Shown here piece by piece: positions 1-64,000 of a DNA stretch of 64,000 nucleotides (positions are counted from its first letter, which is position 1; every line of letters begins with the position of its first letter). The stretch comes from Micromonospora alfalfae. Lineage in GTDB: Bacteria > Actinomycetota > Actinomycetes > Mycobacteriales > Micromonosporaceae. Made by a program: the position numbers and the translations under genes. Below the pieces are notes generated by a model, which did not search any database, was not told where the DNA came from, and saw nothing but the letters and a program-made list of their open reading frames with translations. The stretch lies in assembly GCF_022230925.1 (NCBI RefSeq), contig NZ_JAKKFH010000055.1, positions 62,001 through 126,000 of the forward strand, read 5' to 3'.

Positions 1-720
1 GGTGGCGTCGACGGTCATGTAGGTGCGGACCTCGGGGATGTCCAGGTGACGGGGGATGGTGACGACGTCGGCCATGGTGAACTCCCCGAGGACGGTGCGC
101 CGGCCCAGCGGCGCGGGGAAGGCCCAGTCCACCCTCGGCAGCTCCCCGCCGGAGTGGTACTCCAACCGGCCCCCGGTGTAGCGGACCCGCCGGCCGGCGC
201 GGCGCTCACGGGAGACGACGCCCGCGGCGACCGTCCCGGCCGTCGGGTGCCAGCTGCTCAGTCCGTACGCGACGTGCGCCTCGTCGGCCGACGTCCAGTC
301 GCCCATCGCCGTCGTCGCGAGCAGGTCACCGAGCCCGCCGAAGAAGGCCATCGCCGGCACCACCGCGACACCCGCCGCCCGGGCGCGCTCGGTGAAGTGC
401 GTGAACGTGTCGACGTTGGCCTCGATCTCGGCCGCCACGTCCACGTACGGGATCCCGGCGCGCAGCGCGGCCTCGATCACACCTGCGGCCGTCGACGCGA
501 ACGGGCCGGCGCAGTTGATGACCGCGTCGACGCCGGTCAGCGCCACGTCGAGCGCGGCCGAATCGTCGGCCGACGCCACCCGGTAGTCGCGCCCGAACGC
601 CTCCAGCCTGCGTGCGTCGCGGCCCACCGGAAGCGCACCGAACCCGCGCTCGCGCAGCTCCGCCATCACGAACCGCCCGGTGTGCCCGTACGCCCCGAAC
701 ACCGCCACCTGGTAACCCAT
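1..720 (-). CDS. Saccharopine dehydrogenase-like NAD(P)-binding oxidoreductase (3' end cut by window)
   Basis: The reading frame is open from an ATG at 720 to the window edge, giving the first 240 residues with no stop seen. The N-terminus MGYQVAVFGAYGHTGRFV is a Rossmann beta-alpha-beta with a GxxGxxG-like turn. It is followed by DAVINCAGPF near residue 65, the usual arrangement in the saccharopine dehydrogenase/trans-acting enoyl reductase-like family. A purine-rich GAGGGGG lies 6-12 nt upstream. The gene is divergent from the AraC-type regulator at 815, which is a natural candidate to control it. The substrate cannot be told. Lysine metabolism should not be assumed, because most actinobacterial members of this family have other or unknown roles. 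Confidence 0.75.
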   Translation of the reverse strand, partial: MGYQVAVFGAYGHTGRFVMAELRERGFGALPVGRDARRLEAFGRDYRVASADDSAALDVALTGVDAVINCAGPFASTAAGVIEAALRAGIPYVDVAAEIEANVDTFTHFTERARAAGVAVVPAMAFFGGLGDLLATTAMGDWTSADEAHVAYGLSSWHPTAGTVAAGVVSRERRAGRRVRYTGGRLEYHSGGELPRVDWAFPAPLGRRTVLGEFTMADVVTIPRHLDIPEVRTYMTVDAT

Positions 721-801
721 GGATGCCCCCTCGAAAGATCGACTGGGACCAGCCTCGCGCAGCGGTCGGCGGCCGACCAGTGTCGGGAACGCCAACTCCC
801 G

Positions 802-807
802 TACAGT
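802..807 (+). promoter_or_regulatory. -10 element of a leaderless promoter (TACAGT)
   Basis: TACAGT fits TANNNT and ends 7 nt before the ATG at 815. This is the spacing expected when transcription begins at the start codon, and it supports that start because no Shine-Dalgarno is visible. Confidence 0.5.
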
Positions 808-814
808 TTCGGAC

Positions 815-1768
815 ATGGCCCTTGTCGCGATCGCCGCCACCGACGGGATGCTGCACTTCGAGCTGGCCCTGGCCTGCGAGGTCTTCGCCCACGACCCCTC
901 CGGCCTGGCCGACCCCTGGTACGACGTGGCGATCTGCGGCCCCGGCCCGGTCCGGGTCGGCCGCTTCCTGGTGGCGCCCGACGACGGGTTGGACCGCCTC
1001 GCCCGAGCCGACACCGTGATCGTTCCGTCGGTCGAGGACGTCGACGCGGACGTGCCCCCCGACCTGCTCGACGCCGTCCGCGCGGCCCACCGGTCGGGTG
1101 CCCGGATGGTCTCGCTGTGCACCGGCGCGTTCGTGCTGGCTGCCGCCGGGGTGCTCGACGGACTGCGGGCCACCACGCACTGGGCCCACACCGAGGCGCT
1201 GGCCGCCCGCCATCCCCGGGTGCGGGTCGATCCGGACGTGCTCTACGTCGACAACGGCACCGTGCTCGCCTCCGCCGGCAAGGCCGCCGCGATCGACCTG
1301 TGCCTGCACCTGATCCGCCGCGACCACGGCTCGACCGTCGCCAACGCCGTCGCCCGCCGCCTGGTCGTGCCACCGCACCGCGCCGGCGGTCAGGCCCAGT
1401 ACCTCACCACCCCGGTGCCCGCCCGTGACGACCACCCGCTGGCCACCCTGTTCCCCTGGGTGCTGGCCCGCCTGGACCGGCCGTTGACCGTCGAGGACCT
1501 GGCCCGGCAGGCGAACATGAGCTCCCGCAACCTGGCCCGCCAGTTCCGGTCCGACACCGGCACCACTCCACTGCTGTGGCTGTCGACGCAGCGGATCCGC
1601 CGCGCCCAGGAACTGCTGGAGCAGACCGACGACAGCATCGACGCCATCGCCCAGGCGGCCGGCATGGGCACCGCCGCGACGCTGCGTCGACACTTCCACC
1701 GCACCGTCGGCGTGCCCCCGGACGCCTACCGGCGCACTTTCCGGGCCACCGGGCCCGCCGTCGGTTGA
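815..1768 (+). CDS. AraC-family regulator with DJ-1/PfpI-like (GATase1) sensor domain
   Basis: The protein has 317 residues. Residues ~1-170 form a class I glutamine-amidotransferase-like (DJ-1/PfpI) fold, with the nucleophile-elbow segment SLCTGAFVLAAAG around residue 105. Residues ~215-310 hold the paired helix-turn-helix of AraC/XylS proteins (VEDLARQANMSSRNLARQFR, then IDAIAQAAGMGTAATLRRHF). This is the architecture of FtrA/GlxA/CdhR-type regulators, where the first domain senses a metabolite rather than doing catalysis. The frame is open further upstream, but the ATG at 815 is preferred because a leaderless -10 sits just before it. The divergent dehydrogenase at 720 is the likely target; this is an inference. 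Confidence 0.88.
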   Translation: MALVAIAATDGMLHFELALACEVFAHDPSGLADPWYDVAICGPGPVRVGRFLVAPDDGLDRLARADTVIVPSVEDVDADVPPDLLDAVRAAHRSGARMVSLCTGAFVLAAAGVLDGLRATTHWAHTEALAARHPRVRVDPDVLYVDNGTVLASAGKAAAIDLCLHLIRRDHGSTVANAVARRLVVPPHRAGGQAQYLTTPVPARDDHPLATLFPWVLARLDRPLTVEDLARQANMSSRNLARQFRSDTGTTPLLWLSTQRIRRAQELLEQTDDSIDAIAQAAGMGTAATLRRHFHRTVGVPPDAYRRTFRATGPAVG

Positions 1769-1776
1769 CCGTGCCG

Positions 1777-3834
1777 TCAGCGCTGGTCCGGGCGTTGGCG
1801 GGCGAACGCGTCGCGCTTGCCCCAACGGCCGGGGATGTCCAGGAGCGCGATCCGCCCGAAGGCGGTGGGCAGCGCGGGGTCCACGGCCAGGTGGTCATCG
1901 TGCGGGTTGATACCGAGCATGGTGCGGATCAGCAGCATCGTGGCGCCGCTGGACCAGGCCTGCGGGCTGCCGGCGGTCGGGTACCGGATCGGAAACCGGG
2001 TGGTGTCGCGGTGGAACCCGCCGAACGCCTCGGGTAACCGACCCTCGAAGTAGGTGGCGGCGGAGAGGATGCCCTCGGCGATGCGGGCCGCCTCGTTGCC
2101 GAACCCGTAGCGGCGCAGACCCCAGGCGATGAACGAGTTGTCGAACGGCCAGACCGTGCCGTTGTGGTAGCCGAGCGGGTTGTAGCGGCGCTGCCCCTCG
2201 GCGAACGTCCGCACCCCCCAACCGGAGAAGAGCGCCGGCCCCATCAGGTGTTCGACCACCCGCGCAGCCCGCTCCGGTGGCACGATGCCGCTCCACAACA
2301 GGTGCCCGATGTTTGACGACAGGCTGTCCACGGGAGTGCCGTCGTGGTCGAGCGCGAGGGCGTAGAAGCCGCGGTCCTCAAGCCAGAAGTCCCGGTTGAA
2401 CCTGTCGTACAGGGCCGCCGCCTCGCTCTCCAGCCGCTCCGCGAAGGCAGGGTCACCCCAGAACGTACGGGCCAGTCGTGCCCCCCGCATCTTCGCGTCG
2501 TAGGCGTACCCCTGGGTCTCGCAGGTGGCCCTCGGGAAGCCTGGCAGCCGGCCGTCGGCGTAGGAGATGCTGTCCCAGGAGTCCTTCCAGCACTGGTTGT
2601 CCAGGCCGGTGGCGCGGTTGCGTCGCTGGTACCAGACGTAGCCGGTGGAGGTCAGGTCCGCATACCTGTCGATCCAGGCCAGAGCCGCGCGGGCCTCCTG
2701 CTCCAACTCCCGCACCAGCGTTGTGTCGCCGCTCCACCGCTCGTACTCGTCGAGCAGCACCACGAACAGCGGCGAGGCGTCCACGGTGCCGTAGTAGGGG
2801 GAGTGCGGCTGCTCCTCGAACGCGGCCGACTCCCCGTAGCGCAGCTCGTGCAGGATCCGGCCCGGGTCCTCCTCCAACACGTCATCGGTTCGGGCGCCCT
2901 GCAGCGACGCGAGGATCCGCAGTGTCGGTGGGGTCAGCGACGGGGTGACCGGCAGGGTCTGCAGGCAGGTCAACAGGCTGTCGCGACCGAACAGGGTCAT
3001 GAACCAGGGCAACCCGGCCGCGGGCACGCTCGCCCCGCCGAGCGAGAGCGGAGCGAAGCGCAGCGCCGCCAGGTCCACCAGGCTGCGGTGGTAGACCTGC
3101 TGGAGGCCGACGCTGTCGGTGTCCAGGGTCGGGGCCGCCGCTACCCAGGCCTGCATGCTCCTGGGCAGTGTGGAGTCGTCCGGCCGTTGGGCCCGCAGGG
3201 CGCTGCGCAGGTCGACGCCGTCCGGGCGCAGCGCCAGCATGACGGCCTGCAACTGGGTGGACCACTGCTGCTCGGGGCGCAGCCGGACCGCGAACCGGAG
3301 GCCGCCCGGGTCGTACTCCGCGGGCTCACTCGCCGACACGACGACCTCACGTCGGAAGGTGCCGCGCCGGTAGCCCAGCCGCAACTCGTTCGTGCCGACG
3401 TGCGTGTAGTACGCGCCGCTCTTGTCGCCGATGTCGAACTTGATCTCGAAGATGTCGGCGAAGTCGGCGGCCACCTCCAGACGCACGTCGAGCGTCATGT
3501 CCCGCTCGCCGTAATTGAAGATCGTCAGCGACTCGGTGAGGTCCGGGCCGATGCGCCTGCGCCGGATGGCCGAAACGTCGGCCTCCACGTAGTCCACCGC
3601 CGCGCCGGGCACCGCGAAGAACGTGACCTCGAAGTACTGGCTGTCGTCCACCGACAGCGCGGTCATGCACTCGCCGTTGACAGTGAGCCGCCAGCGGGAC
3701 AGAAAGCGCGTGTCAGCGGCGAAGAGGCCGACCGGGGTGCTCGGGGACGGCTGCACGTCGCCGCTGGCGTCGGACACCATGAAGGTGTTCCCGTCGATGC
3801 ACGCCACAGTGCCCGCGATGTCCCTCACGGTCAC
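1777..3834 (-). CDS. Glycogen debranching enzyme-type amylo-alpha-1,6-glucosidase
   Basis: The protein has 685 residues. Residues ~10-200 match the bacterial glycogen-debranching N-terminal beta-sandwich (starting IAGTVACIDGNTFMVSD, with GLFAADTRFLSRW). The rest is a six-hairpin (alpha/alpha)6 glycosidase, with diagnostic segments GLPWFMTLFGRDSL (~res 280), NQCWKDSWDS and NPLGYHNGTVWPFDNSF. The family hydrolyses alpha-1,6 or related alpha-glucosidic links in the cytoplasm. The start ATG overlaps the last bases of the upstream SCP2 gene by 4 nt (ATGA type), so translation is coupled. The last ~15 residues are basic and probably disordered. Substrate (glycogen, trehalose-like or another alpha-glucan) cannot be settled from sequence. 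Confidence 0.87.
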   Translation of the reverse strand: MTVRDIAGTVACIDGNTFMVSDASGDVQPSPSTPVGLFAADTRFLSRWRLTVNGECMTALSVDDSQYFEVTFFAVPGAAVDYVEADVSAIRRRRIGPDLTESLTIFNYGERDMTLDVRLEVAADFADIFEIKFDIGDKSGAYYTHVGTNELRLGYRRGTFRREVVVSASEPAEYDPGGLRFAVRLRPEQQWSTQLQAVMLALRPDGVDLRSALRAQRPDDSTLPRSMQAWVAAAPTLDTDSVGLQQVYHRSLVDLAALRFAPLSLGGASVPAAGLPWFMTLFGRDSLLTCLQTLPVTPSLTPPTLRILASLQGARTDDVLEEDPGRILHELRYGESAAFEEQPHSPYYGTVDASPLFVVLLDEYERWSGDTTLVRELEQEARAALAWIDRYADLTSTGYVWYQRRNRATGLDNQCWKDSWDSISYADGRLPGFPRATCETQGYAYDAKMRGARLARTFWGDPAFAERLESEAAALYDRFNRDFWLEDRGFYALALDHDGTPVDSLSSNIGHLLWSGIVPPERAARVVEHLMGPALFSGWGVRTFAEGQRRYNPLGYHNGTVWPFDNSFIAWGLRRYGFGNEAARIAEGILSAATYFEGRLPEAFGGFHRDTTRFPIRYPTAGSPQAWSSGATMLLIRTMLGINPHDDHLAVDPALPTAFGRIALLDIPGRWGKRDAFARQRPDQR

Positions 3835-4193
3835 GTCCCACTGTCGGGAGCGTCGCGTTGAAGCCGCCCGGGCTCTCGCGGAAACAGCCGCCCGATGCGC
3901 AACGCCAGGGCGAGATCACCGTCGACCATGATCTCGCCCCGGGTGATCGCCGCGAGCCCGTTCACCTCGCCCCGCGCCATCGCCTCCGCGACCTGCGCGG
4001 ACACCTGGATCACAGTGGTGGCGGGGGCGCCGCTTCGGGTCACCCGCATCCGGCCATGATCGATGTCCAGCAGCCACTGCTCCAGGGTGCCGTCGTCGCG
4101 GATGTCGAATCGCACGCTGCCGCAGACCTTGCTGAACCGCGGATCCTGGCCAGCCCCGGTCAACCGCTCGAAGAAGGCGCTGGTCTCCGACAT
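3831..4193 (-). CDS. SCP2 sterol-binding-domain-like small protein
   Basis: The protein has 120 residues and is a single SCP2-like lipid-binding fold. The N-terminal half ends in a beta-strand pair (VRFDIRDDGTLEQWLLDIDH). The C-terminal half carries VSAQVAEAMARGEVNGLAA followed by GEIMVDGDLALALRIGRLF, the signature end of SCP2 proteins where a helix covers a hydrophobic tunnel. An AGGAGGTGGGATGTC-type Shine-Dalgarno lies just upstream of the ATG at 4193. It is the first gene of a two-gene unit with the debranching enzyme, and the two overlap by 4 nt. Why a lipid- or polyketide-binding fold is coupled to an alpha-glucan hydrolase is not known to me. Confidence 0.8.
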   Translation of the reverse strand: MSETSAFFERLTGAGQDPRFSKVCGSVRFDIRDDGTLEQWLLDIDHGRMRVTRSGAPATTVIQVSAQVAEAMARGEVNGLAAITRGEIMVDGDLALALRIGRLFPREPGRLQRDAPDSGT

Positions 4194-4274
4194 CCCACCT
4201 CCTCCGGCGCTGGTAAGAGCGGATGCCGGCTACCCGCTGCCGCGCACTTGTAACGCCGGGTGGTGCCCCCATGT

Positions 4275-5483
4275 TCAGGGTGCGAGCGAGAAACGCGTCC
4301 AGGTGGTCGCGTCCGCGGTGACGAGGACGTGTTCCGGCTCGCCCGTCGACCCGTCGTCACGCCCGAAGAGCCAGGCGTAGCCGGGCGCGACACTGACCGC
4401 GCCGACGAGCCGGCCGTACTCCCGGGCGACAGTGAACTGCCGCCCGTCGTCCCGGCTGACCAGCAGCCGCGCGCGGCGGTCGGGTTCGGTGCCCGCACCG
4501 GACGTGATCGCCAGCAGGGACCGGTCCGAGCCCACCGTGAGGTCGTAGTGCGCCTGCGCGGGCAACTCGGCGCCGGTGTCCGTCCAGGTCTTCGCGCCGT
4601 TCGTGGTCCGCAGCAGCCGCATCCCGCCGCCCGCCGTCGACGGTTCGGTCAGCACGTACCCGTTCCGGTCGTCGAGCCCGACCGCTGCGATCACGTCCCC
4701 GCCGTCGCCCACCTCCCAGGTGGTCCAGGTCGCGCCTCGGTCGGCGCTGCGCGCGACGGTTGACCCCTGGGCGCTCGACGTCCGGTACGTGGCCCAGATG
4801 CTGCCGTCCGCTGCCGGGTAGAGGCTGAACAGCGGACGCTGCGTGGGCGCCCTGGCGGTGAGGCGGTACACCGTTCCACTCGACGGGTCCACCGCCAGCG
4901 GCTCCGACACCGGTGCGCAGCCGAATCCGCAGAGGACCGGTCGGGCCGTCGCCGGAAACGTGGGTACGGCGACGATCGCCGAACCCGCGTCCCGCCAGGT
5001 GCGGCCGTAGTCAGTGGAGAGGTGGGCCAGCCCCGAGTCGGTGACCAGGTAGGACCGCTCACCGAGGACGGAGAAGTCAGTGCCGCTGCCCGGCGTCCCG
5101 GCCGCGGTGCCGGCCGCGCATCTGGTGCCCTCGAAGCGCGCCGCGTCCCAGTCCGACCAACTGCGGCCACCGTCGCCGGTGTACGAGAAGCGCACGACGC
5201 AGCCGTCCTGCCGCACGTCGACCCCGGCGTCGGGCCCGGTCAGCGTGAGTTGGCTGAACTGCCCGTCTGACGGCGTCGGCGGGTCGGCCGGCGCGGCCCG
5301 GTCCGGCTCGACCACCAGCGGTACGACCGCCAGCCCGGCCAGTACGACCAGCGCGGTCGCCACCATCGCGACCGACCGGTGCCGACGGGACCGGGCGGTG
5401 GTGCGCAGCTCGTCGAGGGGAGGCGGTGACACGGCCTCGGTGACGGTGTCCACGTCGAATCCGGAAAACTCACGACCGGACAT
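4275..5483 (-). CDS. Membrane-anchored beta-propeller (BNR/sialidase-like) protein encoded with an ECF sigma factor
   Basis: The protein has 402 residues. A ~36-residue N-terminal segment with a basic RSRRHRSV stretch precedes one transmembrane helix (~res 39-60, VAMVATALVVLAGLAVVPLV). The remaining ~340 residues are extracytoplasmic. They contain at least five BNR/Asp-box-type turns (GDGGRSWSDW, STDYGRTWRDAG, SADRGATWTTW, TTNGAKTWTD, SRDDGRQFT), so a beta-propeller is expected. It lacks sialidase catalytic residues that I can recognise. The gene overlaps the sigma-factor gene by 14 nt. This position is usual for anti-sigma or sensor proteins, so the short cytoplasmic tail might hold the sigma factor while the propeller senses the surface; that is inference. 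Confidence 0.75.
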   Translation of the reverse strand: MSGREFSGFDVDTVTEAVSPPPLDELRTTARSRRHRSVAMVATALVVLAGLAVVPLVVEPDRAAPADPPTPSDGQFSQLTLTGPDAGVDVRQDGCVVRFSYTGDGGRSWSDWDAARFEGTRCAAGTAAGTPGSGTDFSVLGERSYLVTDSGLAHLSTDYGRTWRDAGSAIVAVPTFPATARPVLCGFGCAPVSEPLAVDPSSGTVYRLTARAPTQRPLFSLYPAADGSIWATYRTSSAQGSTVARSADRGATWTTWEVGDGGDVIAAVGLDDRNGYVLTEPSTAGGGMRLLRTTNGAKTWTDTGAELPAQAHYDLTVGSDRSLLAITSGAGTEPDRRARLLVSRDDGRQFTVAREYGRLVGAVSVAPGYAWLFGRDDGSTGEPEHVLVTADATTWTRFSLAP

Positions 5484-5988
5484 CGATCCTCCCGGTTTCC
5501 GTAGCGTCGGCGTCGGCGAGCAGTGCCGCCAGGGCCACCCTGCCCCGTGACAACCGGGACTTCACCGTCCCGGACGACACGCCCAGCGTGGCGGCGACCT
5601 CGTCCACCGGCAGGTCGACGAGGTAGTGCAGGGCCAGCGCGTGTCGCTGCCCCTCGGGTAGCACGCGCAGCGCGGCGAGCAGGGCGAGGTGCTCCGGGGA
5701 GTGGTCGGCGACGGCCGGCGGCGGGCCGATCCGGCGCAGCAGGCCGTCCAGCATCCGACGACGGCGGTACCGGCTGCGGGCCCAGTTCACGGCGACCCGA
5801 CGCAACCAGGCCTCCGGGTTCTCCAGCCCGGCGAACCGCCCCGGCGACACCAGCGCACGGGTGAACGCCTCCTGGACCGCCTCCTGCGCCTCGGTCAGGT
5901 CGCCGGTCACCGCGTACAGCTGGACCACCAGGCGTCGGAAACAGCCGGCGTAGAGCTCGGAGATCAGATCGCCGTCGGACACCGCCAC
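5470..5988 (-). CDS. SigE-family ECF RNA polymerase sigma factor
   Basis: The protein has 172 residues, the usual ECF length. Region 2 (LISELYAGCFRRLVVQLYAVTGDLTEAQEAVQEAFTRA, res 8-45) binds core and the -10 element. Region 4 (LPEGQRHALALHYLVDLPVDEVAATLGVSSGTVKSRL, res ~112-150) is the -35-binding helix-turn-helix. The start is GTG at 5988 with GAGAAGG upstream. A GGAACC hexamer at 6028-6033 on this strand, 40-45 nt before the start, resembles an ECF -35 element, which would suggest autoregulation. The downstream overlapping membrane propeller gene is a likely regulator or partner. Confidence 0.9.
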   Translation of the reverse strand: MAVSDGDLISELYAGCFRRLVVQLYAVTGDLTEAQEAVQEAFTRALVSPGRFAGLENPEAWLRRVAVNWARSRYRRRRMLDGLLRRIGPPPAVADHSPEHLALLAALRVLPEGQRHALALHYLVDLPVDEVAATLGVSSGTVKSRLSRGRVALAALLADADATETGRIDVRS

Positions 5989-6054
5989 CCCCCTTCTCCA
6001 CCATTCCCACCAATGGGCCGGGGAGAAGGTTCCGGTGGACGACCAGAATCCGGG

Positions 6055-7065
6055 TCAGCCGAGGTCGAAGTCCACCACGACCGGGGCCCGCCCGACCCGC
6101 ACCGGGGTCGCGGCGTCGAAGCCGGCGGCGTCGCGGTGCCAGACCGGCGGGGTGTACGCGCAGTCGCAGCGCAGCTTCACCCGCTGCCCGGGGAGCAGGC
6201 GCAGGGCGTAACCGCTGCCCACGTCCGCGACGCCGGCCAGGTCCCCGGTGGCCGGGTCGAACGCCATCACCTGGGCGTAGGTGAGCAGCTCGTCGACCCG
6301 TACCGCCCCGCCGAGCGGCGTCCCGGCGGGTAGCGCCTGGTTCAGGGTCACCGTCTGGTGGCTGCGGACCCGCACCGGCCGCGCCTGCTGCCGACTGCCC
6401 ACCCCACCGGACCACACCGTCGCCAGGCCGGCGGCGGCAAACTGCACGGGCCAGTGGTACGGGCCGAGGCCGGTGATCGTGTAGCGGCCGTCGTCGTCGG
6501 TGGTCGGGCTGTGGTCGCCGTACTTCGGATCCGGCACGTACGGCACCACCATGACCCGGGCGCGCGGAACCGGGGCGCCCGTCGCCGCGTCGGTCACCAC
6601 TCCGACCACGGTGCCGGGCGGGTCGAGCCGGATGTCCGGCACGCCGGTCACCGCACCGGCGCGTACCTGGACCACCCGGGCCCGCTCACGCTCACCGGTG
6701 CCACCGTGCCGGCCCACCCACTGCCAGCCGTGCACCGTCGTGTCGTAGGGGCGCACCAGCAGCCGGTACCTCCCCGGGGCGACGTCCCCGGTCACCAGGA
6801 CTCCCTGCTCGTCGGCGCAACCCCCGTACCGTCCGAGCTGGTCCTCGCCGAGCGTGACCGCCGCCAACGCCGCGGCGTCCACCGGGACGAGCGCGGCGCA
6901 GGCCCGGGGGACCGGTGCGCCGGTCGTCGCGTCGCGGACCACGGTGCGGACACCGCCGGGCGCGGGCGACCCGGGGGTACGCGCGGCAGCCGGCGCGGCG
7001 GCCTCCCCGACGAGCAGTACGACGGCGATGGTGGCGGTCAGCTGGCGCAGCAGAGCGCGGCTCAT
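6055..7065 (-). CDS. Secreted protein with carboxypeptidase-regulatory-like (Ig-fold) domains
   Basis: The protein has 336 residues. An N-terminal Sec signal peptide (RQLTATIAVVLLVGEAAAPAAA) is followed by repeated beta-sandwich units opening with VRTVVRDATTGAPVPRACA and VGVVTDAATGAPVPRARVMV. These are the hallmark of carboxypeptidase regulatory-like/prealbumin-like domains, and TDDDGRYTITGLGPY completes the second unit. No enzyme motif is seen. The frame is open 56 codons further upstream, but the ATG at 7065 is chosen because GGAAGGAC lies ~7 nt before it and a proper signal peptide starts there. Probably a cell-surface or secreted structural protein of unknown partner. Confidence 0.82.
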   Translation of the reverse strand: MSRALLRQLTATIAVVLLVGEAAAPAAARTPGSPAPGGVRTVVRDATTGAPVPRACAALVPVDAAALAAVTLGEDQLGRYGGCADEQGVLVTGDVAPGRYRLLVRPYDTTVHGWQWVGRHGGTGERERARVVQVRAGAVTGVPDIRLDPPGTVVGVVTDAATGAPVPRARVMVVPYVPDPKYGDHSPTTDDDGRYTITGLGPYHWPVQFAAAGLATVWSGGVGSRQQARPVRVRSHQTVTLNQALPAGTPLGGAVRVDELLTYAQVMAFDPATGDLAGVADVGSGYALRLLPGQRVKLRCDCAYTPPVWHRDAAGFDAATPVRVGRAPVVVDFDLG

Positions 7066-7307
7066 GGGGATGTCCTTCCGGCGGCGCGACGGGTTGGGCC
7101 GACGGTAACGGCATTCAAGTGATCCAAATCGGTCAATGTCGCGATGCCGACCGATGCCGTAGGCGATCTCGCCCACACCGCCCGCGTCTGACGTTCTCCC
7201 CCGAACCCGGCGCGCGCGGCACCGGTACGACATAACGTCACGGGGGCGGGGACCACCGCCGCCCCCGCCGGCGGGCCGGCGGCGACGCCCACCGGAAGGG
7301 ACCGGAC

Positions 7308-8258
7308 ATGAGTCGTGTCGACACTGTGCTCCTGCCGGAGCTGGACCGGCCGGTGCCGGCGACGCTGCCGAGCGCGCTCGGCCTGCTGAGCCTGGCCCTG
7401 GGAGTGGGCGCGCTGGTCGCGCCCGGACCCGTCGCGCGACTGACCGGGGTGGACGACTCCCCGGCCGCGCGGTCCGTGCTTCCGGCCATCGGCCTACGGG
7501 AGTTGGGCAGCGCCGCCGGCCTGCTCAGCGGTCGTCGTCCGGCCAGCTGGGCCTGGAGCCGGGTGGCCGGCGACGCCATGGACCTCACAGTGCTCGGGCG
7601 GGCCCTCGCCGACCGCAGCGGTGAACGCCGCCGCCGAGTCGCGCTGACCACGCTCGCCATCGCCGGCATCACCGCTGTCGACGTGCTCGCCGCCGTCCGC
7701 GTCGGGCGGGCTGGACGGGCCCGCGCCCGGCTGATCAGGATGCAGATCGCGGTGACTGTGAACCGGTCGCCCGCCGAGGCGTACCGGTTCTGGCGGGACA
7801 TGGAGAACCTGCCCCGGTTCATGGCGCACCTGGAGTCCGTCCGCGCCGACGACCTGCGCCGTTCGCACTGGATCGCCAGTGGCCCGGCCGGGCACCGCGT
7901 CGAGTGGGACGCCGAGATCATCGACGACCAGCCGAACAAGTCGATCACCTGGCGGTCGCTGCCGGGGACCCGGGTGCCCAACGCCGGCCGGGTCCGGTTC
8001 GTGCCCGCGCCCGGCGACCGGGGGACCGAGGTGCGGGTGGAGCTGCGCTACGCGCCACCGGCCGGCGCGCTCGGCCGAGCGGTGGCGAAGCTCTTCGGCG
8101 AGGAACCCGAGCAGCAGGTCCGTGACGACCTGCGCCGCTTCAAGCAGGTGCTGGAGACCGGCGAGGTCGTCCGCTCCGAGGGCAGTCCCAACGGCATCTC
8201 CGTACGCCAACAGGCCATGCAGCGACCCGCCCAGCCGCTGCCGGCGTCCCGCCGCTGA
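7308..8258 (+). CDS. SRPBCC (START-like) cyclase/dehydrase family protein with N-terminal membrane segments
   Basis: The protein has 316 residues. Residues ~20-150 are hydrophobic, with three or four membrane-spanning stretches (LGLLSLALGVGALVAPG, then VALTTLAIAGITAVDVLAAV). Residues ~150-290 form a START-like helix-grip fold opening with IAVTVNRSPAEAYRFWRDMENLPRFM, the typical SRPBCC entry, and ending in a C-terminal helix (VRDDLRRFKQVLETGE). The tail is basic and probably disordered. AAGGGAC lies ~6 nt before the ATG. It is followed after 29 nt by the zinc alcohol dehydrogenase, so the two are probably co-transcribed. The ligand is unknown. Confidence 0.82.
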   Translation: MSRVDTVLLPELDRPVPATLPSALGLLSLALGVGALVAPGPVARLTGVDDSPAARSVLPAIGLRELGSAAGLLSGRRPASWAWSRVAGDAMDLTVLGRALADRSGERRRRVALTTLAIAGITAVDVLAAVRVGRAGRARARLIRMQIAVTVNRSPAEAYRFWRDMENLPRFMAHLESVRADDLRRSHWIASGPAGHRVEWDAEIIDDQPNKSITWRSLPGTRVPNAGRVRFVPAPGDRGTEVRVELRYAPPAGALGRAVAKLFGEEPEQQVRDDLRRFKQVLETGEVVRSEGSPNGISVRQQAMQRPAQPLPASRR

Positions 8259-8287
8259 CCGCCCGAGCTCTCCGAAAGGGACCGAGA

Positions 8288-9460
8288 ATGAAGGCCACCG
8301 CCTGGATGGGCGCCGACAGCGTCAAGGTCATCGACGTACCCGACCCGAAGATCATGAACTCCCGGGACGCGATCGTCCGGATCAGCACCACCGCGATCTG
8401 CGGCTCCGACCTGCACCTCTACCACGGCTACATCCCCGCGATGCGCAAGGGCGACATCCTCGGCCACGAGTTCATGGGCGAGGTGGTGGAGGTGGGCCCG
8501 CAGGTCCGCAACCTCGCCCCCGGCGACCGGGTGGTGGTGCCCTTCCCGATCGCCTGCGGGCACTGCTCGTCCTGCCAGCGTGGCCTCTACTCGGTCTGCG
8601 AGAACTCCAACCCGAACGCCGGCATCGCCGAGAAGATCATGGGGCACTCGCCCGCCGGCATCTTCGGCTACTCGCACCTGCTCGGCGGCTACGCCGGTGG
8701 CCAGGCCGAGTACGCCCGGGTGCCGTTCGCCGACGTCGGTCCGGTCAAGGTGCCCGACGAGATCAGCGACGACCAGGCGGTGATGCTGGCCGACGTGTTC
8801 CCGACCGGCTACATGGGCGCCGAGATGTGCGACATCAAACCCGGGCAGGTGATCGCCGTCTGGGGGGCCGGGCCGGTCGGGCTGCTCGCCGCGGCCAGCG
8901 CCCGGCTGCTCGGCGCGGAGCGGGTGATCGTCATCGACCGGTTCCCGTACCGGCTGCGGCTGGCCGAGGAGCACATCGACGCCGAGACGATCAACTACGA
9001 GGAAACCGACGTGCTGGACGCCCTCAACGAGATGACCGCCGGCCGGGGCCCCGACGCGTGCATCGACGCGGTGGGCATGGAGGGCCACCACGCCAACGCC
9101 GCCATGTACGCCTACGACCGGGCCAAGCAGGCCGCGCGGGTGGAGACGGAACGACCGTTCGCGCTGCGACAGGCGATCCTCGCCTGCCGCTCCGGCGGGG
9201 TGGTCTCGGTCGTCGGCGCGTACGGCGGCTTCGTCGACAAGTTCCCGATGGGCGCGTTCATGAACCGCTCGCTGGTCATGCGGACCGGTCAGTGCCACGT
9301 CCAGCGCTACACCCGGCCGCTACTGGAGCGCATCCAGCGCGGCGAGATCGACCCGAGCTTCATCGTCAGCCACCGGATGCCGCTGCGGGACGCGCCGAAG
9401 GGCTACAAGATCTTCCAGAAGAAGCAGGACGACTGTACGAAGGTGCTGCTCAAGGTTTGA
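8288..9460 (+). CDS. Zinc-dependent alcohol dehydrogenase, glutathione-independent formaldehyde dehydrogenase-like
   Basis: The protein has 390 residues, a medium-chain dehydrogenase. The catalytic zinc site is visible as ICGSDLHLYHG (Cys ~38) and GHEFMG. The structural zinc lobe is CGHCSSCQRGLYSVC (~res 97-111). The Rossmann motif GAGPVGLLAAASARLLGA sits near residue 197 with an acidic residue in IVIDRF, which suggests NAD rather than NADP. The inserted loop and the long C-terminal region resemble the FdhA-like branch more than simple alcohol dehydrogenases. AAAGGGAC lies ~7 nt upstream of the ATG. It is second in a unit with the SRPBCC gene. Aldehyde or alcohol substrate not determinable. 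Confidence 0.88.
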   Translation: MKATAWMGADSVKVIDVPDPKIMNSRDAIVRISTTAICGSDLHLYHGYIPAMRKGDILGHEFMGEVVEVGPQVRNLAPGDRVVVPFPIACGHCSSCQRGLYSVCENSNPNAGIAEKIMGHSPAGIFGYSHLLGGYAGGQAEYARVPFADVGPVKVPDEISDDQAVMLADVFPTGYMGAEMCDIKPGQVIAVWGAGPVGLLAAASARLLGAERVIVIDRFPYRLRLAEEHIDAETINYEETDVLDALNEMTAGRGPDACIDAVGMEGHHANAAMYAYDRAKQAARVETERPFALRQAILACRSGGVVSVVGAYGGFVDKFPMGAFMNRSLVMRTGQCHVQRYTRPLLERIQRGEIDPSFIVSHRMPLRDAPKGYKIFQKKQDDCTKVLLKV

Positions 9461-9502
9461 CCGGCGGCGAGGTCTGCCGGCGGAGAAGTTCTTCGCACGC
9501 TG

Positions 9503-9718
9503 CCTTTGGAGTTGATGTCGCAACGATTCAGCCCGGCTGGTTTGGCTGCCTCTGCCAGAGAGTCCGGCGGCTGGGTCGGGCTGGGTCGGGCTGGGTCGGG
9601 CTGGGCTGGGCTGGGGTGGGCCGGGCTGGGCCGGGCTGGGCTGGGGTGGGGTGGGGTGGGCTGGGGCAGGCGGGGGCTCGGGCTGGGGGTGATGTCGTCA
9701 ACGATTCAACTCCAAAGG
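9503..9718. repeat. G-rich array framed by inverted and direct repeats
   Basis: The 349-nt gap between 9460 and 9810 has no credible gene. It holds a structured element. A 13-nt inverted repeat (CCTTTGGAGTTGA at 9503-9515, TCAACTCCAAAGG at 9706-9718) encloses a near-identical direct repeat (TGATGTCG-CAACGATTCA at 9513-9530, and the same with one extra T at 9690-9708). Between them (about 9568-9690) lies an array of GGGTCGGGCT, GGGCT and GGGGT units with almost no A. The G-rich strand could form G-quadruplexes. Nothing suggests a transposase. The element looks like a small non-autonomous repeat that has gained an expanded simple-sequence core. Confidence 0.7.
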
Positions 9719-9797
9719 AGCCGACCAGAGCCTCGGCTACCAACGCCGGTCGCTCTGCGCGCACACGCCCCGAACCCAGCTTCGGCTCTGCGCAAGC

Positions 9798-9803
9798 TAG
9801 CGT
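9798..9803 (+). promoter_or_regulatory. -10 element of a leaderless promoter (TAGCGT)
   Basis: TAGCGT ends 6 nt before the ATG at 9810. It favours that start over the in-frame ATG at 9825, since neither has a clear Shine-Dalgarno. Confidence 0.45.
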
Positions 9804-9809
9804 GGCGCC

Positions 9810-10385
9810 ATGGAGAGTGGCGGTATGTCGGTGGCTGTCTCGGTCGATCTCACTGTCCGGCTACGGCCGGTTGCCGAGCCCGACCTGGCGATGCTCCGGC
9901 GGTTCTGCACCGAGCCGGGCCTGATCGGTTTGGACTGGGCCGGCTTCCGGGACGCCGGGGCGCCGGCGCGGCGGTTCGCCGTCGACGGCTACCTCGGCGA
10001 GGACGACGGACGGCTCGTCGTGGAGGTCGAGCAGAAGCAGGCCGCCGCCGGCATCGTCAGCTACACCGCTGGGCGTTACGCCGGCCGGGCATCGTACTGG
10101 GAGATCGGCATCGCCCTGCTGCCGCAGTGGCGGGGGAGGGGCATCGGCTGGCGCGCCCAGGCGTTGCTCTGCGACTACCTCTTCCACCACAGCCCTGCCC
10201 AGCGCATCCAGGCCGGTACGCACCCGGAGAACGTCGCCGAGCAACGGGCGCTGGAAAAGGCCGGCTTCCAGCTTGAGGGCGTCGTGCGGGCCAGCGAGTT
10301 TCGGGCTGGCCAGTGGCGCGACGGCTACCTGTACAGCCGGCTGCGCGACGACCCGTCACCCTGGGACCCGACGCCGCAGGCCTGA
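9810..10385 (+). CDS. GNAT-family N-acetyltransferase
   Basis: The protein has 191 residues and the RimJ/RimL-like GNAT layout. Strand beta4 is EIGIALLPQWRGRGIGWRAQ (~res 98-117), which contains the acetyl-CoA pyrophosphate loop RGRGIG. The segment AGTHPENVAEQRALEKAGFQLEG (~res 137-160) is the conserved N-x-x-S/E-x-x-x-x-K-x-GF region that shapes the acceptor site. The enzyme would transfer an acetyl group from acetyl-CoA to an amine, perhaps a protein N-terminus or small molecule; the substrate is unknown. The leaderless -10 at 9798 decides the start. It is convergent with the LD-carboxypeptidase gene, with only 3 nt between stops. Confidence 0.87.
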   Translation: MESGGMSVAVSVDLTVRLRPVAEPDLAMLRRFCTEPGLIGLDWAGFRDAGAPARRFAVDGYLGEDDGRLVVEVEQKQAAAGIVSYTAGRYAGRASYWEIGIALLPQWRGRGIGWRAQALLCDYLFHHSPAQRIQAGTHPENVAEQRALEKAGFQLEGVVRASEFRAGQWRDGYLYSRLRDDPSPWDPTPQA

Positions 10386-10388
10386 GCG

Positions 10389-11477
10389 CTAGCGCGGGCG
10401 GACCCCCGGCTCCACGGTCAGGGTCCCCGCCGCGGCGTCGATCGTGGCGCGCGAGCCCAACGGAACGGTGAGCTGCCCGTTGCCATGCCCCAGCCGTAGC
10501 CCACCCAGGACCGGCACGCCCAGGTCGTACAGGCGGTCCTTGAGCACCGATGCCGCGTCCCACTCGCCCGGCTCACCGACACTGTTGGTGATCTGGCCGA
10601 TGACCACACCGGCGACCCTGCGCAGCACGCCCACCCGGCGCAGCTCGGTCAGCATGCTGTCGATGCTGTACGGAGCCTCGTCCACGTCCTCGAAGAAGAG
10701 GATCGCGCCGTCGAACTTCGGGGAGTCCTCCGCGCCGAGCGAGGTGGAGATCAACGTCAGGCAACCGCCGAGCAGAGGCCCCGAAGCCCTCCCCGGCACC
10801 ACCACGGAAGCGGCTGTCTCGGCCGGGTCCCGGGAGATCGTGACCGGTGCTGTGGTCATCACCGCGGTGCGCAGCGCCTCGGCCGAGTCGGGGCCGGTGC
10901 GGTCGTCACTCCAGTTGACCATGGGGCCGTAGAAGGTGACCAGGCCCGTCTCGCGCCAGAGCTTGCCGTGGATGCTGGTGATGTCGCTGAAACCGACGAC
11001 CACCCGGGGGTCCCTGCGCAGAACAGACACGTCGATCTGGTCGACGATCCGCTGCGTGCCGTAACCACCGCGGGCGGCGAAGACGGCCCGGACGCCCGGG
11101 TCGGTGAGGGCGGCGTTCAGGTCGGCCAGCCGCTGCGCGTCGGTGCCGGCCAGATAGCCGTACCTGGTGAAGACGTGCCTGCCCAGCTCGACCTCCAGGC
11201 CCCAGCTCCGCAGGATCTCGATGCCGCGAGCCATGTTCGTGGGGTCGGGCGTGCTGCCGGGCGAGACCACCCGGACCCGGTCACCGGGTGCCAGCGCCGG
11301 CGCCCGCAGGACGCGCTTCGCGCCAGCCGGCGCGGCCTGCGCGGACGTTGCCTCCGCCGAGCCGACGAGCACCGCGCCACCGGCCGCCGCCGCTCCCATC
11401 CGCAGCATGTGTCGACGGGACAGGGGAACCCGCGTGGGCTCCTGGATCGCGGCTGGGTCTGTTCCAGAAGTGGCCAT
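10389..11477 (-). CDS. LD-carboxypeptidase (peptidase S66) with Tat signal
   Basis: The protein has 362 residues. The N-terminus carries a twin-arginine signal (LSRRHMLRMGAAAAGG then an Ala-rich core), so it should be exported folded. The S66 fold follows from RAPALAPGDRVRVVSPGST. The catalytic triad segments are present: GFSDITSIH (nucleophile Ser), FFEDVDEAPYSIDSM (Glu) and LRLGHGNGQLTVPLG (His). The family trims D-Ala from muramoyl tetrapeptides or cleaves related amides. I start at the ATG at 11477, which has GAGGGGAC ~10 nt upstream. Two in-frame starts at 11495 and 11525 would merely lengthen the signal peptide. Confidence 0.88.
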   Translation of the reverse strand: MATSGTDPAAIQEPTRVPLSRRHMLRMGAAAAGGAVLVGSAEATSAQAAPAGAKRVLRAPALAPGDRVRVVSPGSTPDPTNMARGIEILRSWGLEVELGRHVFTRYGYLAGTDAQRLADLNAALTDPGVRAVFAARGGYGTQRIVDQIDVSVLRRDPRVVVGFSDITSIHGKLWRETGLVTFYGPMVNWSDDRTGPDSAEALRTAVMTTAPVTISRDPAETAASVVVPGRASGPLLGGCLTLISTSLGAEDSPKFDGAILFFEDVDEAPYSIDSMLTELRRVGVLRRVAGVVIGQITNSVGEPGEWDAASVLKDRLYDLGVPVLGGLRLGHGNGQLTVPLGSRATIDAAAGTLTVEPGVRPR

Positions 11478-11725
11478 CGGCGTGCGTCCCCTCATCGTGA
11501 TCAGACGATGTGTGCGAGCTGCCACAGCCTACGACGGACTTCGATCGCCATGGGGGTCCACAAAGGACGGCGTCCGTCCGCGCGGACGCGCGGTGGCCCT
11601 GCGCCAGCGGGCGAGCCTCCGGCACGGCCCGACCCGGCTCAGCCGGCAACCCGAGTGACGTGACTGGCATGTTTTGTGCGGCCCCGCCCGCCGATGGCGG
11701 GGAGTCCGGATCCGCGCGTGACCCC

Positions 11726-11750
11726 GTTTGCCGCCAGGGAGCCGGGGAAC
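11726..11750 (+). promoter_or_regulatory. Candidate general-stress (SigB/SigF-type) promoter: GTTT-N15-GGGAAC
   Basis: The 333-nt region between 11477 and 11811 has no gene. It contains GTTT (11726-11729) and GGGAAC (11745-11750) separated by 15 nt, resembling the actinobacterial SigB/SigF promoter form. It lies about 60 nt before the DUF2267 start. The last half-site deviates from GGGTAY, so this is tentative. Confidence 0.35.
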
Positions 11751-11810
11751 TCGCCCCGTTCGTCCGCAGGCAGGCCTGACGGCATGCCGACGAGACCGAA
11801 GGAGCGGGGC

Positions 11811-12197
11811 ATGGAGTACGAGCAGATGATCGCCACGGTACGACAGCGCGCGGGCCTCGGTGAGAACGAGGCCGTACGGTCCATACAGGCCGTCCTGTCG
11901 GTGCTCGGTGAACGGCTCGCCGGGCAGGAGGCAGACAACCTGGCGGCACAGCTACCGGAGCGGCTGAACGGATCCGTCACCCGCAACCCGCAGGGCCGCC
12001 GGTGGGACGTCGGCGAGTTCCTGAAGAACGTCGGCGACCGCGAACAGGTCGCGAACGCGGACCAGGTGCGTCAACACGCCCAGGCGGTGTTGCGTACCGT
12101 CGCCGAGGCGCTGAACGACGACGAGCGACACGACCTGCTGGCCCAGCTTCCCGGCGGCATCACCGATCTCTTCGGTGTTCCCACCCCGCGAGGCTGA
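11811..12197 (+). CDS. DUF2267 domain-containing protein
   Basis: The protein has 128 residues, all helical, and fills one DUF2267 domain: MIATVRQRAGLGENEAVRSIQ, then VLSVLGERLAGQEADNLAAQLPERL, and the C-terminal repeat-like AVLRTVAEALNDDERHDLLAQLPGG. Two related four-helix halves are visible. AAGGAGCGGGGC places a good Shine-Dalgarno before the ATG at 11811; upstream in-frame starts lack one. The biochemical role of DUF2267 is not established. A second, more distant copy lies at 44621. A stress-type promoter candidate precedes it. Confidence 0.88.
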   Translation: MEYEQMIATVRQRAGLGENEAVRSIQAVLSVLGERLAGQEADNLAAQLPERLNGSVTRNPQGRRWDVGEFLKNVGDREQVANADQVRQHAQAVLRTVAEALNDDERHDLLAQLPGGITDLFGVPTPRG

Positions 12198-12231
12198 GCC
12201 CCGCGCCGATCGGGCGACCCATCCGGTGTGC

Positions 12232-13710
12232 TCAAGGGATCGGCCACTCGTGCACCGGCCGGTTGCTGTGCATCAGGTCGACGTAGTGTCGGACCACCTC
12301 GCGCAGCGCCTCCGGCCGGTCCAGGTGGTCGGCCGACTCCAACCGGTGCAGCGTCTCCACCTGCCAGGTCGCGCCGTTGCGGCCGGTCAGGCAGCGCTGC
12401 TCGATGATGCCGAGCAACCGGTCGCGCTCGGCCGGGTCGAGCCCCCACCGGTCCAGGCCGTGATGCGCCATCGGCAGCAACCGGCGCAACACCAGCTCGG
12501 TGACGGGCAGGTAACCGAGACCGGGCCAGAAGACCTGCGCGTCGACGCCGTGCCGGGCGCAGCTGGTGAAGTTTTCCTCTGCGGCGCTGAACGACATCTG
12601 CGACCACAGCGGCCGGTCCGACTCGGCGAGGGCGCGCACCAACCCGAAGTAGAAGGCGCCGTTGGCGATGGTGTCCAGCACTGTCGGGCCGGCGGGCAGC
12701 ACCCGATTTTCCACACGCAGGTGCGGCCGGCCCCGTGACACGTCGTACACCGGGCGGTTCCACCGGTAGACGGTGCCGTTGTGCAGGCGCAACTCGGCCA
12801 GATTGGGCACTTCACCGGCCGCGAGGGCCTGCGCCGGGTCCTCCGGGTCGCAGACCGGCAGCAGCGCCGGGAAGTAGCGCACGTTTTCCTCGAACAGGTC
12901 GAACACGCTGGTGATCCAGCGTTCGCCGAACCAGACCCGGGGGCGTACCCCCTGGGCTTTTATCTCCTCCGACCGGGTGTCGGTGGCCTGCTGGAACAGC
13001 GGAATGCGGGTTTCGCGCCACAACTCCCGGCCGAAGAACAACGGCGAGTTCGCGCCGACCGCGACCTGGACGCCGGCCACCGCCTGGGCGGCGTTCCAGT
13101 AGTCGGCGAACTGGGCCGGGCTGACCTGGAGGTGGAACTGGGTGCTGGTGCAGGCCGCCTCCGGGGTGATTGTGTCGGCGGTGACCGCCAGACGTTCCAC
13201 ACCGCTGATGGCGATCGGCAGGTCCTCGCCGCGGGCCGCGAAGATCTGCTCGTTGAGCAGCTTGTAGCGGGGGTTGGCCGACAGCGTCTCGGCGGTCAGG
13301 TGCTCGGGGCGCAGCGTCGGCAGGATCCCGATCATGACCATGTGCGCGCCGATCGCCCGGGCCTTCACCTCGGCGGCGTTGAGGCTGGCCCGCACGTACT
13401 CCTCGAAGTCGGCGGTGCCGGTGCCGGTCAGCCGGCGCGGCGGCACGTTGATCTCGACGTTGAACTGGCCCAGCTCGGTCTGGAAACTCTCATCGGCGAT
13501 GGCCGCCAGCACGTCGGCGTTGCGCATCGCCGGATTCGAGGCCTCGTCGACCAGGTTCAGCTCGATCTCCACGCCGGTCATCGGCCGGTCGAGGTCGAAG
13601 CGGGACTCGCGCAGCATCTCGGCGAAGACATCCAGGCAGCGGCGGACCTTGTCGCGGTAGCGGGCTCGATCCTCTCGACTGAAGGTTCGTACGCCGACGT
13701 CCTCGCCCAT
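12232..13710 (-). CDS. Glutamate--cysteine ligase (GCS2-type) family enzyme
   Basis: The protein has 492 residues. Typical GCS2 segments are visible: MTGVEIELNLVD (~res 40-51), LGQFNVEINVPPR, and EAACTSTQFHLQVSP with the conserved helix-strand pair, then VGANSPLFFG and RPHLRVENRVLPAGPT. This fold ligates L-glutamate to an amine in an ATP-dependent step. In actinobacteria some homologues act as gamma-glutamylcysteine synthetase, EgtA-like enzymes or other carboxylate-amine ligases, so the exact product is uncertain. The start at 13710 is chosen by where homology-like sequence begins (MGEDVGVRTFSREDRARY). The Shine-Dalgarno is weak. Confidence 0.75.
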   Translation of the reverse strand: MGEDVGVRTFSREDRARYRDKVRRCLDVFAEMLRESRFDLDRPMTGVEIELNLVDEASNPAMRNADVLAAIADESFQTELGQFNVEINVPPRRLTGTGTADFEEYVRASLNAAEVKARAIGAHMVMIGILPTLRPEHLTAETLSANPRYKLLNEQIFAARGEDLPIAISGVERLAVTADTITPEAACTSTQFHLQVSPAQFADYWNAAQAVAGVQVAVGANSPLFFGRELWRETRIPLFQQATDTRSEEIKAQGVRPRVWFGERWITSVFDLFEENVRYFPALLPVCDPEDPAQALAAGEVPNLAELRLHNGTVYRWNRPVYDVSRGRPHLRVENRVLPAGPTVLDTIANGAFYFGLVRALAESDRPLWSQMSFSAAEENFTSCARHGVDAQVFWPGLGYLPVTELVLRRLLPMAHHGLDRWGLDPAERDRLLGIIEQRCLTGRNGATWQVETLHRLESADHLDRPEALREVVRHYVDLMHSNRPVHEWPIP

Positions 13711-13857
13711 GGTCACCACCCCGTCACCGCTGGTCCCCCTAACCTCGCACGTGATCGGCGGGCGGGGGAAGACCCGAGGACCCTTTCCTACCCAACTGCC
13801 CGCCCTGTTAGCCCAGTCAGACAGGACCGATAGCATTGCGGCCCGAGAGGTGGTGGC

Positions 13858-14202
13858 GTGCGGATGCGCGAGAAGGTGACCCGGCTGTTCGTCGCGGCGG
13901 CGATCGCCGAGGCCTGCTCCTGGCTGGCCCTGCTGGTCGGCATGCTGGTCAAGTACGGTCCGCCCGACAACGAGCTGGGCGTCAAGATCTTCGGGCCGAT
14001 CCACGGCGGGCTGTTCGTCGCCTATGTCCTGCTGGTGCTGGCCGTGGCCCGGCTGCACCGGTGGAGCCTGCTGGCCACGGCGGTGGCCCTGGCCAGCGCG
14101 GTGCCGCCGTTCGCCACCCTGGCCTTCGAGCGCTGGGCCCGCCGCCGGGGCATGCTCGGCGTCGACCGGCAGCCGGCCCGCGAGCCCGCCCCGGTCGGCT
14201 GA
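13858..14202 (+). CDS. DUF3817 small membrane protein
   Basis: The protein has 114 residues with three predicted membrane helices (FVAAAIAEACSWLALLVGMLV, HGGLFVAYVLLVLAVARL, LLATAVALASAVPPFATLAF). DUF3817 features include the Glu in AEACSWL and GPIHGGLF. The GTG at 13858 has GAGAGG seven nt upstream; an ATG two codons later is the alternative. The stop codon lies inside the first of three 38-nt tandem repeats, and the last codons (PAREPAPVG) are encoded by the repeat. Function unknown. It is convergent with the 14301 gene. Confidence 0.82.
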   Translation: MRMREKVTRLFVAAAIAEACSWLALLVGMLVKYGPPDNELGVKIFGPIHGGLFVAYVLLVLAVARLHRWSLLATAVALASAVPPFATLAFERWARRRGMLGVDRQPAREPAPVG

Positions 14203-14290
14203 ACCGCCGACCCGCCCGCGAGCCCGCCCCGGTCGGCTGAACCGCCGACCCGACCGCGCACCCGTCGCGGTCGGCTGAAGCGCCGACCCG
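14174..14290. repeat. Three 38-nt tandem repeats overlapping a stop codon, each with a hairpin
   Basis: The segment GGTCGGCTGAA recurs at 14193, 14231 and 14269, exactly 38 nt apart. Each copy includes a 7-bp hairpin GGTCGGC-TGAACC-GCCGACC (14193-14212, 14231-14250, 14269-14288; the last loop is TGAAGC). The first copy carries the stop codon of the DUF3817 gene in its loop. The array sits between convergent genes, so it may act as a stacked transcription terminator. Confidence 0.8.
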
Positions 14291-14300
14291 CCCGGGTCGA

Positions 14301-14840
14301 TCAGGTCAGCGCGGAGCAGGCCGCGATGCCCGCCAACAGCAGCGTGCCCAGGAAAGCCTGCAACAGCAGTGGCGGCCCGAGATGCGACCAGAGCGTCGCC
14401 GTACGCGGGGTCAGCAGCTGCCCGGTGGTGAGGTTGACGATCCGCTCGATCCGGGGCGGCAGCTCCGGGTCGCGTTGCGGGCGCAGGGTGAGCTGCACCT
14501 GGTCTGCCGGGTGCAGGGCGCTCTGTGGCAGGTGCCCGTGCAGCTCCACCTCGCAGAGCTGACCGGCGGTGTTGCGTAGCCGCACCGGGGTGACCAGGTA
14601 TTCCGGACCCTGCTTCAGCTCCTTCCAGCGACGGCGGGTGCCGCCGCCGCCGAACGAGAAGAGCGAGCGCAGCAGCAGGGCGGGCAGCCGGGCGAAGGCC
14701 GCCGCGGTGAGCACCGCCACCAGCACCGGCTGACCGATGCGTACCTCACGGGTGTAGCCGTCGAGCAGGCGGATCAGCCGCCCGGTGACGATTCGTTCCG
14801 TCGGGTGCACGATCCGTCGGGTGTCGAGTCCGCTGTCCAT
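14301..14840 (-). CDS. Hypothetical membrane protein
   Basis: The protein has 179 residues and no family I recognise. A hydrophobic stretch at ~res 45-65 (VLVAVLTAAAFARLPALLL) and a C-terminal anchor (LLLQAFLGTLLLAGIAACSAL) flank a soluble beta-rich middle (VTPVRLRNTAGQLCEVELHG, RIERIVNLTTGQLL). This resembles a small OB- or SH3-like domain facing one side of the membrane. A GTG at 14870 would add ten residues. TACGAT at 14873-14878 on this strand looks like a -10 that would initiate downstream of that GTG, so I prefer the ATG at 14840. Confidence 0.55.
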   Translation of the reverse strand: MDSGLDTRRIVHPTERIVTGRLIRLLDGYTREVRIGQPVLVAVLTAAAFARLPALLLRSLFSFGGGGTRRRWKELKQGPEYLVTPVRLRNTAGQLCEVELHGHLPQSALHPADQVQLTLRPQRDPELPPRIERIVNLTTGQLLTPRTATLWSHLGPPLLLQAFLGTLLLAGIAACSALT

Positions 14841-14991
14841 TTCCACCACCGAGAGTCCGCTTGTGTTCACAGATCGTATCGACGTCCTCGGTTGAACGAC
14901 GTGAATGAAACCTGGTCACGGGCTCACGGCCGCGAGGTGACATCCCCCGCGACCCGGGTAAGCGAGGGGCCGAGCTGGAAAGGGGTCGAGC

Positions 14992-16116
14992 ATGCAGCTG
15001 TCCTTCCTGCGCCCGCTCTACGACCGTCCCGGGCCGTGGTGCTCGGTGTATCTGGACGCCTCCGCGGACACGGAGGACGCCAAACCCGCCCTGGACCTGC
15101 GCTGGCGTGCCCTGGAACGCAGCCTGGCCGAACAGGGGGCGGACGAGGCGAACATCGCCGCGCTGGACCGGGTGGTCCGAGGTCATGATCCGATGGTCGG
15201 GGACTACGGCCTGGCGCTCTTCGCCAGTCACGGCCAGGTGGTGCTCTCCGAGTACCTGTCCGCGCCGCCACTGCGGGACCTGGCCAACGTCGGCCCGTTG
15301 CCGCACGTGATGCCGCTGCTCGCCCAGCGCGGCGAGCAGGTGGCCTGGGTACGTGTGATCGCCGACCGTCTCGGCGCCGACGCGATGGCGGTCAGCGCCG
15401 GCGGGGTGCCCCGGCGTGCGCACGTCGCCGGCCGCGACGAGTACCCGCTGCGGCGCACGAAGCCCGGCGGCTGGTCCCAGTCGCGCTATCAGCGGGCGGC
15501 CATGGAGGCGTGGCACCAGAACGCCGGCGACGTCACAGCGGCGACAGTGCAGCTGGCCGACCGGGTCGGCGCGGACGTGGTGGTGGTCGCCGGTGACGTC
15601 CGGGCCACCGGAATGATCGCCGCCCAGATGCCGGAGCGCTGGCAGGACCAGGTGGTCCGTACCGATGCCGGGTCGCGGGCCGGCGGCGCCGACCAGACGA
15701 TGCTGGACGACCTCACCGTGCAGACCATCGCGGAGATCGCCGACCAGCGGATCAGCGCCGCGCTGGACAAGTTCGGCGTGCAGGAGGACGTGGGCGGCGG
15801 CCTCGACGCTGTCGTCTCGGCCCTGCAACGCAACCAGGTCGACATGATGATCATCGTGGACGACCCGTCGGCGAACGGTGAATTGTGGATCGGGGCGGAA
15901 CCCACCGAGATCGCCGTCGACCCGGGGCAGTTGGCCGCGATGTCGGTGGCCGACCCGCAGCGGGTACGCGCCGACGCGGCGCTGGTCCGAGCTCTCGTCG
16001 GCACCGACGCGGCCCTGACCGTGCTCGGCCCCGACGAGGCGCCGGACCTCGCCGACGGCGTAGGCGCGGTACTGCGCTACGTCGACCCCAGCACACCCGG
16101 GCGCGGCAATGGTTGA
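14992..16116 (+). CDS. Vms1/Rqc-like (baeRF) release-factor-fold protein
   Basis: The protein has 374 residues. It has the three-domain layout of bacterial relatives of eRF1/Vms1, such as mycobacterial Rv2629. The N-terminal part opens with CSVYLDASADTEDAKPALDLRWRAL. The middle domain carries GGWSQSRYQRAAMEAW (~res 160-175), the Gln-containing loop that replaces the eRF1 GGQ motif and is proposed to hydrolyse peptidyl-tRNA. The C-terminal domain is an L7Ae-like fold (DDLTVQTIAEIADQRISAAL onwards). It probably acts on stalled ribosomes. The last 8 nt overlap the ThDP-enzyme gene. AAAGGGG lies ~7 nt before the ATG. Confidence 0.82.
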   Translation: MQLSFLRPLYDRPGPWCSVYLDASADTEDAKPALDLRWRALERSLAEQGADEANIAALDRVVRGHDPMVGDYGLALFASHGQVVLSEYLSAPPLRDLANVGPLPHVMPLLAQRGEQVAWVRVIADRLGADAMAVSAGGVPRRAHVAGRDEYPLRRTKPGGWSQSRYQRAAMEAWHQNAGDVTAATVQLADRVGADVVVVAGDVRATGMIAAQMPERWQDQVVRTDAGSRAGGADQTMLDDLTVQTIAEIADQRISAALDKFGVQEDVGGGLDAVVSALQRNQVDMMIIVDDPSANGELWIGAEPTEIAVDPGQLAAMSVADPQRVRADAALVRALVGTDAALTVLGPDEAPDLADGVGAVLRYVDPSTPGRGNG

Positions 16117-17863
16117 CCGCACAGTCGCGGACGTGGTCGTGGAACGACTGCTGGCCTGGCGGGTGCCCCGCGCCTTCGGGTTCCCGGGTGAGGCGATCGC
16201 TCCACTGGTCGACGCGCTGGACCGCACCGGCGGCGAGCCGGCGTTCATCCCGGCCCGGCACGAGGAGACCGCCTCGTTCATGGCAACCGGGCACGCCAAG
16301 TTCACCGGCGGCATCGGGGTCTGCCTCGCCACCCAGGGGCCCAGCGCCGTCCAGCTGCTCAACGGCCTCTACGACGCCAAGCTGGACAGCAAGCCGGTGG
16401 TGGCCATCGTCGGGGAGGACATCTCCGGGCCGCTCGGCGGCGCGCACCAGGAGATCGGGCTGAGCCGGCTCTTCGGGGACGTGTGCAACCAGTTCGTCAG
16501 GTACGGCCGCAGCCCCGACGAGGTGGGGGCGCTGCTGGACCAGGCGTTCCGGACGGCGGCGGCGACCCGCAGCCCGACGTGCGTGGTGCTGCCCCGACAG
16601 TTGCAGGAGGCGCTGGTGCCCGACCTGCAGTCGTACGGCGCCGGGGTGATCACGGCGACCCCCGGCGAGCCGCTGGCCCGGGTCCTGCCGCACGAGGTGG
16701 ACCTGGACGCCGCCGCGCAGCTGCTCAGCGGCGGCCAGCGGACCGCGATCCTGGTGGGCCAGGGTGGTCGGGACGCGGCCGCCGAGATCATCGAGATCGC
16801 CGACCGGCTGGGGGCCGGGGTGGCCACCTCGCTGCTCGGCAAGCCGGTGCTCGACGAGCGGTTGCCGTTCCACACCGGGGTGCTCGGCGAGGTCGGCACC
16901 CCGGCGGCGGCCGAGCTGATGGGTGGGTGCGACACGCTGCTGATGATCGGCACCAACGACCCGTGGACCGACTACTTCCCGATGCCGGAGCAGGCGCGCA
17001 CTGTGCAGATCGACATCGACGGCCGACGCATCGGCACCCGCTACCCGGCCGACGTGCCGCTGGTCGGCGATGCCGCCGAGACGCTGCGGGCGCTGCTGAG
17101 CCGGTTGCGCGGCCGGTCCGAACAGCAGTGGCGTGCCACAGTCGAGAGCTCGGTGGACCGCTGGCGGGAGGTCGCCGCCGAGCGGGCTGCCGCCGCCGCG
17201 GACCCGGTCAACCCGCAGCTCGTCCTGCAGGAGTTGTCCGCCCGGATGCCCGGCACCGGCGCGGTCGCTGTCGACGTCGGGTCGGTCCTCTACTGGTACG
17301 CCCGGCACCTGACCCTGCCGCCGGGGGTCAACGCGCAGCTGTGCGGCACCCTCGGCTCGATGGGCTGCGCGCTGCCGTACGCGGTGGCGGCCAAGCTCGC
17401 CGCCCCCGACCAGCCGGTGGTCGCGCTGGTCGGAGACGGGGCGATGCAGCTCAACGGGCTCGCCGAACTGATCACCGTCTCGCACCTCTGGCAGCAGTGG
17501 CGCGACCCGCGGCTGGTGGTGCTGGTGCTCAACAACCGGGACCAGAACGGCATGGGTGGTGGGCGACAACCGTCGTCCGACCCGACCCACCGCCGCCCCG
17601 ACGTGCCGTACGCCGGGTGGGCCCGGCTGCTGGGGCTGCACGGGGTGCGGGTGGACCGTCCGGAGCTGGTCGGCGCGGCCTGGGACGAGGCCCTCGCCGC
17701 GGACCGCCCCTGCGTACTGGAGGCGGTCGTCGACCCGGCGGTGTCGCTGGCGCCGCCGGAGCCCGCCTTCGCCGACCTGCGCGGCCTGTACGCCGAGGGC
17801 GCTCCGGCCCGGAAGGTCCGCGAGCAGGTGGAGGTCACCGCGAACGCCGACGACCTCGTTTAG
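16109..17863 (+). CDS. Thiamine-diphosphate-dependent enzyme (pyruvate oxidase / acetolactate synthase-like)
   Basis: The protein has 584 residues and the full three-domain POX/AHAS fold. The PYR domain (res 1-165) carries the activating Glu in ARHEETASFMATGHAKFTG. A central Rossmann-like domain (~res 190-330) includes LVGQGGRDAAAEI and LLMIGTNDPWTDYF. The PP domain contains the ThDP/Mg motif GDGAMQLNGLAELI through LNNRDQN (~res 445-480). The overall look is closest to quinone-dependent pyruvate oxidase, but without substrate data acetolactate synthase-like or another 2-keto acid decarboxylase is possible. Its ATG overlaps the stop of the Vms1-like gene (ATGGTTGA), so the two are translationally coupled. 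Confidence 0.85.
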   Translation: MVDRTVADVVVERLLAWRVPRAFGFPGEAIAPLVDALDRTGGEPAFIPARHEETASFMATGHAKFTGGIGVCLATQGPSAVQLLNGLYDAKLDSKPVVAIVGEDISGPLGGAHQEIGLSRLFGDVCNQFVRYGRSPDEVGALLDQAFRTAAATRSPTCVVLPRQLQEALVPDLQSYGAGVITATPGEPLARVLPHEVDLDAAAQLLSGGQRTAILVGQGGRDAAAEIIEIADRLGAGVATSLLGKPVLDERLPFHTGVLGEVGTPAAAELMGGCDTLLMIGTNDPWTDYFPMPEQARTVQIDIDGRRIGTRYPADVPLVGDAAETLRALLSRLRGRSEQQWRATVESSVDRWREVAAERAAAAADPVNPQLVLQELSARMPGTGAVAVDVGSVLYWYARHLTLPPGVNAQLCGTLGSMGCALPYAVAAKLAAPDQPVVALVGDGAMQLNGLAELITVSHLWQQWRDPRLVVLVLNNRDQNGMGGGRQPSSDPTHRRPDVPYAGWARLLGLHGVRVDRPELVGAAWDEALAADRPCVLEAVVDPAVSLAPPEPAFADLRGLYAEGAPARKVREQVEVTANADDLV

Positions 17864-17912
17864 CCACCCCGGACCAGGGCATGAGTAGCGGCCCGACGAC
17901 GCTGGAGGTCCC

Positions 17913-19016
17913 ATGTCCGAGCCCGCCGACCGCCGCTACGGTCCCGCGACCCTGCCGACGGCACGGGGTCCGCTCTCCGCAGCGGTCGTGGAGGCTCTGC
18001 GGCACCCGCCGCACGACCTGCCGGTCGATCTCGGCGTCGACGTCTACCCGCCGGACCCGTTCACCGACGAGGACCTGCAGCTCACGCTGTTCCTCTGCTA
18101 CGAGCTGCACTACCGGGGCTGGGCCGGGGTGGACGAGTCGTGGGAGTGGCAGCCGACGCTACTGGCGCTGCGTGCCCGCTGCGAACGGGTCTTCGAGGCG
18201 GCGCTGCGCCGGCTGGCCACCCCGCCGCCGGTGCCCGCCGCCGGGGTGGCGGCCGGCCTGGCCGAGCTGGTCGCGGAAGACGACGGTCCGGCGCTGGCGG
18301 CGACGCTGCAACGCCGCGCCGACCTCACCCAGTTCCGCGAGTTCGCCGCCCACCGCTCCGTCTACCACCTGCGGGAGGCGGACCCGCACAGCTGGGCGCT
18401 GCCCCGCCTCGGTGGCCCGGCCAAGGCAGCGCTCGTGGAGATCCAGACCGACGAGTACGGCAGCGGGCGGCTGGACCGGATGCACGCCGAGCTGTTCCGG
18501 AGTACCCTCGAGCGGCTGGGCCTGGACACCGGCTACGGGGCGCACATCGACGTGGCGCCGGCGGTGACGTTGGCGACCAACAACCTGATGTCGCTGTTCG
18601 GGCTGCACCGACGGTTGCGCGGCGCGCTGCTCGGGCACCTGGCGGCGTTCGAGATGACCTCCTCGCTGCCCAACCGTCGCTACGGCAACGGGTTACGCCG
18701 GCTCGGCTTCGACGAGGTGGCCACCCGCTTCTACGACGAGCACGTCGAGGCCGACGCGGTGCACGAGCAGATCGCCGCGCACGACATGTGCGGCGGCCTG
18801 GTCCGCGTCGAGCCGGCCCTCGCCTCCGATGTGCTCTTCGGTGCGGCGGCCGGGCTCGCTGTGGACCGGCTGTTCGCCGCGCACCTGCTGGACAGCTGGG
18901 CCGCCGGCCGCAGCTCGCTGCGCCCGCCGGCCCCGCCGGCCGTGCCGCCGACCGTCTCGCTCGCCGTGGCCGCGTGCGCCGCGGTGGCCCCGCCGGTCCG
19001 GACCGTCGTCGGCTGA
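17913..19016 (+). CDS. Iron-containing redox enzyme family protein (heme-oxygenase-like diiron fold)
   Basis: The protein has 367 residues. The C-terminal two thirds form the heme-oxygenase-like helical bundle used by diiron oxidases. Candidate metal ligands are seen in FLCYELHYRGW (~res 62-72), EIQTDEYGSGRLDRMHAELF (~res 175-195), and FYDEHVEADAVHEQIAAHDMCGG (~res 270-292), the last being the E-H-x-x-x-D-x-x-H pattern of this group. The N-terminal ~60 residues and the last ~40 (Pro/Ala-rich) look poorly ordered. Family members carry out oxidative chemistry on fatty-acid- or amino-acid-like substrates. It is convergent with a CDGSH iron-sulfur gene, a likely electron carrier partner by context. 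Confidence 0.82.
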   Translation: MSEPADRRYGPATLPTARGPLSAAVVEALRHPPHDLPVDLGVDVYPPDPFTDEDLQLTLFLCYELHYRGWAGVDESWEWQPTLLALRARCERVFEAALRRLATPPPVPAAGVAAGLAELVAEDDGPALAATLQRRADLTQFREFAAHRSVYHLREADPHSWALPRLGGPAKAALVEIQTDEYGSGRLDRMHAELFRSTLERLGLDTGYGAHIDVAPAVTLATNNLMSLFGLHRRLRGALLGHLAAFEMTSSLPNRRYGNGLRRLGFDEVATRFYDEHVEADAVHEQIAAHDMCGGLVRVEPALASDVLFGAAAGLAVDRLFAAHLLDSWAAGRSSLRPPAPPAVPPTVSLAVAACAAVAPPVRTVVG

Positions 19017-19084
19017 CGGCCGCGACGGGGATGCCGCGCCGCGGCCGGGCCGGGCGCGGTGCCCCGCCCGGCCCCTGCGTGCCA

Positions 19085-19155
19085 CCTTTGCTCTGCTTCA
19101 ACCCGCGCAACGGTATGGACCTGGAACTGTTGCGTTCGTTGAAGCAGAGCAAAGG
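19085..19155. repeat. 71-nt composite palindrome between convergent genes
   Basis: A perfect 18-nt inverted repeat (CCTTTGCTCTGCTTCAAC at 19085-19102; its complement at 19138-19155) encloses a second 6-bp stem (CGCAAC at 19106-19111, GTTGCG at 19129-19134). It is notably A+T-richer than its surroundings. There is no T-run, so it is not a classical terminator, though it could end transcription from both sides. Its outline (CCTTTG ends, CGCAACG inside) recalls the element at 9503. Confidence 0.8.
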
Positions 19156-19219
19156 ACGTGGGTCGGGGACGGCCTCTCGTCCCCACTCCTTCGTCACGAG
19201 GCGTGGCGAAGGAGCGGGG

Positions 19220-19450
19220 TCAGCCCTCGCGAGCGGTGCCCGCGCGGAAGTTGATCGCCTTGTGAGTGCCGTCGCAGAACGGCTTGAGCGCCGACTTGCC
19301 GCACCGGCACAACGCCACGGTGCCCCGCCGCGCGTCGATGCGCTCGCCGTCCGGGGTGACCAATGCGAAGTCGCCACGGACCAGCAGCGGTCCGTCCTCG
19401 TACGGGGTGATCGTGGCTGCGGCTGGCTCGCTGGTGTCGTCGGTGCGCAT
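19220..19450 (-). CDS. CDGSH iron-sulfur domain protein
   Basis: The protein has 76 residues, the typical size of a stand-alone CDGSH protein. The 2Fe-2S binding motif is complete: CRCGKSALKPFCDGTH gives Cys-x-Cys, Cys and His ligands (three Cys, one His). The N-terminal half (ITPYEDGPLLVRGDFALV) is the beta-strand part commonly preceding the motif. The ATG at 19450 is preferred over longer in-frame starts that have no family-like sequence. It likely shuttles electrons or clusters. Its convergence with the diiron-type enzyme gene at 17913 suggests a working pair. Confidence 0.9.
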   Translation of the reverse strand: MRTDDTSEPAAATITPYEDGPLLVRGDFALVTPDGERIDARRGTVALCRCGKSALKPFCDGTHKAINFRAGTAREG

Positions 19451-19598
19451 GGCCCCGGAAGTGCCCGTCCTGGCCCTGGCGAAACCCGAGCCGCCGAACG
19501 CCGGTGATGACCGGGGCACCCCGCTGACCAGCAGAATGTGCCGCCGGGTGGGTGATGCCCCGTTTGAACCCCATCGGGACGGGAAGCCGGGCCGCGTG

Positions 19599-21038
19599 GT
19601 GAGCGAACGAGGCAAGGTGGGGCCGGTGCACAAGGTGCACAAGGGGCTCACGGCCGATGGCGCCGGTCTCGCCGGCGACCGGGTCGTGGCCGTGGGCAGC
19701 TCCGCCCGGGTGCTGGTCGCCGCCACCGCCCGAGCACTGCGCGGAGTCGACTGCGCCGACCTCGGGCACACCGGGCCGACGTCGCGGTTCCCCGGCGCCC
19801 CCGAGCCGGTACGCCGTGCCGCGGTCACCCGCGCCGCCGGCCGGGTCGCGCTCACCGTGGCCCAGACCGACGAGGTGGACGCCGCCCGGGTGGCCCGCTG
19901 GTTCGTCGACCAGTACCCCCGTCGGCGCTACCCCGGGGTGCTGATCGGCTCTCCGCACGGCGCGGCCGCTCACCTCGCGGTGGCCCTCGGCGTGCCGTGG
20001 CTACCGGCGGGCTTCGAGATGACGGTGCACTGGTCCGACGGCGGGGTGGACCGCCCGGCGGACGCCGCGGAGCATGGCGCCGCACTCGCCACCCGGTTGC
20101 TCGCCGGCAACGCCGACCTGCACCTGCGCCAGGTGCACTGCCCGGCGAGCCGTGGCGCGCTGACCGGGGCGACGGTCTCGCTGACCGCCGCGTGGAGGGC
20201 CCTACCGGCCGCGTACACGCGGTTCCTGGCCGACCTGCTGGTGCCGGGTGCCCCAGTGCTGCTGGTCAGCGACGCGCGCACCTGGCCGGTGCTGGAGCGC
20301 GGAGCGGCGCACAGCTTCCAGGTCGGCTGCCCGGGAAGCGGGCTGGACCCTGTCGACTTCCACCCCGACAGCCACGCGTTGCGACAGGTGCTGCGCTCCG
20401 TCGGCGGCGACGCGACCCGGTGGGAGCCGCCGGAGGTGTCAGTGCCGTCGGCGTACGCCGAGCACGGCGTCGACTCGGGCTTCGAGCTGGCCGCGCGGGA
20501 CTGGTCCACCCGGCACCAGCACCCCCTGCACCGGGTGCTGGTGCCCCGGCCGTCGGCGCTGAGCGCGGGCGTGGCCGACCTGTACCGGCGATGGCTGCGG
20601 CGCGCCGGCAAGACCGGTGACCGGTTGGTGGTGGAGTGCGGTCGACTGCTCGACCCGTGGCAGGTGGTGCGGGCGGGGCTGGTGCCGTACTGGTGTGAGA
20701 ACGCCACCCGACGCAGCGTCGACGAGGCCGAGTGGTGGCTGGCCGGCAGCGAGGCGTTCAGCTCGGTGGACGTGTTGCCCGAGCCGCCCGGGGTGCGCTC
20801 ACCCGCGCTGGCCGGGCTGCCGCAGTGGCTGGCCGTCGCCGGGTTCGGTCGGCGGCGTCGGGCGTTGGACCGCACCACCGCGCGGGGTTACCCGGTCACC
20901 TCGGTGCCCACCCGCCGGGCCACCGAGGTGCTGCGCGCCCAGCCGTACGACCTGCCCGCGCCGCCCCCGCTGGCTGTCGCCGAGGCCCTCGCGGTGCTCC
21001 GCGACAGCGGCGGCCACCAGGGGTTGTTGGTCTCCTGA
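19599..21038 (+). CDS. Conserved-looking hypothetical protein, ~479 residues
   Basis: I do not recognise this family. The frame shows strong actinobacterial codon bias throughout. Features seen are an N-terminal domain with YPGVLIGSPHGAAAHLAVALGVPWLP (~res 108-135), a segment VPGAPVLLVSDARTWPVLERG that looks like a Rossmann-type strand-turn-helix (~res 215-235), and a C-terminal part rich in Trp and Arg (DEAEWWLAGSEAF, AVAGFGRRRRALD). No signal peptide or membrane helix. The start is uncertain: GTG at 19596 or 19599 is the first plausible codon after the CDGSH gene region, and an in-frame open stretch continues upstream. Nearest neighbours are the divergent CDGSH gene and the downstream sigma-STAS gene. 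Confidence 0.6.
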   Translation: MSERGKVGPVHKVHKGLTADGAGLAGDRVVAVGSSARVLVAATARALRGVDCADLGHTGPTSRFPGAPEPVRRAAVTRAAGRVALTVAQTDEVDAARVARWFVDQYPRRRYPGVLIGSPHGAAAHLAVALGVPWLPAGFEMTVHWSDGGVDRPADAAEHGAALATRLLAGNADLHLRQVHCPASRGALTGATVSLTAAWRALPAAYTRFLADLLVPGAPVLLVSDARTWPVLERGAAHSFQVGCPGSGLDPVDFHPDSHALRQVLRSVGGDATRWEPPEVSVPSAYAEHGVDSGFELAARDWSTRHQHPLHRVLVPRPSALSAGVADLYRRWLRRAGKTGDRLVVECGRLLDPWQVVRAGLVPYWCENATRRSVDEAEWWLAGSEAFSSVDVLPEPPGVRSPALAGLPQWLAVAGFGRRRRALDRTTARGYPVTSVPTRRATEVLRAQPYDLPAPPPLAVAEALAVLRDSGGHQGLLVS

Positions 21039-21260
21039 GACGGAGGACGCCGAAACATCCTCGCGAACCCGGGGTCCCGTGATTGAGTACCTACGGAGCG
21101 GGAACATCGCTGGCTGCGACGGCCTGATTGCGCTGCGTAGAGGCGGTGTCGCCCGCTGGCATCCCAGTCACTGACCCACTTTCCGGCCCGGTGCGTGGCT
21201 CGACCACGCGCACGACCGGTTTCCCGATCCGGGCGGGGGACCTTCCTGAGGGAGGCGCGG

Positions 21261-22409
21261 ATGTTCGGACAGACGAGCACGACCACGACCACGACCCCAC
21301 CACCACCCAACGATCGAGGGCTGGAGGATCTCGACGCGGCGGCGATGGCGTACGCGGCCCGGATCGCCGGGCTGCCGCCGGAGCGGCGCGGGGAGGCCCG
21401 GGACGACCTGGTGCGCTTCGCGCTGCCGTTCGCCGGTCGGCTGGCCCGCCGGTACCGGGGGCGGGGGGAGCCGCTGGAGGACCTGGAGCAGGTGGCCCGA
21501 CTGGGGCTGGTCAACGCCGTCGACCGCTATGACCCGGAACGGGGCTCGTTCACCGCCTACGCCGCCATCACCATCGTTGGCGAGATCAAACGGCACTTCC
21601 GGGACCGAACCTGGGGCGTGCACGTGCCCCGTCGGCTCCGGGACCTGATCCTCGAGGTGGGGCAGGCCACCGCCGCGCTCACCAGCGAGCTGTCCCGGGC
21701 CCCGTCGGTGGCCGAGCTGTCCGCCCGGCTGGAGACCCCGGAGGAGGAGATCCTCGCCGCCCTGGAGTCGGCGGCCGGCTACAGCCCGGCCTCGCTGAAC
21801 GCGCCGGTGGGTGGGGAGAGCTCCGCCGAGTTCGGGGACCTGGTCGGCGAATCCGACAATGCGCTGGAGTCCGTCGACGACCGGGTGACGGTGAGCGGCC
21901 TGCTGCACCGACTGCCCTGGCGTGAGCGACGGATCCTCGCGATGCGCTTCTACGGCAACCAGACCCAGGCGGAGATCGCCGCCCGGTTCGGCATCTCACA
22001 GATGCACGTGTCCCGGCTGCTGTCGCGGGCGCTCACCTGGCTGCGCCAGGCGATGCTCGCCGACGCGCCGCCGCCGTGGCAGAACGGCGCCGCCGAACCC
22101 GACCCTGGCAAGACCCGGATCTCGGTCAAGCAGGACGGCGACTCGGTGGTGGTCGAGGTCGGCGGCGAGATCGACCGCGACGGCGCGGACCAGCTGCGCC
22201 GGGCCATGCTGGAGGCGGTCACCGGCCAGCCCAGCGAGGTGGTCGTCGACCTGGTCGGCGCGGGTGGCTTCGACGCCGGTGGGATCGCCGCGCTGATGGC
22301 CGGCCGGGACGCGGCGGAGCGGACCGGGGTGCCGCTGCGGCTGACCCGGGTCCAGCCCGCGGTACGCCGCTCGCTCACCGCCGCCGGCCTGTCGCCGGCC
22401 CGGGACTGA
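21261..22409 (+). CDS. SigB/SigF-type sigma factor fused to a C-terminal STAS domain
   Basis: The protein has 382 residues. Residues ~20-275 are a group 3 sigma-70 factor. Region 2 has LVRFALPFAGRLARRYRGRGEPLEDLEQVARLGLVNAVDRYDPERGSFTAYA, with VPRRLRDL in region 3. Region 4 ends in the helix-turn-helix QAEIAARFGISQMHVSRLLSRAL. After a short linker, residues ~290-382 form a STAS fold (VVVEVGGEIDRDGADQLRRAM, EVVVDLVGAGGFDAGGIAAL). The phosphorylatable Ser/Thr of antagonist STAS domains is Asp-Ala-Gly here, so the classic site is not obvious. GAGGGAGG before the ATG at 21261 sets the start. GTTT-N14-GGGACC at 21219-21242 faintly resembles an autoregulatory SigB/SigF promoter. Confidence 0.88.
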   Translation: MFGQTSTTTTTTPPPPNDRGLEDLDAAAMAYAARIAGLPPERRGEARDDLVRFALPFAGRLARRYRGRGEPLEDLEQVARLGLVNAVDRYDPERGSFTAYAAITIVGEIKRHFRDRTWGVHVPRRLRDLILEVGQATAALTSELSRAPSVAELSARLETPEEEILAALESAAGYSPASLNAPVGGESSAEFGDLVGESDNALESVDDRVTVSGLLHRLPWRERRILAMRFYGNQTQAEIAARFGISQMHVSRLLSRALTWLRQAMLADAPPPWQNGAAEPDPGKTRISVKQDGDSVVVEVGGEIDRDGADQLRRAMLEAVTGQPSEVVVDLVGAGGFDAGGIAALMAGRDAAERTGVPLRLTRVQPAVRRSLTAAGLSPARD

Positions 22410-22424
22410 CGCACACTGACAAGC

Positions 22425-22458
22425 GAAGGGCCGACACCCCGCTGGGTGTCGGCCCTTC
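22425..22458. terminator. Bidirectional terminator hairpin
   Basis: A perfect 15-bp stem (GAAGGGCCGACACCC, loop CGCT, complement) sits between the convergent sigma-STAS and ctaD genes. Confidence 0.88.
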
Positions 22459-22473
22459 TGCGCGTACCCCTGA

Positions 22474-24465
22474 TCAGTGCTCTTCGGGGTTGCCGTCGCT
22501 GTGCGGGTGCCGCCAGCGCTCGTGCGGCTTCGGCGCGTCCTCGGCGTCCTGCGGCGGGTCGCTCTGCTCGAAGCTCGGCCGACGGACGCCCTCGGGCTCC
22601 GGCACGTCCACCGGCCGGGCGCCGGAGCGTGGCGCCGGCTGGTAGTCGACGGCGTCGCGGGCGCCGTGCGCGCCCTCGGCGGCCGGCGACTCCGGGACGT
22701 GGTGCTCCAACCGCAGTTCCTCGGCGAACTGCTGCGGCGGCTTGGTGGTGCGCTGCGGCAGGTCGCGGCCCAGGTCGGCGACGAGCGGGCCGTACTTCAG
22801 GTCGAAGGCGGGGCGCTCGGAGCGGATCCGGGGCATCCGGTCGAAGTTGCGCAGCGGCGGCGGGCAGCTGGTTGCCCATTCGAGGGAGTTGCCGAAGCCC
22901 CACGGGTCGTCCACAGTCACCATCGCCCCGTACCGCCAGGACTTCCAGGCGTTGTACATGAAGAAGAGGGTGGAGAGGCCGAGGATGAACGCGAAGATGC
23001 TGGAGATCGTGTTCAGCGTGGTGAAGCCGTCGGTGGGCAGGTAGTCGGCGTACCGGCGCGGCATGCCCTCGTTACCCAGCCAGTGGTGCACCAGGAAGGT
23101 GCCGTGGAAGCCGATGAACATGGTCCAGAAGTGCGCCTTGCCGAGCCGTTCGTCGAGCAGCCGCCCGGTCATCTTCGGCCACCAGAAGTAGTAGCCGCCG
23201 AAGAGGGCGAAGACCACGGTGCCGAACACCACGTAGTGGAAGTGCGCCACCACGAAGTAGCTGTCGTGGGTGTGCCAGTCGACCGGCGGGCTGGCCAGCA
23301 GCACGCCGGTGAGGCCGCCGAGCAGGAACGTGACCAGGAAGCCGATGGCGAACAGCATCGGCGTCTCGAAGGTGAGCTGGCCCTTCCACATGGTGCCGAT
23401 CCAGTTGAAGAACTTCACACCGGTGGGCACCGCGATCAGGTAACTCAGGATGCTGAAGAACGGCAGCAGCACCTGGCCGGTGGCGAACATGTGGTGCGCC
23501 CAGACTGTCATCGACAGCACGGTGATGGCGGCGGTGGCCAGCACGATCCCGGTGTAGCCGAAGAGCGGCTTGCGGGAGAAGACCGGAATGATCTCGGTGA
23601 TGATGCCGAAGAACGGCAACGCGATGATGTAGACCTCGGGGTGGCCGAAGAACCAGAACAGATGCTGCCAGAGCATCGGGCCACCCGTGGCCGCGTCGTA
23701 CACGTGCGCGTTGAGCAACCGGTCGGCGGAGAGCGCCAGCAGCGCGGCGGCCAGCAGTGGGAAGACGAGGATCACCAGCAAGCTGGTGAACAGCATGTTC
23801 CAGGTGAAGACCGGCATCCGGAACATGGTCATGCCCGGCGCGCGCAGGGTGAGGATCGTGGTGATCAGGTTGACCGCGCCGAGGATGGTGCCGAGCCCGG
23901 AGACGACCAGGCCGAGCACCCACATGTTCGCGCCCACGCCGGGGCTGTTGTCCACGTCGCTGAGTGGGCTGTACGCGGTCCAGCCGAAGTCCGCCGAACC
24001 CCCCGGGGTGACGAACCCGCCGACCACCATCAGCCCGCCGAACAGGTACAGCCAGTAGGCCAGCGCGTTGAGGCGGGGGAACGACACGTCCGGCGAGCCG
24101 ATCTGGATCGGCACGATGTAGTTGGCGAACCCGAACGCCGCGGGCGTGGCGAACAGCAGCAGCATCACCGCGCCGTGCGAGGTGAAGAGCTGGTTGTACT
24201 GCTCGGGGGAGAGGAACTGCATCCCCGGTCGAGCCAGCTCGGCGCGCATCACCATCGCCTGCAGCCCCGCCAGCAGGAAGAACCCGAAGGAGGTCAGCAG
24301 ATACAGCAGGCCGATCTGCTTGTGGTCGGTAGTGGCGAGGAACTTGATCAGGGAGTTGCCCGGGATCGGTGCCCGTACCGCTCCCGGGAACCCCCCGAAA
24401 CGGGCCGGTGCCAGGATTGCCGGGCCCCGATCGCGACCGGGTTCCGTGGTTACCCGCTTGGGCAT
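22474..24465 (-). CDS. ctaD: Cytochrome c oxidase subunit I (aa3-type) with long C-terminal tail
   Basis: The protein has 663 residues. Twelve membrane helices are expected. Diagnostic residues are visible: the heme a ligand in [20 protein letters not shown], the CuB/Tyr crosslink motif [17 protein letters not shown], the two CuB histidines in [13 protein letters not shown], and the heme ligands in [13 protein letters not shown]. It reduces O2 at the membrane with proton pumping. The core ends near residue 570. The last ~90 residues are a Pro/Glu/His-rich tail without membrane helices, unusual for the family. The other oxidase genes (ctaC, ctaE, qcr) are not in this window, so this is a solitary subunit I gene. 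Start at the ATG of [12 protein letters not shown]. Confidence 0.96.
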
Positions 24466-24590
24466 GGCTGCTCACCCCGTCGTGACGGCAGAAAGGACGG
24501 GCGTGCCTACCCGACCCTCGCACCATGTAACCAGGCCAGAGCGGTAAATTCGGTCAGAACGCTGGTACCGGGTGCAAGCGCCTCGAACGC

Positions 24591-25319
24591 TCAGGTTGCC
24601 GGCAGCATCGCCCAGACGGCCTTGCCCGGCCCGGTCGGCACGCTGCCCCACCGCTGGGTCAGCTCCCGGACCAGCATCAACCCTCGTCCACCCTCGGCGT
24701 GCAGGTCCGTCCCGCCCGCGCGGGCCTGGGCGCTGCTGCCGTCCACCACCGCCAGGTGCAGATACGGCCGGCGCAGGGTCACCGTCACCTGCATCGGTGT
24801 GCCGGCGTGGCGCACCACGTTGCCGACCAGTTCGCTGAGGACCAAAGCGGCCGGGCCGGACGCGTCGGGCAGGTTCCACCGCGTGCACGCCTCGGTGACC
24901 AGCTCCCGGGCCCGCCGGCAGGCCCCGGCGACCGGCTCCAGCCGGGTCCGCATCCGCAACGGGGACGTCGTGCCGGCCAACCGGGTCGCCTCAGCGCAGT
25001 CCGCGGAGACCGGAAGCACCCGGCACGTGGTCGACTCGGCCAGCCATCGTGCGGCGACCGGCGACGGGGAGCAGAGCAGCACCGGCACGGCCGGCCACTC
25101 CTCGGCCCGGCGGGCCGTCGCGGCGAACACGGACAGCGCCAGTCGGTCCTCCACGTTCACCCCGGCCATGTCGACCACCAGCGCCTCCGGCTGGTCGACC
25201 AGCGCGTCGCTGAGCGCCCGGTGCACCGAGCGCATCGTGCCCAGGTGCAGCGGACCGGTGAGCCGGACGACCGCCACCGGTGCCGTGGTACGCACCTCGC
25301 AGGTGATCCCGCTCGACAT
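24591..25319 (-). CDS. STAS domain fused to RsbW-like histidine-kinase-type ATPase
   Basis: The protein has 242 residues. Residues ~1-100 resemble a STAS fold (VAVVRLTGPLHLGTMRSVHRALSDAL, ALVVDMAGVNVEDRLALSVF). Residues ~120-240 form a GHKL ATPase with the N-box ALVLSELVGNVVRHAGT, a G1-like VVDGSSAQ segment and G2-like GGRGLMLVREL. This is the anti-sigma/RsbW-type kinase layout. It would phosphorylate STAS antagonists or bind sigma factors in a partner-switching circuit. GAGG lies ~5 nt before the ATG. Only ctaD separates it from the sigma-STAS fusion at 21261. It stands alone as a transcription unit. Confidence 0.82.
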   Translation of the reverse strand: MSSGITCEVRTTAPVAVVRLTGPLHLGTMRSVHRALSDALVDQPEALVVDMAGVNVEDRLALSVFAATARRAEEWPAVPVLLCSPSPVAARWLAESTTCRVLPVSADCAEATRLAGTTSPLRMRTRLEPVAGACRRARELVTEACTRWNLPDASGPAALVLSELVGNVVRHAGTPMQVTVTLRRPYLHLAVVDGSSAQARAGGTDLHAEGGRGLMLVRELTQRWGSVPTGPGKAVWAMLPAT

Positions 25320-25466
25320 CGGCGCCTCAATTCGCTGCTGGGTCGGGATCTGCCAACTACCCGAGGCCGTTCCCGATCAAACCGGACCGACGTCGGGGCG
25401 AGGCAGGTCACGTCCCGCAACCCCCAGGTCAGGGACGGGCGCAACCGTTCGAGCCGGGGTCGACGG

Positions 25467-25925
25467 TCAACGACGGGGCCGACCGGTCAGGACGCCCAGC
25501 GCGATCATGCCGACGCCGAGCCCCAGGTGCAGCCAGTCGTCGGCGTCGTTGACCGGCAGCACGTTCGCCCCGGTGTCGTGGTCCACCGCCAGCCCGTACA
25601 GCCAGAGCACCAGGTAGATCGCCCCGCCGCCGATCAGGAACGCCCGAGCGCCGGTGACCGTCCGGGCCAGCAGCAGGCCCGCCACCCCGTACGCCAGGTG
25701 CACCAGGTTGTGCAGCACCGACACCTGGAAGACGCCGAACAGGAACGCGCCCGAGTCGTGGCCGGCGAAGCGCAGCGCGTCCATGCCGGTGGTGATCCCC
25801 GGCACGAAGCCGAGCGCGCCGATCAGCAGGAACAGCACCCCCACCGTCGCCGCCGCGCGACGGACCGGCGGTTTGCCGTCGGCCGGGTTGGGTCGGGCCC
25901 GGGAGTGCGCCATCGGTCCGACCAT
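25467..25925 (-). CDS. DUF4383 four-helix membrane protein
   Basis: The protein has 152 residues with four membrane helices (AATVGVLFLLIGALGFVPG, FLFGVFQVSVLHNLVHLAYGVAGLLLA, FLIGGGAIYLVLWLYGLAV, WLHLGLGVGMIALGVL). The HNLVHLAYG segment and GFVPGIT are hallmarks of DUF4383. GAGGAG six nt upstream selects the ATG at 25925; longer in-frame starts have no ribosome site. Function unknown. It is separate from neighbours. Confidence 0.87.
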   Translation of the reverse strand: MVGPMAHSRARPNPADGKPPVRRAAATVGVLFLLIGALGFVPGITTGMDALRFAGHDSGAFLFGVFQVSVLHNLVHLAYGVAGLLLARTVTGARAFLIGGGAIYLVLWLYGLAVDHDTGANVLPVNDADDWLHLGLGVGMIALGVLTGRPRR

Positions 25926-26009
25926 TCCCGGCTCCTCGTCGCGCGGCGGGCATGAGCGCTGCCGGCTACCCGCTGACGCGACAGGCAAACCGTCCCGCCC
26001 CGCCGTCGG

Positions 26010-27176
26010 TCAGGCCGGCAGCAACCTCGGCGCGCTCGCCGACTGCCGGACCCGCTCGTACAGCTCGACGTAACGCTGCGCCATCACCGCGGGCGTGAAG
26101 CGCTGCGCTGCCACCCGCCGGCACTCGTCGGGGTCGAGCAACTCGGCGGCGAGGACGAGGTCGTCCAACTCCTCCTCGTCGGTGGTGAGCAGCCCGGTAC
26201 GGCCGTGCTCGATCAGCTCCGGCAGGCAACCCCGGGCGGTGGCCACCACCGGCGTACCCAGGGCGAGCGACTCGACGACCGCCGTGCCGCCCGGCTCCTC
26301 CCACCGCAGCGGGAACAGCGACGCACGGGCGCTGGCGAGCAGGTCGTCGCGTTCCTGGCCAGCCACGGTGCCGACCCAGCGGACCAGGTCGCCGTCGACG
26401 TGCGGCGCCACCTCGTCGAGGAAGAACCGCACGTCCGGGTTCTGCCGGGCCTCGTCGCCGGCCGCGGCCAGGTCGGCCGGCCGATGGTACGGGCCGACGG
26501 GGCCGGCCAGCACCAGCGGAACACCGACCCGGTGCGCGAGCCGGGCACCCACGTCCTGCCCCTTGCCCGGGTTGATCCGGCCCAGGATGAGCAGGTGCTC
26601 GCCCTTGTCCGGTCGGGGCCGCCGGTCGGCGTCGACGGCGAGCGGCGTGGACAGGTGCACGTGCCCCACCGAGTGCTCCCGCAGCGCCAGCGGGGCGCGG
26701 GCCAGCTGCGACGCGGAGACGCCGTTGACCCGGACCCGGTCGCCGCCGTCCAGGCTGCCGTAGAGCGCCGGGTGCTTGGCCAGGTCCCAGTGCAGGGTGT
26801 GCAGGGTCGGCGGTCCGGCCGGCCCCATCGCGGCGAGGGTGGCCAGCCCGACCGCCTCGACGTGATCGTGCACCAGGTCGATGTCGTCGCGGGAGTGCAG
26901 CTCCCGGACCACCCCGGCCAGGTGCGCCTGGGCGATCCCGCAGACCTGGTTGTACGGCCGCTGCAACGCGGCGAACTGCCCGTCGGCGAAGACCGAGATC
27001 TGCTCGTCCACCGGCAGGGTGCTGCTGCCCACCGAGGCGAGCACCACCCGTACGCCGAGTCGCCGCAGCTCCGGCACCAGCGTGGCGATGACGTTCTCGA
27101 TGCCGCCGTAGCCGGGCGGTGGCACCGACAGCCACGGGCCGGCGTTCATCAGCACGGTGAGGCTCCTCGCGCTCAC
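26010..27176 (-). CDS. GT4-type glycosyltransferase (GT-B fold)
   Basis: The protein has 388 residues. The N-terminal Rossmann domain opens with the acceptor-side glycine loop PPPGYGGIENVIATLVPEL. The nucleotide-sugar site is seen as LLILGRINPGKGQDVGARLA and the C-terminal E-x7-E motif region WEEPGGTAVVESLALGTPVVAT (~res 290-312). Retaining transfer of a sugar from an NDP-sugar is expected. The GTG start overlaps the gpgS stop by 4 nt (GTGA), so the two proteins are made together. By context it may extend or use a glucosyl-glycerate-type acceptor; the acceptor is not determinable from sequence. Confidence 0.87.
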   Translation of the reverse strand: MSARSLTVLMNAGPWLSVPPPGYGGIENVIATLVPELRRLGVRVVLASVGSSTLPVDEQISVFADGQFAALQRPYNQVCGIAQAHLAGVVRELHSRDDIDLVHDHVEAVGLATLAAMGPAGPPTLHTLHWDLAKHPALYGSLDGGDRVRVNGVSASQLARAPLALREHSVGHVHLSTPLAVDADRRPRPDKGEHLLILGRINPGKGQDVGARLAHRVGVPLVLAGPVGPYHRPADLAAAGDEARQNPDVRFFLDEVAPHVDGDLVRWVGTVAGQERDDLLASARASLFPLRWEEPGGTAVVESLALGTPVVATARGCLPELIEHGRTGLLTTDEEELDDLVLAAELLDPDECRRVAAQRFTPAVMAQRYVELYERVRQSASAPRLLPA

Positions 27177-28189
27177 GCGGCGGCCACCCTTCGGCGGGGC
27201 ACCCGGTGGCGCAGTTCGGCCAACGGCGGGCGTTCCTCGATGGACACGTCGCTGACCACGATCTCGCGGTCCAGGTTCGGCAGGGTGTCCGAACCGCCGC
27301 GACGGAACTGGGTCAGCAACGCCTCCGGCGCCAGCCCGGGGGTGGCCCAGCCGCGCCGTTGCAGCCGGGACCAGGCGGTCAACATGATCTGCGCGGACAT
27401 CCGGCCGAGGGCGGCGGTGTCCTGGTGGCGGTGCTTGCGCTCACCGAGGTCGACCTGCGCCAGCGCGTCCAGGCCGACCAGGTCGAGCAGGTCGATCATC
27501 ATGGCCGTCTCCACCCCGTATCCGGAGACGAACGGCACCTGGGCCAGCACGTCCCGGCGACCCGCGTACTCGCCGGCCAGCGGCTGCACGAAGCCCGCCA
27601 GCTCGGGCCAGAAGAGGTTGAGCAGCGGCCGTGCCATCAACTCGGTCACCCGGCCCCCGCCGTCCTGCTCCACGCTGGCGGTGCCCACCAGGGGCCGGTG
27701 GTAGAAGCCCTTCACGAAGTCGACCGACGGGTCGGTCAACAGCGGGCCGAGCAGCCCACTCACGAAGTGCGGCCGGAACTCCCGCAGGTCGGCGTCGATG
27801 AACGCCACCACGTCTCCCTCGGCGGCGGCCAGCCCGGCCCAGAGCGCGTCGCCCTTGCCGGTGAGCCGCGGCAACCCCCGGGTCATCGCGTCCTGACTGA
27901 CCACCTCCGCGCCGGCGGCCCGGGCCACCTGAGCGGTCCGGTCCGTCGAGCGGGAATCCACCACGATCAGCTCGTCGACCAGGGCCACCCGATCCATCAG
28001 GTGCTCCCGGATGGTCGACACGATCGCGCCGACGGTGGCCTCCTCGTTGCGGGCCGGCAGCACCACGCTGACCCGGGTCTCACCCTTGGCACGCAACAGC
28101 CGGCGGGCTGGCCAGTCCGCCGCGGACGTCGTCCGGTACGTAGCCCACGCCTCCACCACCGGCGACACGTTCGATGTCGTATCCCGCAC
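27173..28189 (-). CDS. gpgS: Glucosyl-3-phosphoglycerate synthase (GT81)
   Basis: The protein has 338 residues, close to mycobacterial GpgS in length. GT-A fold motifs in order: VVLPARNEEATVGAIVSTI (NDP-sugar binding), ELIVVDSRSTDRTAQVARAAGAEVVS, GKGDALWAGLAAAEGDVVAFIDADL (metal-binding Asp-x-Asp), VKGFYHRPL, GGGRVTELMARPLLNLFWPEL and QPLAGEYAGRRDVL, then GYGVETAMMIDL and AQVDLGERKHRHQ. The last six are nearly diagnostic for GpgS. It transfers glucose from NDP-glucose to 3-phosphoglycerate, first step to glucosylglycerate or methylglucose lipopolysaccharide. GGAGGGG 5 nt upstream supports the GTG at 28189; a GTG at 28195 is the alternative. The gene opens a two-gene unit. Confidence 0.87.
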   Translation of the reverse strand: MRDTTSNVSPVVEAWATYRTTSAADWPARRLLRAKGETRVSVVLPARNEEATVGAIVSTIREHLMDRVALVDELIVVDSRSTDRTAQVARAAGAEVVSQDAMTRGLPRLTGKGDALWAGLAAAEGDVVAFIDADLREFRPHFVSGLLGPLLTDPSVDFVKGFYHRPLVGTASVEQDGGGRVTELMARPLLNLFWPELAGFVQPLAGEYAGRRDVLAQVPFVSGYGVETAMMIDLLDLVGLDALAQVDLGERKHRHQDTAALGRMSAQIMLTAWSRLQRRGWATPGLAPEALLTQFRRGGSDTLPNLDREIVVSDVSIEERPPLAELRHRVPRRRVAAA

Positions 28190-28384
28190 GGGCACCCCTC
28201 CGTTCGTGCGTGGAAAAACCGAAATTGGTTGTTCCCATTCCTCATCACGCGCTAACCGCATTCTCGGCAACAGCTTGATCACAGAGGTGACGACAATTCG
28301 TTCCCGGGGGATGAACGTTTGATTGCGCACACCCCAGGGGACTGCTCCCATCGCACATGAAACGTCTTCGAAGGGGTGTGGGGG

Positions 28385-29395
28385 ATGCGGAACTGTCGGG
28401 TGGGGCTGGTCGGGGCCGGCGGCGTGGCACAGCGTCACGCGCGGGTGCTGGCCGGGTTCGACGACGTCGAGCTGGTCGGCGTCACCGACGTGGCGCCGGA
28501 GGCGGCGTCCGCGCTGGCCGCACAGCACGGCGGGAGGGCCTGCGCCGACGTCGCCGAGCTGCTGGCCACCGATCTGGACGCCGTGTACGTCTGCGTGCCA
28601 CCGTTCGCGCACGGCCCCGCCGAGGAAGCGGTGATCGAAGCCGGGGTGCCGATGTTCGTGGAGAAGCCCGTCGCTGTCGACCTGAGCACCGCCGAGCGGA
28701 TCGCCGACCTGGTCGCGCGGCGTGGGCTGCGTACCGCCGTCGGCCACCACTGGCGTTACCTGAGCGTGCTCGACCAGGCCCGCGACCTGCTCGCCGACCG
28801 TCCGGTGCGGATGGTCAGCGGCGCCTGGCTGGACAAGGTGCCGCCGGTGGCGTGGTGGTCGCGGCGGGACCGCTCCGGCGGGCCGGTGGTCGAACAGGCC
28901 GCCCACGTGCTCGACCTGATCCGTGTGCTGGCCGGCGAGGTCACCGAGGTCACCGCGTACGGCAACGGCACCCCACCGCCGGTCGACGGCGCCGACATCG
29001 ACTCGGTGACCACCGCCGCGCTGCGCTTCGCCGACGGCGCGGTCGGCACGCTCAGCGCCGCCTGCGTCCTCGGCTGGAAGCACCGCGCCGGCCTGGAGAT
29101 CCTCGCCGACGGGCTGGCCCTCGCGATCACCGAGGAAGGGCTGTCGGTGCGCGACGCCAACGGCGAACGACACGTCCCCGCCGACCCGGAAGCCGCCCGG
29201 GTGGCGGTGGACCGCGCCTTCGTCGACGCCGTCCGCGGCATCGGCGACGACGTGCGCGTCCCGTACGCCGAGGCCCTCGCGACGCAGCGCCTGGCGCTCG
29301 CGGTGGCCGACTCGGCCCGTACCGGCGCCACAGTGCGGCTCGGCGCAGCGACCGCGCCGGCGGTGCTCGCCAGCGGGGTGACAGTCGATGCGTGA
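28385..29395 (+). CDS. Gfo/Idh/MocA-family oxidoreductase
   Basis: The protein has 336 residues. The N-terminal Rossmann domain opens with VGLVGAGGVAQRHARVLA and an acidic end of strand 2. The catalytic-site EKP is in MFVEKPVAVDLSTAE (~res 90-105). The C-terminal domain has VVEQAAHVLDLIRVLAGEV, which contains the conserved His of the family's D-x-x-x-H motif region. These enzymes oxidise or reduce sugars or inositol-like substrates with NAD(P). GAAGGGG precedes the ATG at 28385; a GTG three codons earlier is too close to it. The MDR gene overlaps its end by 8 nt. It is divergent from gpgS across 195 nt. Confidence 0.87.
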   Translation: MRNCRVGLVGAGGVAQRHARVLAGFDDVELVGVTDVAPEAASALAAQHGGRACADVAELLATDLDAVYVCVPPFAHGPAEEAVIEAGVPMFVEKPVAVDLSTAERIADLVARRGLRTAVGHHWRYLSVLDQARDLLADRPVRMVSGAWLDKVPPVAWWSRRDRSGGPVVEQAAHVLDLIRVLAGEVTEVTAYGNGTPPPVDGADIDSVTTAALRFADGAVGTLSAACVLGWKHRAGLEILADGLALAITEEGLSVRDANGERHVPADPEAARVAVDRAFVDAVRGIGDDVRVPYAEALATQRLALAVADSARTGATVRLGAATAPAVLASGVTVDA

Positions 29396-30476
29396 CAAGG
29401 TCGTGGTGGTCACCGGCCCCGGCCGGGTCGACCTCGTCGAGCAGGACGCCGCCCCGCTGCGCCCCGGCACGTTCCGGGTCGAGACGCTGTTCAGCGGTGT
29501 CTCCGCCGGCACCGAGCTGAGCTACGTCAAGGGCACGAACCCCTACCTGAACGTCACCTGGAACGCCGACCTGGGCCTGTTCCAGCCGGGCGCGGCCAGC
29601 ACGCCCTACCCGGTGAACCGCCTCGGCTACATGCAGGTCGGCCGGGTGGTGGAGAGCGAGACCCCGGCGGTCGCGGTGGGCGCTGTCGGCGCGATGACGT
29701 ACGGGCACCGCACCGGCTGGCTGGCCGACCCGGTCGCCGAGCGGTTCGTGGCGCTGCCCGACGACCTGGACCCGCTGCTCGGCGTCTACGTCGCGCACAT
29801 GGGCCCGATCTGCGCCAACGGTCTGCTGCACGCCGCCGCCGACCTGCACGGCACCGATGTCCGCGCGCTCGGCGACGGGGTACGCGGCCGACGGGTCGCC
29901 GTCGTCGGCGCCGGCGTCGTGGCGCTGCTGACCGCGTTGTTCGCCAGGCGCAACGGCGCAGCGTCGGTGGTGGTGCTCGACCCCACCCCGCAACGCCGCC
30001 AGGTGGCCGAGGCGCTCGGTCTGGAAACCCTCGACCCCGACGCGGACGACCCGGCGGTTGTGCTCAAGACCCGTTGGGCGCACACCGCCGGCGACCGGGG
30101 CGCCGACGTGGTGTTCCAGTGCCGGGGGCAGGCGTGGGCGCTGCACCTCGCCCTGCGTCTGCTGCGGCCCCAGGGCACCGTCATCGACCTCGCCTTCTAT
30201 CAGGGCGGCGCGGACGCGGTCCGCCTCGGTGAGGAGTTCCACCACAACGGGTTGTCGCTGCGGTGTGCCCAGATCGGCCGGGTGCCGCGCGGGCTCGCGC
30301 CCACCTGGGACCGCGAGCGGCTCTCCGCCGAGACCGTCGACCTGCTCAGGACGTACGGCGACGCGATCCGCAAGCACCTCGTCTCGGCGGTGGTGCCGTT
30401 CGACGAGGCACCAGCCCTCCTCACCGACCTGGCCGACCGTCGCCGCCAGGAGCTTCAGGTGGTGCTCGCCGCCTGA
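29388..30476 (+). CDS. Medium-chain dehydrogenase/reductase lacking the zinc cysteine
   Basis: The protein has 362 residues with MDR layout. The N-terminal domain has LFSGVSAGTELSYVKG where zinc enzymes carry GICGTD, so the catalytic zinc Cys is absent. The Rossmann motif VAVVGAGVVALLTALFARRNG (~res 170-190) is followed by VVLDPTPQRRQVAEALG. DVVFQCRGQAWALHLALRLLRPQGTVIDL covers the conserved cofactor floor. The loss of zinc ligands suggests a reductase-type reaction rather than alcohol oxidation; this is inferred. Overlap of 8 nt (ATGCGTGA) with the upstream Gfo/Idh gene indicates translational coupling and a two-step pathway. Confidence 0.83.
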   Translation: MRDKVVVVTGPGRVDLVEQDAAPLRPGTFRVETLFSGVSAGTELSYVKGTNPYLNVTWNADLGLFQPGAASTPYPVNRLGYMQVGRVVESETPAVAVGAVGAMTYGHRTGWLADPVAERFVALPDDLDPLLGVYVAHMGPICANGLLHAAADLHGTDVRALGDGVRGRRVAVVGAGVVALLTALFARRNGAASVVVLDPTPQRRQVAEALGLETLDPDADDPAVVLKTRWAHTAGDRGADVVFQCRGQAWALHLALRLLRPQGTVIDLAFYQGGADAVRLGEEFHHNGLSLRCAQIGRVPRGLAPTWDRERLSAETVDLLRTYGDAIRKHLVSAVVPFDEAPALLTDLADRRRQELQVVLAA

Positions 30477-30504
30477 CCCGCCGTCGCCGCGTGCCCGGGG
30501 CGGC

Positions 30505-30510
30505 TACCGT
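30505..30510 (+). promoter_or_regulatory. -10 element of a leaderless promoter (TACCGT)
   Basis: TACCGT ends 7 nt before the ATG at 30518. It excludes the longer upstream open frame as coding. Confidence 0.5.
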
Positions 30511-30517
30511 TCGCGAC

Positions 30518-32320
30518 ATGAGCACCGTGCAGGACCGGCCGGTTCCCGGCGACACCTCGAACGACCCGCCGGCCGGCGGCAGCCCCGCGGGCCGGTCGGT
30601 CGGCCTGGCCGCGTTGCTGCCCTACCTGCGGGAACACCGCGGCACCCTGGTGGTGGTGGGCGCGCTGTCGCTGGTCGGCTCGGCGGCGTCGTTGGCGCAG
30701 CCGCTGCTCACCCGGTCGGTGCTCGAGCGGATCGGCGCCGAGCAGGGCGTGGCCCGGCTGGTGGCGGTGCTGGTGGCCCTCGTGGTGCTCGGCGCGGCGA
30801 TCGGCGGGTTGCGTGACTACCTGCTGCAACGCACCGCCGAGGGAGTGGTGCTGGGCACCCGGCGCCGTCTGGCGGGTCACCTGCTGCGGCTGCCCATCGC
30901 CGAGTACGACAGCCGACGCACCGGTGACCTGCTCTCCCGGGTTGGCTCGGACACCACGCTGCTGCGGGCGGTCGTCACCTCCGGGCTGTTCGAGACGGTC
31001 ACCGGGGCGGTGACGGTGGTCGGCGCCGGCACGGCGATGGTGCTGCTCGACCCGCTGCTGTTCGGCGTCACACTGCTCGGGGTGGCGCTGGGGTTGGCCT
31101 TCGCCGCCACCTTCGCCCGCCGGGTCCGGGCGCTGGCCCGGGTGGCCCAGGAGCGGATCGGCGAGATGACCTCGGCGGTGGAGCGGGCCATCTCGGCGGC
31201 CCGGACCATCCGGGCCAGCCGCGCCGAGACCCGGGAGACGGAGACCGTCACCGGCAGCGCGCGGGAGGCGTACGCGGCGGGGCTGCGGGTCGCCCGGGTG
31301 CAGGCGTTGGTCGGTCCGATCGGCTCGGTCACCGTGCAGGGGGCGTTCCTGCTGGTGCTCGGCATCGGTGGGGCGCGGGTCGCCGCCGGGGCGATCTCCG
31401 TCGGCGACCTGGTCGCGTTCGTCATGTACCTGTTCCTGCTGGCGCTGCCGCTGGGTCAGGTGCTGCGCGCCTACACCCAGTTGCAGTCCGGCCTCGGCGC
31501 GCTGCAGCGGATCGAGGAGATCCTCGCGGTGCCCGCCGAGGGCGCGGACGACCGGCCGACGCCCGCCGTCGCGACCCCGCGCCGTCCGACCCCGATGATC
31601 GAGTTCGACCGGGTGGGCTTCGGCTACCCGGGCGGCGAGCCGGTGCTGCACGAGGTCAGCTTCGCGGTCCCCGCCGGCACCCGGACCGCCCTCGTCGGCC
31701 CGTCCGGCGCCGGCAAGTCCACACTGCTGGCCCTGGTCGAGCGGTTCTACGAGGTGAGCGCCGGCGCGGTCCGCCTCGACGGCACCGACGTACGGGACCT
31801 GCCCCGTGACGCGCTGCGGGCCCGGCTCGGCTACGTCGAGCAGGAGGCTCCCGTGCTGGCCGGCACGCTGCGGGAGAACCTGCTGATCACCACCCCGGAC
31901 GCCACCGACGACCGGTTGCGCGACGTCCTCGACGAGGTCAACCTGGGCCACCTGGCGCAGCGCACCCCGCTGGGCCTCGACGTGCAGGTGGGCGAGGGTG
32001 GCGTGCTGCTCTCCGGAGGTGAGCGGCAGCGCCTGGCCATCGCCCGCGCGCTGCTCGCCGGCCCGCCGGTGCTGCTGCTCGACGAGCCGACCAGCAACCT
32101 CGACTCCCGCAACGAGGTCGCGCTGCGCCGCGCCATCGACGCCGTGGCCGTCCGCCGGACCCTGTTGATCGTGGCGCACCGGCTCGCCACAGTTGTCGAC
32201 GCCGACCAGATCGTCGTCCTCGACGGCGGCCGGGTGGTGGCCGTGGGCACCCACGCCGAACTGACCGCCACCGACCCGCTGTACCGGGAACTCGCCAGCC
32301 ACCAGCTGCTGGTCGGCTGA
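30518..32320 (+). CDS. ABC exporter: fused transmembrane and ATP-binding domains
   Basis: The protein has 600 residues. Residues ~25-320 form six membrane helices with the exporter-type fold (LLPYLREHRGTLVVVGALSL to VAFVMYLFLLALPLGQVL). Residues ~350-600 are the ATPase: Walker A ALVGPSGAGKSTLLAL, Q-loop GYVEQEAPVLAGTLRENLL, signature LLSGGERQRLAIARALL, Walker B PVLLLDEPTSNLD and the H-loop LLIVAHRLAT. It works as a homo- or heterodimer; no adjacent half-transporter is present, so a homodimer is likely. The cargo (drug, lipid or peptide) cannot be read. A leaderless start is indicated. Confidence 0.93.
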   Translation: MSTVQDRPVPGDTSNDPPAGGSPAGRSVGLAALLPYLREHRGTLVVVGALSLVGSAASLAQPLLTRSVLERIGAEQGVARLVAVLVALVVLGAAIGGLRDYLLQRTAEGVVLGTRRRLAGHLLRLPIAEYDSRRTGDLLSRVGSDTTLLRAVVTSGLFETVTGAVTVVGAGTAMVLLDPLLFGVTLLGVALGLAFAATFARRVRALARVAQERIGEMTSAVERAISAARTIRASRAETRETETVTGSAREAYAAGLRVARVQALVGPIGSVTVQGAFLLVLGIGGARVAAGAISVGDLVAFVMYLFLLALPLGQVLRAYTQLQSGLGALQRIEEILAVPAEGADDRPTPAVATPRRPTPMIEFDRVGFGYPGGEPVLHEVSFAVPAGTRTALVGPSGAGKSTLLALVERFYEVSAGAVRLDGTDVRDLPRDALRARLGYVEQEAPVLAGTLRENLLITTPDATDDRLRDVLDEVNLGHLAQRTPLGLDVQVGEGGVLLSGGERQRLAIARALLAGPPVLLLDEPTSNLDSRNEVALRRAIDAVAVRRTLLIVAHRLATVVDADQIVVLDGGRVVAVGTHAELTATDPLYRELASHQLLVG

Positions 32321-32381
32321 CTGCGCCCCAGGAAGGCAGACTTGCCGGGCGGCCGGGCCGCGCGCGCCGCCCGGAATCGCG

Positions 32382-32387
32382 TACCGT
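32382..32387 (+). promoter_or_regulatory. -10 element of a leaderless promoter (TACCGT)
   Basis: TACCGT ends 8 nt before the ATG at 32396 of secA2. It is the same hexamer as that used for the upstream ABC exporter gene. Confidence 0.45.
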
Positions 32388-32395
32388 TGCCGCTC

Positions 32396-34687
32396 ATGGG
32401 TGTGTCGCAACGGTTCAAGAGCAAGTTCCGGCGGTTCCTCCAGCGCCCCGGCTCGACCGTGGATCTTGCTCCGCTGGAGAAACTGCTCCCGGCGATCGAG
32501 GCGCGCGAGGCTGAGCTCACCGCGCTCGACGACGCCGAGCTGACCGCGGCCGCGGGTGCCGCCGCCGGTTACGAGGAGATCTGCGCCGTCGGCCGTGAGG
32601 CCGCCCGCCGCGGCCTCGACCAGCGGCCGTACGACGTGCAGCTGCTCGGCGCGATGTCGCTGCTCTCCGGCAAGGTCGCCGAGATGGCCACCGGTGAGGG
32701 CAAGACACTGACCGCCACGGTCGCCGCGTACGGGCACGTCCGGCTCGGCAACGGCCCGGTGCACGTGCTCACCATCAACGACTATCTGGCCCGGCGCGAC
32801 GCCCAGTGGATGGAGCCGGTCTACACCCTGCTCGGCCTCACCGTCGGCTGGGTCAACGAGGCCTCCACCCCGCAGGAGCGGCGCGACGCGTACGCCTGCG
32901 ACGTCACCTACGTCTCGGTCAGCGAGGCGGGCTTCGACTACCTGCGCGACCAGCTCGTCACCGACGTGGAAGACCGGGTTCAGCCCGCGCTGACCACCGC
33001 CATCGTCGACGAGGCCGACTCGATCATGATCGACGAGGCCCGGGTGCCGATGGTCCTGGCCGGCGCGGTGCCGGGCGAGCAGGACCCGGTGCACGCCGCC
33101 GCCGCGCTGGTGCGTGGCCTGCGCAAGGGCAAGCACTACACGGTCGCCGAGGACGGGCGCAGCGTGGCGTTCACCTCCGCCGGCCTGGCCGCCATCGAGG
33201 CCAAGCTCGGCATCGACCTGTACGACGAGGAACACGTCGCGCAGCTCTCCGCTGTCAACGTGGCGCTGCACGCGCACGCCCTGCTGCACCGTGACGTGGA
33301 TTACATCGTCCGGGACGGCTCCGTCGAGCTGGTCGACGAGATGCGCGGCCGGGTGGCCCAGCGCCGCCGCTGGCCGGACGGTCTCCAGGCCGCGGTCGAG
33401 GCCAAGGAGGGGCTGGACGCCACCGCCGAGGGTGAGGTGCTCGGCACCATCGCCATGCAGGCGTACATCGCGCTCTACCCCAAGGTCTGCGGGATGACCG
33501 CCACCGCGGTGCTGGTCGGCGACCAACTGCGGGAGTTCTTCGACCTTGAGGTCGCGGTGATCCCGCCGAACACCCCGTGCATCCGCGAGGACGAGCCGGA
33601 CCGCATCTACGCCACCCGGGCGGAGAAGGACGAGGCGCTGATCGACGAGATCCAGCGCTGGCACGCCAAGGGGCGTCCGATGCTGGTCGGCACCCTGGAC
33701 GTCAAGGAGTCCGAGGGCCTGGCCGCCGGGCTGAACGCCGCCGGGGTGCCCTGCGTCGTACTGAACGCCAAGAACGACGACGAAGAGGCCGCGATCATCG
33801 CCGAGGCCGGCGCGTACGGCGCGGTGACCGTCTCCACCCAGATGGCCGGCCGAGGCGTCGACATCCGCCTCGGCGGCAGCGACCAGACCGATCAGGAGCG
33901 GGTCGCCGAGCTGGGCGGGCTCTACGTGATCGGCAGCGGCCGGCACGACAGCCGCCGGGTGGACGACCAGCTGCGCGGTCGGGCCGGCCGGCAGGGCGAC
34001 CCGGGTGGCTCGGTCTTCTTCGTCAGCCTGGAGGACGACCTCGTCGTCCGGCACGCCGCCGACTCGGTGCCGGCCTCGCCGCGGATGAACGCCGACGGTC
34101 TGGTGACCGACGAGCAGGTCGACTACGCGGTGGAGCATGCCCAGCGGGTCGCCGAGGGCGTCAACCACGAGATCCACCGCAACACCTGGCGCTACAGCGT
34201 GGTGATCGAGCAGCAGCGCAAGGCCCTGGCCGCGCGCCGGGAGCGGCTGCTGACCAGCGACGTGGCCGCGGTCATGCTGCTGGAGAAGGAGCCCGAGAAG
34301 GCCGGCGAGATGGACGAGGACCTCCTCGCCCGTGCCGCCCGGTCGATCGCGCTGTACCACCTGGACCGGCTCTGGGCCGAGCACCTTGCCGAGCTGTCGG
34401 AGGTCCGCGAGGGCGTGCACCTGCGCGCGCTGGGCCGGCTCGACCCGCTGGACGAGTTCCACCGGGCCGCGGTGCCGGCGTTCAACGACCTGATCCCCGA
34501 GATCGAGGCCCGCACCATCGCCACCTTCACCGAGACCGAATTCGATGAGGACTGGCAGCCCGACGACGGCACCCTTGTCCGGCCCACCGCCACCTGGACG
34601 TACCTGGTGCACGACAACCCGTTCGGGTCCGAGCTCGACCGCCTGATCGCGTCGATCGGGCGGCGACTCAGCGGCGCCTCGCGCTGA
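32396..34687 (+). CDS. secA2: Accessory Sec translocase ATPase SecA2
   Basis: The protein has 763 residues, shorter than housekeeping SecA (~900) and close to mycobacterial SecA2 (~780). Motor motifs are intact: the Q-region YDVQLLGAMSLLSGKVAEMATGEGKTLTATVAA with Walker A (~res 95-110), TYVSVSEAGFDYLRDQL, and Walker B VDEADSIMIDEARVP (~res 203-217). Motif V/VI are seen as STQMAGRGVDIRLGG and DDQLRGRAGRQGDPG. The usual C-terminal zinc-binding tail of SecA1 is missing and the helical wing is reduced. These differences, plus VSEAGFDYLRDQL where SecA1 has GTNNEFGFDYLRDN, support SecA2. It exports a subset of proteins. The start follows a leaderless -10. Confidence 0.9.
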   Translation: MGVSQRFKSKFRRFLQRPGSTVDLAPLEKLLPAIEAREAELTALDDAELTAAAGAAAGYEEICAVGREAARRGLDQRPYDVQLLGAMSLLSGKVAEMATGEGKTLTATVAAYGHVRLGNGPVHVLTINDYLARRDAQWMEPVYTLLGLTVGWVNEASTPQERRDAYACDVTYVSVSEAGFDYLRDQLVTDVEDRVQPALTTAIVDEADSIMIDEARVPMVLAGAVPGEQDPVHAAAALVRGLRKGKHYTVAEDGRSVAFTSAGLAAIEAKLGIDLYDEEHVAQLSAVNVALHAHALLHRDVDYIVRDGSVELVDEMRGRVAQRRRWPDGLQAAVEAKEGLDATAEGEVLGTIAMQAYIALYPKVCGMTATAVLVGDQLREFFDLEVAVIPPNTPCIREDEPDRIYATRAEKDEALIDEIQRWHAKGRPMLVGTLDVKESEGLAAGLNAAGVPCVVLNAKNDDEEAAIIAEAGAYGAVTVSTQMAGRGVDIRLGGSDQTDQERVAELGGLYVIGSGRHDSRRVDDQLRGRAGRQGDPGGSVFFVSLEDDLVVRHAADSVPASPRMNADGLVTDEQVDYAVEHAQRVAEGVNHEIHRNTWRYSVVIEQQRKALAARRERLLTSDVAAVMLLEKEPEKAGEMDEDLLARAARSIALYHLDRLWAEHLAELSEVREGVHLRALGRLDPLDEFHRAAVPAFNDLIPEIEARTIATFTETEFDEDWQPDDGTLVRPTATWTYLVHDNPFGSELDRLIASIGRRLSGASR

Positions 34688-34698
34688 CGTACCGACAG

Positions 34699-34740
34699 TC
34701 GGGGCCCCGATCGCGCCTCCGCGCGCGACCGGGGCTCCGA
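34699..34740 (+). terminator. Terminator-like hairpin after secA2
   Basis: An 18-bp imperfect stem (34699-34716 with 34723-34740; one wobble, one mismatch) lies 12 nt after the secA2 stop and is followed by TTTA. Confidence 0.65.
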
Positions 34741-34809
34741 TTTACGCCGTTTCGACCCAGGTTTCTCAGGGTAGTAGGGCTGGTCGGTCGAGTCGGGAGA
34801 GAGCAGACG

Positions 34810-34872
34810 ATGACACAGGTGACGATGCTTGCCGGGCAGGCACGAGACGGCACGGAGGCTGCGAACCGGTGA
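34810..34872 (+). CDS. 20-codon leader peptide coupled to the GAF-ANTAR gene
   Basis: The predicted peptide is MTQVTMLAGQARDGTEAANR. GGGAGAG lies ~8 nt before its ATG. Its stop codon overlaps the GTG start of the GAF-ANTAR gene in the arrangement GTGA (34869-34872). The peptide has no obvious run of one amino acid that would suggest attenuation, so it may simply load ribosomes for the next gene. Too short for statistical coding evidence. Confidence 0.5.
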   Translation: MTQVTMLAGQARDGTEAANR

Positions 34873-35609
34873 ACCTCGACACGCGGGAACCGGTGACGCA
34901 CACCCTCGGCGTCCTGGAAGCAGCCGCACTCTTACGGGAGCTGACCGCCGGGCTGATCGCCCTGACCGACTTTGATGAGGCGCTGCTGGCCCTGGTCCGG
35001 GTCACCCGGGACGCCGTCGCCGGAGTGCGCTGGTGCGGGTTCACCGCCCTACGGGCCGGCGAGCCGGCCGGGGTGGCCGCCTCCGACGAGGGGCTGGCCG
35101 GGCTGGACGACCTGCGACACGGGCCGGACACACCGGCGATGAGCGCGATCCACCGGCGCGAGATGATCCTCGCCGCCGACCTGACCGGTGAGCCCCGCTG
35201 GCCGGCCTGGACGGCGCACGCCCGCGACCTCGGCGTACGCGGGGTGATCTCCGCACCGGTCGACATCGACGACCAGGTCATCGGGGCGATCAACCTGTAC
35301 GCCGCCGCGCCGGACCTCTTGACCCCGCAACACCAGTTGACCGCCATGCTGCTCGCCGAACACGCAGGTCTGCTGCTCGCCGCCGTCCGCGACCGCAACC
35401 GACAACTCACCCTCGCCGGTGAACGGGACACCTCACTCCTGAACGACGGGGTGGTCGGCCAGGCCGTCGGCGTGATCATGACGCAGCGCGGGTGCCCGCC
35501 GGCCGAGGCCCTCGACGTGCTGCGCACCGCCGCCACGTCGCTGGACATCCCGCTGCGCGAGGTGGCCGAGCGCCTGGTCCGGACGGTCTCCCGCCAACGC
35601 GACAACTGA
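34869..35609 (+). CDS. GAF and ANTAR domain RNA-binding antiterminator
   Basis: The protein has 246 residues. Residues ~18-170 are a GAF sensor (LLRELTAGLIALTDFDEALLAL to VISAPVDIDDQVIGAINLYA). Residues ~180-242 form a three-helix ANTAR domain (LNDGVVGQAVGVIMTQRGCPPAEALDVLR) with the conserved Ala-x-Gly-x-x-M core. ANTAR proteins bind paired hexaloop stem-loops in RNA and prevent termination. No histidine kinase or phosphorylatable receiver is visible, so the GAF domain is the likely input. It is translated from a GTG overlapping the upstream leader stop. Confidence 0.9.
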   Translation: MNLDTREPVTHTLGVLEAAALLRELTAGLIALTDFDEALLALVRVTRDAVAGVRWCGFTALRAGEPAGVAASDEGLAGLDDLRHGPDTPAMSAIHRREMILAADLTGEPRWPAWTAHARDLGVRGVISAPVDIDDQVIGAINLYAAAPDLLTPQHQLTAMLLAEHAGLLLAAVRDRNRQLTLAGERDTSLLNDGVVGQAVGVIMTQRGCPPAEALDVLRTAATSLDIPLREVAERLVRTVSRQRDN

Positions 35610-35653
35610 CCCGGTCCGCTGGGCCGCGTGGGTCGCTGGGCCGCGCGGGCCGC

Positions 35654-35732
35654 GTGATCCACTCGGGTTTCTGGAAATCGGGGTGTCATGGGCCGACGGA
35701 TGCCCCGACTTCCTGAAAGCCGAGTGGATCAC
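35654..35732. repeat. Intergenic palindrome, family B copy 1
   Basis: A 30-nt arm (35654-35683, starting GTGATCCACTCGG) pairs with 35703-35732 with three mismatches around a 19-nt loop. The left arm closely matches the left arm at 47668 (GATCGACTCGG-TTTTC-GGAAGTCG-GGTGTC pattern), so this is a dispersed repeat. The rest of the 35610-35877 gap holds nothing else I can identify. Confidence 0.8.
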
Positions 35733-35877
35733 CGCCAGTCTGGCCGTCCGGCCTCGGCGAGCGCGGCCACGGTGCCCGTTCTCCCTGCCGGCGGCGAGTC
35801 GGGCGGCATCGTTTCGCCTCGACCGACCCCGGGTAGCACTCTGGTCAGGTGAGCTGCGCCGACCTGGGGGAGGACCG

Positions 35878-36363
35878 ATGCAGAGCCGGCTGCGGGTGCA
35901 GGGGCACCCGATCCAACCGATGCTGGTGACGTTCCCGCTCGGGCTGTTCGTCAGCGCCACCGTCTTCGACCTCACCGACGTGATCGGGGGGCCCGCGTTC
36001 CTCGGCGAGGTCGGCTACTGGACCGGCGTCGCCGCCCTCGTCGCCGCCGCGCTGACCGCAGTGGCCGGCATGGTCGACCTGTGGGACGTGCCGGGCGACC
36101 GGACCCGCCGCACCGCCGTCGCCTTCAACCTGGTGAACGCGGTGATGGCCGCCATGTTCCTGCTCACCTGCCTGGTCCGGTCACACTCCCCGCAGCGCGG
36201 CGCGTCGGTCGCGATCCTGGTCACCGAACTGGTCGCGCTGGCCGTCGGCGGGGTCGGCGTGCACCTGGGCGCCCGGCTGATGCGTCAGTTCGACAGCGGC
36301 CGCGCCGAGGCCGGCGGCCTGGACGCGCTCGCCGGCTCCACCGGCGAGATCGCCCGCCCCTGA
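35878..36363 (+). CDS. DUF2231 membrane protein
   Basis: The protein has 161 residues. The signature HPIQPMLVTFPLGLFVSATVFDL, with the first His and Pro near the N-terminus, identifies DUF2231. Four membrane helices follow (WTGVAALVAAALTAVAGMVDL, FNLVNAVMAAMFLLTCLV, ILVTELVALAVGGVGVHLG). Homologues are predicted heme- or metal-linked membrane proteins, but function is unproven. GGGGAGGACC before the ATG sets the start. The next ~230 nt (36364-36594) show no gene. Confidence 0.87.
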   Translation: MQSRLRVQGHPIQPMLVTFPLGLFVSATVFDLTDVIGGPAFLGEVGYWTGVAALVAAALTAVAGMVDLWDVPGDRTRRTAVAFNLVNAVMAAMFLLTCLVRSHSPQRGASVAILVTELVALAVGGVGVHLGARLMRQFDSGRAEAGGLDALAGSTGEIARP

Positions 36364-36582
36364 CCCGACCTGCCGGCGGTCTCGTCGCTGACCCCACCCA
36401 CCGAGCGGGCCCGCTCACCGGACCCGCTGGACTCGCCATTGACGCCACCCGTGAGACCGTCCGCCATGCGCCGGCCCGCCGGGCGCGCCGGGCGCGCCGG
36501 ACGAGCCTGATCCGCCGGGCGCGGCGTCTGGCCGGTAAGTGGGCCTGGTGCGCGGGGCCGGTATCCGTGCGACTGGTCGGTC

Positions 36583-36588
36583 TACCAT
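36583..36588 (+). promoter_or_regulatory. -10 element of a leaderless promoter (TACCAT)
   Basis: TACCAT ends 6 nt before the ATG at 36595. Confidence 0.5.
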
Positions 36589-36594
36589 CCCCGG

Positions 36595-36789
36595 ATGACC
36601 TCCTCTCCGGACACGCTTCCGAAGATCGGCGCGCCCGCCACCCGGGCCCTGCATGATGCCGGCTACACCGCGCTGCGCCAGCTCGCGGGCGTTCCCCGGG
36701 CGGACCTGGCCAAGCTGCACGGCCTGGGCCCCAAGGCGCTCGGGATCCTCCAGGCCGCCCTTGAGGAGCACGGGCTCAGCCTCGGGTGA
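36595..36789 (+). CDS. Small helix-hairpin-helix protein
   Basis: The protein has 64 residues and consists of a single tandem helix-hairpin-helix unit: IGAPATRALHDAGYTALRQLAGVPRADLAKLHGLGPKAL shows two hairpin turns (G-x-P-x-T-x-x and G-L-G-P-K-A). HhH units contact the DNA backbone without sequence specificity. The protein is too small for catalysis by itself. It might bind DNA or a partner nuclease. Leaderless promoter spacing supports this start. Confidence 0.8.
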   Translation: MTSSPDTLPKIGAPATRALHDAGYTALRQLAGVPRADLAKLHGLGPKALGILQAALEEHGLSLG

Positions 36790-36864
36790 GTTCCACCGCG
36801 GGCACCCGACCGGGCGGCGGCAAATGGGTTGCCGGCCGGGTGACCGTCCGCGAGGCTGACCGCC

Positions 36865-37623
36865 ATGACCGCTGAGCGTGACGCCGAAGACTTGATCGCG
36901 GAGGCCGCCGCTGCGCCCGTCGATGGTTGGGGCTTCGGTTGGCTGGCCGGGCGGGCCACTGAGGAGCGTCCACCCTGGGGGTACGCCAGGCTGGTCGCCG
37001 AGCGGATGGCGCGGGCCGATGCGGCGCTGGACGTGGACACCGGCGGCGGGGAGGTGCTCGCCGAGGTGCCGTGTCCACCGAAGCTGCTGGCGGCGACTGA
37101 GGCGTGGCCGCCGAACGTGGAGGTCGCCCGCCGGACCCTGCGTCGGGTCGGCGCGTCGGTGGTCGCGGTCGCGTCGGACGGGCCGCTACCGTTTCGCGAC
37201 GCCTCGTTCGACCTGGTGGTCAGTCGGCATCCGGTGCGTACCGACTGGGTTCAGACGGCGCGGGTGCTGCGGCCGGGTGGGACGTTCCTGTCGCAGCAGA
37301 TCGGGGCCGGCACGATGCGGGAGCTGAGTGAGGCGATCCTCGGGCCGTTGCCGTCGCCGACCCAGCGGCACCCCGAGCACGCGGTCGCCGCCGCCGAGGC
37401 AGCTGGCCTGCGGGTGGTCGACCTGCGTCGGGCCACGCTGCGGGCGACCTTCGCCGACGTCGGCGCGGTGGTCTGGTTCCTACGCAAGGTGATCTGGACG
37501 GTGCCCGGGTTCACGGTCGACCGCTACCGCGCGCCACTGCGCGCCCTGCACCACCGCATCGCCACCGAAGGCCCTTTCGTCGCCCACGCCCAACGCTTCC
37601 TCGTCGAGGCCCTCCGCCCCTGA
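36865..37623 (+). CDS. Class I SAM-dependent methyltransferase
   Basis: The protein has 252 residues. Motif I is LDVDTGGGEVLAEVP (~res 55-69). NVEVARRTLRRVGASVVAVASD covers the second and third strands with the ribose acidic position altered. FRDASFDLVVSRHPVRTDWVQTARVLRPGGTFLSQQIG gives motifs II-III (~res 110-150). The C-terminal ~80 residues form a distinct lid. Substrate unknown. It is monocistronic, with the next gene on the opposite strand. Confidence 0.82.
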   Translation: MTAERDAEDLIAEAAAAPVDGWGFGWLAGRATEERPPWGYARLVAERMARADAALDVDTGGGEVLAEVPCPPKLLAATEAWPPNVEVARRTLRRVGASVVAVASDGPLPFRDASFDLVVSRHPVRTDWVQTARVLRPGGTFLSQQIGAGTMRELSEAILGPLPSPTQRHPEHAVAAAEAAGLRVVDLRRATLRATFADVGAVVWFLRKVIWTVPGFTVDRYRAPLRALHHRIATEGPFVAHAQRFLVEALRP

Positions 37624-37659
37624 CCAAGCCCCAAGCCCCCGCCCCTGACGAACACCCCA

Positions 37660-37743
37660 CCCCCGCCGATCTTGCACTTTCGGTGCCCGCGAAAGCCGCC
37701 TACCCGGGCAATTCGACCGCCGAAACTGCAAGATCGGCGGGGG
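37660..37743. repeat. Intergenic palindrome, family A copy 1
   Basis: Arms 37661-37683 and 37720-37742 pair over 23 nt with one C-C mismatch (core CGATCTTGCA), and one more C-G pair extends outward. A second 6-bp stem (TGCCCG at 37684, CGGGCA at 37705) stacks inside. It sits between convergent genes. The same core recurs at 60928. Confidence 0.82.
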
Positions 37744-37788
37744 CGAGGGCGAGGGGCGAGGGGCGAGGGCAGGGCGCGGGGGGGCGGG

Positions 37789-38739
37789 TTAGTGGGGGTG
37801 GGTTTGGTGGTGGGTTGCCAGGACGTCGGCGCCGAAGTCGCTGGCGGGGCGGCGTAGGACGGTGTGCGCGTGGTTGCCGTCCGCTGTGGTGTTGTCGTAC
37901 TCGATCAGCAGGTCGTCGCCCTGCACCCGGTAGTAGTGTCGCCGCCCGGGGTGGGTCGGGCCGGCCCAGGCGAAGTGCAGCGGGCCGGCGTCCAGGCGGG
38001 TCGCCTCCCGGATGGCCAGCTCGGGCGGAAGCCGGTCGAGGTAGAGGGCGACCACCTGGTCGAGCAGCGCGCGGCCGGTCGGTCCGAGTCGCTGCGCCGG
38101 TACGCCGAGGGGCTCCAGTGGCGCGTCGACCCGCCCACGGGTGGCGCTGATGATGTCCGCCGGTGCCTCGTCGGCGATGATCGCGGCGGCCCGCTCGGCC
38201 GGGCCCAGCGCGTCGAGCAGGGCGCGGGCCAGGTCCTCCTCCACACCGAGTGGGCGGGAGACCGGCCGGCCGGCGTAGCGGACCGCGGCAGGGTTGGCGC
38301 CGAAGAAGATCGGCGCGGGGGAGACCTGACCGTCCACCACTGTCATGTTCACCGACAGGTGGTGCCCTTCGAGTCGCCACGCCCAACGGTCGTCGCGCGC
38401 CGGGTCGCCGAACACGGCCACCCAGTAGTCGGCGCTGTGCCGCCCGCGCTGCCAGCCCTCGGCCCGGTCCAGCACCTCCTCCAGCGAGATGATCGCCATC
38501 GCCTGTGCGTACGCCGAGGGGCTGAGCGCGGTGGCCAGCAACCGGTGCGCGGCCTTGCGGGCGGTGACGTCGAGTTCGGCGAGGCAGACGCCCGGTCGGG
38601 GTCGGGGCCGGTACTCCAGCCAGCGTCGGGCCGCCTCGTCGTCGAACGAGTGCATGGCGCTCTCGCGGGCGGCGGGGTCGAGCGCGGTCAGCAGCGCGGT
38701 GCCGGCGGACCGCATCTGCTCCGGTAGAGGATCTTCCAC
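37789..38739 (-). CDS. DUF3500 domain-containing protein
   Basis: The protein has 316 residues. DUF3500 features are seen: YRPRPRPGVCLAELDVTARKAAHRLLATALSPSAYAQAMAI at the N-terminus, WAWRLEGHHLSVNMTVVDG in the middle, and HFAWAGPTHPGRRHYYRVQGDDLLIEYDNT near the C-terminus. The conserved His residues of GHHLS and the last beta-hairpin suggest a metal- or small-molecule-binding enzyme, but no reaction is established. The start is GTG at 38739. Downstream genes run the other way across a palindromic repeat. Confidence 0.85.
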   Translation of the reverse strand: MEDPLPEQMRSAGTALLTALDPAARESAMHSFDDEAARRWLEYRPRPRPGVCLAELDVTARKAAHRLLATALSPSAYAQAMAIISLEEVLDRAEGWQRGRHSADYWVAVFGDPARDDRWAWRLEGHHLSVNMTVVDGQVSPAPIFFGANPAAVRYAGRPVSRPLGVEEDLARALLDALGPAERAAAIIADEAPADIISATRGRVDAPLEPLGVPAQRLGPTGRALLDQVVALYLDRLPPELAIREATRLDAGPLHFAWAGPTHPGRRHYYRVQGDDLLIEYDNTTADGNHAHTVLRRPASDFGADVLATHHQTHPH

Positions 38740-38770
38740 CGACCCTGTATACCGGCCGGCCGTGCCGGTG

Positions 38771-39163
38771 TCAGCCGACGCGCAGCAGCTCGGTCATCTC
38801 CGGTAGGTCGAAGAAGCGCGCGGTCTCGACGGCCGAGGGGTTGCCGTGTGCCGGATCGGCGCCGGCGGCGAGGAGCGCGCGGACCGCCTCGGTGCTGCTG
38901 CGGAAGACCGCCGCGGCCAACGCGGTCTGACCTCGGTCGTTGGCCCGGGTGTGGTCGGCGCCGCGGCTGAGCAGGGCGGCCACCGTGTCCGGGTGGGCGT
39001 GGTACGCGGCCAGGATGAGCAGCGTGTCGCCCTTGTCGTTGGTGAGGTTGACCGGCAGTCCGGCGTCGATCTGCGCCGCCAGCTCGTCGGTGGCGCCGGC
39101 TCGGGCCAGGTCGAACATCCGGTGCGCGAACGCCAGCGTCTCGGCGTCGAGGTTCTCGGTCAC
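38771..39163 (-). CDS. Ankyrin-repeat protein
   Basis: The protein has 130 residues: about three ankyrin repeats, the clearest being NDKGDTLLILAAYHAHPDTVAALLSRGAD (~res 42-70) and NDRGQTALAAAVFRSSTEAVRALLAAGAD (~res 75-103). A helical N-terminal cap (LAFAHRMFDLARAGATDELAAQI) is a repeat of its own. No signal peptide, so it acts in the cytoplasm as a protein-binding module. The GTG start follows a leaderless -10. Confidence 0.87.
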   Translation of the reverse strand: MTENLDAETLAFAHRMFDLARAGATDELAAQIDAGLPVNLTNDKGDTLLILAAYHAHPDTVAALLSRGADHTRANDRGQTALAAAVFRSSTEAVRALLAAGADPAHGNPSAVETARFFDLPEMTELLRVG

Positions 39164-39169
39164 CGGTCC

Positions 39170-39175
39170 AGGTTA
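39170..39175 (-). promoter_or_regulatory. -10 element of a leaderless promoter (TAACCT on the minus strand)
   Basis: On the minus strand TAACCT ends 6 nt before the GTG at 39163 of the ankyrin-repeat gene. Confidence 0.5.
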
Positions 39176-39227
39176 GCCACACCTGTCCTGATAGGTTGCT
39201 CGGCCGGCGCGCTGGGGGAGAGGTCCG

Positions 39228-39605
39228 ATGGGTGAGACGGTGTACGTGGGCAACGCGGGAGTTGACGGCGCCACCAACGCCGGTTGGCTGCTCGGGCACT
39301 TCGCGCCGCCGGGGGAGATCCGGCACAGCACCGACGTCGAGGTGAAGTGGGGCGTGCATCCGCCTGGGCAGGCCCGGTCGCGGTGGGCGACCGGCGAGGT
39401 GCGCACCACTCTGCTCGTACTCGTCGAGGGGTGTTTCCGGGTGGAGTTGCCGGACCGGACGGTTCGGCTGGCCGCGCCGGGCGACTACGTGGTGTGGGCC
39501 CGTGGGGTGGACCATTCCTGGTTCGCCGAGCGCGCGTCGGTGGTGTTGACGGTGCGCTGGCCCTCGTTGCCGGGCTACCGCGCGGACCCGCCCGTGCTGC
39601 GTTGA
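39228..39605 (+). CDS. Cupin-like small protein
   Basis: The protein has 125 residues predicted as a single beta-barrel. Segments VEVKWGVHPPGQARSRWA, TLLVLVEGCFRVELPD and RLAAPGDYVVWARGVDHSW match the strands and loops of small cupins. The final His lies where cupin motif 2 sits, but the usual H-x-H of motif 1 is absent, so a metal site is doubtful. GGGGGAGAGG is the ribosome site before the ATG. A binding role is as plausible as an enzymatic one. Confidence 0.68.
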   Translation: MGETVYVGNAGVDGATNAGWLLGHFAPPGEIRHSTDVEVKWGVHPPGQARSRWATGEVRTTLLVLVEGCFRVELPDRTVRLAAPGDYVVWARGVDHSWFAERASVVLTVRWPSLPGYRADPPVLR

Positions 39606-39635
39606 TTCACCCGGGCGGCTGACCTGCGTCCCACC

Positions 39636-39679
39636 AGGCGGAATTACCTACTAAACCTATAGGCTTTACCGCCTAGAGT
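39636..39679 (+). promoter_or_regulatory. Nested operator-like inverted repeat and -10 of the cysteine dioxygenase operon
   Basis: AGGCGG (39636-39641) pairs with CCGCCT (39669-39674). Inside it an A+T-rich core CCTACTAAACCTATAGG (39647-39663) has CCTA/TAGG ends. TAGAGT at 39674-39679 is a good -10, so the core would cover the -35 position. This resembles a repressor site; the regulator is unidentified. Confidence 0.5.
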
Positions 39680-39716
39680 ACGAGGGCACCCCGCCGAACG
39701 ACCGCGAGGAACCGCC

Positions 39717-40172
39717 ATGACGCAGCACCGTCCGGAGCCCGACCTGCTCACCGTTGCCCGCGGCTGGGCCGACCCGGCCGGTTGGCCGGTCGCGCTGCGT
39801 TTCGACAGCGCCGAGCGCTGGTACGCCCGCCTCGCCGTCAGCGACGAGCACGAGGTGTGGGCGCTGAGCTGGCTGCCCGGGCAGGGCACCGACCTGCACG
39901 ACCACGGCGGCTCCTCCGGGGCGTTCCGGGTGGTCAGCGGCGTGCTCACCGAGGAGACGGTCAGCGCCGGTCGACTACGCCCCCGACTGCTGCCGGCCGG
40001 CACGGGCCGCCGCTTCGGCGCCCGGCACGTGCACCAGGTGACAAACCGAGGTGTCGACCCGGCGGTCAGCGTGCACGTCTACCGGCCGGCGCTGCTGCGG
40101 ATGACCCGCTACCACATCCTCGACGGGCGGCTGCGGGTCTCCGAGGTCGCCGAGGCCGGCCGGTCCTGGTAG
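39717..40172 (+). CDS. Cysteine dioxygenase family protein
   Basis: The protein has 151 residues, somewhat shorter than typical bacterial cysteine dioxygenase (~190). The cupin iron site is visible: [17 protein letters not shown] gives the two His of motif 1, and [11 protein letters not shown] gives the third His. The Cys-Tyr crosslink Cys is not evident, as usual in bacteria. The enzyme would oxidise cysteine to cysteine sulfinate with O2. It is followed after 41 nt by a rhodanese, a pairing also seen as a fusion in other bacteria. GAGGAACC precedes the ATG. A nested inverted repeat at 39636 likely controls it. Confidence 0.83.
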
Positions 40173-40213
40173 CCGCGCGCACCGAGAAACCCTGTCACCG
40201 GAAGGAACCGAGA

Positions 40214-40702
40214 ATGCAGACAACCGCCGAGCACTGTCCCGCCCCCGTGCCGCCACCGGGCTCCCGGGGCGTCGACGAGATCCTGGCCGCCGCGCGGGCC
40301 CGGCTGCGCCGGCTGGACCCGGAGCGGGCGCACCTGGCGTACCGGAGCGGGTCGCTACTCGTCGACATCCGCCCGGCCGCGCAGCGGGCCGCGCACGGCG
40401 TGGTGCCGGGCTCGCTCATCGTCGAACGCAACGTGCTGGAGTGGCGCTTCGACCCACGCTGCGCGGCCCGGCTGCCACAGGCCGTCGACTACGACGTGCC
40501 GGTGGTGATCCTCTGTCAGGAGGGCTACACCTCGTCGCTGGCCGCCGCCGCGTTGCAGGACGTCGGCCTGCACCGGGCCACCGATGTGGTCGGTGGGTTC
40601 GCGGCCTGGCGGATCGCCGGCCTGCCGGCCCTCGGCCCGACCCCGCTGCACCGCCCCTCTGCCCTCGCGTCCCCGGTCAACGCCGGCTGGGCGCGCCGCT
40701 GA
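40214..40702 (+). CDS. Rhodanese-domain sulfurtransferase
   Basis: The protein has 162 residues. The fold runs from [25 protein letters not shown] (first strand with the D-I-R motif) to the active loop [22 protein letters not shown], which contains the catalytic Cys followed by a six-residue loop (QEGYTS). GAAGGAACC gives the ribosome site. Together with the preceding dioxygenase it probably handles sulfite or persulfide produced from cysteine. The C-terminal ~25 residues look disordered. Confidence 0.87.
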
Positions 40703-40752
40703 CCGTCACGCCACACCCGGCGTGGCGCGCGTACCGCCACTCAGGAGGCACC

Positions 40753-41286
40753 ATGTCCGTCGTCGCCATCCCCACGCGCCGCCACCCCGGCGTGCGCCCG
40801 CCGGCCCGTCCGCGCACCAGCCCGACCCTGACCATCACCCTCGACCTCGTCCCCGGGCCGCTGAGCCCCCGGCTGGCCCGGCTGGTGCAGCTGCTCGGCG
40901 AGCTGGCCGAGTCGGGGGAGGGTCGACTGCGTACCGTGGAGGACCCCGCGTCGGTGCCACCACCGGCCCCGCGCCCCGCCGCGCCGGACCACGTCCGCAT
41001 CCTGGCCGGCTCGCGGATGGTCCGCCAGGGCGACCGGGTCATCGCGCTGACCCGCATCGAGTACGAGCTGCTGCTGTTCCTGGCCGAGCGGCCGCGCCGG
41101 GTCTTCACCCGCCTGCAACTGCTCTCCAGCGTCTGGGGCTACGAGCACGCGGTGGCCCGGACGGTGGACGTGCACGTCCGGCGGCTGCGCGCCAAGCTGG
41201 ACGGCTCGGAGGTGGTCACCACCGTCTACGGCGTCGGCTACCGGCTGGCCGACGAGGCCCCGATCAGCGTGGATCACAGCAGCTGA
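40753..41286 (+). CDS. Winged-helix (OmpR/PhoB-type) regulator without receiver domain, paralogue 1
   Basis: The protein has 177 residues. The C-terminal ~95 residues are a complete OmpR/PhoB-type winged helix: [33 protein letters not shown], then [16 protein letters not shown] and [12 protein letters not shown]. The N-terminus has no phosphorylatable receiver. Instead ~res 24-56 read [30 protein letters not shown], a short strand-helix unit shared with the next-but-one gene. AGGAGG seven nt upstream fixes the ATG. It may dimerise or sense by that short unit. It starts 50 nt after the rhodanese stop and may belong to the same transcript. Confidence 0.83.
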
Positions 41287-41533
41287 GCCCTGGTCCGGCG
41301 GCGATGTGACCGCCTGGTGAACCGGTCGGGGACCCCCGTAACGGGGCATCTCGACGACTCTGCTGTAATCATCAGGCCTCGTACGCAGAGCGAGCATTTG
41401 GCTCCGATGTGTTCGTCAATTGTCACATTCATGCAACGCAGCCGCCTCTTGACCCTCGCCCAGGCGCCGGGAAGCATCGATGAAGCGGCGTCCCGGGCCG
41501 TGGGGAGATACCCGGACCAGCCCAAGGAGGACC

Positions 41534-42139
41534 ATGTCGGTCAGCCCCGCCTCGTCGCGCGCCGGATGGCATACGTCCCAGCCCGCGGTGCCCGGTCGAC
41601 CCCCCGGCGGCCAGCGTCGCCCGGCGAACACCGCCGCGCCCGTGCTCACCGTGACGCTGTCCATCCCGCTGGCCTGTGAGGAGTCGCTGACCCCGGCGGC
41701 GCGTCGGCTGTTGGAGGCCGCTCGCGAGATGCTGGAACGGGGCGAAGGGGTGATCATCGGCTCGGTTCCGGCCGAACGCCGCCCCGACCAGGCGCCCGCC
41801 AGCCGGTCGCCGGCCCGCCCGATCAGCTCGACCATTCCGGCCCTGCACATCCTCGCCTCGTCGCGCTCGGTGCTGCGCGACGAGGAGCCGCTGCCGCTGA
41901 CCCGGCTGGAGTTCGACCTGCTGCTGCACCTGGTCGCCCACCCACGCCGGGTGTTCACCAGGCTGCAACTGCTCAACGCCGTGTGGGGCTACGAGCACGC
42001 CGGCGTGCGCACCGTCGACGTGCACGTGCGTCGGCTGCGCGGCAAGGTCGGCGTGGACGTCCCGCTGGTCACCACCGTCTACGGCGTGGGCTACCGGCTG
42101 GCCGACGACGCCCGGGTCACCATCGACCGCAGCGGCTGA
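41534..42139 (+). CDS. Winged-helix (OmpR/PhoB-type) regulator without receiver domain, paralogue 2
   Basis: The protein has 201 residues and is a close paralogue of the 40753 protein. The DNA-binding half is nearly identical ([58 protein letters not shown]). The N-terminal unit is [30 protein letters not shown] and no receiver is present. AAGGAGG precedes the ATG. The 247-nt stretch before it (41287-41533) is A+T-richer at 41360-41440, probably its promoter region, but no clear boxes could be assigned. Tandem duplication is the simplest origin. Confidence 0.85.
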
Positions 42140-42180
42140 CCGGCGGCACCGACGTACCCGGCGCGGGGCAGGATGGTCCG

Positions 42181-42843
42181 GTGCGCATCCGCCCCATCTC
42201 GCCCGACCTGCTCGTCACCGAGCTGACCGGCCGGCTGGCCGACGCGGCTACCCGCGCCGCGAACGCCGCCGCCGGGCCCGCGCGGCTGCGGGTGGCAGTG
42301 GACGGCGCACCCGCCGCCCGCGTCGACGAACTGGCCGCGGCGCTGGTCGACCCGCTGCGTGCCCAGGGCCATCCGGTGCTGCACGTCCGCGCCACCGACT
42401 TCCTGCGCCCCGCGTCGCTGCGCTTCGAGTTGGGGCGCACCAACCCGGACTCCTTCTACGAGGCATGGGTCGACGAGGCCGGGCTGCGCCGGGAGGTGCT
42501 CGACCCGGCCGGTCCGGGTGGCAACGGCCGGCTGCTTCCGTCGCTCTGGGACGCCGACGCCGACCGGGCCAGTCGCGCCCCTTACGTCGACCTGGCACCC
42601 GGCGGCGTCGTCCTGGTCAGCGGCTCGCTGCTGCTCGGCGGCGGCCTGCCCTTCGACGTGACAGTCCACCTGGAGCTGTCCCCGGCGGCGCTGCGTCGGC
42701 GTACCGAACCGGCCCAGCAGTGGGCGCTGCCGGCCTTCGACCGGTACGCCGAGGAGGTCGTCCCGGCGAGCTTCGCCGACGTCGTGGTACGCGCCGACGA
42801 CCCCCGCCGACCGGCGCTCGTGCAGCCCGGGGCGAACGACTGA
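42181..42843 (+). CDS. Uridine kinase-like P-loop protein with degenerate Walker A
   Basis: The protein has 220 residues. It has the uridine-kinase-like order: strand and loop LRVAVDGAPAARVDELAAALVDPL, HVRATDFLRPASLRFELGRTNPDSFYEAWVDE, then VVLVSGSLLLGGGLPFDVTVHLELSPAALRRR. The Walker A Lys-Ser/Thr is replaced (GAPAARVD), so normal ATP use is doubtful. GTG at 42181 is used. It could be a catalytically altered kinase or a nucleotide-binding regulator. It starts 41 nt after the winged-helix gene stop. Confidence 0.7.
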   Translation: MRIRPISPDLLVTELTGRLADAATRAANAAAGPARLRVAVDGAPAARVDELAAALVDPLRAQGHPVLHVRATDFLRPASLRFELGRTNPDSFYEAWVDEAGLRREVLDPAGPGGNGRLLPSLWDADADRASRAPYVDLAPGGVVLVSGSLLLGGGLPFDVTVHLELSPAALRRRTEPAQQWALPAFDRYAEEVVPASFADVVVRADDPRRPALVQPGAND

Positions 42844-43007
42844 CGACAACCGAGAATTTGTCGGTTTGTACGGCTGGTCCGGCGGGTACTCGCCCGGCTC
42901 ACAGAGCGCGGGTGATCGCCCGCGCACCGAACGCGACCGTGACCGGGGCCCCGCGCCGCCGGCACCCGGTTCACCTTGAGCCACAGGCCCAGGAAAGGCA
43001 GGCAGCG

Positions 43008-43409
43008 ATGCTCGTCCACGACACGGTCGGTACGACGACCCGGTCCCAGACGGAGATCGACCAGATCCGACAGTCGCTCCAGGCGCGCTACGACGAGCTG
43101 ACCGCGGAGTACGACCAGGCGGTGCTCCAGAGCCAGGTGCTGCGGCTGGTGGAGGTCGGCGACACCGCCGGCGACGACCAGGCCGACAGCGGCACCAAGA
43201 CGGCCGAGCGGGACACCGCCCAGTCCCTGTTGCGTACCATCCTCGACCGCCGCGCCCAGTACGAGCACGCCCTCGGCCGGCTCGAGGAGGGCACCTACGG
43301 CTGGTGCGAGGGCTGCTCGGCGGCGATCCCGGTGGAGCGGCTGGAGATCTTCCCGTCCGCCACCACCTGTGTGACGTGCAAGCAGACTCGCGAGCGGCGG
43401 GCGGCCTGA
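43008..43409 (+). CDS. DksA/TraR-family C4 zinc-finger protein
   Basis: The protein has 133 residues. A coiled-coil N-terminal half (EIDQIRQSLQARYDELTAEYDQAVLQSQ) leads to RLEEGTYGWCEGCSAAIPVERLEIFPSATTCVTCKQ. The four Cys (C-x2-C, C-x2-C) bind zinc. DksA-like proteins enter the RNA polymerase secondary channel with their coiled coil; the two acidic tip residues are not obvious here, so the mode may differ. AGGAAAGG lies upstream of the ATG. Confidence 0.88.
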   Translation: MLVHDTVGTTTRSQTEIDQIRQSLQARYDELTAEYDQAVLQSQVLRLVEVGDTAGDDQADSGTKTAERDTAQSLLRTILDRRAQYEHALGRLEEGTYGWCEGCSAAIPVERLEIFPSATTCVTCKQTRERRAA

Positions 43410-43457
43410 GCCACCCCAGCGGTTGCCGGTCGGTCCGCGACGCGATGGACTTCCACA

Positions 43458-44330
43458 ATGGGTGACATCCTCGTGGGCACCGCGTCCTGGACCGACCGCA
43501 CACTGCTGGAATCGGGGTGGTATCCGCAGACCGCCGACACCCCGGAGAAGCGGCTGGCCTACTACGCCCGGCAGTTCCCGCTGGTCGAAGTGGACGCCAC
43601 CTACTACTCGCCGCCCGCCGAGGCGACAGCGCGGCTGTGGGCCGAGCGCACCCCGGCCGGCTTCACCTTCAACATCAAGGCGTTCAGCCTGCTGACCGGG
43701 CACCCCACCCGGGTCAGCGCGCTCTACAAGGACCTGCGCCCGGAGACCGACAAGAAGAACGTCTACCCCGACGACCTGCCCGCGCAGTCGTACGAGGAGG
43801 TCTGGACGCGCTTCCTGTCCGCGCTGGACCCGTTGGTCGAGGCCGGCAAGCTTGGCGCGCTGCTGTTCCAGTTCCCACCCTGGTTCACCATCAAGCGGGC
43901 CAACAAGCAGTACCTGCTGGAGGTGGCGAAGCGCTGCGCGCCACTGCGCCCGGTGTACGAGTTCCGGCACGCCTCCTGGTTCGACGGCGACAACGCCGAC
44001 GAGACCCTGGCCTTCCTGCGCGAGCACAAACTGCCGTACGTCTGCGTGGACATGCCGCAGGGCCACCGCTCGTCGCTGCCTCCGGTGCTGGCCGCCACCG
44101 CTGACCTCGCGGTCATGCGCTTCCACGGGCACAGCGACAAGTGGACAAGTAAGGACATTCACGAGAAGTTCGGCTACCACTACTCCAAGCGGGAGCTGGC
44201 GGACTGGGCGCCGAAGCTGCGCGAACTGGCCGACGAGGCCGGGCAGACCCACGTGCTCATGAACAACTGCTATCGCGACTACGCGCAGACCAACGCGACG
44301 ACCCTCGCGGGCCTCCTCGACGCCGGGTGA
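43458..44330 (+). CDS. DUF72 domain-containing protein
   Basis: The protein has 290 residues and a TIM-barrel-like DUF72 fold. Typical segments are ILVGTASWTDRTLLESGWYP at the start, EVDATYYSPPAEATARLWAERTP, FTFNIKAFSLLTGHPTR, LGALLFQFPPWF, YEFRHASWF and YVCVDMPQG. The conserved Glu/Asp, Tyr, Arg and His cluster suggests a metal or nucleotide site, but the activity is unknown. A second DUF72 protein lies at 45092 on the other strand. Confidence 0.9.
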   Translation: MGDILVGTASWTDRTLLESGWYPQTADTPEKRLAYYARQFPLVEVDATYYSPPAEATARLWAERTPAGFTFNIKAFSLLTGHPTRVSALYKDLRPETDKKNVYPDDLPAQSYEEVWTRFLSALDPLVEAGKLGALLFQFPPWFTIKRANKQYLLEVAKRCAPLRPVYEFRHASWFDGDNADETLAFLREHKLPYVCVDMPQGHRSSLPPVLAATADLAVMRFHGHSDKWTSKDIHEKFGYHYSKRELADWAPKLRELADEAGQTHVLMNNCYRDYAQTNATTLAGLLDAG

Positions 44331-44442
44331 CCTCACCCGATCCGGGTGGGGACGACTCACCCCACCCACAGGGAGGGTGGACGCGGTGGGTACGGCCGCC
44401 CCGTGGACGGCCGACGCCGGAGACGACACGGAGGTGACGGGG

Positions 44443-44628
44443 ATGACGGTTCGAGTGGTGACGGATCGACGGCGTGGTGCCGTCCTGCACGTGGTCGGCA
44501 CGCCCGACAACGCCCGGCGCGCCCCGCAGGGCAGCCCGGTGCGGGCCCGCCGCGGCCCGGTGGGGCCGCCGCGTCGCGCCGACGACCGACGGTGGGACAG
44601 CACGGAACGGGGGTCGACCGATGGCTGA
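44443..44628 (+). CDS. Small basic protein, possible
   Basis: The predicted product has 61 residues and is strongly basic (RRRGAVLHVVG, RARRGPVGPPRRADDRR). A strong GGAGGTG seven nt before the ATG supports translation. The last 8 nt overlap the start of the DUF2267 gene. No family recognised. It could be a real small protein or only a leader that couples translation to the next gene. An upstream in-frame GTG at 44377 would add 22 residues without a better ribosome site. Confidence 0.45.
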   Translation: MTVRVVTDRRRGAVLHVVGTPDNARRAPQGSPVRARRGPVGPPRRADDRRWDSTERGSTDG

Positions 44629-45049
44629 CGCGATGATCTCAGCGTTCGAGTCCTCGCTGGACAAGACGAACCTCATTCTCAAGGACATCGAGAACGCCTA
44701 CGGCTGGCCGAAGGACCGGCGCAACCAGTCGTACGCGGCCCTGCGCACTGTGCTGCACCTGCTGCGAGACCGGCTGCCGGTGAACGAGAGCGTGGAGTTC
44801 GCCCAGCAGTTGCCGGTGCTGGTGCGGGGGATCTACTTCGACGGCTGGGTGCCGTCCGACGTGCCGATCAAACTCAACCGCGACGACTTCCTCTACGAGG
44901 TTCGGCAGGGCTTCCCGTACGACGCGGAGGGCGGCGCGGAGCGGGTGACGCAGGTGGTGCTGGACACGCTGCGCCGTCATGTCACCCAGGGTGAGTGGCA
45001 GGACGTGAAGGACACAATGCCCAAGGACCTTGCCACGATGATGCCGTGA
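44621..45049 (+). CDS. DUF2267 domain-containing protein (second copy)
   Basis: The protein has 142 residues. Helical DUF2267 segments are seen: LILKDIENAYGWPKDRRNQSYAALRTVLHLLRDRLPVNESVEFAQQLPVLVRGIYFDGW, then VTQVVLDTLRRHVTQGEWQDVKDTMPKDLATMM. It differs from the 11811 copy in length and lacks its N-terminal LGENEAVRSIQ start. The ATG at 44621 overlaps the small basic ORF by 8 nt. Function unknown. Confidence 0.87.
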   Translation: MADAMISAFESSLDKTNLILKDIENAYGWPKDRRNQSYAALRTVLHLLRDRLPVNESVEFAQQLPVLVRGIYFDGWVPSDVPIKLNRDDFLYEVRQGFPYDAEGGAERVTQVVLDTLRRHVTQGEWQDVKDTMPKDLATMMP

Positions 45050-45063
45050 CGCCCTGACAGCGC

Positions 45064-45093
45064 GAGCCCGCCCGACCGTTGTCGGGCGGGCTC
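45064..45093. terminator. Bidirectional terminator hairpin
   Basis: A perfect 13-bp stem GAGCCCGCCCGAC with CGTT loop lies between the convergent DUF2267 and DUF72 genes and touches the latter's stop codon. Confidence 0.85.
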
Positions 45094-45871
45094 AGTCGTC
45101 GGCAGCGGCCGCCTCGGCGGCGGTCGGTACCCGGGACACCGGGTGCCCGGCCCTTCGGGCCAGCGCGGCGAACGCGACGGCGTCCACGATCGCGGCCCCG
45201 CCCGGATCGTTGTTGAAGTAGACGTACGCCGGCTCGTCCGGCCCGAAGGCGTCGGCCAGCCGGCCCACCCAGGATCGCAGCGCGGCCCGACCGTAGCGGG
45301 GCCACGGCCGCGCCCGCCCCTCGTGCAGCCGCAGGTAGCCGAAGTCGGTGGTGCGCCAGCGGGGGGCGACCGGGCGTCCCAGTCGGTCCGCCCAGACCAG
45401 CGCGGCCCGACGCCGTTCCAGCACCGCCCGGGTGGCGTCGGTCCACCAGGAGGGGTGCCGGGGTTCGACAGCGACCCGCACCTCCGCCGGAAACAGTCGC
45501 AGCGTCGCGTCCAGCGCCTCGACGTCCGCCCGCAGGTTCGGTGGGAGTTGCAACAGCACCGGGCCGAGCCGGTCACCGAGCGCGGTGGCGCGGCCGAGGA
45601 ACCGGGCCACCGGCTCCGCCGGGTCGCGCAGCCGCTTGATGTGGGTGAGGTAGCGGCTCATCTTCACCGCGATGCAGAAGTCCGCCGGGGTCCGTGCCCG
45701 CCAGGCGGCGAAGGTGTCCCGTTCGGGCAGCCGGTAGAAGGCGTTGTTGACCTCGACAGTGGCGAACCCGGCAGCGAAGTGCTCCAGCCAGAGTCGCTGC
45801 GGCAGCCGCTGCGGGTAGAAGCGGCCGCGCCAGTCCCGGTACTGCCAACCGGACGTGCCCACCAGGATCAC
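45092..45871 (-). CDS. DUF72 domain-containing protein (second copy)
   Basis: The protein has 259 residues: MILVGTSGWQYRDWRGRFYP at the start, EVNNAFYRLPERDTFAAWRARTP, FCIAVKMSRYLTHIKRLRD, LGPVLLQLPPNLR, VAVEPRHPSWW, and YVYFNNDPGGAAIVDA near the end. It belongs to the same superfamily as the 43458 protein but is the YecE-like branch. A GTG at 45871 is chosen because AGGA lies 7 nt before; a GTG one codon earlier is also possible. It is divergent from the repeat-peptide gene at 46029. Confidence 0.88.
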   Translation of the reverse strand: MILVGTSGWQYRDWRGRFYPQRLPQRLWLEHFAAGFATVEVNNAFYRLPERDTFAAWRARTPADFCIAVKMSRYLTHIKRLRDPAEPVARFLGRATALGDRLGPVLLQLPPNLRADVEALDATLRLFPAEVRVAVEPRHPSWWTDATRAVLERRRAALVWADRLGRPVAPRWRTTDFGYLRLHEGRARPWPRYGRAALRSWVGRLADAFGPDEPAYVYFNNDPGGAAIVDAVAFAALARRAGHPVSRVPTAAEAAAADD

Positions 45872-46028
45872 CACCCCATCCTGGCACTCTGCGCCGCCGC
45901 TCGTGAACTGCCCGTGTCGCAGTGGTTCGGCGTCTACGGTGAGGGTTAGAGAAGATCGCGCGTGGGGTACCACCCGCAGCACGACGGACCCCGGCGTACG
46001 GCGGGGCGGCACACCCGAGGGAGTACCG

Positions 46029-46334
46029 ATGGCACTCAACGATGACGACATGCAGACCACCGGCGGCGGCGGCGCGGAGGGTCCCGCTGACGGCGGTGCG
46101 ACCCCCGGTCAGCACGACGGTGGTGCCGATGGCGGCGCGGAGGGTCCCGCTGACGGCGGTGCGACCCCCGGTCAGCACGACGGTGGCGCCGATGGCGGCG
46201 CGGAGGGTCCCGCTGACGGCGGTGCCACCCCGGGTCAGCACGACGGTGGCGCCGACGGCGGCGCGGAAGGTCCCGCCGATGGTGGTGCCACCCCGGGCCA
46301 GCAGGACGGTGGCGCTGACGGCAGCGCCCGATAG
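46029..46334 (+). CDS. Repetitive Gly/Asp-rich protein, probable substrate of the adjacent JmjC oxygenase
   Basis: The protein has 101 residues. Residues 1-13 are a leader-like MALNDDDMQTTGG. Residues 14-97 are four tandem 21-residue units, GGAEGPADGGATPGQHDGGAD; the fourth reads GQQD. The tail is GSAR. It is acidic with no Cys, no aromatic residue and no signal peptide. GAGGGAG six nt before the ATG marks the start. A JmjC-type oxygenase gene starts 9 nt downstream. Repetitive, charged, leader-bearing proteins next to a modifying enzyme are typical RiPP precursors or multi-site substrates. By name such proteins have been annotated in databases as BatC-like, but I know of no established function. 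The repeats could instead be a linker-type protein. Confidence 0.75.
   Translation: MALNDDDMQTTGGGGAEGPADGGATPGQHDGGADGGAEGPADGGATPGQHDGGADGGAEGPADGGATPGQHDGGADGGAEGPADGGATPGQQDGGADGSAR
46068..46319 (+). repeat. Four 63-bp in-frame tandem repeats inside the repetitive gene
   Basis: The period is exactly 63 nt (starts 46068, 46131, 46194, 46257). Units 1-3 are nearly identical in DNA (shared start GGCGCGGAGGGTCCC), while unit 4 carries more changes, including the His to Gln codon. This suggests recent expansion from one unit. Confidence 0.9.
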
Positions 46335-46343
46335 CGGCTCGCC

Positions 46344-47621
46344 ATGACCTACCTCGACCCGCCGGGCGGCCACCACGGCCGCCCGGCGGTCCCGTCCGCT
46401 GAGGCCACCGCCGCGCTGGCCCGCTGCGTCTCGGTCGAACCGGCCAAGTTCGCCGCCGCGCACTGGGGGCGCACCCCGCTGCTGTCCCGAGCCGCCGAAC
46501 TGCCCGACCCGGCCGGCTTCACCGATCTTCTCAGCCCCGCCGACGCCGACGAGTTGCTGAGCCGGCGTGGTCTGCGTACCCCGTTCCTGCGCGTCGCCAA
46601 GGACGGCCAGTTGGTCGCTGCGTCACGCTGGACCGGCGGCGGCGGCGCGGGCGCCGAGATCGGCGACCAGGTGCTCGACGAGCGGGTCCTGGAGCAGTAC
46701 GCGTCCGGGGCCACACTGGTGTTGCAGGGGCTGCACCGGATCTGGCCGCCGCTCGTCGACTTCGCCCGCGACCTGGGCCTCGCGCTCAACCAGCCGTTGC
46801 AGATCAACGCCTACCTGACCCCGGCCGGCAGCCAGGGCTTCGCCACCCACTACGACACCCACGACGTGTTCGTGCTTCAGGTCGACGGCCGCAAGCACTG
46901 GCGGATCCACCCGCCGGTGCTACCGGACCCGCTGGAGAAGCAGCACTGGGGTGGGCGCGCCGACGAGGTCGGTGCCACCGCGCAGGGCCCGGCCGCGCTG
47001 GACGTGGTGCTCGCCCCCGGTGACGCCCTCTACCTGCCCCGGGGGTGGCTGCACAGCGCACAGGCGCAGGACACCAGCTCGCTGCACCTGACAGTGGGCA
47101 TCCGCGCGCTCACCCGTTACAACCTGGTCGAGGAATTGTTGACGCTGGCCGCCGAGGACCAGCGGCTACGGGCCAGCCTGCCGTTCGGCACCGACGTCGC
47201 CGACCCGGACGCCATCGAGCCGGAGCTGACCGAGACCGTGGAGGCGTTGCGGGACTGGCTGCTGCGCGCCGACCCGGTCGCTGTCGCCGCGCGACTGCGG
47301 CAGCGGGCCTGGCCGGCCGCCCGCCCGGCCCCGATCCGACCGCTCGCCCAGGCCGACGCACTGGCCACCCTGGACGCCGACTCCCGGGTCACCCCGCGGC
47401 CCGGCCTGCGCTGGCAGTTGGTGCCGCACGACTCGGACACTGTGGCGCTGCGGCTCTTCGACCGCACCATCACCCTTCCGGCGACCTGCGAGCCGGCCGC
47501 GCGCGCCCTGCTCACCGGCACTGTCACCCGGGTCGGTGACCTGCCCGGCCTGCCCGACGACGCCGACCGGGTCACCCTGGCCCGTCGACTGCTGCGCGAG
47601 GCCGTCCTGGTCCCGGCCTGA
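46344..47621 (+). CDS. JmjC/ribosomal-oxygenase-like 2-oxoglutarate Fe(II) dioxygenase
   Basis: The protein has 425 residues. The JmjC core is clear: INAYLTPAGSQGFATHYDTHDVFVLQVDGRKHWRIHPP holds the H-x-D iron pair and the Lys/His near the co-substrate site (~res 155-192). The distal His is in DALYLPRGWLHSAQAQ (~res 230-245). The winged C-terminal domain (~res 330-425) is the part found in RoxA/NO66/MINA-type enzymes. Those hydroxylate Arg or His of ribosomal proteins. Here the neighbouring gene is a repeat protein with one His per unit, so it is a natural candidate substrate (inference). The ATG has no clear Shine-Dalgarno and is probably coupled. Its role could also be ribosomal. Confidence 0.87.
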   Translation: MTYLDPPGGHHGRPAVPSAEATAALARCVSVEPAKFAAAHWGRTPLLSRAAELPDPAGFTDLLSPADADELLSRRGLRTPFLRVAKDGQLVAASRWTGGGGAGAEIGDQVLDERVLEQYASGATLVLQGLHRIWPPLVDFARDLGLALNQPLQINAYLTPAGSQGFATHYDTHDVFVLQVDGRKHWRIHPPVLPDPLEKQHWGGRADEVGATAQGPAALDVVLAPGDALYLPRGWLHSAQAQDTSSLHLTVGIRALTRYNLVEELLTLAAEDQRLRASLPFGTDVADPDAIEPELTETVEALRDWLLRADPVAVAARLRQRAWPAARPAPIRPLAQADALATLDADSRVTPRPGLRWQLVPHDSDTVALRLFDRTITLPATCEPAARALLTGTVTRVGDLPGLPDDADRVTLARRLLREAVLVPA

Positions 47622-47667
47622 GGCCGGCGGTTGATCGACCGTCCCGGCCGGACGGGCTCGTCGGCCG

Positions 47668-47744
47668 TGATCGACTCGGTTTTCAGGAAGTCGCGGTGTC
47701 CGCGAGGCAGGGACAGCACGGTTTTCGGGAAGCCGAGTCGATCA
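47668..47744. repeat. Intergenic palindrome, family B copy 2
   Basis: A perfect 12-bp stem (TGATCGACTCGG at 47668-47679, complement at 47733-47744) continues inwards as an imperfect stem. The left arm matches the left arm at 35654 in most positions. It lies between the convergent JmjC and 47778 genes. Confidence 0.8.
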
Positions 47745-47777
47745 GGGCTCGCCGCGCGGCGAGGCCGTGCCCCCGGG

Positions 47778-48440
47778 TCAGCGGCCGAGGACCAGCAGCA
47801 GCACTGTGGTCAGCAGACCGGCGCCGATCACCACGGTGATCGGTCGGGGACCGAGCACCGCGTGTCGGCGGTCGGCCAGCACCCGGGCCGGCACCAGACC
47901 GACCAGCGGCCCGAGCAGTGTCACCACCAGCGCGAGCACCGGCAGTCCGACGGCCAGGTCGCCGCCGTACCCGACGCCGAGCGCCCGGGCACCGGCGCCC
48001 AGCGCGTACGCCAGCACACCGCCGGCCACCCCGCAGAGCGCCAGTAGCGGGTTGACCGAGCCCGGCAGCTCGCCCGGCTGGCCGGCCCTGTCGAGCAGGT
48101 CACGAGCCTTGGCGAGCAGCAGCACCGGGTCGGTGGCCCCGACGCCGTTCGCCGGGGCGGGCGGGCCGCCGAGGCGGCGGGCACCGAGGCGGGAGCGGAC
48201 CTGCTGCCACAGGTGGGCCACCTCGGCGTCGACCCGTTCCTGCTGCTCACGGGCGGCGACCAGCTCCTCCTCGGCGCTCTGGAGCTGCTCGGCCGCCTCG
48301 GCGACGGCCCGCTCGGCGGCAACGCACTGCCGCTCGTGCCAGGTGTGCGCCTCGGCGCGCTGCTCGCGCACCCGCGCGCTGAGGTCGGCCAGCCGGCGCA
48401 GTTGCGCCGCGTACGTCTCGCTGGTCACCGGTTCGTTCAT
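47778..48440 (-). CDS. Coiled-coil membrane protein of the EccC-like locus
   Basis: The protein has 220 residues. Residues ~5-85 are a heptad-rich coiled coil (LADLSARVREQRAEAHTWHERQ, AEQLQSAEEELVAAREQQERVDAE). Three membrane helices follow (VNPLLALCGVAGGVLAYALG, DLAVGLPVLALVVTLLGPLVGL, ITVVIGAGLLTTVLLLVL). The N-terminus is cytoplasmic by the positive-inside rule. Overlap of 4 nt with the ATPase gene shows coupling. It is a candidate membrane dock for the soluble ATPase. No family recognised. Confidence 0.7.
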   Translation of the reverse strand: MNEPVTSETYAAQLRRLADLSARVREQRAEAHTWHERQCVAAERAVAEAAEQLQSAEEELVAAREQQERVDAEVAHLWQQVRSRLGARRLGGPPAPANGVGATDPVLLLAKARDLLDRAGQPGELPGSVNPLLALCGVAGGVLAYALGAGARALGVGYGGDLAVGLPVLALVVTLLGPLVGLVPARVLADRRHAVLGPRPITVVIGAGLLTTVLLLVLGR

Positions 48441-51112
48441 CGTGTCGGTCCATACGGGATGATCACCTGACCGGTGCGGTGCACCGCCCGGTCGAAGAAG
48501 AGCCCCCGCCAGGGGCGGGGATACCAGTCCGGGCCGCCGGTGCCCGGATAGAGCGACGAGCCCAACTCGCCGCCGTGCGCGTCAAGGGCGACCCAGGCGC
48601 CGATCTGGTCGGTACGGGCGGCCGGCCCACCGAGATCGGCGCGCATCCGGGCCACACCCCGCCACCAGGCCAGCACGTGTGTGCGCCGTTCCGGCCCGTC
48701 GTGCATGATCCGGCGCAGCTGCTCCAGGCCGGTACGCCGACCCGCGCGGGCGGCCAACGCACCCGCTGCCGCGTCGACAGCGAACAGCAGCAGGTAGTGC
48801 GGGCTTCCCGGGCCGCCGAGCCCGTCGGCCGTCTCGGCCATCAGCTCGCCCACGGTCTCCTCGTCGTACCAGGCGGCGTCGTCGGCCAGGTCGTCGTAGA
48901 GGGCGCGGGCGATCGGGTCGGCGTCCGGGTCGAGGCAGGCGATGGAGAACCGGGCGGTGCCCGGCGGGTGCTGGCGGGCCAGCGACCGGGCCGCCGCGTC
49001 GAGCACCGCGCACGCCTCGTCGACGCGGGTGCCGAGCACCGCGAGGTTGCGGCCCGGGGCGCGCGGCAGCCGCAGCGACGCCGAGCGGGACTGCACGTCG
49101 ATGATCTCGCCGAGCAATGCCACCGGGTTGCGCGGCGCGGTCCCGTCCGGCGGTGCGGCGAGCGCCCGGAAGTCCGGGGCGTCCGCCAGCCGGGGGATCG
49201 CGTCGCCGTCGAAGAGCCGGGCCGGCGCCGCGTCGGGGGCACGCATCCGCCACAGCCGGTGCTGCAACCCGCTCCAGGTCTCCCAGTCGCTGGCCGACGG
49301 GATGCGGGCCACCTCGTTGCCCTCCACCATGCCCGACTCGGCGTTGACCACCGCGTGCCAGCGCGGCAGCGACTGCGCCGCGTCGTTGCGCTCGGCGAGG
49401 ATGCGTAGCGCCTTGGGCAACGCGATGCGCAGGGTGAACTGGGCGACCAGTGCGGGGCGACCCCACAGCGCCTCGATGCCCCGCACGTCCTGCGAGGCCA
49501 GGACCAGGTGGATGCCCTGGGACCGGCCGCGCCGGGCCAGGTCCTCCAGCAGGTCGGCCGCCTCCCGGGCGACCACGTCCCGGCCGGCCAGCAACATCTG
49601 GAACTCGTCCACCACGGCGACGATGCGTGGCCAGTGCCCGGTCGGGTCGACCGCCCGCAGCTCGGCCAGTTTGGTCACCTCGTGCTTCTTGGCCGCGTCG
49701 GCGCGTCGGCGCAACTCCTCGGTGAGGAAGCGCAGTAGCGCCAGCCCGAACTCCCGGTCGGTGTTGACGTTGATGCCGACCAGCCGCATGTGCGGCAGCC
49801 AACTCGGGTCGCGCCGGCCCTGCGCGAACCGCGCGAAGGAGACCCCCTCCTTGAAGTCCAGCAGGTAGAACTCCAGCTCGGCGGGGGAGTAGCGGGCGGC
49901 GAGGGCGCCGATCCACGCGAAGATCAGGTTCGTCTTGCCGGTGCCGGAGGGCCCGCCGATCAGCGCGTGCGGTGGGTAGTCGCCAAGCGTCAGCCGTACC
50001 GGCCGGCCCTGTGGGCCCTCACCGATCGGGGCGGTCAGCCCGTCGGCGGAGTCCTCCCGCCACATCAGCTCGGGCGGGGGCAGCAGGTCGGTGAAGGGGG
50101 TCGGCGGGGGGCCCGCGTTCACCCGGGCGGCGACGTCCCGGCAGGTCTCGGTGACCAGCGCCGCCGGTGGCGGTGGGTCCAGCCGAACCGGCAACCCGGC
50201 CGAACCGCCGATCCGCGCGCCGGACACGCCGGCCACCACCCGGGTCACCGTCGGGTCCTCCGGCAACGGCACACCGTGCACCACCAGGTGTACGCCGCAG
50301 GCCGCGCCGGCCCGCACCACCCGGTCCAGTTGCCCGCGCTCGTGCCGGTTCAGCTCCTCCCCGCCGAGCAGCACCGCCACCCGCCACGGCTCTGGTCGTC
50401 GGCCGGTCGCCGCCGCCAGTTCGCGCAGCGACGCGTACTCGCCGGCGAGAACCGTCTCGTTGATCCGGCGGATCTGCTCCACCAGGTCGTCCAGCAGCGG
50501 GCCCAGCCCGCCCGGGCCGACGAAGGTGAGCAGCCCCGCCGTGCCCAACGGGGCGAACCCGGCCAGTCCGCCGCCGAGCTGATCCGGGTCGTACCCGATC
50601 AGTCGTACCGCCCCGGGGTTGGCGCGGCCGACGGCCCGCAGCAGCAACGAGGAGACCACCGCGTCGCAGCCGGCGCGGTCGTCCCCGGAGAGGTGGACGT
50701 GCCCGGCGTCGAGCAACGGCACAAGCGCGGGCACCGGGTCGACGCCGTCGATCCGGACCGTGCCGACCCGCAGCGCACCGGGCGGCTCAGCTCGACGGGC
50801 GGGCGTCGGCGCCCACCCGGCCCAGTCGGCCCCGGCGCAGCCTGGCGCCTCCTGCCGGGCCGCGTCGGCGGCCCGCCGGGCCAGCTCCGCGATCCGGGTG
50901 GAGTAGCGGGCGTCGATCTCGGCGATGCGGCGGTCCCGTTGGGTGCCCACCCGCTGCGGTACGGCGGCCGCCGCCCGCTGGACCCGGGCCAGTCGTTCCC
51001 GCCCGGCGGTCAGGTCGGCCTGGGCGGCGGACAGCCGGGTACGGGTGGCGCCCAACGCCTCGGCGAGGGTGGCCCGGACCCGGCTGGCAAGCTGACCGCG
51101 CCGGTCAGCCAT
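48437..51112 (-). CDS. Soluble FtsK/EccC-like ATPase with three P-loop-type domains
   Basis: The protein has 891 residues. Residues 1-90 are a coiled coil (GATRTRLSAAQADLTAGRERLARVQRAA). The middle domain is a full FtsK/SpoIIIE ATPase: Walker A IGGPSGTGKTNLIFAW (~res 385-400), LLDFKEGVSFARF, and Walker B IVAVVDEFQMLLAG (~res 497-510). A domain before it (~res 105-300, LSGDDRAGCDAVVSSLLLRA) and one after it (~res 700-850, LGTRVDEACAVLDAAA) have degenerate P-loops, which gives the three-domain order of EccC of type VII secretion. It has no membrane helix. Start ATG at 51112 overlaps the previous stop by 8 nt (ATGGCTGA). Partners are its three operon neighbours. Confidence 0.8.
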   Translation of the reverse strand: MADRRGQLASRVRATLAEALGATRTRLSAAQADLTAGRERLARVQRAAAAVPQRVGTQRDRRIAEIDARYSTRIAELARRAADAARQEAPGCAGADWAGWAPTPARRAEPPGALRVGTVRIDGVDPVPALVPLLDAGHVHLSGDDRAGCDAVVSSLLLRAVGRANPGAVRLIGYDPDQLGGGLAGFAPLGTAGLLTFVGPGGLGPLLDDLVEQIRRINETVLAGEYASLRELAAATGRRPEPWRVAVLLGGEELNRHERGQLDRVVRAGAACGVHLVVHGVPLPEDPTVTRVVAGVSGARIGGSAGLPVRLDPPPPAALVTETCRDVAARVNAGPPPTPFTDLLPPPELMWREDSADGLTAPIGEGPQGRPVRLTLGDYPPHALIGGPSGTGKTNLIFAWIGALAARYSPAELEFYLLDFKEGVSFARFAQGRRDPSWLPHMRLVGINVNTDREFGLALLRFLTEELRRRADAAKKHEVTKLAELRAVDPTGHWPRIVAVVDEFQMLLAGRDVVAREAADLLEDLARRGRSQGIHLVLASQDVRGIEALWGRPALVAQFTLRIALPKALRILAERNDAAQSLPRWHAVVNAESGMVEGNEVARIPSASDWETWSGLQHRLWRMRAPDAAPARLFDGDAIPRLADAPDFRALAAPPDGTAPRNPVALLGEIIDVQSRSASLRLPRAPGRNLAVLGTRVDEACAVLDAAARSLARQHPPGTARFSIACLDPDADPIARALYDDLADDAAWYDEETVGELMAETADGLGGPGSPHYLLLFAVDAAAGALAARAGRRTGLEQLRRIMHDGPERRTHVLAWWRGVARMRADLGGPAARTDQIGAWVALDAHGGELGSSLYPGTGGPDWYPRPWRGLFFDRAVHRTGQVIIPYGPTR

Positions 51113-52241
51113 CGGAGCCCCGACGCGTCGGGGCGTCCCGCCAGGGGCTGCCCGAGCGCGGGGGCAGCCCACCGGGGCGCGGCGGCGGCCCCTCCGCGCG
51201 CGGCGGCAGGCCACCGGAGCGCTGCGCGTCGGCGCTGCCCGGCCGCTGTGCCGCACCGCTCGGGCGGGAGACCGCACCGCTCGCGCGGGGGACCGCGCCC
51301 GGTCGCCCGGTCCCGCCCGGTTGTTGCGCGCCAGTCGACTGCCCGGCCCGCGCCGGCTGCCCCGCCCCCGCCGGTTCTCTCGCCCCCGCCGGTTCTCTCG
51401 CGCCGCCGGCCGGCAGGTCCCGGCCGAGGCGGGCGAGCAGCAACCCGGTCGCCACCCCGGCGGTCACCGCCGAGTCGGCGGCGTGCGGTGGCTCCCCGGA
51501 GGCGCGCGGTGGCGGCATCCGGCACACCCGGGTCAGCAGCGTCTCCAGCACCGGCGGCGGCAACCCGGGCAGCAGATCGCGGACGCGTCCGTCCAACTCG
51601 CCTCGCAGCCGCCCGAGGTCGGTGGCGCGCGGCGGGTGCCCGAGCAACTCGCCGGCCAGCTCGCGCAGCAGTGGCGGCGCCAGCGCCGCCATGCCCAGCC
51701 CCACGTCGGCCGGGGCCCGGCGCAGCTCCTTGCGGAGCCGGTCCCGGTCGCCGGAGCGGACACCACCCACCACTCGGCGCAGCAACTCCTGGGAGTCGTC
51801 CACCCGCTCGTCGGGTTCGTCGTCGGCGCCCTCGCGGCCGCCGGTCAGCTCGGCCACCCGCACCGACCACCAGCGGCGCATCCGCACCTGCTCGGCCGGC
51901 TCCGGCGCGACCGCCGCGGGCCCGGACGCCGGTGGCGTGTCGTGTCGGGGAGCGCGTTGCTCAGGGCGGGGCGCCGGGGCGCCGTCGGCGCCGAGCCCGA
52001 TCGCCGTCAGGTAGGCCGACAGCTGTTCCTGGGCCACCCGCAGCGCGTAGCCGGCGCTCTCGGCGTGCTCGGTGGCGGCGGACAGCTCGGGCACCCCCAT
52101 CGGGTTGGCCGACTCCTGTCGTACCCAGCGCAGCCGCTCCGCGGCCAGGCCGAACTTCTCCAGCGCCTGCCCGAGCAGCGCCACCGGGAACTCCTCGGTG
52201 GCGGCACGGACCTGCCCGCCGACATCCTCGATGATGGACAC
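51105..52241 (-). CDS. Coiled-coil/proline-rich protein of the EccC-like locus
   Basis: The protein has 378 residues. Residues ~1-80 look like a helical hairpin of WXG100 size (ALEKFGLAAERLRWVRQ, TEHAESAGYALRVAQEQLSAYLTAIG). Residues ~120-240 are another helical domain (WWSVRVAELTGG, QELLRRVVGGVRSGDRDRLRKEL). The last ~110 residues are a low-complexity Pro/Gly/Ala/Arg tail with repeats such as AGAREPAGAREPAG. It sits between the small helical protein (6 nt away) and the ATPase, so it may be the secreted or adaptor subunit. The GTG start has no strong Shine-Dalgarno and is probably coupled. Not a recognised family. Confidence 0.62.
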   Translation of the reverse strand: MSIIEDVGGQVRAATEEFPVALLGQALEKFGLAAERLRWVRQESANPMGVPELSAATEHAESAGYALRVAQEQLSAYLTAIGLGADGAPAPRPEQRAPRHDTPPASGPAAVAPEPAEQVRMRRWWSVRVAELTGGREGADDEPDERVDDSQELLRRVVGGVRSGDRDRLRKELRRAPADVGLGMAALAPPLLRELAGELLGHPPRATDLGRLRGELDGRVRDLLPGLPPPVLETLLTRVCRMPPPRASGEPPHAADSAVTAGVATGLLLARLGRDLPAGGAREPAGAREPAGAGQPARAGQSTGAQQPGGTGRPGAVPRASGAVSRPSGAAQRPGSADAQRSGGLPPRAEGPPPRPGGLPPRSGSPWRDAPTRRGSDG

Positions 52242-52247
52242 GGCGGC

Positions 52248-52508
52248 CTACAGGGTGGAGACGTAGAGCTGCGCCTGCTCCACCGCGACAAGTGTCGCGG
52301 CGAGACACTCCTCCAGCTCCTGGCTGGCCTGTGTCAGCGACGCCTGGGCCGCCTCCACCGTCTCGTGCCCGCTGCCCTCCAGCGCTCCGGCCAGGGTCTG
52401 CTGTGCCTCGGAGAGCTTCTCGCCGGCCGCCTGCACGGCTGTCTGCCCGTCTCCGATCTGTTGGAGGGCGACATCGATGGCAGCCTTCAGCTCGGCGACG
52501 CTCGCCAC
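52248..52508 (-). CDS. WXG100-sized helical protein, first gene of the EccC-like locus
   Basis: The protein has 86 residues. It is entirely helical in prediction (VAELKAAIDVALQQIGDGQTAVQAAGEKLSEAQQTL, SLTQASQELEECLAATLVAVEQAQ) and has two helices around a short loop. That matches the size and fold of ESAT-6/WXG100 proteins, but no W-x-G motif is present. A strong AGGAGG eight nt before the GTG at 52508 sets the start, not the ATG at 52541. In type VII systems such small hairpin proteins are secreted substrates of the ATPase. Confidence 0.65.
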   Translation of the reverse strand: MASVAELKAAIDVALQQIGDGQTAVQAAGEKLSEAQQTLAGALEGSGHETVEAAQASLTQASQELEECLAATLVAVEQAQLYVSTL

Positions 52509-52660
52509 GGCGGAACCTCCTGGGGGCGGGGAGATCTCCATTAGAGCCTATCGGCGGTTCCGAAAGAACATCCGCCCTGTCGGTGTTCCTGCCCGCCTGT
52601 CCGGAAGGCCCTCGGAAGTGCCGGGAGTCCGATCTGTGGGAGTCCCAGTGCGAGAACTTC

Positions 52661-53053
52661 TCAGTTACTGGTCGGGTTCTCGCGGAGCCAGCGCGGGCCG
52701 TACACCTCGGCGCCCAGCGCCGTCACCCGCCCGCGCAACTCCCGGTCGGCGGTGACCACCAGCCGTCGACGCCGCGGCGCACCCTCCACCAGCTCGACCA
52801 CCGTGTCGTCGCCGGAGCCGGCGGCGGAGACCACCCGGACACCCTCGGTGCCCGGCACGTCCCGCGCGGCCCCCTCGAGCACCAGGACCACCTCCACCGG
52901 GGCGGTCAGCCGGGCCGGCAACCCGATTGTGGCCACCGGGGCGAGCGAGTCACGCAACCGGGCAGCGGCCCCGGCACGGTCACGCCACCACCCGTTCGGG
53001 CGCGAGCCCACCACGTTGGCGCCATCCACGATCAGCAGCGGGGTCTCATCCAT
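52661..53053 (-). CDS. NYN-domain (PIN-like) nuclease
   Basis: The protein has 130 residues. The NYN fold is seen from LLIVDGANVVGSRPNGWWRDRAGAAARL, with the first Asp and the D-G-A-N-V start, to VVSAAGSGDDTVVELV (acidic) and RLVVTADRELRGRVTALGAEVYG, which supplies the third Asp. Together these would bind a metal for RNA cleavage. It lacks the zinc-ribbon seen in YacP-type proteins. The ATG at 53053 has no clear ribosome site. It is divergent from the ClpC gene across 139 nt. Confidence 0.8.
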   Translation of the reverse strand: MDETPLLIVDGANVVGSRPNGWWRDRAGAAARLRDSLAPVATIGLPARLTAPVEVVLVLEGAARDVPGTEGVRVVSAAGSGDDTVVELVEGAPRRRRLVVTADRELRGRVTALGAEVYGPRWLRENPTSN

Positions 53054-53192
53054 CCCGTCAGCCTGCCACCATCGCCCGGCCCTGACCCGACGCCACACCC
53101 GAATGCCGGTCCTCCGCCACCTGCGGCGTTTGTCGGGGCGCGCGCCGGGTAGCCCCTGCCGACCGTGCCGAGCCCTACTGCGGAGGACAGAC

Positions 53193-55751
53193 ATGATGGG
53201 ACCCGGTGACATCGGCTCCGACCCGTGGGACGAATTCCTGGCCAGGTACTTCGGCCGGGGCGAGGGAGGGCGCCGACCGCCGCACCGGGTCGACATCACC
53301 CGACTGATGACGGCCGACGCCCGGGAGATGCTCGCCGACGCGGCCCGCCGGGCCGCGCAACGGCAGAGCAGCGACCTGGACACCGACCACCTGCTCTGGG
53401 CGGCGCTGCAACGCGAGCCGCTGCGTGACCTGGTACGCCGGGCCGGGGCTGACCCGGACACCCTGCTCAACGCCCTCGGCGGAAAGGGCGATGGCGCGCC
53501 GCGCGGGGAGGTGCCGCCCAACCTGTCGTTGACCCCCGCCGCCAAGCGGGCGCTGCTCGACGCCCATCAGCTGTCCCGGGCGATGGGCGCCAACTACATC
53601 GGTCCCGAGCACATCCTGATGGCGCTGCCGCTCAACCCGGAGTCGCCGGCCGGGCGGATGCTGGCCGCCGGCCGGATCCAACCCGAGTCGTTGCAGGCCG
53701 CCAACGCCGAGCGCGGGCCGATGACCGGGCCGAAGCCGGACCGCGGCACCCCCACCCTGGACCAGTACGGGCAGGACCTCACCGACCTGGCCCGCAACGA
53801 CCAGATCGACCCGGTGATCGGGCGGGCCGACGAGATCGAGCAGGCAGTGGAGATCCTGTCCCGGCGGACCAAGAACAACCCGGTGCTGATCGGCGAGGCC
53901 GGCGTCGGCAAGACCGCCATCGTCGAGGGGCTGGCCGAACGGATCTGCGACGGCGACGTACCGCAGACCCTGCTCGGCAAGCGGGTCGTCCAGCTCGACC
54001 TGGCCGGCCTGGTCGCCGGCACCCGCTACCGCGGCGATTTCGAGGAACGGCTGAAGAAGGTGATCGACGAGATCCGGGCGCACCGGGACGAGCTGATCAT
54101 CTTCATGGACGAGATCCACACCCTGGTCGGGGCCGGTGGCGCCGGCAGCGAGGGCGGGATGGACGCGTCCAACATGCTCAAACCCGCCCTCGCTCGCGGT
54201 GAGCTGCGGGTGATCGGCGCGACGACGCTGGACGAGTACCGCAAGAGCATCGAGAAGGACGCCGCCCTGGCCCGGCGCTTCCAGCCGGTGCTGGTGCCCG
54301 AGCCGAGTGTCGACGACACCATCGCCATCCTGCGCGGGCTGCGCGACCGGTACGAGGCCCACCACCAGGTGCGCTTCACCGACGAGGCGCTGGTCTCGGC
54401 CGCCGAGCTGTCCGACCGGTACGTCACCGACCGGTTCCTGCCGGACAAGGCCATCGACCTCATCGACCAGGCCGGCGCCCGGGTGCGGTTGCGCACCCGC
54501 ACCCCCGCGTCCGACGTGCGCGAGCTGGAGCAGGAACTCGACGAGGTACGCCGGGACAAGGAACAGGCCGTCACCGACGAGCAGTACGAGCGGGCCTCCG
54601 CGCTGCGTGACCGGATCGCCGAGTTGGAGGAGAACATCCGTCGCGCGAACGGCGAGGACGGCTCGTCCAACTCCCAGGTGCCCGAGGTGGGCCCCAAGGA
54701 GATCGCCGAGGTGGTCTCCCGGGCCACCGGCATCCCGGTCAGCCAGCTCACCGAGGAGGAACGCGACCGGCTGCTGCGCCTGGAGGGTCACCTGCACCAG
54801 AAGGTGGTCGGTCAGGACGACGCGGTCACCGCCGTCGCCGAGGCGGTGCGCCGTTCCCGGGCCGGGCTGGCCGACCCGGAGCGGCCGATGGGCAGCTTCC
54901 TGTTCCTCGGCCCGACCGGTGTCGGCAAGACCGAGTTGGCGCGGGCCCTGGCCGAGGCGTTGTTCGGCGAGGCGGACCGGATGGTCCGGGTGGACATGAG
55001 CGAGTTCCAGGAGCGGCACACAGTCAGTCGGCTGGTCGGCGCGCCGCCCGGATACGTCGGGTACGAGGAGGCCGGTCAGCTCACCGAGGCGGTGCGTCGC
55101 CGCCCGTACGCGGTGGTGCTGCTCGACGAGATCGAGAAGGCCCACCCGGACGTGTTCAACATCCTGCTCCAGGTGCTCGACGACGGGCGGCTCACCGACA
55201 GCCAGGGTCGCACTGTGAACTTCAAGAACACGGTCCTGATCATGACGAGCAACCTCGGTTCCGAGCTGATCACCGGCGCCCAGCGCTCGGTCGGCTTCGG
55301 CAGCGGGGACGTGGGCAGCGAGCAGGAGAGCAACGAGCTGCGGGAGCGGCTCATGCGCCGCCTGCAGGAGAACTTCCGCCCGGAGTTCCTCAACCGCATC
55401 GACGAGGTCATCATCTTCCGCCGGCTGGAAGCCGAGCAGCTGCGCGACATCACCGCGCTGCTGCTGGAGGAGACCCGCCGCCGGATGCACGCCCAGGACC
55501 TGCAGGTGGAGTTCACCACCGCCGGCATCGACTGGCTCGCCGAACACGGCTACCAGCCGGAGTTCGGTGCCCGCCCGCTGCGCCGGGTGATCCAGCGGGA
55601 GGTGGACAACCACCTGTCCCGGATGCTGCTGGAGTCGGCGATCTCACCGGGGCAGAAGGTCACTGTGGACGTCCGCGACGGCGCGCTCAGCTTCGACGTG
55701 ACAGCGGGCGAGCGGGGGTACACCGCCGCCACGACCACACACCCGCGATGA
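53193..55751 (+). CDS. ClpC-type AAA+ unfoldase of the Clp protease
   Basis: The protein has 852 residues. The N domain has two Clp repeats ([33 protein letters not shown] at ~res 113-145). D1 contains Walker [18 protein letters not shown] and Walker [17 protein letters not shown]. The middle domain is short (~res 450-490) and carries a UVR-like motif ([17 protein letters not shown]). D2 has Walker [19 protein letters not shown] and Walker [17 protein letters not shown]. The ClpP-docking loop is VGFGSG. Short middle domain plus UVR motif favours ClpC over ClpB. It begins with an unusual [26 protein letters not shown] extension (~30 residues). GGAGG sets the ATG. The gene overlaps the next by 4 nt. 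Confidence 0.88.
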
Positions 55752-55960
55752 GCGGGCCGGCGCGAAGGGACGAACACGAGGACCCGCACCAGCCTGCGGA
55801 GTCCGCGACACCCCGGGACGAGGACGACCATCCCGACCCGATCCTGGCGCCGCCCACCGCGAACCCCCGCCGCACGCGGGTGCCCGCGGAGGGACTGCAT
55901 CCGAAGACCGACCAGGACGACCCGGAGACGTCCGGGCCGCCGCCCGGAGAGGAGACCTGA
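55748..55960 (+). CDS. Small acidic/proline-rich hypothetical protein
   Basis: The protein has 70 residues, rich in Asp, Glu, Pro and Arg, and is predicted to be disordered (HEDPHQPAESATPRDEDDHP). The start overlaps the ClpC stop (ATGA) and the stop overlaps the DUF3140 start (TGATG), so translation is coupled to both. No family recognised; it may be an adaptor or simply a linker of the operon. Confidence 0.6.
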   Translation: MSGPARRDEHEDPHQPAESATPRDEDDHPDPILAPPTANPRRTRVPAEGLHPKTDQDDPETSGPPPGEET

Positions 55961-56310
55961 TGGTACGCGAAGCGCGGCTCGACCCCGAGGTGGAAGTGCT
56001 CTGGGAGGACTTCCACGCCGAGGTCAACGTCCCGTCGGAGCAGCTGCGGACCTGGCTGCTGACCCGGGGTTCGGGGGAGGAGTCGTTCAGCCCGAACCCG
56101 AACCTCGACCTGCCCCAGCCCGGCCGGGAGATCCTCAAGGTGCTCAACAAGCGCAAGGTGGACCTCACCCCGGAGGACATCGAGGTGATGCGGGAGGCGG
56201 TCGAGCGGATCCGCGAGTTGATGGACGCCAAGCCGTCGCGCGGCAACGCCGACGACAGTTGGCGGCACTCTTTGCTGGACCTGGGTCACGACCCGCTCGT
56301 CGAACTCTGA
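55960..56310 (+). CDS. DUF3140 domain-containing protein
   Basis: The protein has 116 residues. DUF3140 motifs are seen: VEVLWEDFHAEVNVPSEQLRTWLLTRGS at the N-terminus and GREILKVLNKRKVDLTPEDIEVMREAVERIRELM in the second half. All-alpha, no membrane segment. GGAGAGGAG precedes the ATG, which overlaps the previous stop by 1 nt. Function unknown; its position after clpC suggests a protein-quality role, by inference only. Confidence 0.85.
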   Translation: MVREARLDPEVEVLWEDFHAEVNVPSEQLRTWLLTRGSGEESFSPNPNLDLPQPGREILKVLNKRKVDLTPEDIEVMREAVERIRELMDAKPSRGNADDSWRHSLLDLGHDPLVEL

Positions 56311-56321
56311 GCGAGGTTCAC

Positions 56322-56363
56322 CCGCGACGGTGCCGTCCCGAACCCGGGACGGCACCGTCGCGG
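56322..56363. terminator. Bidirectional terminator hairpin
   Basis: A perfect 19-bp stem (56322-56340 with 56345-56363, loop AACC) lies between the convergent DUF3140 and 56368 genes. Confidence 0.9.
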
Positions 56364-56367
56364 CGCG

Positions 56368-56613
56368 CTACTGGCCCTGGTCGGGCTCCAGGCTGCCGAT
56401 GGTCAGACCCGCCGCGTCGGCGGCGGCGTCCCGGTCGCCGCGGGTCTGGTCCTCCCGGGTGAGCAGGTTCGCGTACTCGGTCACGTCGGCCGGGTCGGGC
56501 ACCGTCGGCAGGCGGCGCAGGAACGCCTCCACCTCGCGGGTGGCGGCGGTGTGTGCGGCAGCCGCCTGGCGTAGCAGTTCGCGGTCGTCGGCGGGCGGGT
56601 AGAGGTCGGTCAT
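56368..56613 (-). CDS. Small hypothetical protein
   Basis: The protein has 81 residues, mostly helical (DDRELLRQAAAAHTAATREVEAFLRRLPTV, VTEYANLLTREDQTRGDRDAAADAAGLT). No membrane segment or known motif. It begins 5 nt beyond a strong terminator and runs alone on this strand. Real coding status is likely from codon use but not certain. Confidence 0.55.
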   Translation of the reverse strand: MTDLYPPADDRELLRQAAAAHTAATREVEAFLRRLPTVPDPADVTEYANLLTREDQTRGDRDAAADAAGLTIGSLEPDQGQ

Positions 56614-56673
56614 GTCCGCCAGATACCCGGCCCACGGCGGTTCGCACCGCCAGCGGCCGGGAATACCGGCAGA

Positions 56674-57654
56674 TCAGCCCGGTCGTACCCCGCTGGGGTG
56701 CCGGACGCCGAACCCCGGGTTGTGGGGCAGCCAGGCCAGGTACGCCGGGTGCGGCGCCAACGAGTCGACGTACGCCGCCTTGGCCGTTGCCAGCACCAGT
56801 TCCGAGCCCTGGGCGGCGGGGGAGTCCGGATGCCAGCCGAGCAGCAGCCGCCAGCGCAACGGCGTCCCGGCGAGTTGACGGGTGACCAGACCACTCACCG
56901 GGCGGAACGTCGCCTGGCACAGGGCCACCGCCACGCCGGCTTCCACCAGGTCGACGCAGCCGCGGATGTCGGTCTCGTACACCTTGCGGGGGGTGAAGCC
57001 GGCGCGGGCGCAGGCGGCGGCGAAGCAGTCGGCGAAGCAGCCGTCCCCCGGCGCCGCGACCCACTGCTCGTGGCGCAGGTCGGCCAGGCGGACCTCGTCC
57101 TGCGCCGCGAGGGGATGGGTCTCCGGCAGCAGCACCAGCACCGGGTCGACGGCCACCTCCTGCCAGCTCAACCCGAACCCGGCCGACGGGCTGGCGTCAC
57201 CGCACACACCGGCCAGCGCGAAGTCCAGCCGGCCGCCGGCCACCAACTGCGCCAACTCGTCCACCGACCAGGACGCGTACGTGGTGATCTGGGCGGGCGG
57301 CTGCTCGGCCGCCAACCGGTGCACCAACCGACCCAGGATCGGGCTGTTCACCCCGCCGAACCGGTAGCACGGCGGGGTGTCGCCGGCCCCGGCCAGCCGG
57401 GCGGCCTCGTCCTGCAACCCCTTCATCGCCGGCAGCAGCACCCGGGCGCGGGCCAGCACCAGCTCACCGAGCGCGGTGGGTCGAGCCCCGCGCCGGTCCC
57501 TGTCGAACAGCGGGCCGCCCAGCGTCCGTTCGATGCGTTGGAGCTGGGCGGTGAGCGCCGGCTGGGCCAGGCCGAGCGCCGAGGCCGCCTTCGTCACACT
57601 TCCCGTCTCCGCGATCGCGCAGACCACCCGCAGGTGACGCAGCTCCAGGTTCAT
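56674..57654 (-). CDS. LysR-family transcriptional regulator
   Basis: The protein has 326 residues. The N-terminal winged helix-turn-helix is MNLELRHLRVVCAIAETGSV followed by TKAASALGLAQPALTAQLQR. The C-terminal periplasmic-binding-protein-like effector domain has two lobes (LDFALAGVCGDA, VLVLLPETHPLAAQDEVRL). The tail is disordered. The leaderless -10 sets the ATG. Target genes are not evident, as no divergent gene sits close upstream; the hemerythrin gene in the same direction lies 83 nt upstream. Confidence 0.9.
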   Translation of the reverse strand: MNLELRHLRVVCAIAETGSVTKAASALGLAQPALTAQLQRIERTLGGPLFDRDRRGARPTALGELVLARARVLLPAMKGLQDEAARLAGAGDTPPCYRFGGVNSPILGRLVHRLAAEQPPAQITTYASWSVDELAQLVAGGRLDFALAGVCGDASPSAGFGLSWQEVAVDPVLVLLPETHPLAAQDEVRLADLRHEQWVAAPGDGCFADCFAAACARAGFTPRKVYETDIRGCVDLVEAGVAVALCQATFRPVSGLVTRQLAGTPLRWRLLLGWHPDSPAAQGSELVLATAKAAYVDSLAPHPAYLAWLPHNPGFGVRHPSGVRPG

Positions 57655-57660
57655 AGGGTG

Positions 57661-57666
57661 ACGGTA
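57661..57666 (-). promoter_or_regulatory. -10 element of a leaderless promoter (TACCGT on the minus strand)
   Basis: On the minus strand TACCGT ends 6 nt before the ATG at 57654 of the LysR gene. Confidence 0.5.
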
Positions 57667-57737
57667 GGACCACGTGTCTGCTGGCGGAATAGCCCGAGCG
57701 GATCGGTGATAATGAATGCATTGCCGGCGGTCGCCGG

Positions 57738-58349
57738 TCACCGGTCGCGCGGTGGCTCCGGCAGGTCCGCCAGGTACGTCGGCCGCCGGGTCACCGCGTC
57801 GAGGACCTTGTCCACCACCCCGACCGCCGGCTCCACGATCCGGTTCCACGGAGGGGTGGCTGGCGTGCCCGGGTGCGGTCGGGTCGGCGCGGCCTCCTCG
57901 GCGATCTCCAACCGGTTGCCGAGCCGGATCAGCTCCTCCTCGGTCGCGACAGCGCGCAGCTCGGTGACCAGCGCGCCGACCCCGTCGACATGCCGGCGGA
58001 CCCGCTCGGCGACCTCGGTCAGCGCCTCGTCCGTCAGCCCTTTCAGGGCGCTCAGCAGGCCCGCGTCGGCGTTGATCTCCGCGTCCACCCGCTCGGCGGC
58101 CGTCGGCAGCGCCGCGCGGACCGCCGGCAGCAGGTACTGCTCCTCGGCGGACAGGTGCCGCGACAGCACGGCGGTGAGCACCGCCAACCCCTCCTGCGGC
58201 GTGGTGTCCGGGCCGGAGAGCTGGTCCAGCAGCGCCAGCAGTTGCCGGTGCTCCCGGTCGACGATGTCGGCGATGCTGCGACCGGCGGGTCGGTAGCCCT
58301 CCTCGGGTGCGGGCGCGGGCGGCAGCGGCGGCAGGGGAACAGCGGACAT
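57738..58349 (-). CDS. Hemerythrin/HHE-type cation-binding protein
   Basis: The protein has 203 residues. The four-helix HHE bundle holds metal-ligand candidates in DIVDREHRQLLALLDQL, VLSRHLSAEEQYLLPAVRAAL and VRRHVDGVGALVTEL. The N-terminal ~25 residues are proline-rich and the C-terminal ~35 disordered. AGGAGGGC precedes the ATG. Such proteins bind a diiron centre and may sense O2 or nitric oxide; the activity is untested here. Confidence 0.82.
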   Translation of the reverse strand: MSAVPLPPLPPAPAPEEGYRPAGRSIADIVDREHRQLLALLDQLSGPDTTPQEGLAVLTAVLSRHLSAEEQYLLPAVRAALPTAAERVDAEINADAGLLSALKGLTDEALTEVAERVRRHVDGVGALVTELRAVATEEELIRLGNRLEIAEEAAPTRPHPGTPATPPWNRIVEPAVGVVDKVLDAVTRRPTYLADLPEPPRDR

Positions 58350-58497
58350 GGTGCCCTCCTCGACTGGCGGGCGGAAGCTCCGGCAGGGACGTTCGGTCGT
58401 GGGCGGCGGTACCCGAACGCGGCCAACGCGAAACCGACCCGTCGATGCGTCCACCCGCGCCGGCCTGTCGAGCGGCCCGGGCTGGTATGAAGAGGCG

Positions 58498-59826
58498 ATG
58501 ACGAGCGATGCCGCCTCCGCCCTGCCCGACCCCACCGCAGAGGTCGTGGACCTCTGCCGCGACCTGCTGCGCATCGACACCACCAACACGGGTGACAACG
58601 ACACCAGCGTCGGCGAGCGCCGCGCGGCCGAGTACGTGGCGGAGAAGCTCGCCGAGGTGGGCCTGGAGTCCGTCCTGCACGAGTCCGCGCCGGGCCGGGC
58701 GAACGTGGTGGCCCGCATCCCGGGCACCGACCCGAGCCGGGGCGCGCTGCTGGTGCACGGCCACCTGGACGTGGTGCCCGCCGACGCCGACGAGTGGTCG
58801 GTCGGCCCGTTCTCCGGCGAGCTGCGCGACGGCTACCTCTGGGGCCGGGGCGCCATCGACATGAAGGACTTCGACGCGATGGTGCTCGCCGTCGTGCGGC
58901 ACTGGCAGCGCACCGGCGTACGGCCCCCACGCGACATCGTGCTCGCGTACACCGCCGACGAGGAGGCGGGCAGCGACTACGGCGCGCGGTTCCTGGTGGA
59001 CAACCACCGGGGCCTCTTCGACGGCTGCACCGAGGCGATCGGTGAGGTCGGCGGCTTCTCCTACTCGGTCAACGACAGTCAGCGGCTCTACCTCATCGAG
59101 ACCGCCGAGAAGGGCATCGACTGGCTGCGGCTGCACGCCAAGGGCCGCCCCGGGCACGGCTCGATGATGCACGACGACAACGCCGTCACCGCGCTCGCCG
59201 AGGCGGTCGCCCGAATCGGCCGGCACCGCTTCCCGGTGGTGGTCACCGACACCGTGCGGGCCTTCCTGACCGAGGTCTCCGACCTGCTCGGCATCGAGTT
59301 GGACCCGGACGACCCGGAGACGGCCATCGCCAAGCTCGGCCCCATCGCCAACATCATCGGCGCGACCATCCGCAACACCGCCAACCCGACCCGGTTGAGC
59401 GCCGGCTACAAGGACAACGTCATCCCCGGCCGGGCCACCGCCACCATCGACTGCCGCAGCCTGCCCGGCCAGTCCGAGCTGCTGGAGCGGCAGCTGCGCG
59501 AGCTGGTCGGCCCGGACATCGCGATCGAGTACGTCCAGCGGCAACCGGCACTGGAGACCACCTTCGACGGTGACCTGGTCGAGGCCATGTCGGCGGCCCT
59601 GCGCGCGGAGGACCCGGGAGCGCGGCCCGTTCCGTACATGCTCTCCGGGGGCACCGACGCCAAGGCGTTCTCGCAGCTCGGCATCCGCTGCTTCGGGTTC
59701 GCCCCGCTGCGGCTGCCCGCCGACCTGAACTTCTCGGCGTTGTTCCACGGCATCGACGAGCGCGTTCCGGTGGACGGACTACAGTTCGGCGTGCGGGTTC
59801 TCGACCGGTTCCTCCGCACCTGCTAG
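58498..59826 (+). CDS. M20-family metallopeptidase
   Basis: The protein has 442 residues. Metal ligands are seen in order: LLVHGHLDVVPADADEW (His-x-Asp), GRGAIDMKDFDAMVL (bridging Asp), YTADEEAGSDYGARF (general base Glu and next Glu), and the late LFHGIDERVPVDGL (His). The lid domain is at ~res 190-330. It is closest to the ArgE/DapE/carboxypeptidase-type members with M20/M25/M40 layout. Hydrolysis of an N-acyl amino acid or dipeptide is expected. TATGAA lies 6 nt before the ATG. It is divergent from the hemerythrin gene. Confidence 0.9.
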   Translation: MTSDAASALPDPTAEVVDLCRDLLRIDTTNTGDNDTSVGERRAAEYVAEKLAEVGLESVLHESAPGRANVVARIPGTDPSRGALLVHGHLDVVPADADEWSVGPFSGELRDGYLWGRGAIDMKDFDAMVLAVVRHWQRTGVRPPRDIVLAYTADEEAGSDYGARFLVDNHRGLFDGCTEAIGEVGGFSYSVNDSQRLYLIETAEKGIDWLRLHAKGRPGHGSMMHDDNAVTALAEAVARIGRHRFPVVVTDTVRAFLTEVSDLLGIELDPDDPETAIAKLGPIANIIGATIRNTANPTRLSAGYKDNVIPGRATATIDCRSLPGQSELLERQLRELVGPDIAIEYVQRQPALETTFDGDLVEAMSAALRAEDPGARPVPYMLSGGTDAKAFSQLGIRCFGFAPLRLPADLNFSALFHGIDERVPVDGLQFGVRVLDRFLRTC

Positions 59827-59884
59827 TCGTGTCCGGCGGTGGCCGTCGGCGCGCAACCTCCCCATCGTGAAGGGACTGCCCCAC

Positions 59885-60547
59885 ATGACCGACCAGCATG
59901 GTGAGCTGGACGCCGCTCTCGAGCGGGTGATCGAAGCGGCCCGCCACCACCTGGCCGCCGTACGCGCCGCGCAGGGCCGCGTCGACGACGACGACGTCTG
60001 GCAGGCGTACGTGGCGTTGAACAACGCCTCCTTCGCGTACGACGAGCGACTGCTCGACGCCTTCGGCGAGGTGACGCCGTGGGATGTCGACTCGATCGAC
60101 CCGGACGAGGCAGACGAGCGTTTCGGCGGAGGCGAGGGTGCCGAGGCCAGCGACCCGCACCCCCGGGTGATCTCGGTGCGTCAGCGTCGTGACTACCGGG
60201 TGCCGAGCGTCGCCGCGCTCCTGCGGGTTGCCGAGGCGGCCCGCCGCGAGGGCACCCCGGAGGACGACGAGCCGGCCCCGGTGGAGGGCGTCGGCGAGGC
60301 GGTGCTGGAGCTGCTGCAGAGTGGTGACGGCTCGCTCGGCGCGTTGGACGTCCCCGAGTTGGAGCCGCTCGACGGGGTGGTCATGGTCAGCGAGGTGGGC
60401 ACTCCTGTCGATCTGGAGTCGTTCGACGACGACGACGCGGTCGGCCCGTTCCAGCCGGCTGCCGACGACCGGCTGGTCGGTCGGCTCGACGAGCACCCGT
60501 TCCTGGAGCTCGACGACGACCACGACCACGCCGGGCATCAGCACTAG
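59885..60547 (+). CDS. Hypothetical acidic protein
   Basis: The protein has 220 residues. The N-terminal half is helical (ELDAALERVIEAARHHLAAVRAAQG, VWQAYVALNNASFAYDERLLDAFGEV). The C-terminal half is acidic (LESFDDDDAVGPF, FLELDDDHDHAGHQH) and ends in a His-rich tail that might bind metal. GAAGGGA lies before the ATG at 59885; the in-frame GTG at 59867 is less likely. Not recognised. Confidence 0.65.
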   Translation: MTDQHGELDAALERVIEAARHHLAAVRAAQGRVDDDDVWQAYVALNNASFAYDERLLDAFGEVTPWDVDSIDPDEADERFGGGEGAEASDPHPRVISVRQRRDYRVPSVAALLRVAEAARREGTPEDDEPAPVEGVGEAVLELLQSGDGSLGALDVPELEPLDGVVMVSEVGTPVDLESFDDDDAVGPFQPAADDRLVGRLDEHPFLELDDDHDHAGHQH

Positions 60548-60569
60548 GCCGGGCACCGGCACTAGGCCG

Positions 60570-60607
60570 GGTGCCGCCCGGGGCCGACTCCGGCCTCGGG
60601 CGGCACC
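60570..60607. terminator. Bidirectional terminator hairpin
   Basis: A 17-bp stem with one wobble (60570-60586 with 60591-60607) lies between the convergent 59885 and 60617 genes. Confidence 0.75.
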
Positions 60608-60616
60608 GCCCGGTCG

Positions 60617-60808
60617 TCAGTACGACAGACCCGGCTGCGGCTGGTTGACCCGCCGACGACGCAGCACCACCTGCCGCGTGCCGTCCCGGTACAGCCGCAC
60701 CCGGGCCAACTCCCATCCGGAGAACTCCGCCTGGATCGCCAACTGCGCCGCGGCGGTCAACCGGTCGACGTTCGGCGGCAGCCGCAGTGGCGCGTACTCG
60801 TAGTCCAT
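60617..60808 (-). CDS. DUF5703 small protein
   Basis: The protein has 63 residues, the normal length. Its start MDYEYAPLRLPPNVDR and its end VRLYRDGTRQVVLRRRRV match the DUF5703 pattern: acidic-aromatic start, helical middle (LAIQAEFSGWELA) and a C-terminal Arg stretch. An ATG at 60817 would add three residues. Function unknown. Confidence 0.82.
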   Translation of the reverse strand: MDYEYAPLRLPPNVDRLTAAAQLAIQAEFSGWELARVRLYRDGTRQVVLRRRRVNQPQPGLSY

Positions 60809-60927
60809 GCCCTCCATGCTGCCCAGCCCAGCGGCCGTTCGCCACCCCCTCCGGAGTGACCAACGACGCCACCAGGGGCGGTTCGTCCCGCCCCGCCCCT
60901 CCGTGCCGCCCCGCGTCCCCGTCGCGC

Positions 60928-60996
60928 CGATCTTGCAGTTCCTGTGGCCGAGATGAGTGGAACGCTCCCTATGTCGCGACAGCAACTGCAAGATCG
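60928..60996. repeat. Intergenic palindrome, family A copy 2
   Basis: A 13-bp perfect stem (CGATCTTGCAGTT at 60928-60940, complement at 60984-60996) extends inward imperfectly. The CGATCTTGCA core is shared with the 37660 element. The remaining part of the 241-nt gap (60809-61049) holds no gene. Confidence 0.8.
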
Positions 60997-61049
60997 CGGG
61001 AGAGGGGGCATCGCGGGAGAGGGGGCGTCGTCGCGGCTGGGCAGGGGCG

Positions 61050-61985
61050 TCAGGCTGTGGGGACGTTCGCCGTCAGCAGGGCGGCGAGGGCCGGGGCGGC
61101 CAGGGCGAGCGCCCGAGGGCTGCCCGGGTCGACCGCCAGCCCCCAGGACCGGTCCGGCCAGTCCTCGAACAGTTCGGCGCAGGGCAGCGCCACGAACGGC
61201 ACCCCGTCCCCGGCGAACGCGGCGAGCGCCCCCGGCGAGGTGAAGACCGGCAGCAGCGGCGCGCCGGTCGCGTCGCCGACCACCGTCCACGGGAAGTCGG
61301 CGTCCGGCGTCGGTTCCCCGGCGAGGGGGACGCACACGGTGGCACCGGCCAGCGCTGCGAGGTAGCCGGGCAGGTCACGTCGGTCGACGGCGGCGGCGAG
61401 CCGCCCCACCACTGCCGGCTCCGCCGCCTCGGCGGGTGTCGCCCCGGCCGGAGCCGCCCCGACCTGGGCCACCTCGACCCTTGCCGGCCGGGCAACCGGC
61501 AACGCTTGCGATCCAGGGGCGGCCGGCGGGGCTGCCGGGCCACGGCCGGCGGTTGGCGGCTGCGCTGGGCCTGAGCCAGGGCCGGCGGTTGGCGGCTCGG
61601 CTGGGGCACGACGCGCGTTTGGCGGCGCTGTCGGGCCAGAGCCGGCGTCCGGCGGCACCGGCCGGCAGGAAAGCGTGCCGGGTTCGTCGGTCAACACCTC
61701 GGCGGCGGTACGGGTCACGAACACACTGAGCCGCTCCACCTGCTCCGGAGTGCGCGCCGCCTCGTACCACCAGCCCTGCTCGCCGGTCGGGCGGTGCCAG
61801 CCGAGCGCGGCCAGGCGTGCCTCGTCGTGGCCGGGGCAGATCACCCGCACCACCTGGCGGCGCACCAGCAGCCGGATCCCGCGCGAACCGGCGGAGAGCT
61901 CCAGGTCGGTGTCCCGGTCGCAACGGGCGACGGTGTCCCGCAGCCGAGCGGCGATCTCCGGCCAGGTCGGCGACGGCGACGTCAC
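61050..61985 (-). CDS. SseB-like protein with N-terminal type VII-associated domain
   Basis: The protein has 311 residues. Residues ~1-95 form an alpha/beta unit (LRDTVARCDRDTDLELSAGSRGIRLLVRRQVVRVICPG, WYEAARTPEQVERLSVFVTRTAAEVL) of the kind seen beside type VII genes. A Pro/Ala-rich linker (~res 110-175) repeats PPTAGPG and PPTAGRG. The C-terminal ~125 residues are SseB-like (AALAGATVCVPLAGEPTPDADFPWTVVGD, LPVFTSPGALAAFAGDGVPFVAL). It overlaps the YbaB-like gene by 4 nt. It may chaperone or tether a type VII substrate; inference from context. Confidence 0.7.
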   Translation of the reverse strand: MTSPSPTWPEIAARLRDTVARCDRDTDLELSAGSRGIRLLVRRQVVRVICPGHDEARLAALGWHRPTGEQGWWYEAARTPEQVERLSVFVTRTAAEVLTDEPGTLSCRPVPPDAGSGPTAPPNARRAPAEPPTAGPGSGPAQPPTAGRGPAAPPAAPGSQALPVARPARVEVAQVGAAPAGATPAEAAEPAVVGRLAAAVDRRDLPGYLAALAGATVCVPLAGEPTPDADFPWTVVGDATGAPLLPVFTSPGALAAFAGDGVPFVALPCAELFEDWPDRSWGLAVDPGSPRALALAAPALAALLTANVPTA

Positions 61986-62401
61986 GCCGGAGCGCCCGGC
62001 AGGCGGTCGTCCAGCCGCCCGAGCCGGGCCACTGTCTCCTCCAGCCGGCCCAGCGCCGAGAAGTCTCCCGGCGTGCCGAACAGGTCGCCGAGCCCCGCGC
62101 CGAGCGCGACGTCCAACCCCTCGGTGTGCTCGTCGACGTGCCCGGAGGCGACCTCACGAGCCCGCCGGTACGCGTCGAGCACCAACTCGGCCACCCCTTC
62201 CGTGCCGGCGCGCAGGGCGGCGGGCGCGAGGGTGAGGCCGGTCAGCGCGCCGGTGGCGTCGACGGTCGCCGAGACCAGGCCGCTCTCGTCGACAGCGGTG
62301 CCGGACAGTTCGGCCAGGTCGTCGCGGAGGCCCGCGAACCGGCGTTCGATGTCGGCGATCCGCCCGGCGAGCGCGTCGAACGCGGACGTCGGGTCCGTCA
62401 T
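61982..62401 (-). CDS. YbaB/EbfC-like protein
   Basis: The protein has 139 residues: an N-terminal helix (AFDALAGRIADIERRFAGLRDDLAEL), the beta-strand pair SATVDATGALTGLTLAP, and a C-terminal helix (AELVLDAYRRAREVASGHVDEH). That is the YbaB fold of a nucleoid-associated dimer, though in actinobacteria YbaB-like proteins sit next to WXG100 genes. GGGGAGGAATCTC gives the ribosome site. It is divergent from the EspC-like gene. Confidence 0.8.
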   Translation of the reverse strand: MTDPTSAFDALAGRIADIERRFAGLRDDLAELSGTAVDESGLVSATVDATGALTGLTLAPAALRAGTEGVAELVLDAYRRAREVASGHVDEHTEGLDVALGAGLGDLFGTPGDFSALGRLEETVARLGRLDDRLPGAPA

Positions 62402-62493
62402 GAGATTCCTCCCCGTGGATCGTGCGACCGGGTGGTGCCCGGTGGCCGGGAGATCGTATCGTCGGTGCGCTCGACTCATGGGGGAGGAACGGC

Positions 62494-62826
62494 ATGCCAC
62501 CGGATATCGATGTCGACGTGCAGGCGGTCCGTCGATTGGAGACAGCCGCCAAGCAGGTCGCCAGCTCGCTGGCCGCGCTGCAGGGGCAGATCCTCTCGGC
62601 CGGCGACGTGCCGTCGGGCGCCTTCGGCCATCTGCCGTTCGCCAGCGACATGCTCCGCGACAAGTACGCCGAGCAGGTCACCGGCGGCAAGGAGTTGTTC
62701 TCCGCCGCGAGCGCCGCGTTCGGCCGGGTCGCCACGGCGCTGGGCGACACGGTCGAGGCGTACGAGCACAACGAACGGGACCTCGACGCCGGGTTCAAGG
62801 CCATCCAGTCGGGGCTGCCCGGATGA
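62494..62826 (+). CDS. EspC/WXG100-like type VII substrate protein
   Basis: The protein has 110 residues. Helical with the pattern IDVDVQAVRRLETAAKQVASSLAALQGQILSAGDVPSGAFGHLPFASDMLRDKYAEQV and a C-terminal tail ending ERDLDAGFKAIQSGLPG. This resembles ESX-linked EspC-type secretion targets. A W-x-G motif is absent. GGGGAGGAACGGC sets the ATG. It overlaps the next gene by 4 nt. Confidence 0.72.
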   Translation: MPPDIDVDVQAVRRLETAAKQVASSLAALQGQILSAGDVPSGAFGHLPFASDMLRDKYAEQVTGGKELFSAASAAFGRVATALGDTVEAYEHNERDLDAGFKAIQSGLPG

Positions 62827-63884
62827 GCGGCCCGGCCGGCAGCGCCGTCCAACTGTGGAACGGCCTGGACAGCGCGCTCTCCGGGGTGCAGGACGCCGTC
62901 GACAGTGTCTGCCGCACCCTGGCCTGGCCGCTGATCCAGCTCGTCGAGCTGGTCGACGGCGAGCCCGCCGTGCTGCGCGCGAAGGCCGCCGAGTGGGACG
63001 CGCTGGCCGCGCAGGTACGCGACCTGGCGCAGGGGCACCGCGGGGCCCGGGAGTCCGCGCAGGGCGGGTGGCGCTCACCGTCCGGTGTGGCGTACGGCCA
63101 GCGGTTGGCCGAGGTGGAGCAGCAGCTCCTCGACGTCGCCGAGCAGTTCGCCGCGACCGCGGAGTACCTGCGCAGTGTCGCCGACGGCCTGCAGACCGTG
63201 CACGACGTGCTCGTGGACCTCTGCGTGGAGTTCGTGAACTTCCTCCTGGTGACGCTGGTGACGGCGTTGCTGATGGCCCCGGTGACCATGGGCGCGTCCT
63301 GGGCGGCCGGCGTGGGCGTGGCCGTGACCAGGGGCCTGATCGTGTTTTCCCGGGCTCTGAAGGTCATGCGGCCACTGGCGACACATCTTCAGAAGGTCAT
63401 CCGCCTGCTGCAGCGGGTCATGCTGTATCTGCGCAAGCTGCAGGCGCACCTGGACAAGCTGGTCAAGATGCAGGACAAGCTGCTCACCGGCCGGAAGTAC
63501 GCCGACAAGCGGCACGCCGCCGGCAAGGCCGACAAGTGGTTCCACAAGATCTTCGACCCGACGAAGGGCACCTACAAGCTGGGCAAGTCGGGTTCACCGT
63601 TCGACATGGGCACCCTTGAGCGGGCCGCCGCGCTGCGGGCGCACGGGGTCGCCGACGGTGCCCGGGTGGTCGCCCGGGACTGGGCGACCCATCTGCCGTG
63701 GAACGTGCCGAACTCGGTCGTGCACGGCGTCACCTGGGGGACCGTCGCGTTGACCAGCGGGCTCTCCGTACCCGGCAGCGAACAGGTCGGCGATCAGATC
63801 GACCAGGCGGTGCAGGGCGGGGCGGACTGGATCGACCAGAATGTCTTCGGGCAACCGCCGGCGGGTCAGCCGGCGGGCCGCTAG
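62823..63884 (+). CDS. WXG100-like large protein with membrane region
   Basis: The protein has 353 residues. Residues ~1-120 form a WXG100-like helical hairpin (VLRAKAAEWDALAAQVRDLAQG, GGWRSPSGVAYGQRLAEVEQQLLDVAEQFAATAEYLR), with a W-R-S at the turn in place of W-x-G. A hydrophobic segment (VEFVNFLLVTLVTALLMAPVTMGASWAAGVGVAVTRGLIVFS) follows, then a basic helical region (VIRLLQRVMLYLRKLQAHLDKLVK). The C-terminus has no known toxin domain. It probably is a type VII substrate or anchor. Overlap of 4 nt with the preceding gene. Confidence 0.68.
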   Translation: MSGPAGSAVQLWNGLDSALSGVQDAVDSVCRTLAWPLIQLVELVDGEPAVLRAKAAEWDALAAQVRDLAQGHRGARESAQGGWRSPSGVAYGQRLAEVEQQLLDVAEQFAATAEYLRSVADGLQTVHDVLVDLCVEFVNFLLVTLVTALLMAPVTMGASWAAGVGVAVTRGLIVFSRALKVMRPLATHLQKVIRLLQRVMLYLRKLQAHLDKLVKMQDKLLTGRKYADKRHAAGKADKWFHKIFDPTKGTYKLGKSGSPFDMGTLERAAALRAHGVADGARVVARDWATHLPWNVPNSVVHGVTWGTVALTSGLSVPGSEQVGDQIDQAVQGGADWIDQNVFGQPPAGQPAGR

Positions 63885-63897
63885 GGAGGAACGCGTG

Positions 63898-64000
63898 ATG
63901 TCAGGGGAGCGGGGCCGCCTCGGTCGGTTCACCGACGCCGTGCTCGGCGGCGCGCGGGCCGCCCGGGACAAGGCCCGTGAGCTGCGCGACGAGTTTCGCA
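63898..64000 (+). CDS. Hypothetical protein of the type VII-like cluster (5' end only)
   Basis: Only the first 34 residues are in the window (MSGERGRLGRFTDAVLGGAR and a basic helical stretch). GGGAGG lies ~8 nt before the ATG; a GTG one codon earlier is an alternative. It is 13 nt after the previous stop, so it is probably in the same operon. Confidence 0.55.
   Translation, partial: MSGERGRLGRFTDAVLGGARAARDKARELRDEFR

What the first reader, a model, noticed from the sequence alone, without database searches (positions are those of the whole stretch)
46029..47621. Repeat-peptide plus JmjC oxygenase pair: a possible new RiPP-like or multi-site hydroxylation system
A 101-residue protein consists of a short leader and four 21-residue units, each with one Gln-His-Asp (Gln-Gln-Asp in the last). 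Nine nt downstream starts a JmjC-type enzyme with a complete H-x-D...H iron site and a RoxA/NO66-like winged end. Enzymes of that branch hydroxylate Arg or His in ribosomal proteins. A repetitive, one-His-per-repeat protein beside such an enzyme suggests a dedicated substrate modified at each unit. I know of no described system of this exact kind.
Basis: partly seen in the sequence, partly recalled or inferred. Interest (0 to 1): 0.85.

Follow-up and report, generated by a model that had tools for sequence, protein, structure and literature searches.

The report
Aspartate-repeat peptide with its dedicated oxygenase
A small protein made of aspartate-rich repeats sits next to an iron-dependent oxygenase that probably adds oxygen to it many times; the same two genes travel together, often with a third, across a bacterial phylum, which points to a widespread peptide-modification system whose product is still unknown.

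Summary
In detail: a 101-aa protein (leader plus four 21-aa units) lies 9 nt before a JmjC oxygenase with a complete H-x-D...H site. The pairing is near-obligate. Of 205 distinct orthologous oxygenase genes (>=200 bits), 198 have an Asp-repeat ORF just upstream by a fixed rule; the 7 misses are one true absence, one altered peptide, one contig edge, two frameshifts and two Asp-rich peptides under the cut-off. The rule gives 0 of 379 for other ORFs of 34 such loci. All 49 peptide matches, in 44 of 394 class genomes, lie beside the oxygenase. In more distant clades and other classes the repeats change (TDGDATDTTDGDA, DADADST) but stay Asp-rich and keep an acidic leader. Outside Micromonosporaceae a Suc_Fer-like gene usually follows.

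His as target is not supported: 44 of 187 repeat peptides have no His unit. Asp is common to every type, so I propose iterative Asp hydroxylation of a RiPP-like precursor. The enzyme's C-terminal wing resembles RiPP recognition elements by fold, after NO66/MINA wings. No chemistry is shown. JmjC enzymes in RiPP pathways are known (BipG); I found no description of this Asp-repeat system in the searches I could run.

The parts
45944..45977 (+). nearly invariant upstream block (GGTTAGaGAaGATCG.GcGtGGGGTAC.CaCCCGC), possible promoter or regulator site
   Evidence: MAFFT consensus of 45 upstream regions, orthologues of 76% identity or more; function inferred
45989..46006 (+). CCCCG...CGGGG stem just before the ribosome-binding site
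   Evidence: same alignment; window sequence
46017..46023 (+). likely ribosome-binding site GAGGGAG of the peptide gene
   Evidence: window sequence; conserved in the alignment
46029..46334 (+). Asp-repeat peptide gene, 101 aa: proposed precursor/substrate
   Evidence: conserved partner of the JmjC gene; dN/dS
46029..46076 (+). leader, MALNDDDMQTTGGGGA; motif of the kind [LV]xD[DE][DE][IM]x[TS]
46077..46139 (+). repeat unit 1 (QHD)
46140..46202 (+). repeat unit 2 (QHD)
46203..46265 (+). repeat unit 3 (QHD)
46266..46328 (+). repeat unit 4 (QQD)
46344..47621 (+). JmjC_2 (PF08007) Fe(II)/2-oxoglutarate-type oxygenase, 425 aa
46848..46856 (+). iron ligands H169 and D171 (HYD)
   Evidence: invariant in 26 of 26 aligned orthologues; ligand role by family knowledge
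47052..47054 (+). iron ligand H237
   Evidence: invariant in 26 of 26 aligned orthologues
47385..47618 (+). C-terminal winged-helix domain, residues 348-425; RRE-like fold, proposed leader-binding site
   Evidence: predicted alone at pLDDT 91 (that model covers 330-425); best matches MINA/NO66 wings Z 10-13, then several solved RREs Z 5-7

Best explanation
This is the two-gene form of a RiPP-like peptide-modification system spread through the Actinomycetota. The short acidic leader (LNDDDMQTT here) is recognised by the winged C-terminal domain of the JmjC enzyme. The Fe(II)/2-oxoglutarate site then hydroxylates Asp residues of the repeats one after another, giving a polypeptide rich in beta-hydroxyaspartate. 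Outside Micromonosporaceae a Suc_Fer-like protein (by family knowledge a [2Fe-2S] ferredoxin) usually joins the operon, perhaps to keep the iron reduced or to work on the product. Shown: the gene pair, its conservation, the invariant iron-site residues, the leader motif, the Asp-rich repeats, the third gene elsewhere. Inferred: that the peptide is the substrate, that the wing binds the leader, that Asp is the target, that the reaction is hydroxylation, and any role of the product (metal binding is my guess).
For: Pairing: 198 of 205 distinct JmjC genes with >=200 bits have an upstream Asp-repeat ORF; 0 of 379 other ORFs in 34 loci do. The 7 misses: L019 contig edge (79 nt upstream), L185 and L213 frameshifted peptide, L246 and L248 Asp-rich but under the cut-off, L243 a non-repeat acidic peptide, L095 none. 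Reverse test: P0001 matches in 44 of 394 class genomes, 49 matches, all beside a JmjC match (compared by eye; at most 12 candidates scored per genome). Other classes: L287-L307. Asp: D, G and A are never absent from 175 distinct cores while H is absent from 32, N 87, Q 69, R 78, K 147; in 26 peptides of the other repeat types Asp is 9 to 34 per core while G is <=4 in 4 and A <=4 in 2. Peptide type follows the JmjC tree: 11 changes against 40.4 shuffled. Third gene: adjacent in 66 of 79 non-Micromonosporaceae peptide loci; two members scanned are PF06999. Leader kept while repeats change. RRE-like wing. JmjC RiPP precedent BipG (PMC12707348, passages).
Against: No chemistry was tested. In the DGGA class composition cannot separate Asp from Gly or Ala, and Pro and Glu are absent from only 6 and 7 of 175 cores, so they are excluded there by few peptides. 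In L290 Ala (35) outnumbers Asp (26), in L296 they are equal. Alpha-hydroxylation of Gly and cleavage at Ala by a 2OG enzyme is known (PMC12636437, passages). His is common (359 of 590 units). The nearest folds are His and Arg hydroxylases of ribosomal proteins, and their wings resemble RREs too, so the wing is not proof of leader binding; RRE matches have Z under 8, which may be a common arrangement only, and non-RRE proteins score alike. L095 lacks the peptide and genus g106 (L243, L286) has a non-repetitive one. 13 of 19 JmjC genes under 200 bits lack an Asp repeat by the rule. No other neighbour cluster reaches more than 3 of the 20 other-family loci (top 25 clusters shown, minor ones not identified, ORFs under 70 aa not called), so no maturation or export gene is in evidence. 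Micromonosporaceae do without the third gene: 2 of 146 loci have it, 5 being cut short; no PF06999 match in the window's genome.
Confidence: 0.55

Rival explanations
1. The peptide is the substrate but the outcome is not plain Asp hydroxylation: Gly or Ala alpha-hydroxylation (possibly cutting the backbone), Pro hydroxylation, or a four-electron or cross-linking oxidation of Asp.
For: G and A are never absent from 175 cores, P from only 6. A 2OG HEXXH enzyme hydroxylates Gly of a variant and cuts at Ala (PMC12636437, passages). Asp beta-hydroxylation and onward oxidation to aminomalonate by SmaO/SmaX is told in PMC13097080 (passages).
Against: In the other Asp-rich types G or A can fall to 2-4 per core while Asp stays high (L254, L289, L290, L291 for G; L289, L298 for A), and 4 of 27 have no Pro.
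Confidence: 0.2
2. One reading: one His per repeat is hydroxylated by a NO66/FIH-like reaction.
For: Window peptide has three QHD units; 359 of 590 units carry His; NO66 and MINA, the nearest folds, are named His hydroxylases in their PDB entries.
Against: 44 of 187 peptides have no His unit; 19 of 65 in the same-genus range; the slot drifts between QH, HQ, QQ, KQ, QR, RQ, KR; 23 of 26 peptides of the other Asp-rich types lack His.
Confidence: 0.06
3. The enzyme is a ribosomal oxygenase and the repeat protein is an unrelated acidic protein that happens to share the operon.
For: Only match of this query in the window's genome at E <= 1; fold of NO66, MINA, YcfD.
Against: Near-obligate pairing over about 30 families, co-varying peptide types, no orphan among the peptide matches; JmjC_2 genes of the same phylum without Asp repeats exist (13 of 19 under 200 bits), so the pairing is specific to this clade.
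Confidence: 0.07
4. The repeat peptide is not the substrate but a partner: an acidic scaffold, inhibitor or metal donor of the oxygenase, which acts on something else.
For: No maturation gene stands out among neighbours; highly acidic repeats could bind iron on their own (inference).
Against: A conserved leader kept beside freely changing repeats is the usual shape of a RiPP precursor.
Confidence: 0.12

Closest known systems
BipG/BpmG, JmjC ornithine gamma-hydroxylase of the biphenomycin RiPP pathway (PMC12707348, PMC12257519; passages seen)
   Same: JmjC Fe(II)/2OG hydroxylase acting on a ribosomal precursor peptide
   Different: Tailoring step on one Orn in a cluster with MNIO, radical SAM, arginase, protease and transporter; here the JmjC is the only enzyme next to the precursor in Micromonosporaceae, and the precursor is an Asp-rich repeat
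RRE-like domain fused to PF08007 JmjC proteins (PMC12710340, mSystems 2025; passages seen)
   Same: Same Pfam domain with an RRE-like fold; that paper says bacterial homologues about 30% identical appear in RiPP-like contexts
   Different: The passages seen name no Asp-repeat precursor, no Suc_Fer-like partner and no function; the whole text and supplement were not read
Corallotide graspetide (PMC13097080; passages seen)
   Same: Long precursor with five repeated motifs, each hydroxylated by a 2OG-Fe(II) oxygenase
   Different: Lys hydroxylation after macrocyclisation by a graspetide synthetase; none is among the window neighbours scanned
SmaO/SmaX Asp beta-hydroxylation (JACS 2025, known only through the passage in PMC13097080; original not held)
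   Same: Oxygenase acting on Asp of a RiPP precursor
   Different: N-terminal Asp in a graspetide cluster; not a repeat peptide; enzyme family not checked here
NO66, MINA53, RoxA/YcfD ribosomal oxygenases
   Same: Whole-length fold (NO66 Z 29.8, 385 residues, 5.1 A, 26% identity; MINA Z 28.8; YcfD Z 19.8)
   Different: Genome context: dedicated repeat peptide here; substrate untested
FIH on ankyrin repeats (PMC3569879; passages seen)
   Same: JmjC enzyme hydroxylating repeat sites: Asn, His and in one case Asp
   Different: Folded eukaryotic ankyrin repeats; weaker structural match (Z 12.9 over 199 residues at 3.7 A)

Membership tests
JmjC_2 / cupin-4 (PF08007) | Pfam profile above gathering score | tested here: met
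   102.5 bits against cut-off 22
JmjC_2 / cupin-4 (PF08007) | H-x-D...H iron triad | tested here: met
   H169, D171, H237 invariant in 26 of 26 aligned orthologues
JmjC_2 / cupin-4 (PF08007) | 2-oxoglutarate-dependent oxygenase activity | not testable with these tools
   sequence only
RiPP biosynthetic system | short precursor gene beside a modifying enzyme | tested here: met
   198 of 205 orthologues by fixed rule, background 0 of 379 ORFs in 34 loci; that the neighbour modifies it is inferred
RiPP biosynthetic system | conserved leader, variable core | tested here: met
   leader motif kept in DGGA and in other Asp-rich types; 175 of 204 peptides match one leader pattern. Exceptions: several peptides start MSE or MSD with a different leader
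RiPP biosynthetic system | leader-binding RRE domain | tested here: inconclusive
   fold matches to PqqD Z 7.3, TbiB1 6.7, PbtF 6.5, lasso B1 5.9, TruD 5.6, but NO66/MINA wings match better, non-RRE proteins score up to 8.0, and no RRE profile was run
RiPP biosynthetic system | post-translational modification of the core | not testable with these tools
   needs mass spectrometry
RiPP biosynthetic system | leader removal or export | tested here: inconclusive
   only the JmjC and Suc_Fer-like genes recur widely next to the peptide; minor neighbour clusters were not identified, and such genes can lie elsewhere
Ribosomal oxygenase (NO66/MINA/RoxA) | whole fold including wing | tested here: met
Ribosomal oxygenase (NO66/MINA/RoxA) | hydroxylates a ribosomal protein His or Arg | not testable with these tools
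   no activity data
Graspetide | ATP-grasp ligase in the cluster | tested here: inconclusive
   five window neighbours scanned: DUF72 twice, DUF2267, an FtsK-like protein, one without a Pfam match; neighbours in other genomes were clustered but not all identified

The most novel reading that the evidence does not exclude
A previously undescribed, phylum-wide class of ribosomal product: polypeptides carrying many beta-hydroxyaspartates, made by one JmjC enzyme guided by an acidic leader, serviced in most lineages outside Micromonosporaceae by a Suc_Fer-like ferredoxin, and acting as a polyvalent metal (iron or calcium) ligand. The repeat sequence is free to change as long as Asp density is kept.
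Probability: 0.35. Interest if true: 0.9.

Novelty: new variant of a known kind. Interest (0 to 1): 0.74.

Why it matters
If true, many actinobacterial species make a heavily oxygenated Asp-rich peptide that, as far as I could search, no one has described, with a single-enzyme pathway that should be easy to rebuild in E. coli. It would give relatives of the ribosomal oxygenases a new kind of substrate, give a reason why their wing looks like an RRE, and offer a one-enzyme route to proteins studded with hydroxyaspartate. The pair is small enough that one co-expression experiment decides it.

Tried and rejected
His as target: not supported. Chance repeat or wrong frame: rejected by dN/dS and conservation. 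A conserved wider cluster in Micromonosporaceae: neighbours recur in up to 8 of the 14 such loci, the larger clusters in none of the 20 other-family ones, so I took them as local synteny. First Asp-density rule (>=20% Asp in 40 aa) was dropped because it missed much of the DGGA type and hit 39 of 379 background ORFs; it was replaced by >=4 D[GSA]G[AST] or >=34% Asp, chosen after seeing the peptides. An earlier extraction rule lost 31 of 241 loci, mostly through bad start choice; its composition counts rest on the 175 distinct peptides that it did extract, some with wrong starts, with the core taken from residue 16. In one search row L303 was read in the wrong frame and is left out of my counts (26 of 27 kept), but the median Asp share 0.32 and the Pro count include it; two rows (L291, L292) had no leader match and used the last 60 residues. 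In one search the printed Suc_Fer tally counted some loci twice; one search is the corrected one. In one search the label of L106 (DPxD) looks spurious, and L289, L248 and L303, labelled none, do carry acidic peptides; the tree is a quick one with long branches among the paralogues. NCBIfam gave nothing for P0001 or P0002. Searches of the open paper library; no listed title, abstract or passage that I saw describes this system, but lists were capped (for example 12 of 28, 12 of 93 and 12 of 1,393 shown) and most subscription papers are not held. Iyer et al. 2010 (NAR gkq265, on peptide-modifying dioxygenases), which I recall as a likely place for an earlier prediction, is not held and was not read.

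Full report
Observation. The window holds an ORF at 46029-46334 (+) that reads as a 16-aa leader region, four 21-aa units and a final Arg. Tandem Repeats Finder gives period 63, 4.1 copies, 93% match. The JmjC ORF 46344-47621 starts 9 nt after the stop. Pfam places it in JmjC_2 (PF08007, E 1.6e-29); the nearest solved sequences are NO66 (E 1e-21), MINA and then RoxA/YcfD types. NCBIfam has no model for either protein. It is the only match of its own query in its genome at E <= 1. The closest named orthologues are Micromonospora (97% identity), so I take the genome to be a Micromonospora.

The pair is conserved. In 200 genomes of the family, 127 have a JmjC match at E <= 1e-20, including the own genome and 37 listed same-genus genomes (53 genomes without a match are not listed). 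I read the upstream DNA of 102 orthologous loci (51% identity or more): 100 show the repeat peptide, two of them only in part (L030 cut by the contig end, L085 frameshifted); L019 ends 79 nt upstream and L095 has none. Eight more distant JmjC genes (31-38% identity) have none of this type. A class-wide profile search (113 of 394 genomes at E <= 1e-30; 62 matches of 350 bits or more, of which brought in 58) and a phylum-wide one (36 of 246) extended this. With one fixed rule on 224 distinct JmjC genes, 198 of the 205 with 200 bits or more are positive, and 6 of the 19 weaker ones; 0 of 379 other ORFs of 34 of these loci are. Of the seven misses L095 has no peptide and L243 a non-repetitive acidic one; the rest are a contig edge, two frameshifted copies and two Asp-rich peptides below the cut-off.

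The reverse test also holds. Searching the same 394 genomes with the peptide gives matches in 44, and all 49 matches lie directly beside a JmjC match (I compared the two tables by eye). There is no orphan among these matches; at most 12 candidates per genome were scored, so weaker orphans could be missed.

Which residue matters. Within the genus the two-residue slot before Asp drifts: QH, HQ, QQ, KQ, KR, QR, RQ. Of 590 recognised units in 187 peptides 359 hold a His; 44 peptides have no His unit; of 65 peptides in the same-genus identity range 19 have none, 29 are mixed, 17 all-His. In 175 distinct peptides only Asp, Gly and Ala are never absent from the core; Pro is absent from 6 and Glu from 7. 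L233 is almost pure (DGGA)n. In more distant clades and other classes the repeat is rewritten, e.g. TDGDATDTTDGDAS (L252, L257), (DADADST)n (L254), DADAADADAS (L290), yet stays about one-third Asp (median 0.32 of 27 rows). Ala outnumbers Asp in one of these (L290). Asp is therefore the best candidate by elimination, with Gly and Ala, and less so Pro, not excluded.

Leader. The start of the peptide keeps an acidic motif through these changes: LNDDDMQTT here, LDDDDIRTS, LSDDDITGG, LTDEEIETV, VEDEDIVTT. 175 of 204 peptides match one simple leader pattern; several peptides instead begin MSE or MSD. A constant leader beside a freely changing core is what RiPP precursors look like.

Third gene. Clustering called neighbours of 34 wide loci gives one widely recurring partner, absent from the 14 Micromonosporaceae loci and present in 15 of the 20 others, directly after the JmjC gene. 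Two members scanned are Suc_Fer-like, PF06999. By tblastn it is adjacent in 66 of 79 non-Micromonosporaceae peptide loci (3 more within 600 nt, 9 without, 1 cut short) and in 2 of 146 Micromonosporaceae ones (5 cut short). The window's genome has no PF06999 match. Its electron-carrier nature is recalled family knowledge, not tested. No other cluster reaches more than 3 of the 20 other-family loci.

Enzyme structure. The AlphaFold model (pLDDT 89) matches NO66 along its length (Foldseek E 3.3e-28; Z 29.8 over 385 residues at 5.1 A). The C-terminal 96 residues folded alone (pLDDT 91) match the wings of MINA and NO66 (Z 10-13) and then, among others, a series of RiPP recognition elements: PqqD 7.3, MccB 6.7, TbiB1 with leader 6.7, PbtF RRE 6.5, ThcOx 6.2, NisB 6.2, lasso B1 5.9, TruD 5.6. 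Non-RRE proteins such as Rv2067c (Z 8.0) and GdmN (6.9) are in the same range, so this is suggestive only. A recent RRE paper reports RRE-like folds in PF08007 JmjC proteins of fish and algae and RiPP-like contexts for bacterial homologues (PMC12710340, passages).

Evolution. On a quick tree of 103 JmjC proteins, peptide type needs 11 changes against 40.4 for shuffled labels (label flaws are told under Tried and rejected). The peptide gene itself shows dN 0.004-0.085 and dS 0.27-1.13. Unit number varies from two to six in the same-genus range, and units within a gene tend to share the slot letters (all HQD but the last in L005 and L008, all KQD in L012), as expected of repeats that homogenise.

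Mechanism proposed. Leader docks on the wing; the Fe(II)/2OG site hydroxylates Asp in successive repeats. JmjC enzymes can act on RiPP precursors (BipG, PMC12707348, passages) and on Asp (FIH, in one case, PMC3569879, passages), so the chemistry has precedent, but no step is shown for this protein. What the product does is unknown; hydroxyaspartate as a metal ligand is recalled knowledge and my guess.

Novelty. Ten library searches (listed under Tried and rejected) showed no description of this system; the literal string DGGADGG occurs in no held paper. Most subscription papers and Iyer et al. 2010 were not available, so an earlier prediction may exist. I file it as a new variant of a known kind (RiPP-like), not as a proven member, since modification is untested.

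Noticed in passing
window 45944-46006: Nearly invariant 34-nt block and a CCCCG/CGGGG stem upstream of the peptide gene in 45 close orthologues, suggesting a regulated promoter.
   Followed up: partly
L308 5838-5984 (Streptomyces clavuligerus plasmid); L099, L251, L255: More distant JmjC_2 genes follow short non-repetitive ORFs with DPxD motifs, e.g. SLEPDEIEVI...DNDPSDP...DPDPFDP: perhaps a second RiPP-like type.
   Followed up: partly
L243, L286: Genus g106 keeps a JmjC orthologue with a non-repetitive acidic peptide with a shared end (DDPELxGADLxEDQ) instead of the repeats.
   Followed up: no
L303: Two-unit peptide PTEDDENLDAPGEHSQDTGDE after a leader-like ITDNDITSG: acidic repeats of yet another kind.
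   Followed up: no
L185, L213: Peptide gene with the repeats out of frame: assembly error or decay.
   Followed up: partly
window 43458-44330 (+) and 45092-45883 (-): Two DUF72 (PF01904) genes close together upstream, one divergent from the peptide gene.
   Followed up: no
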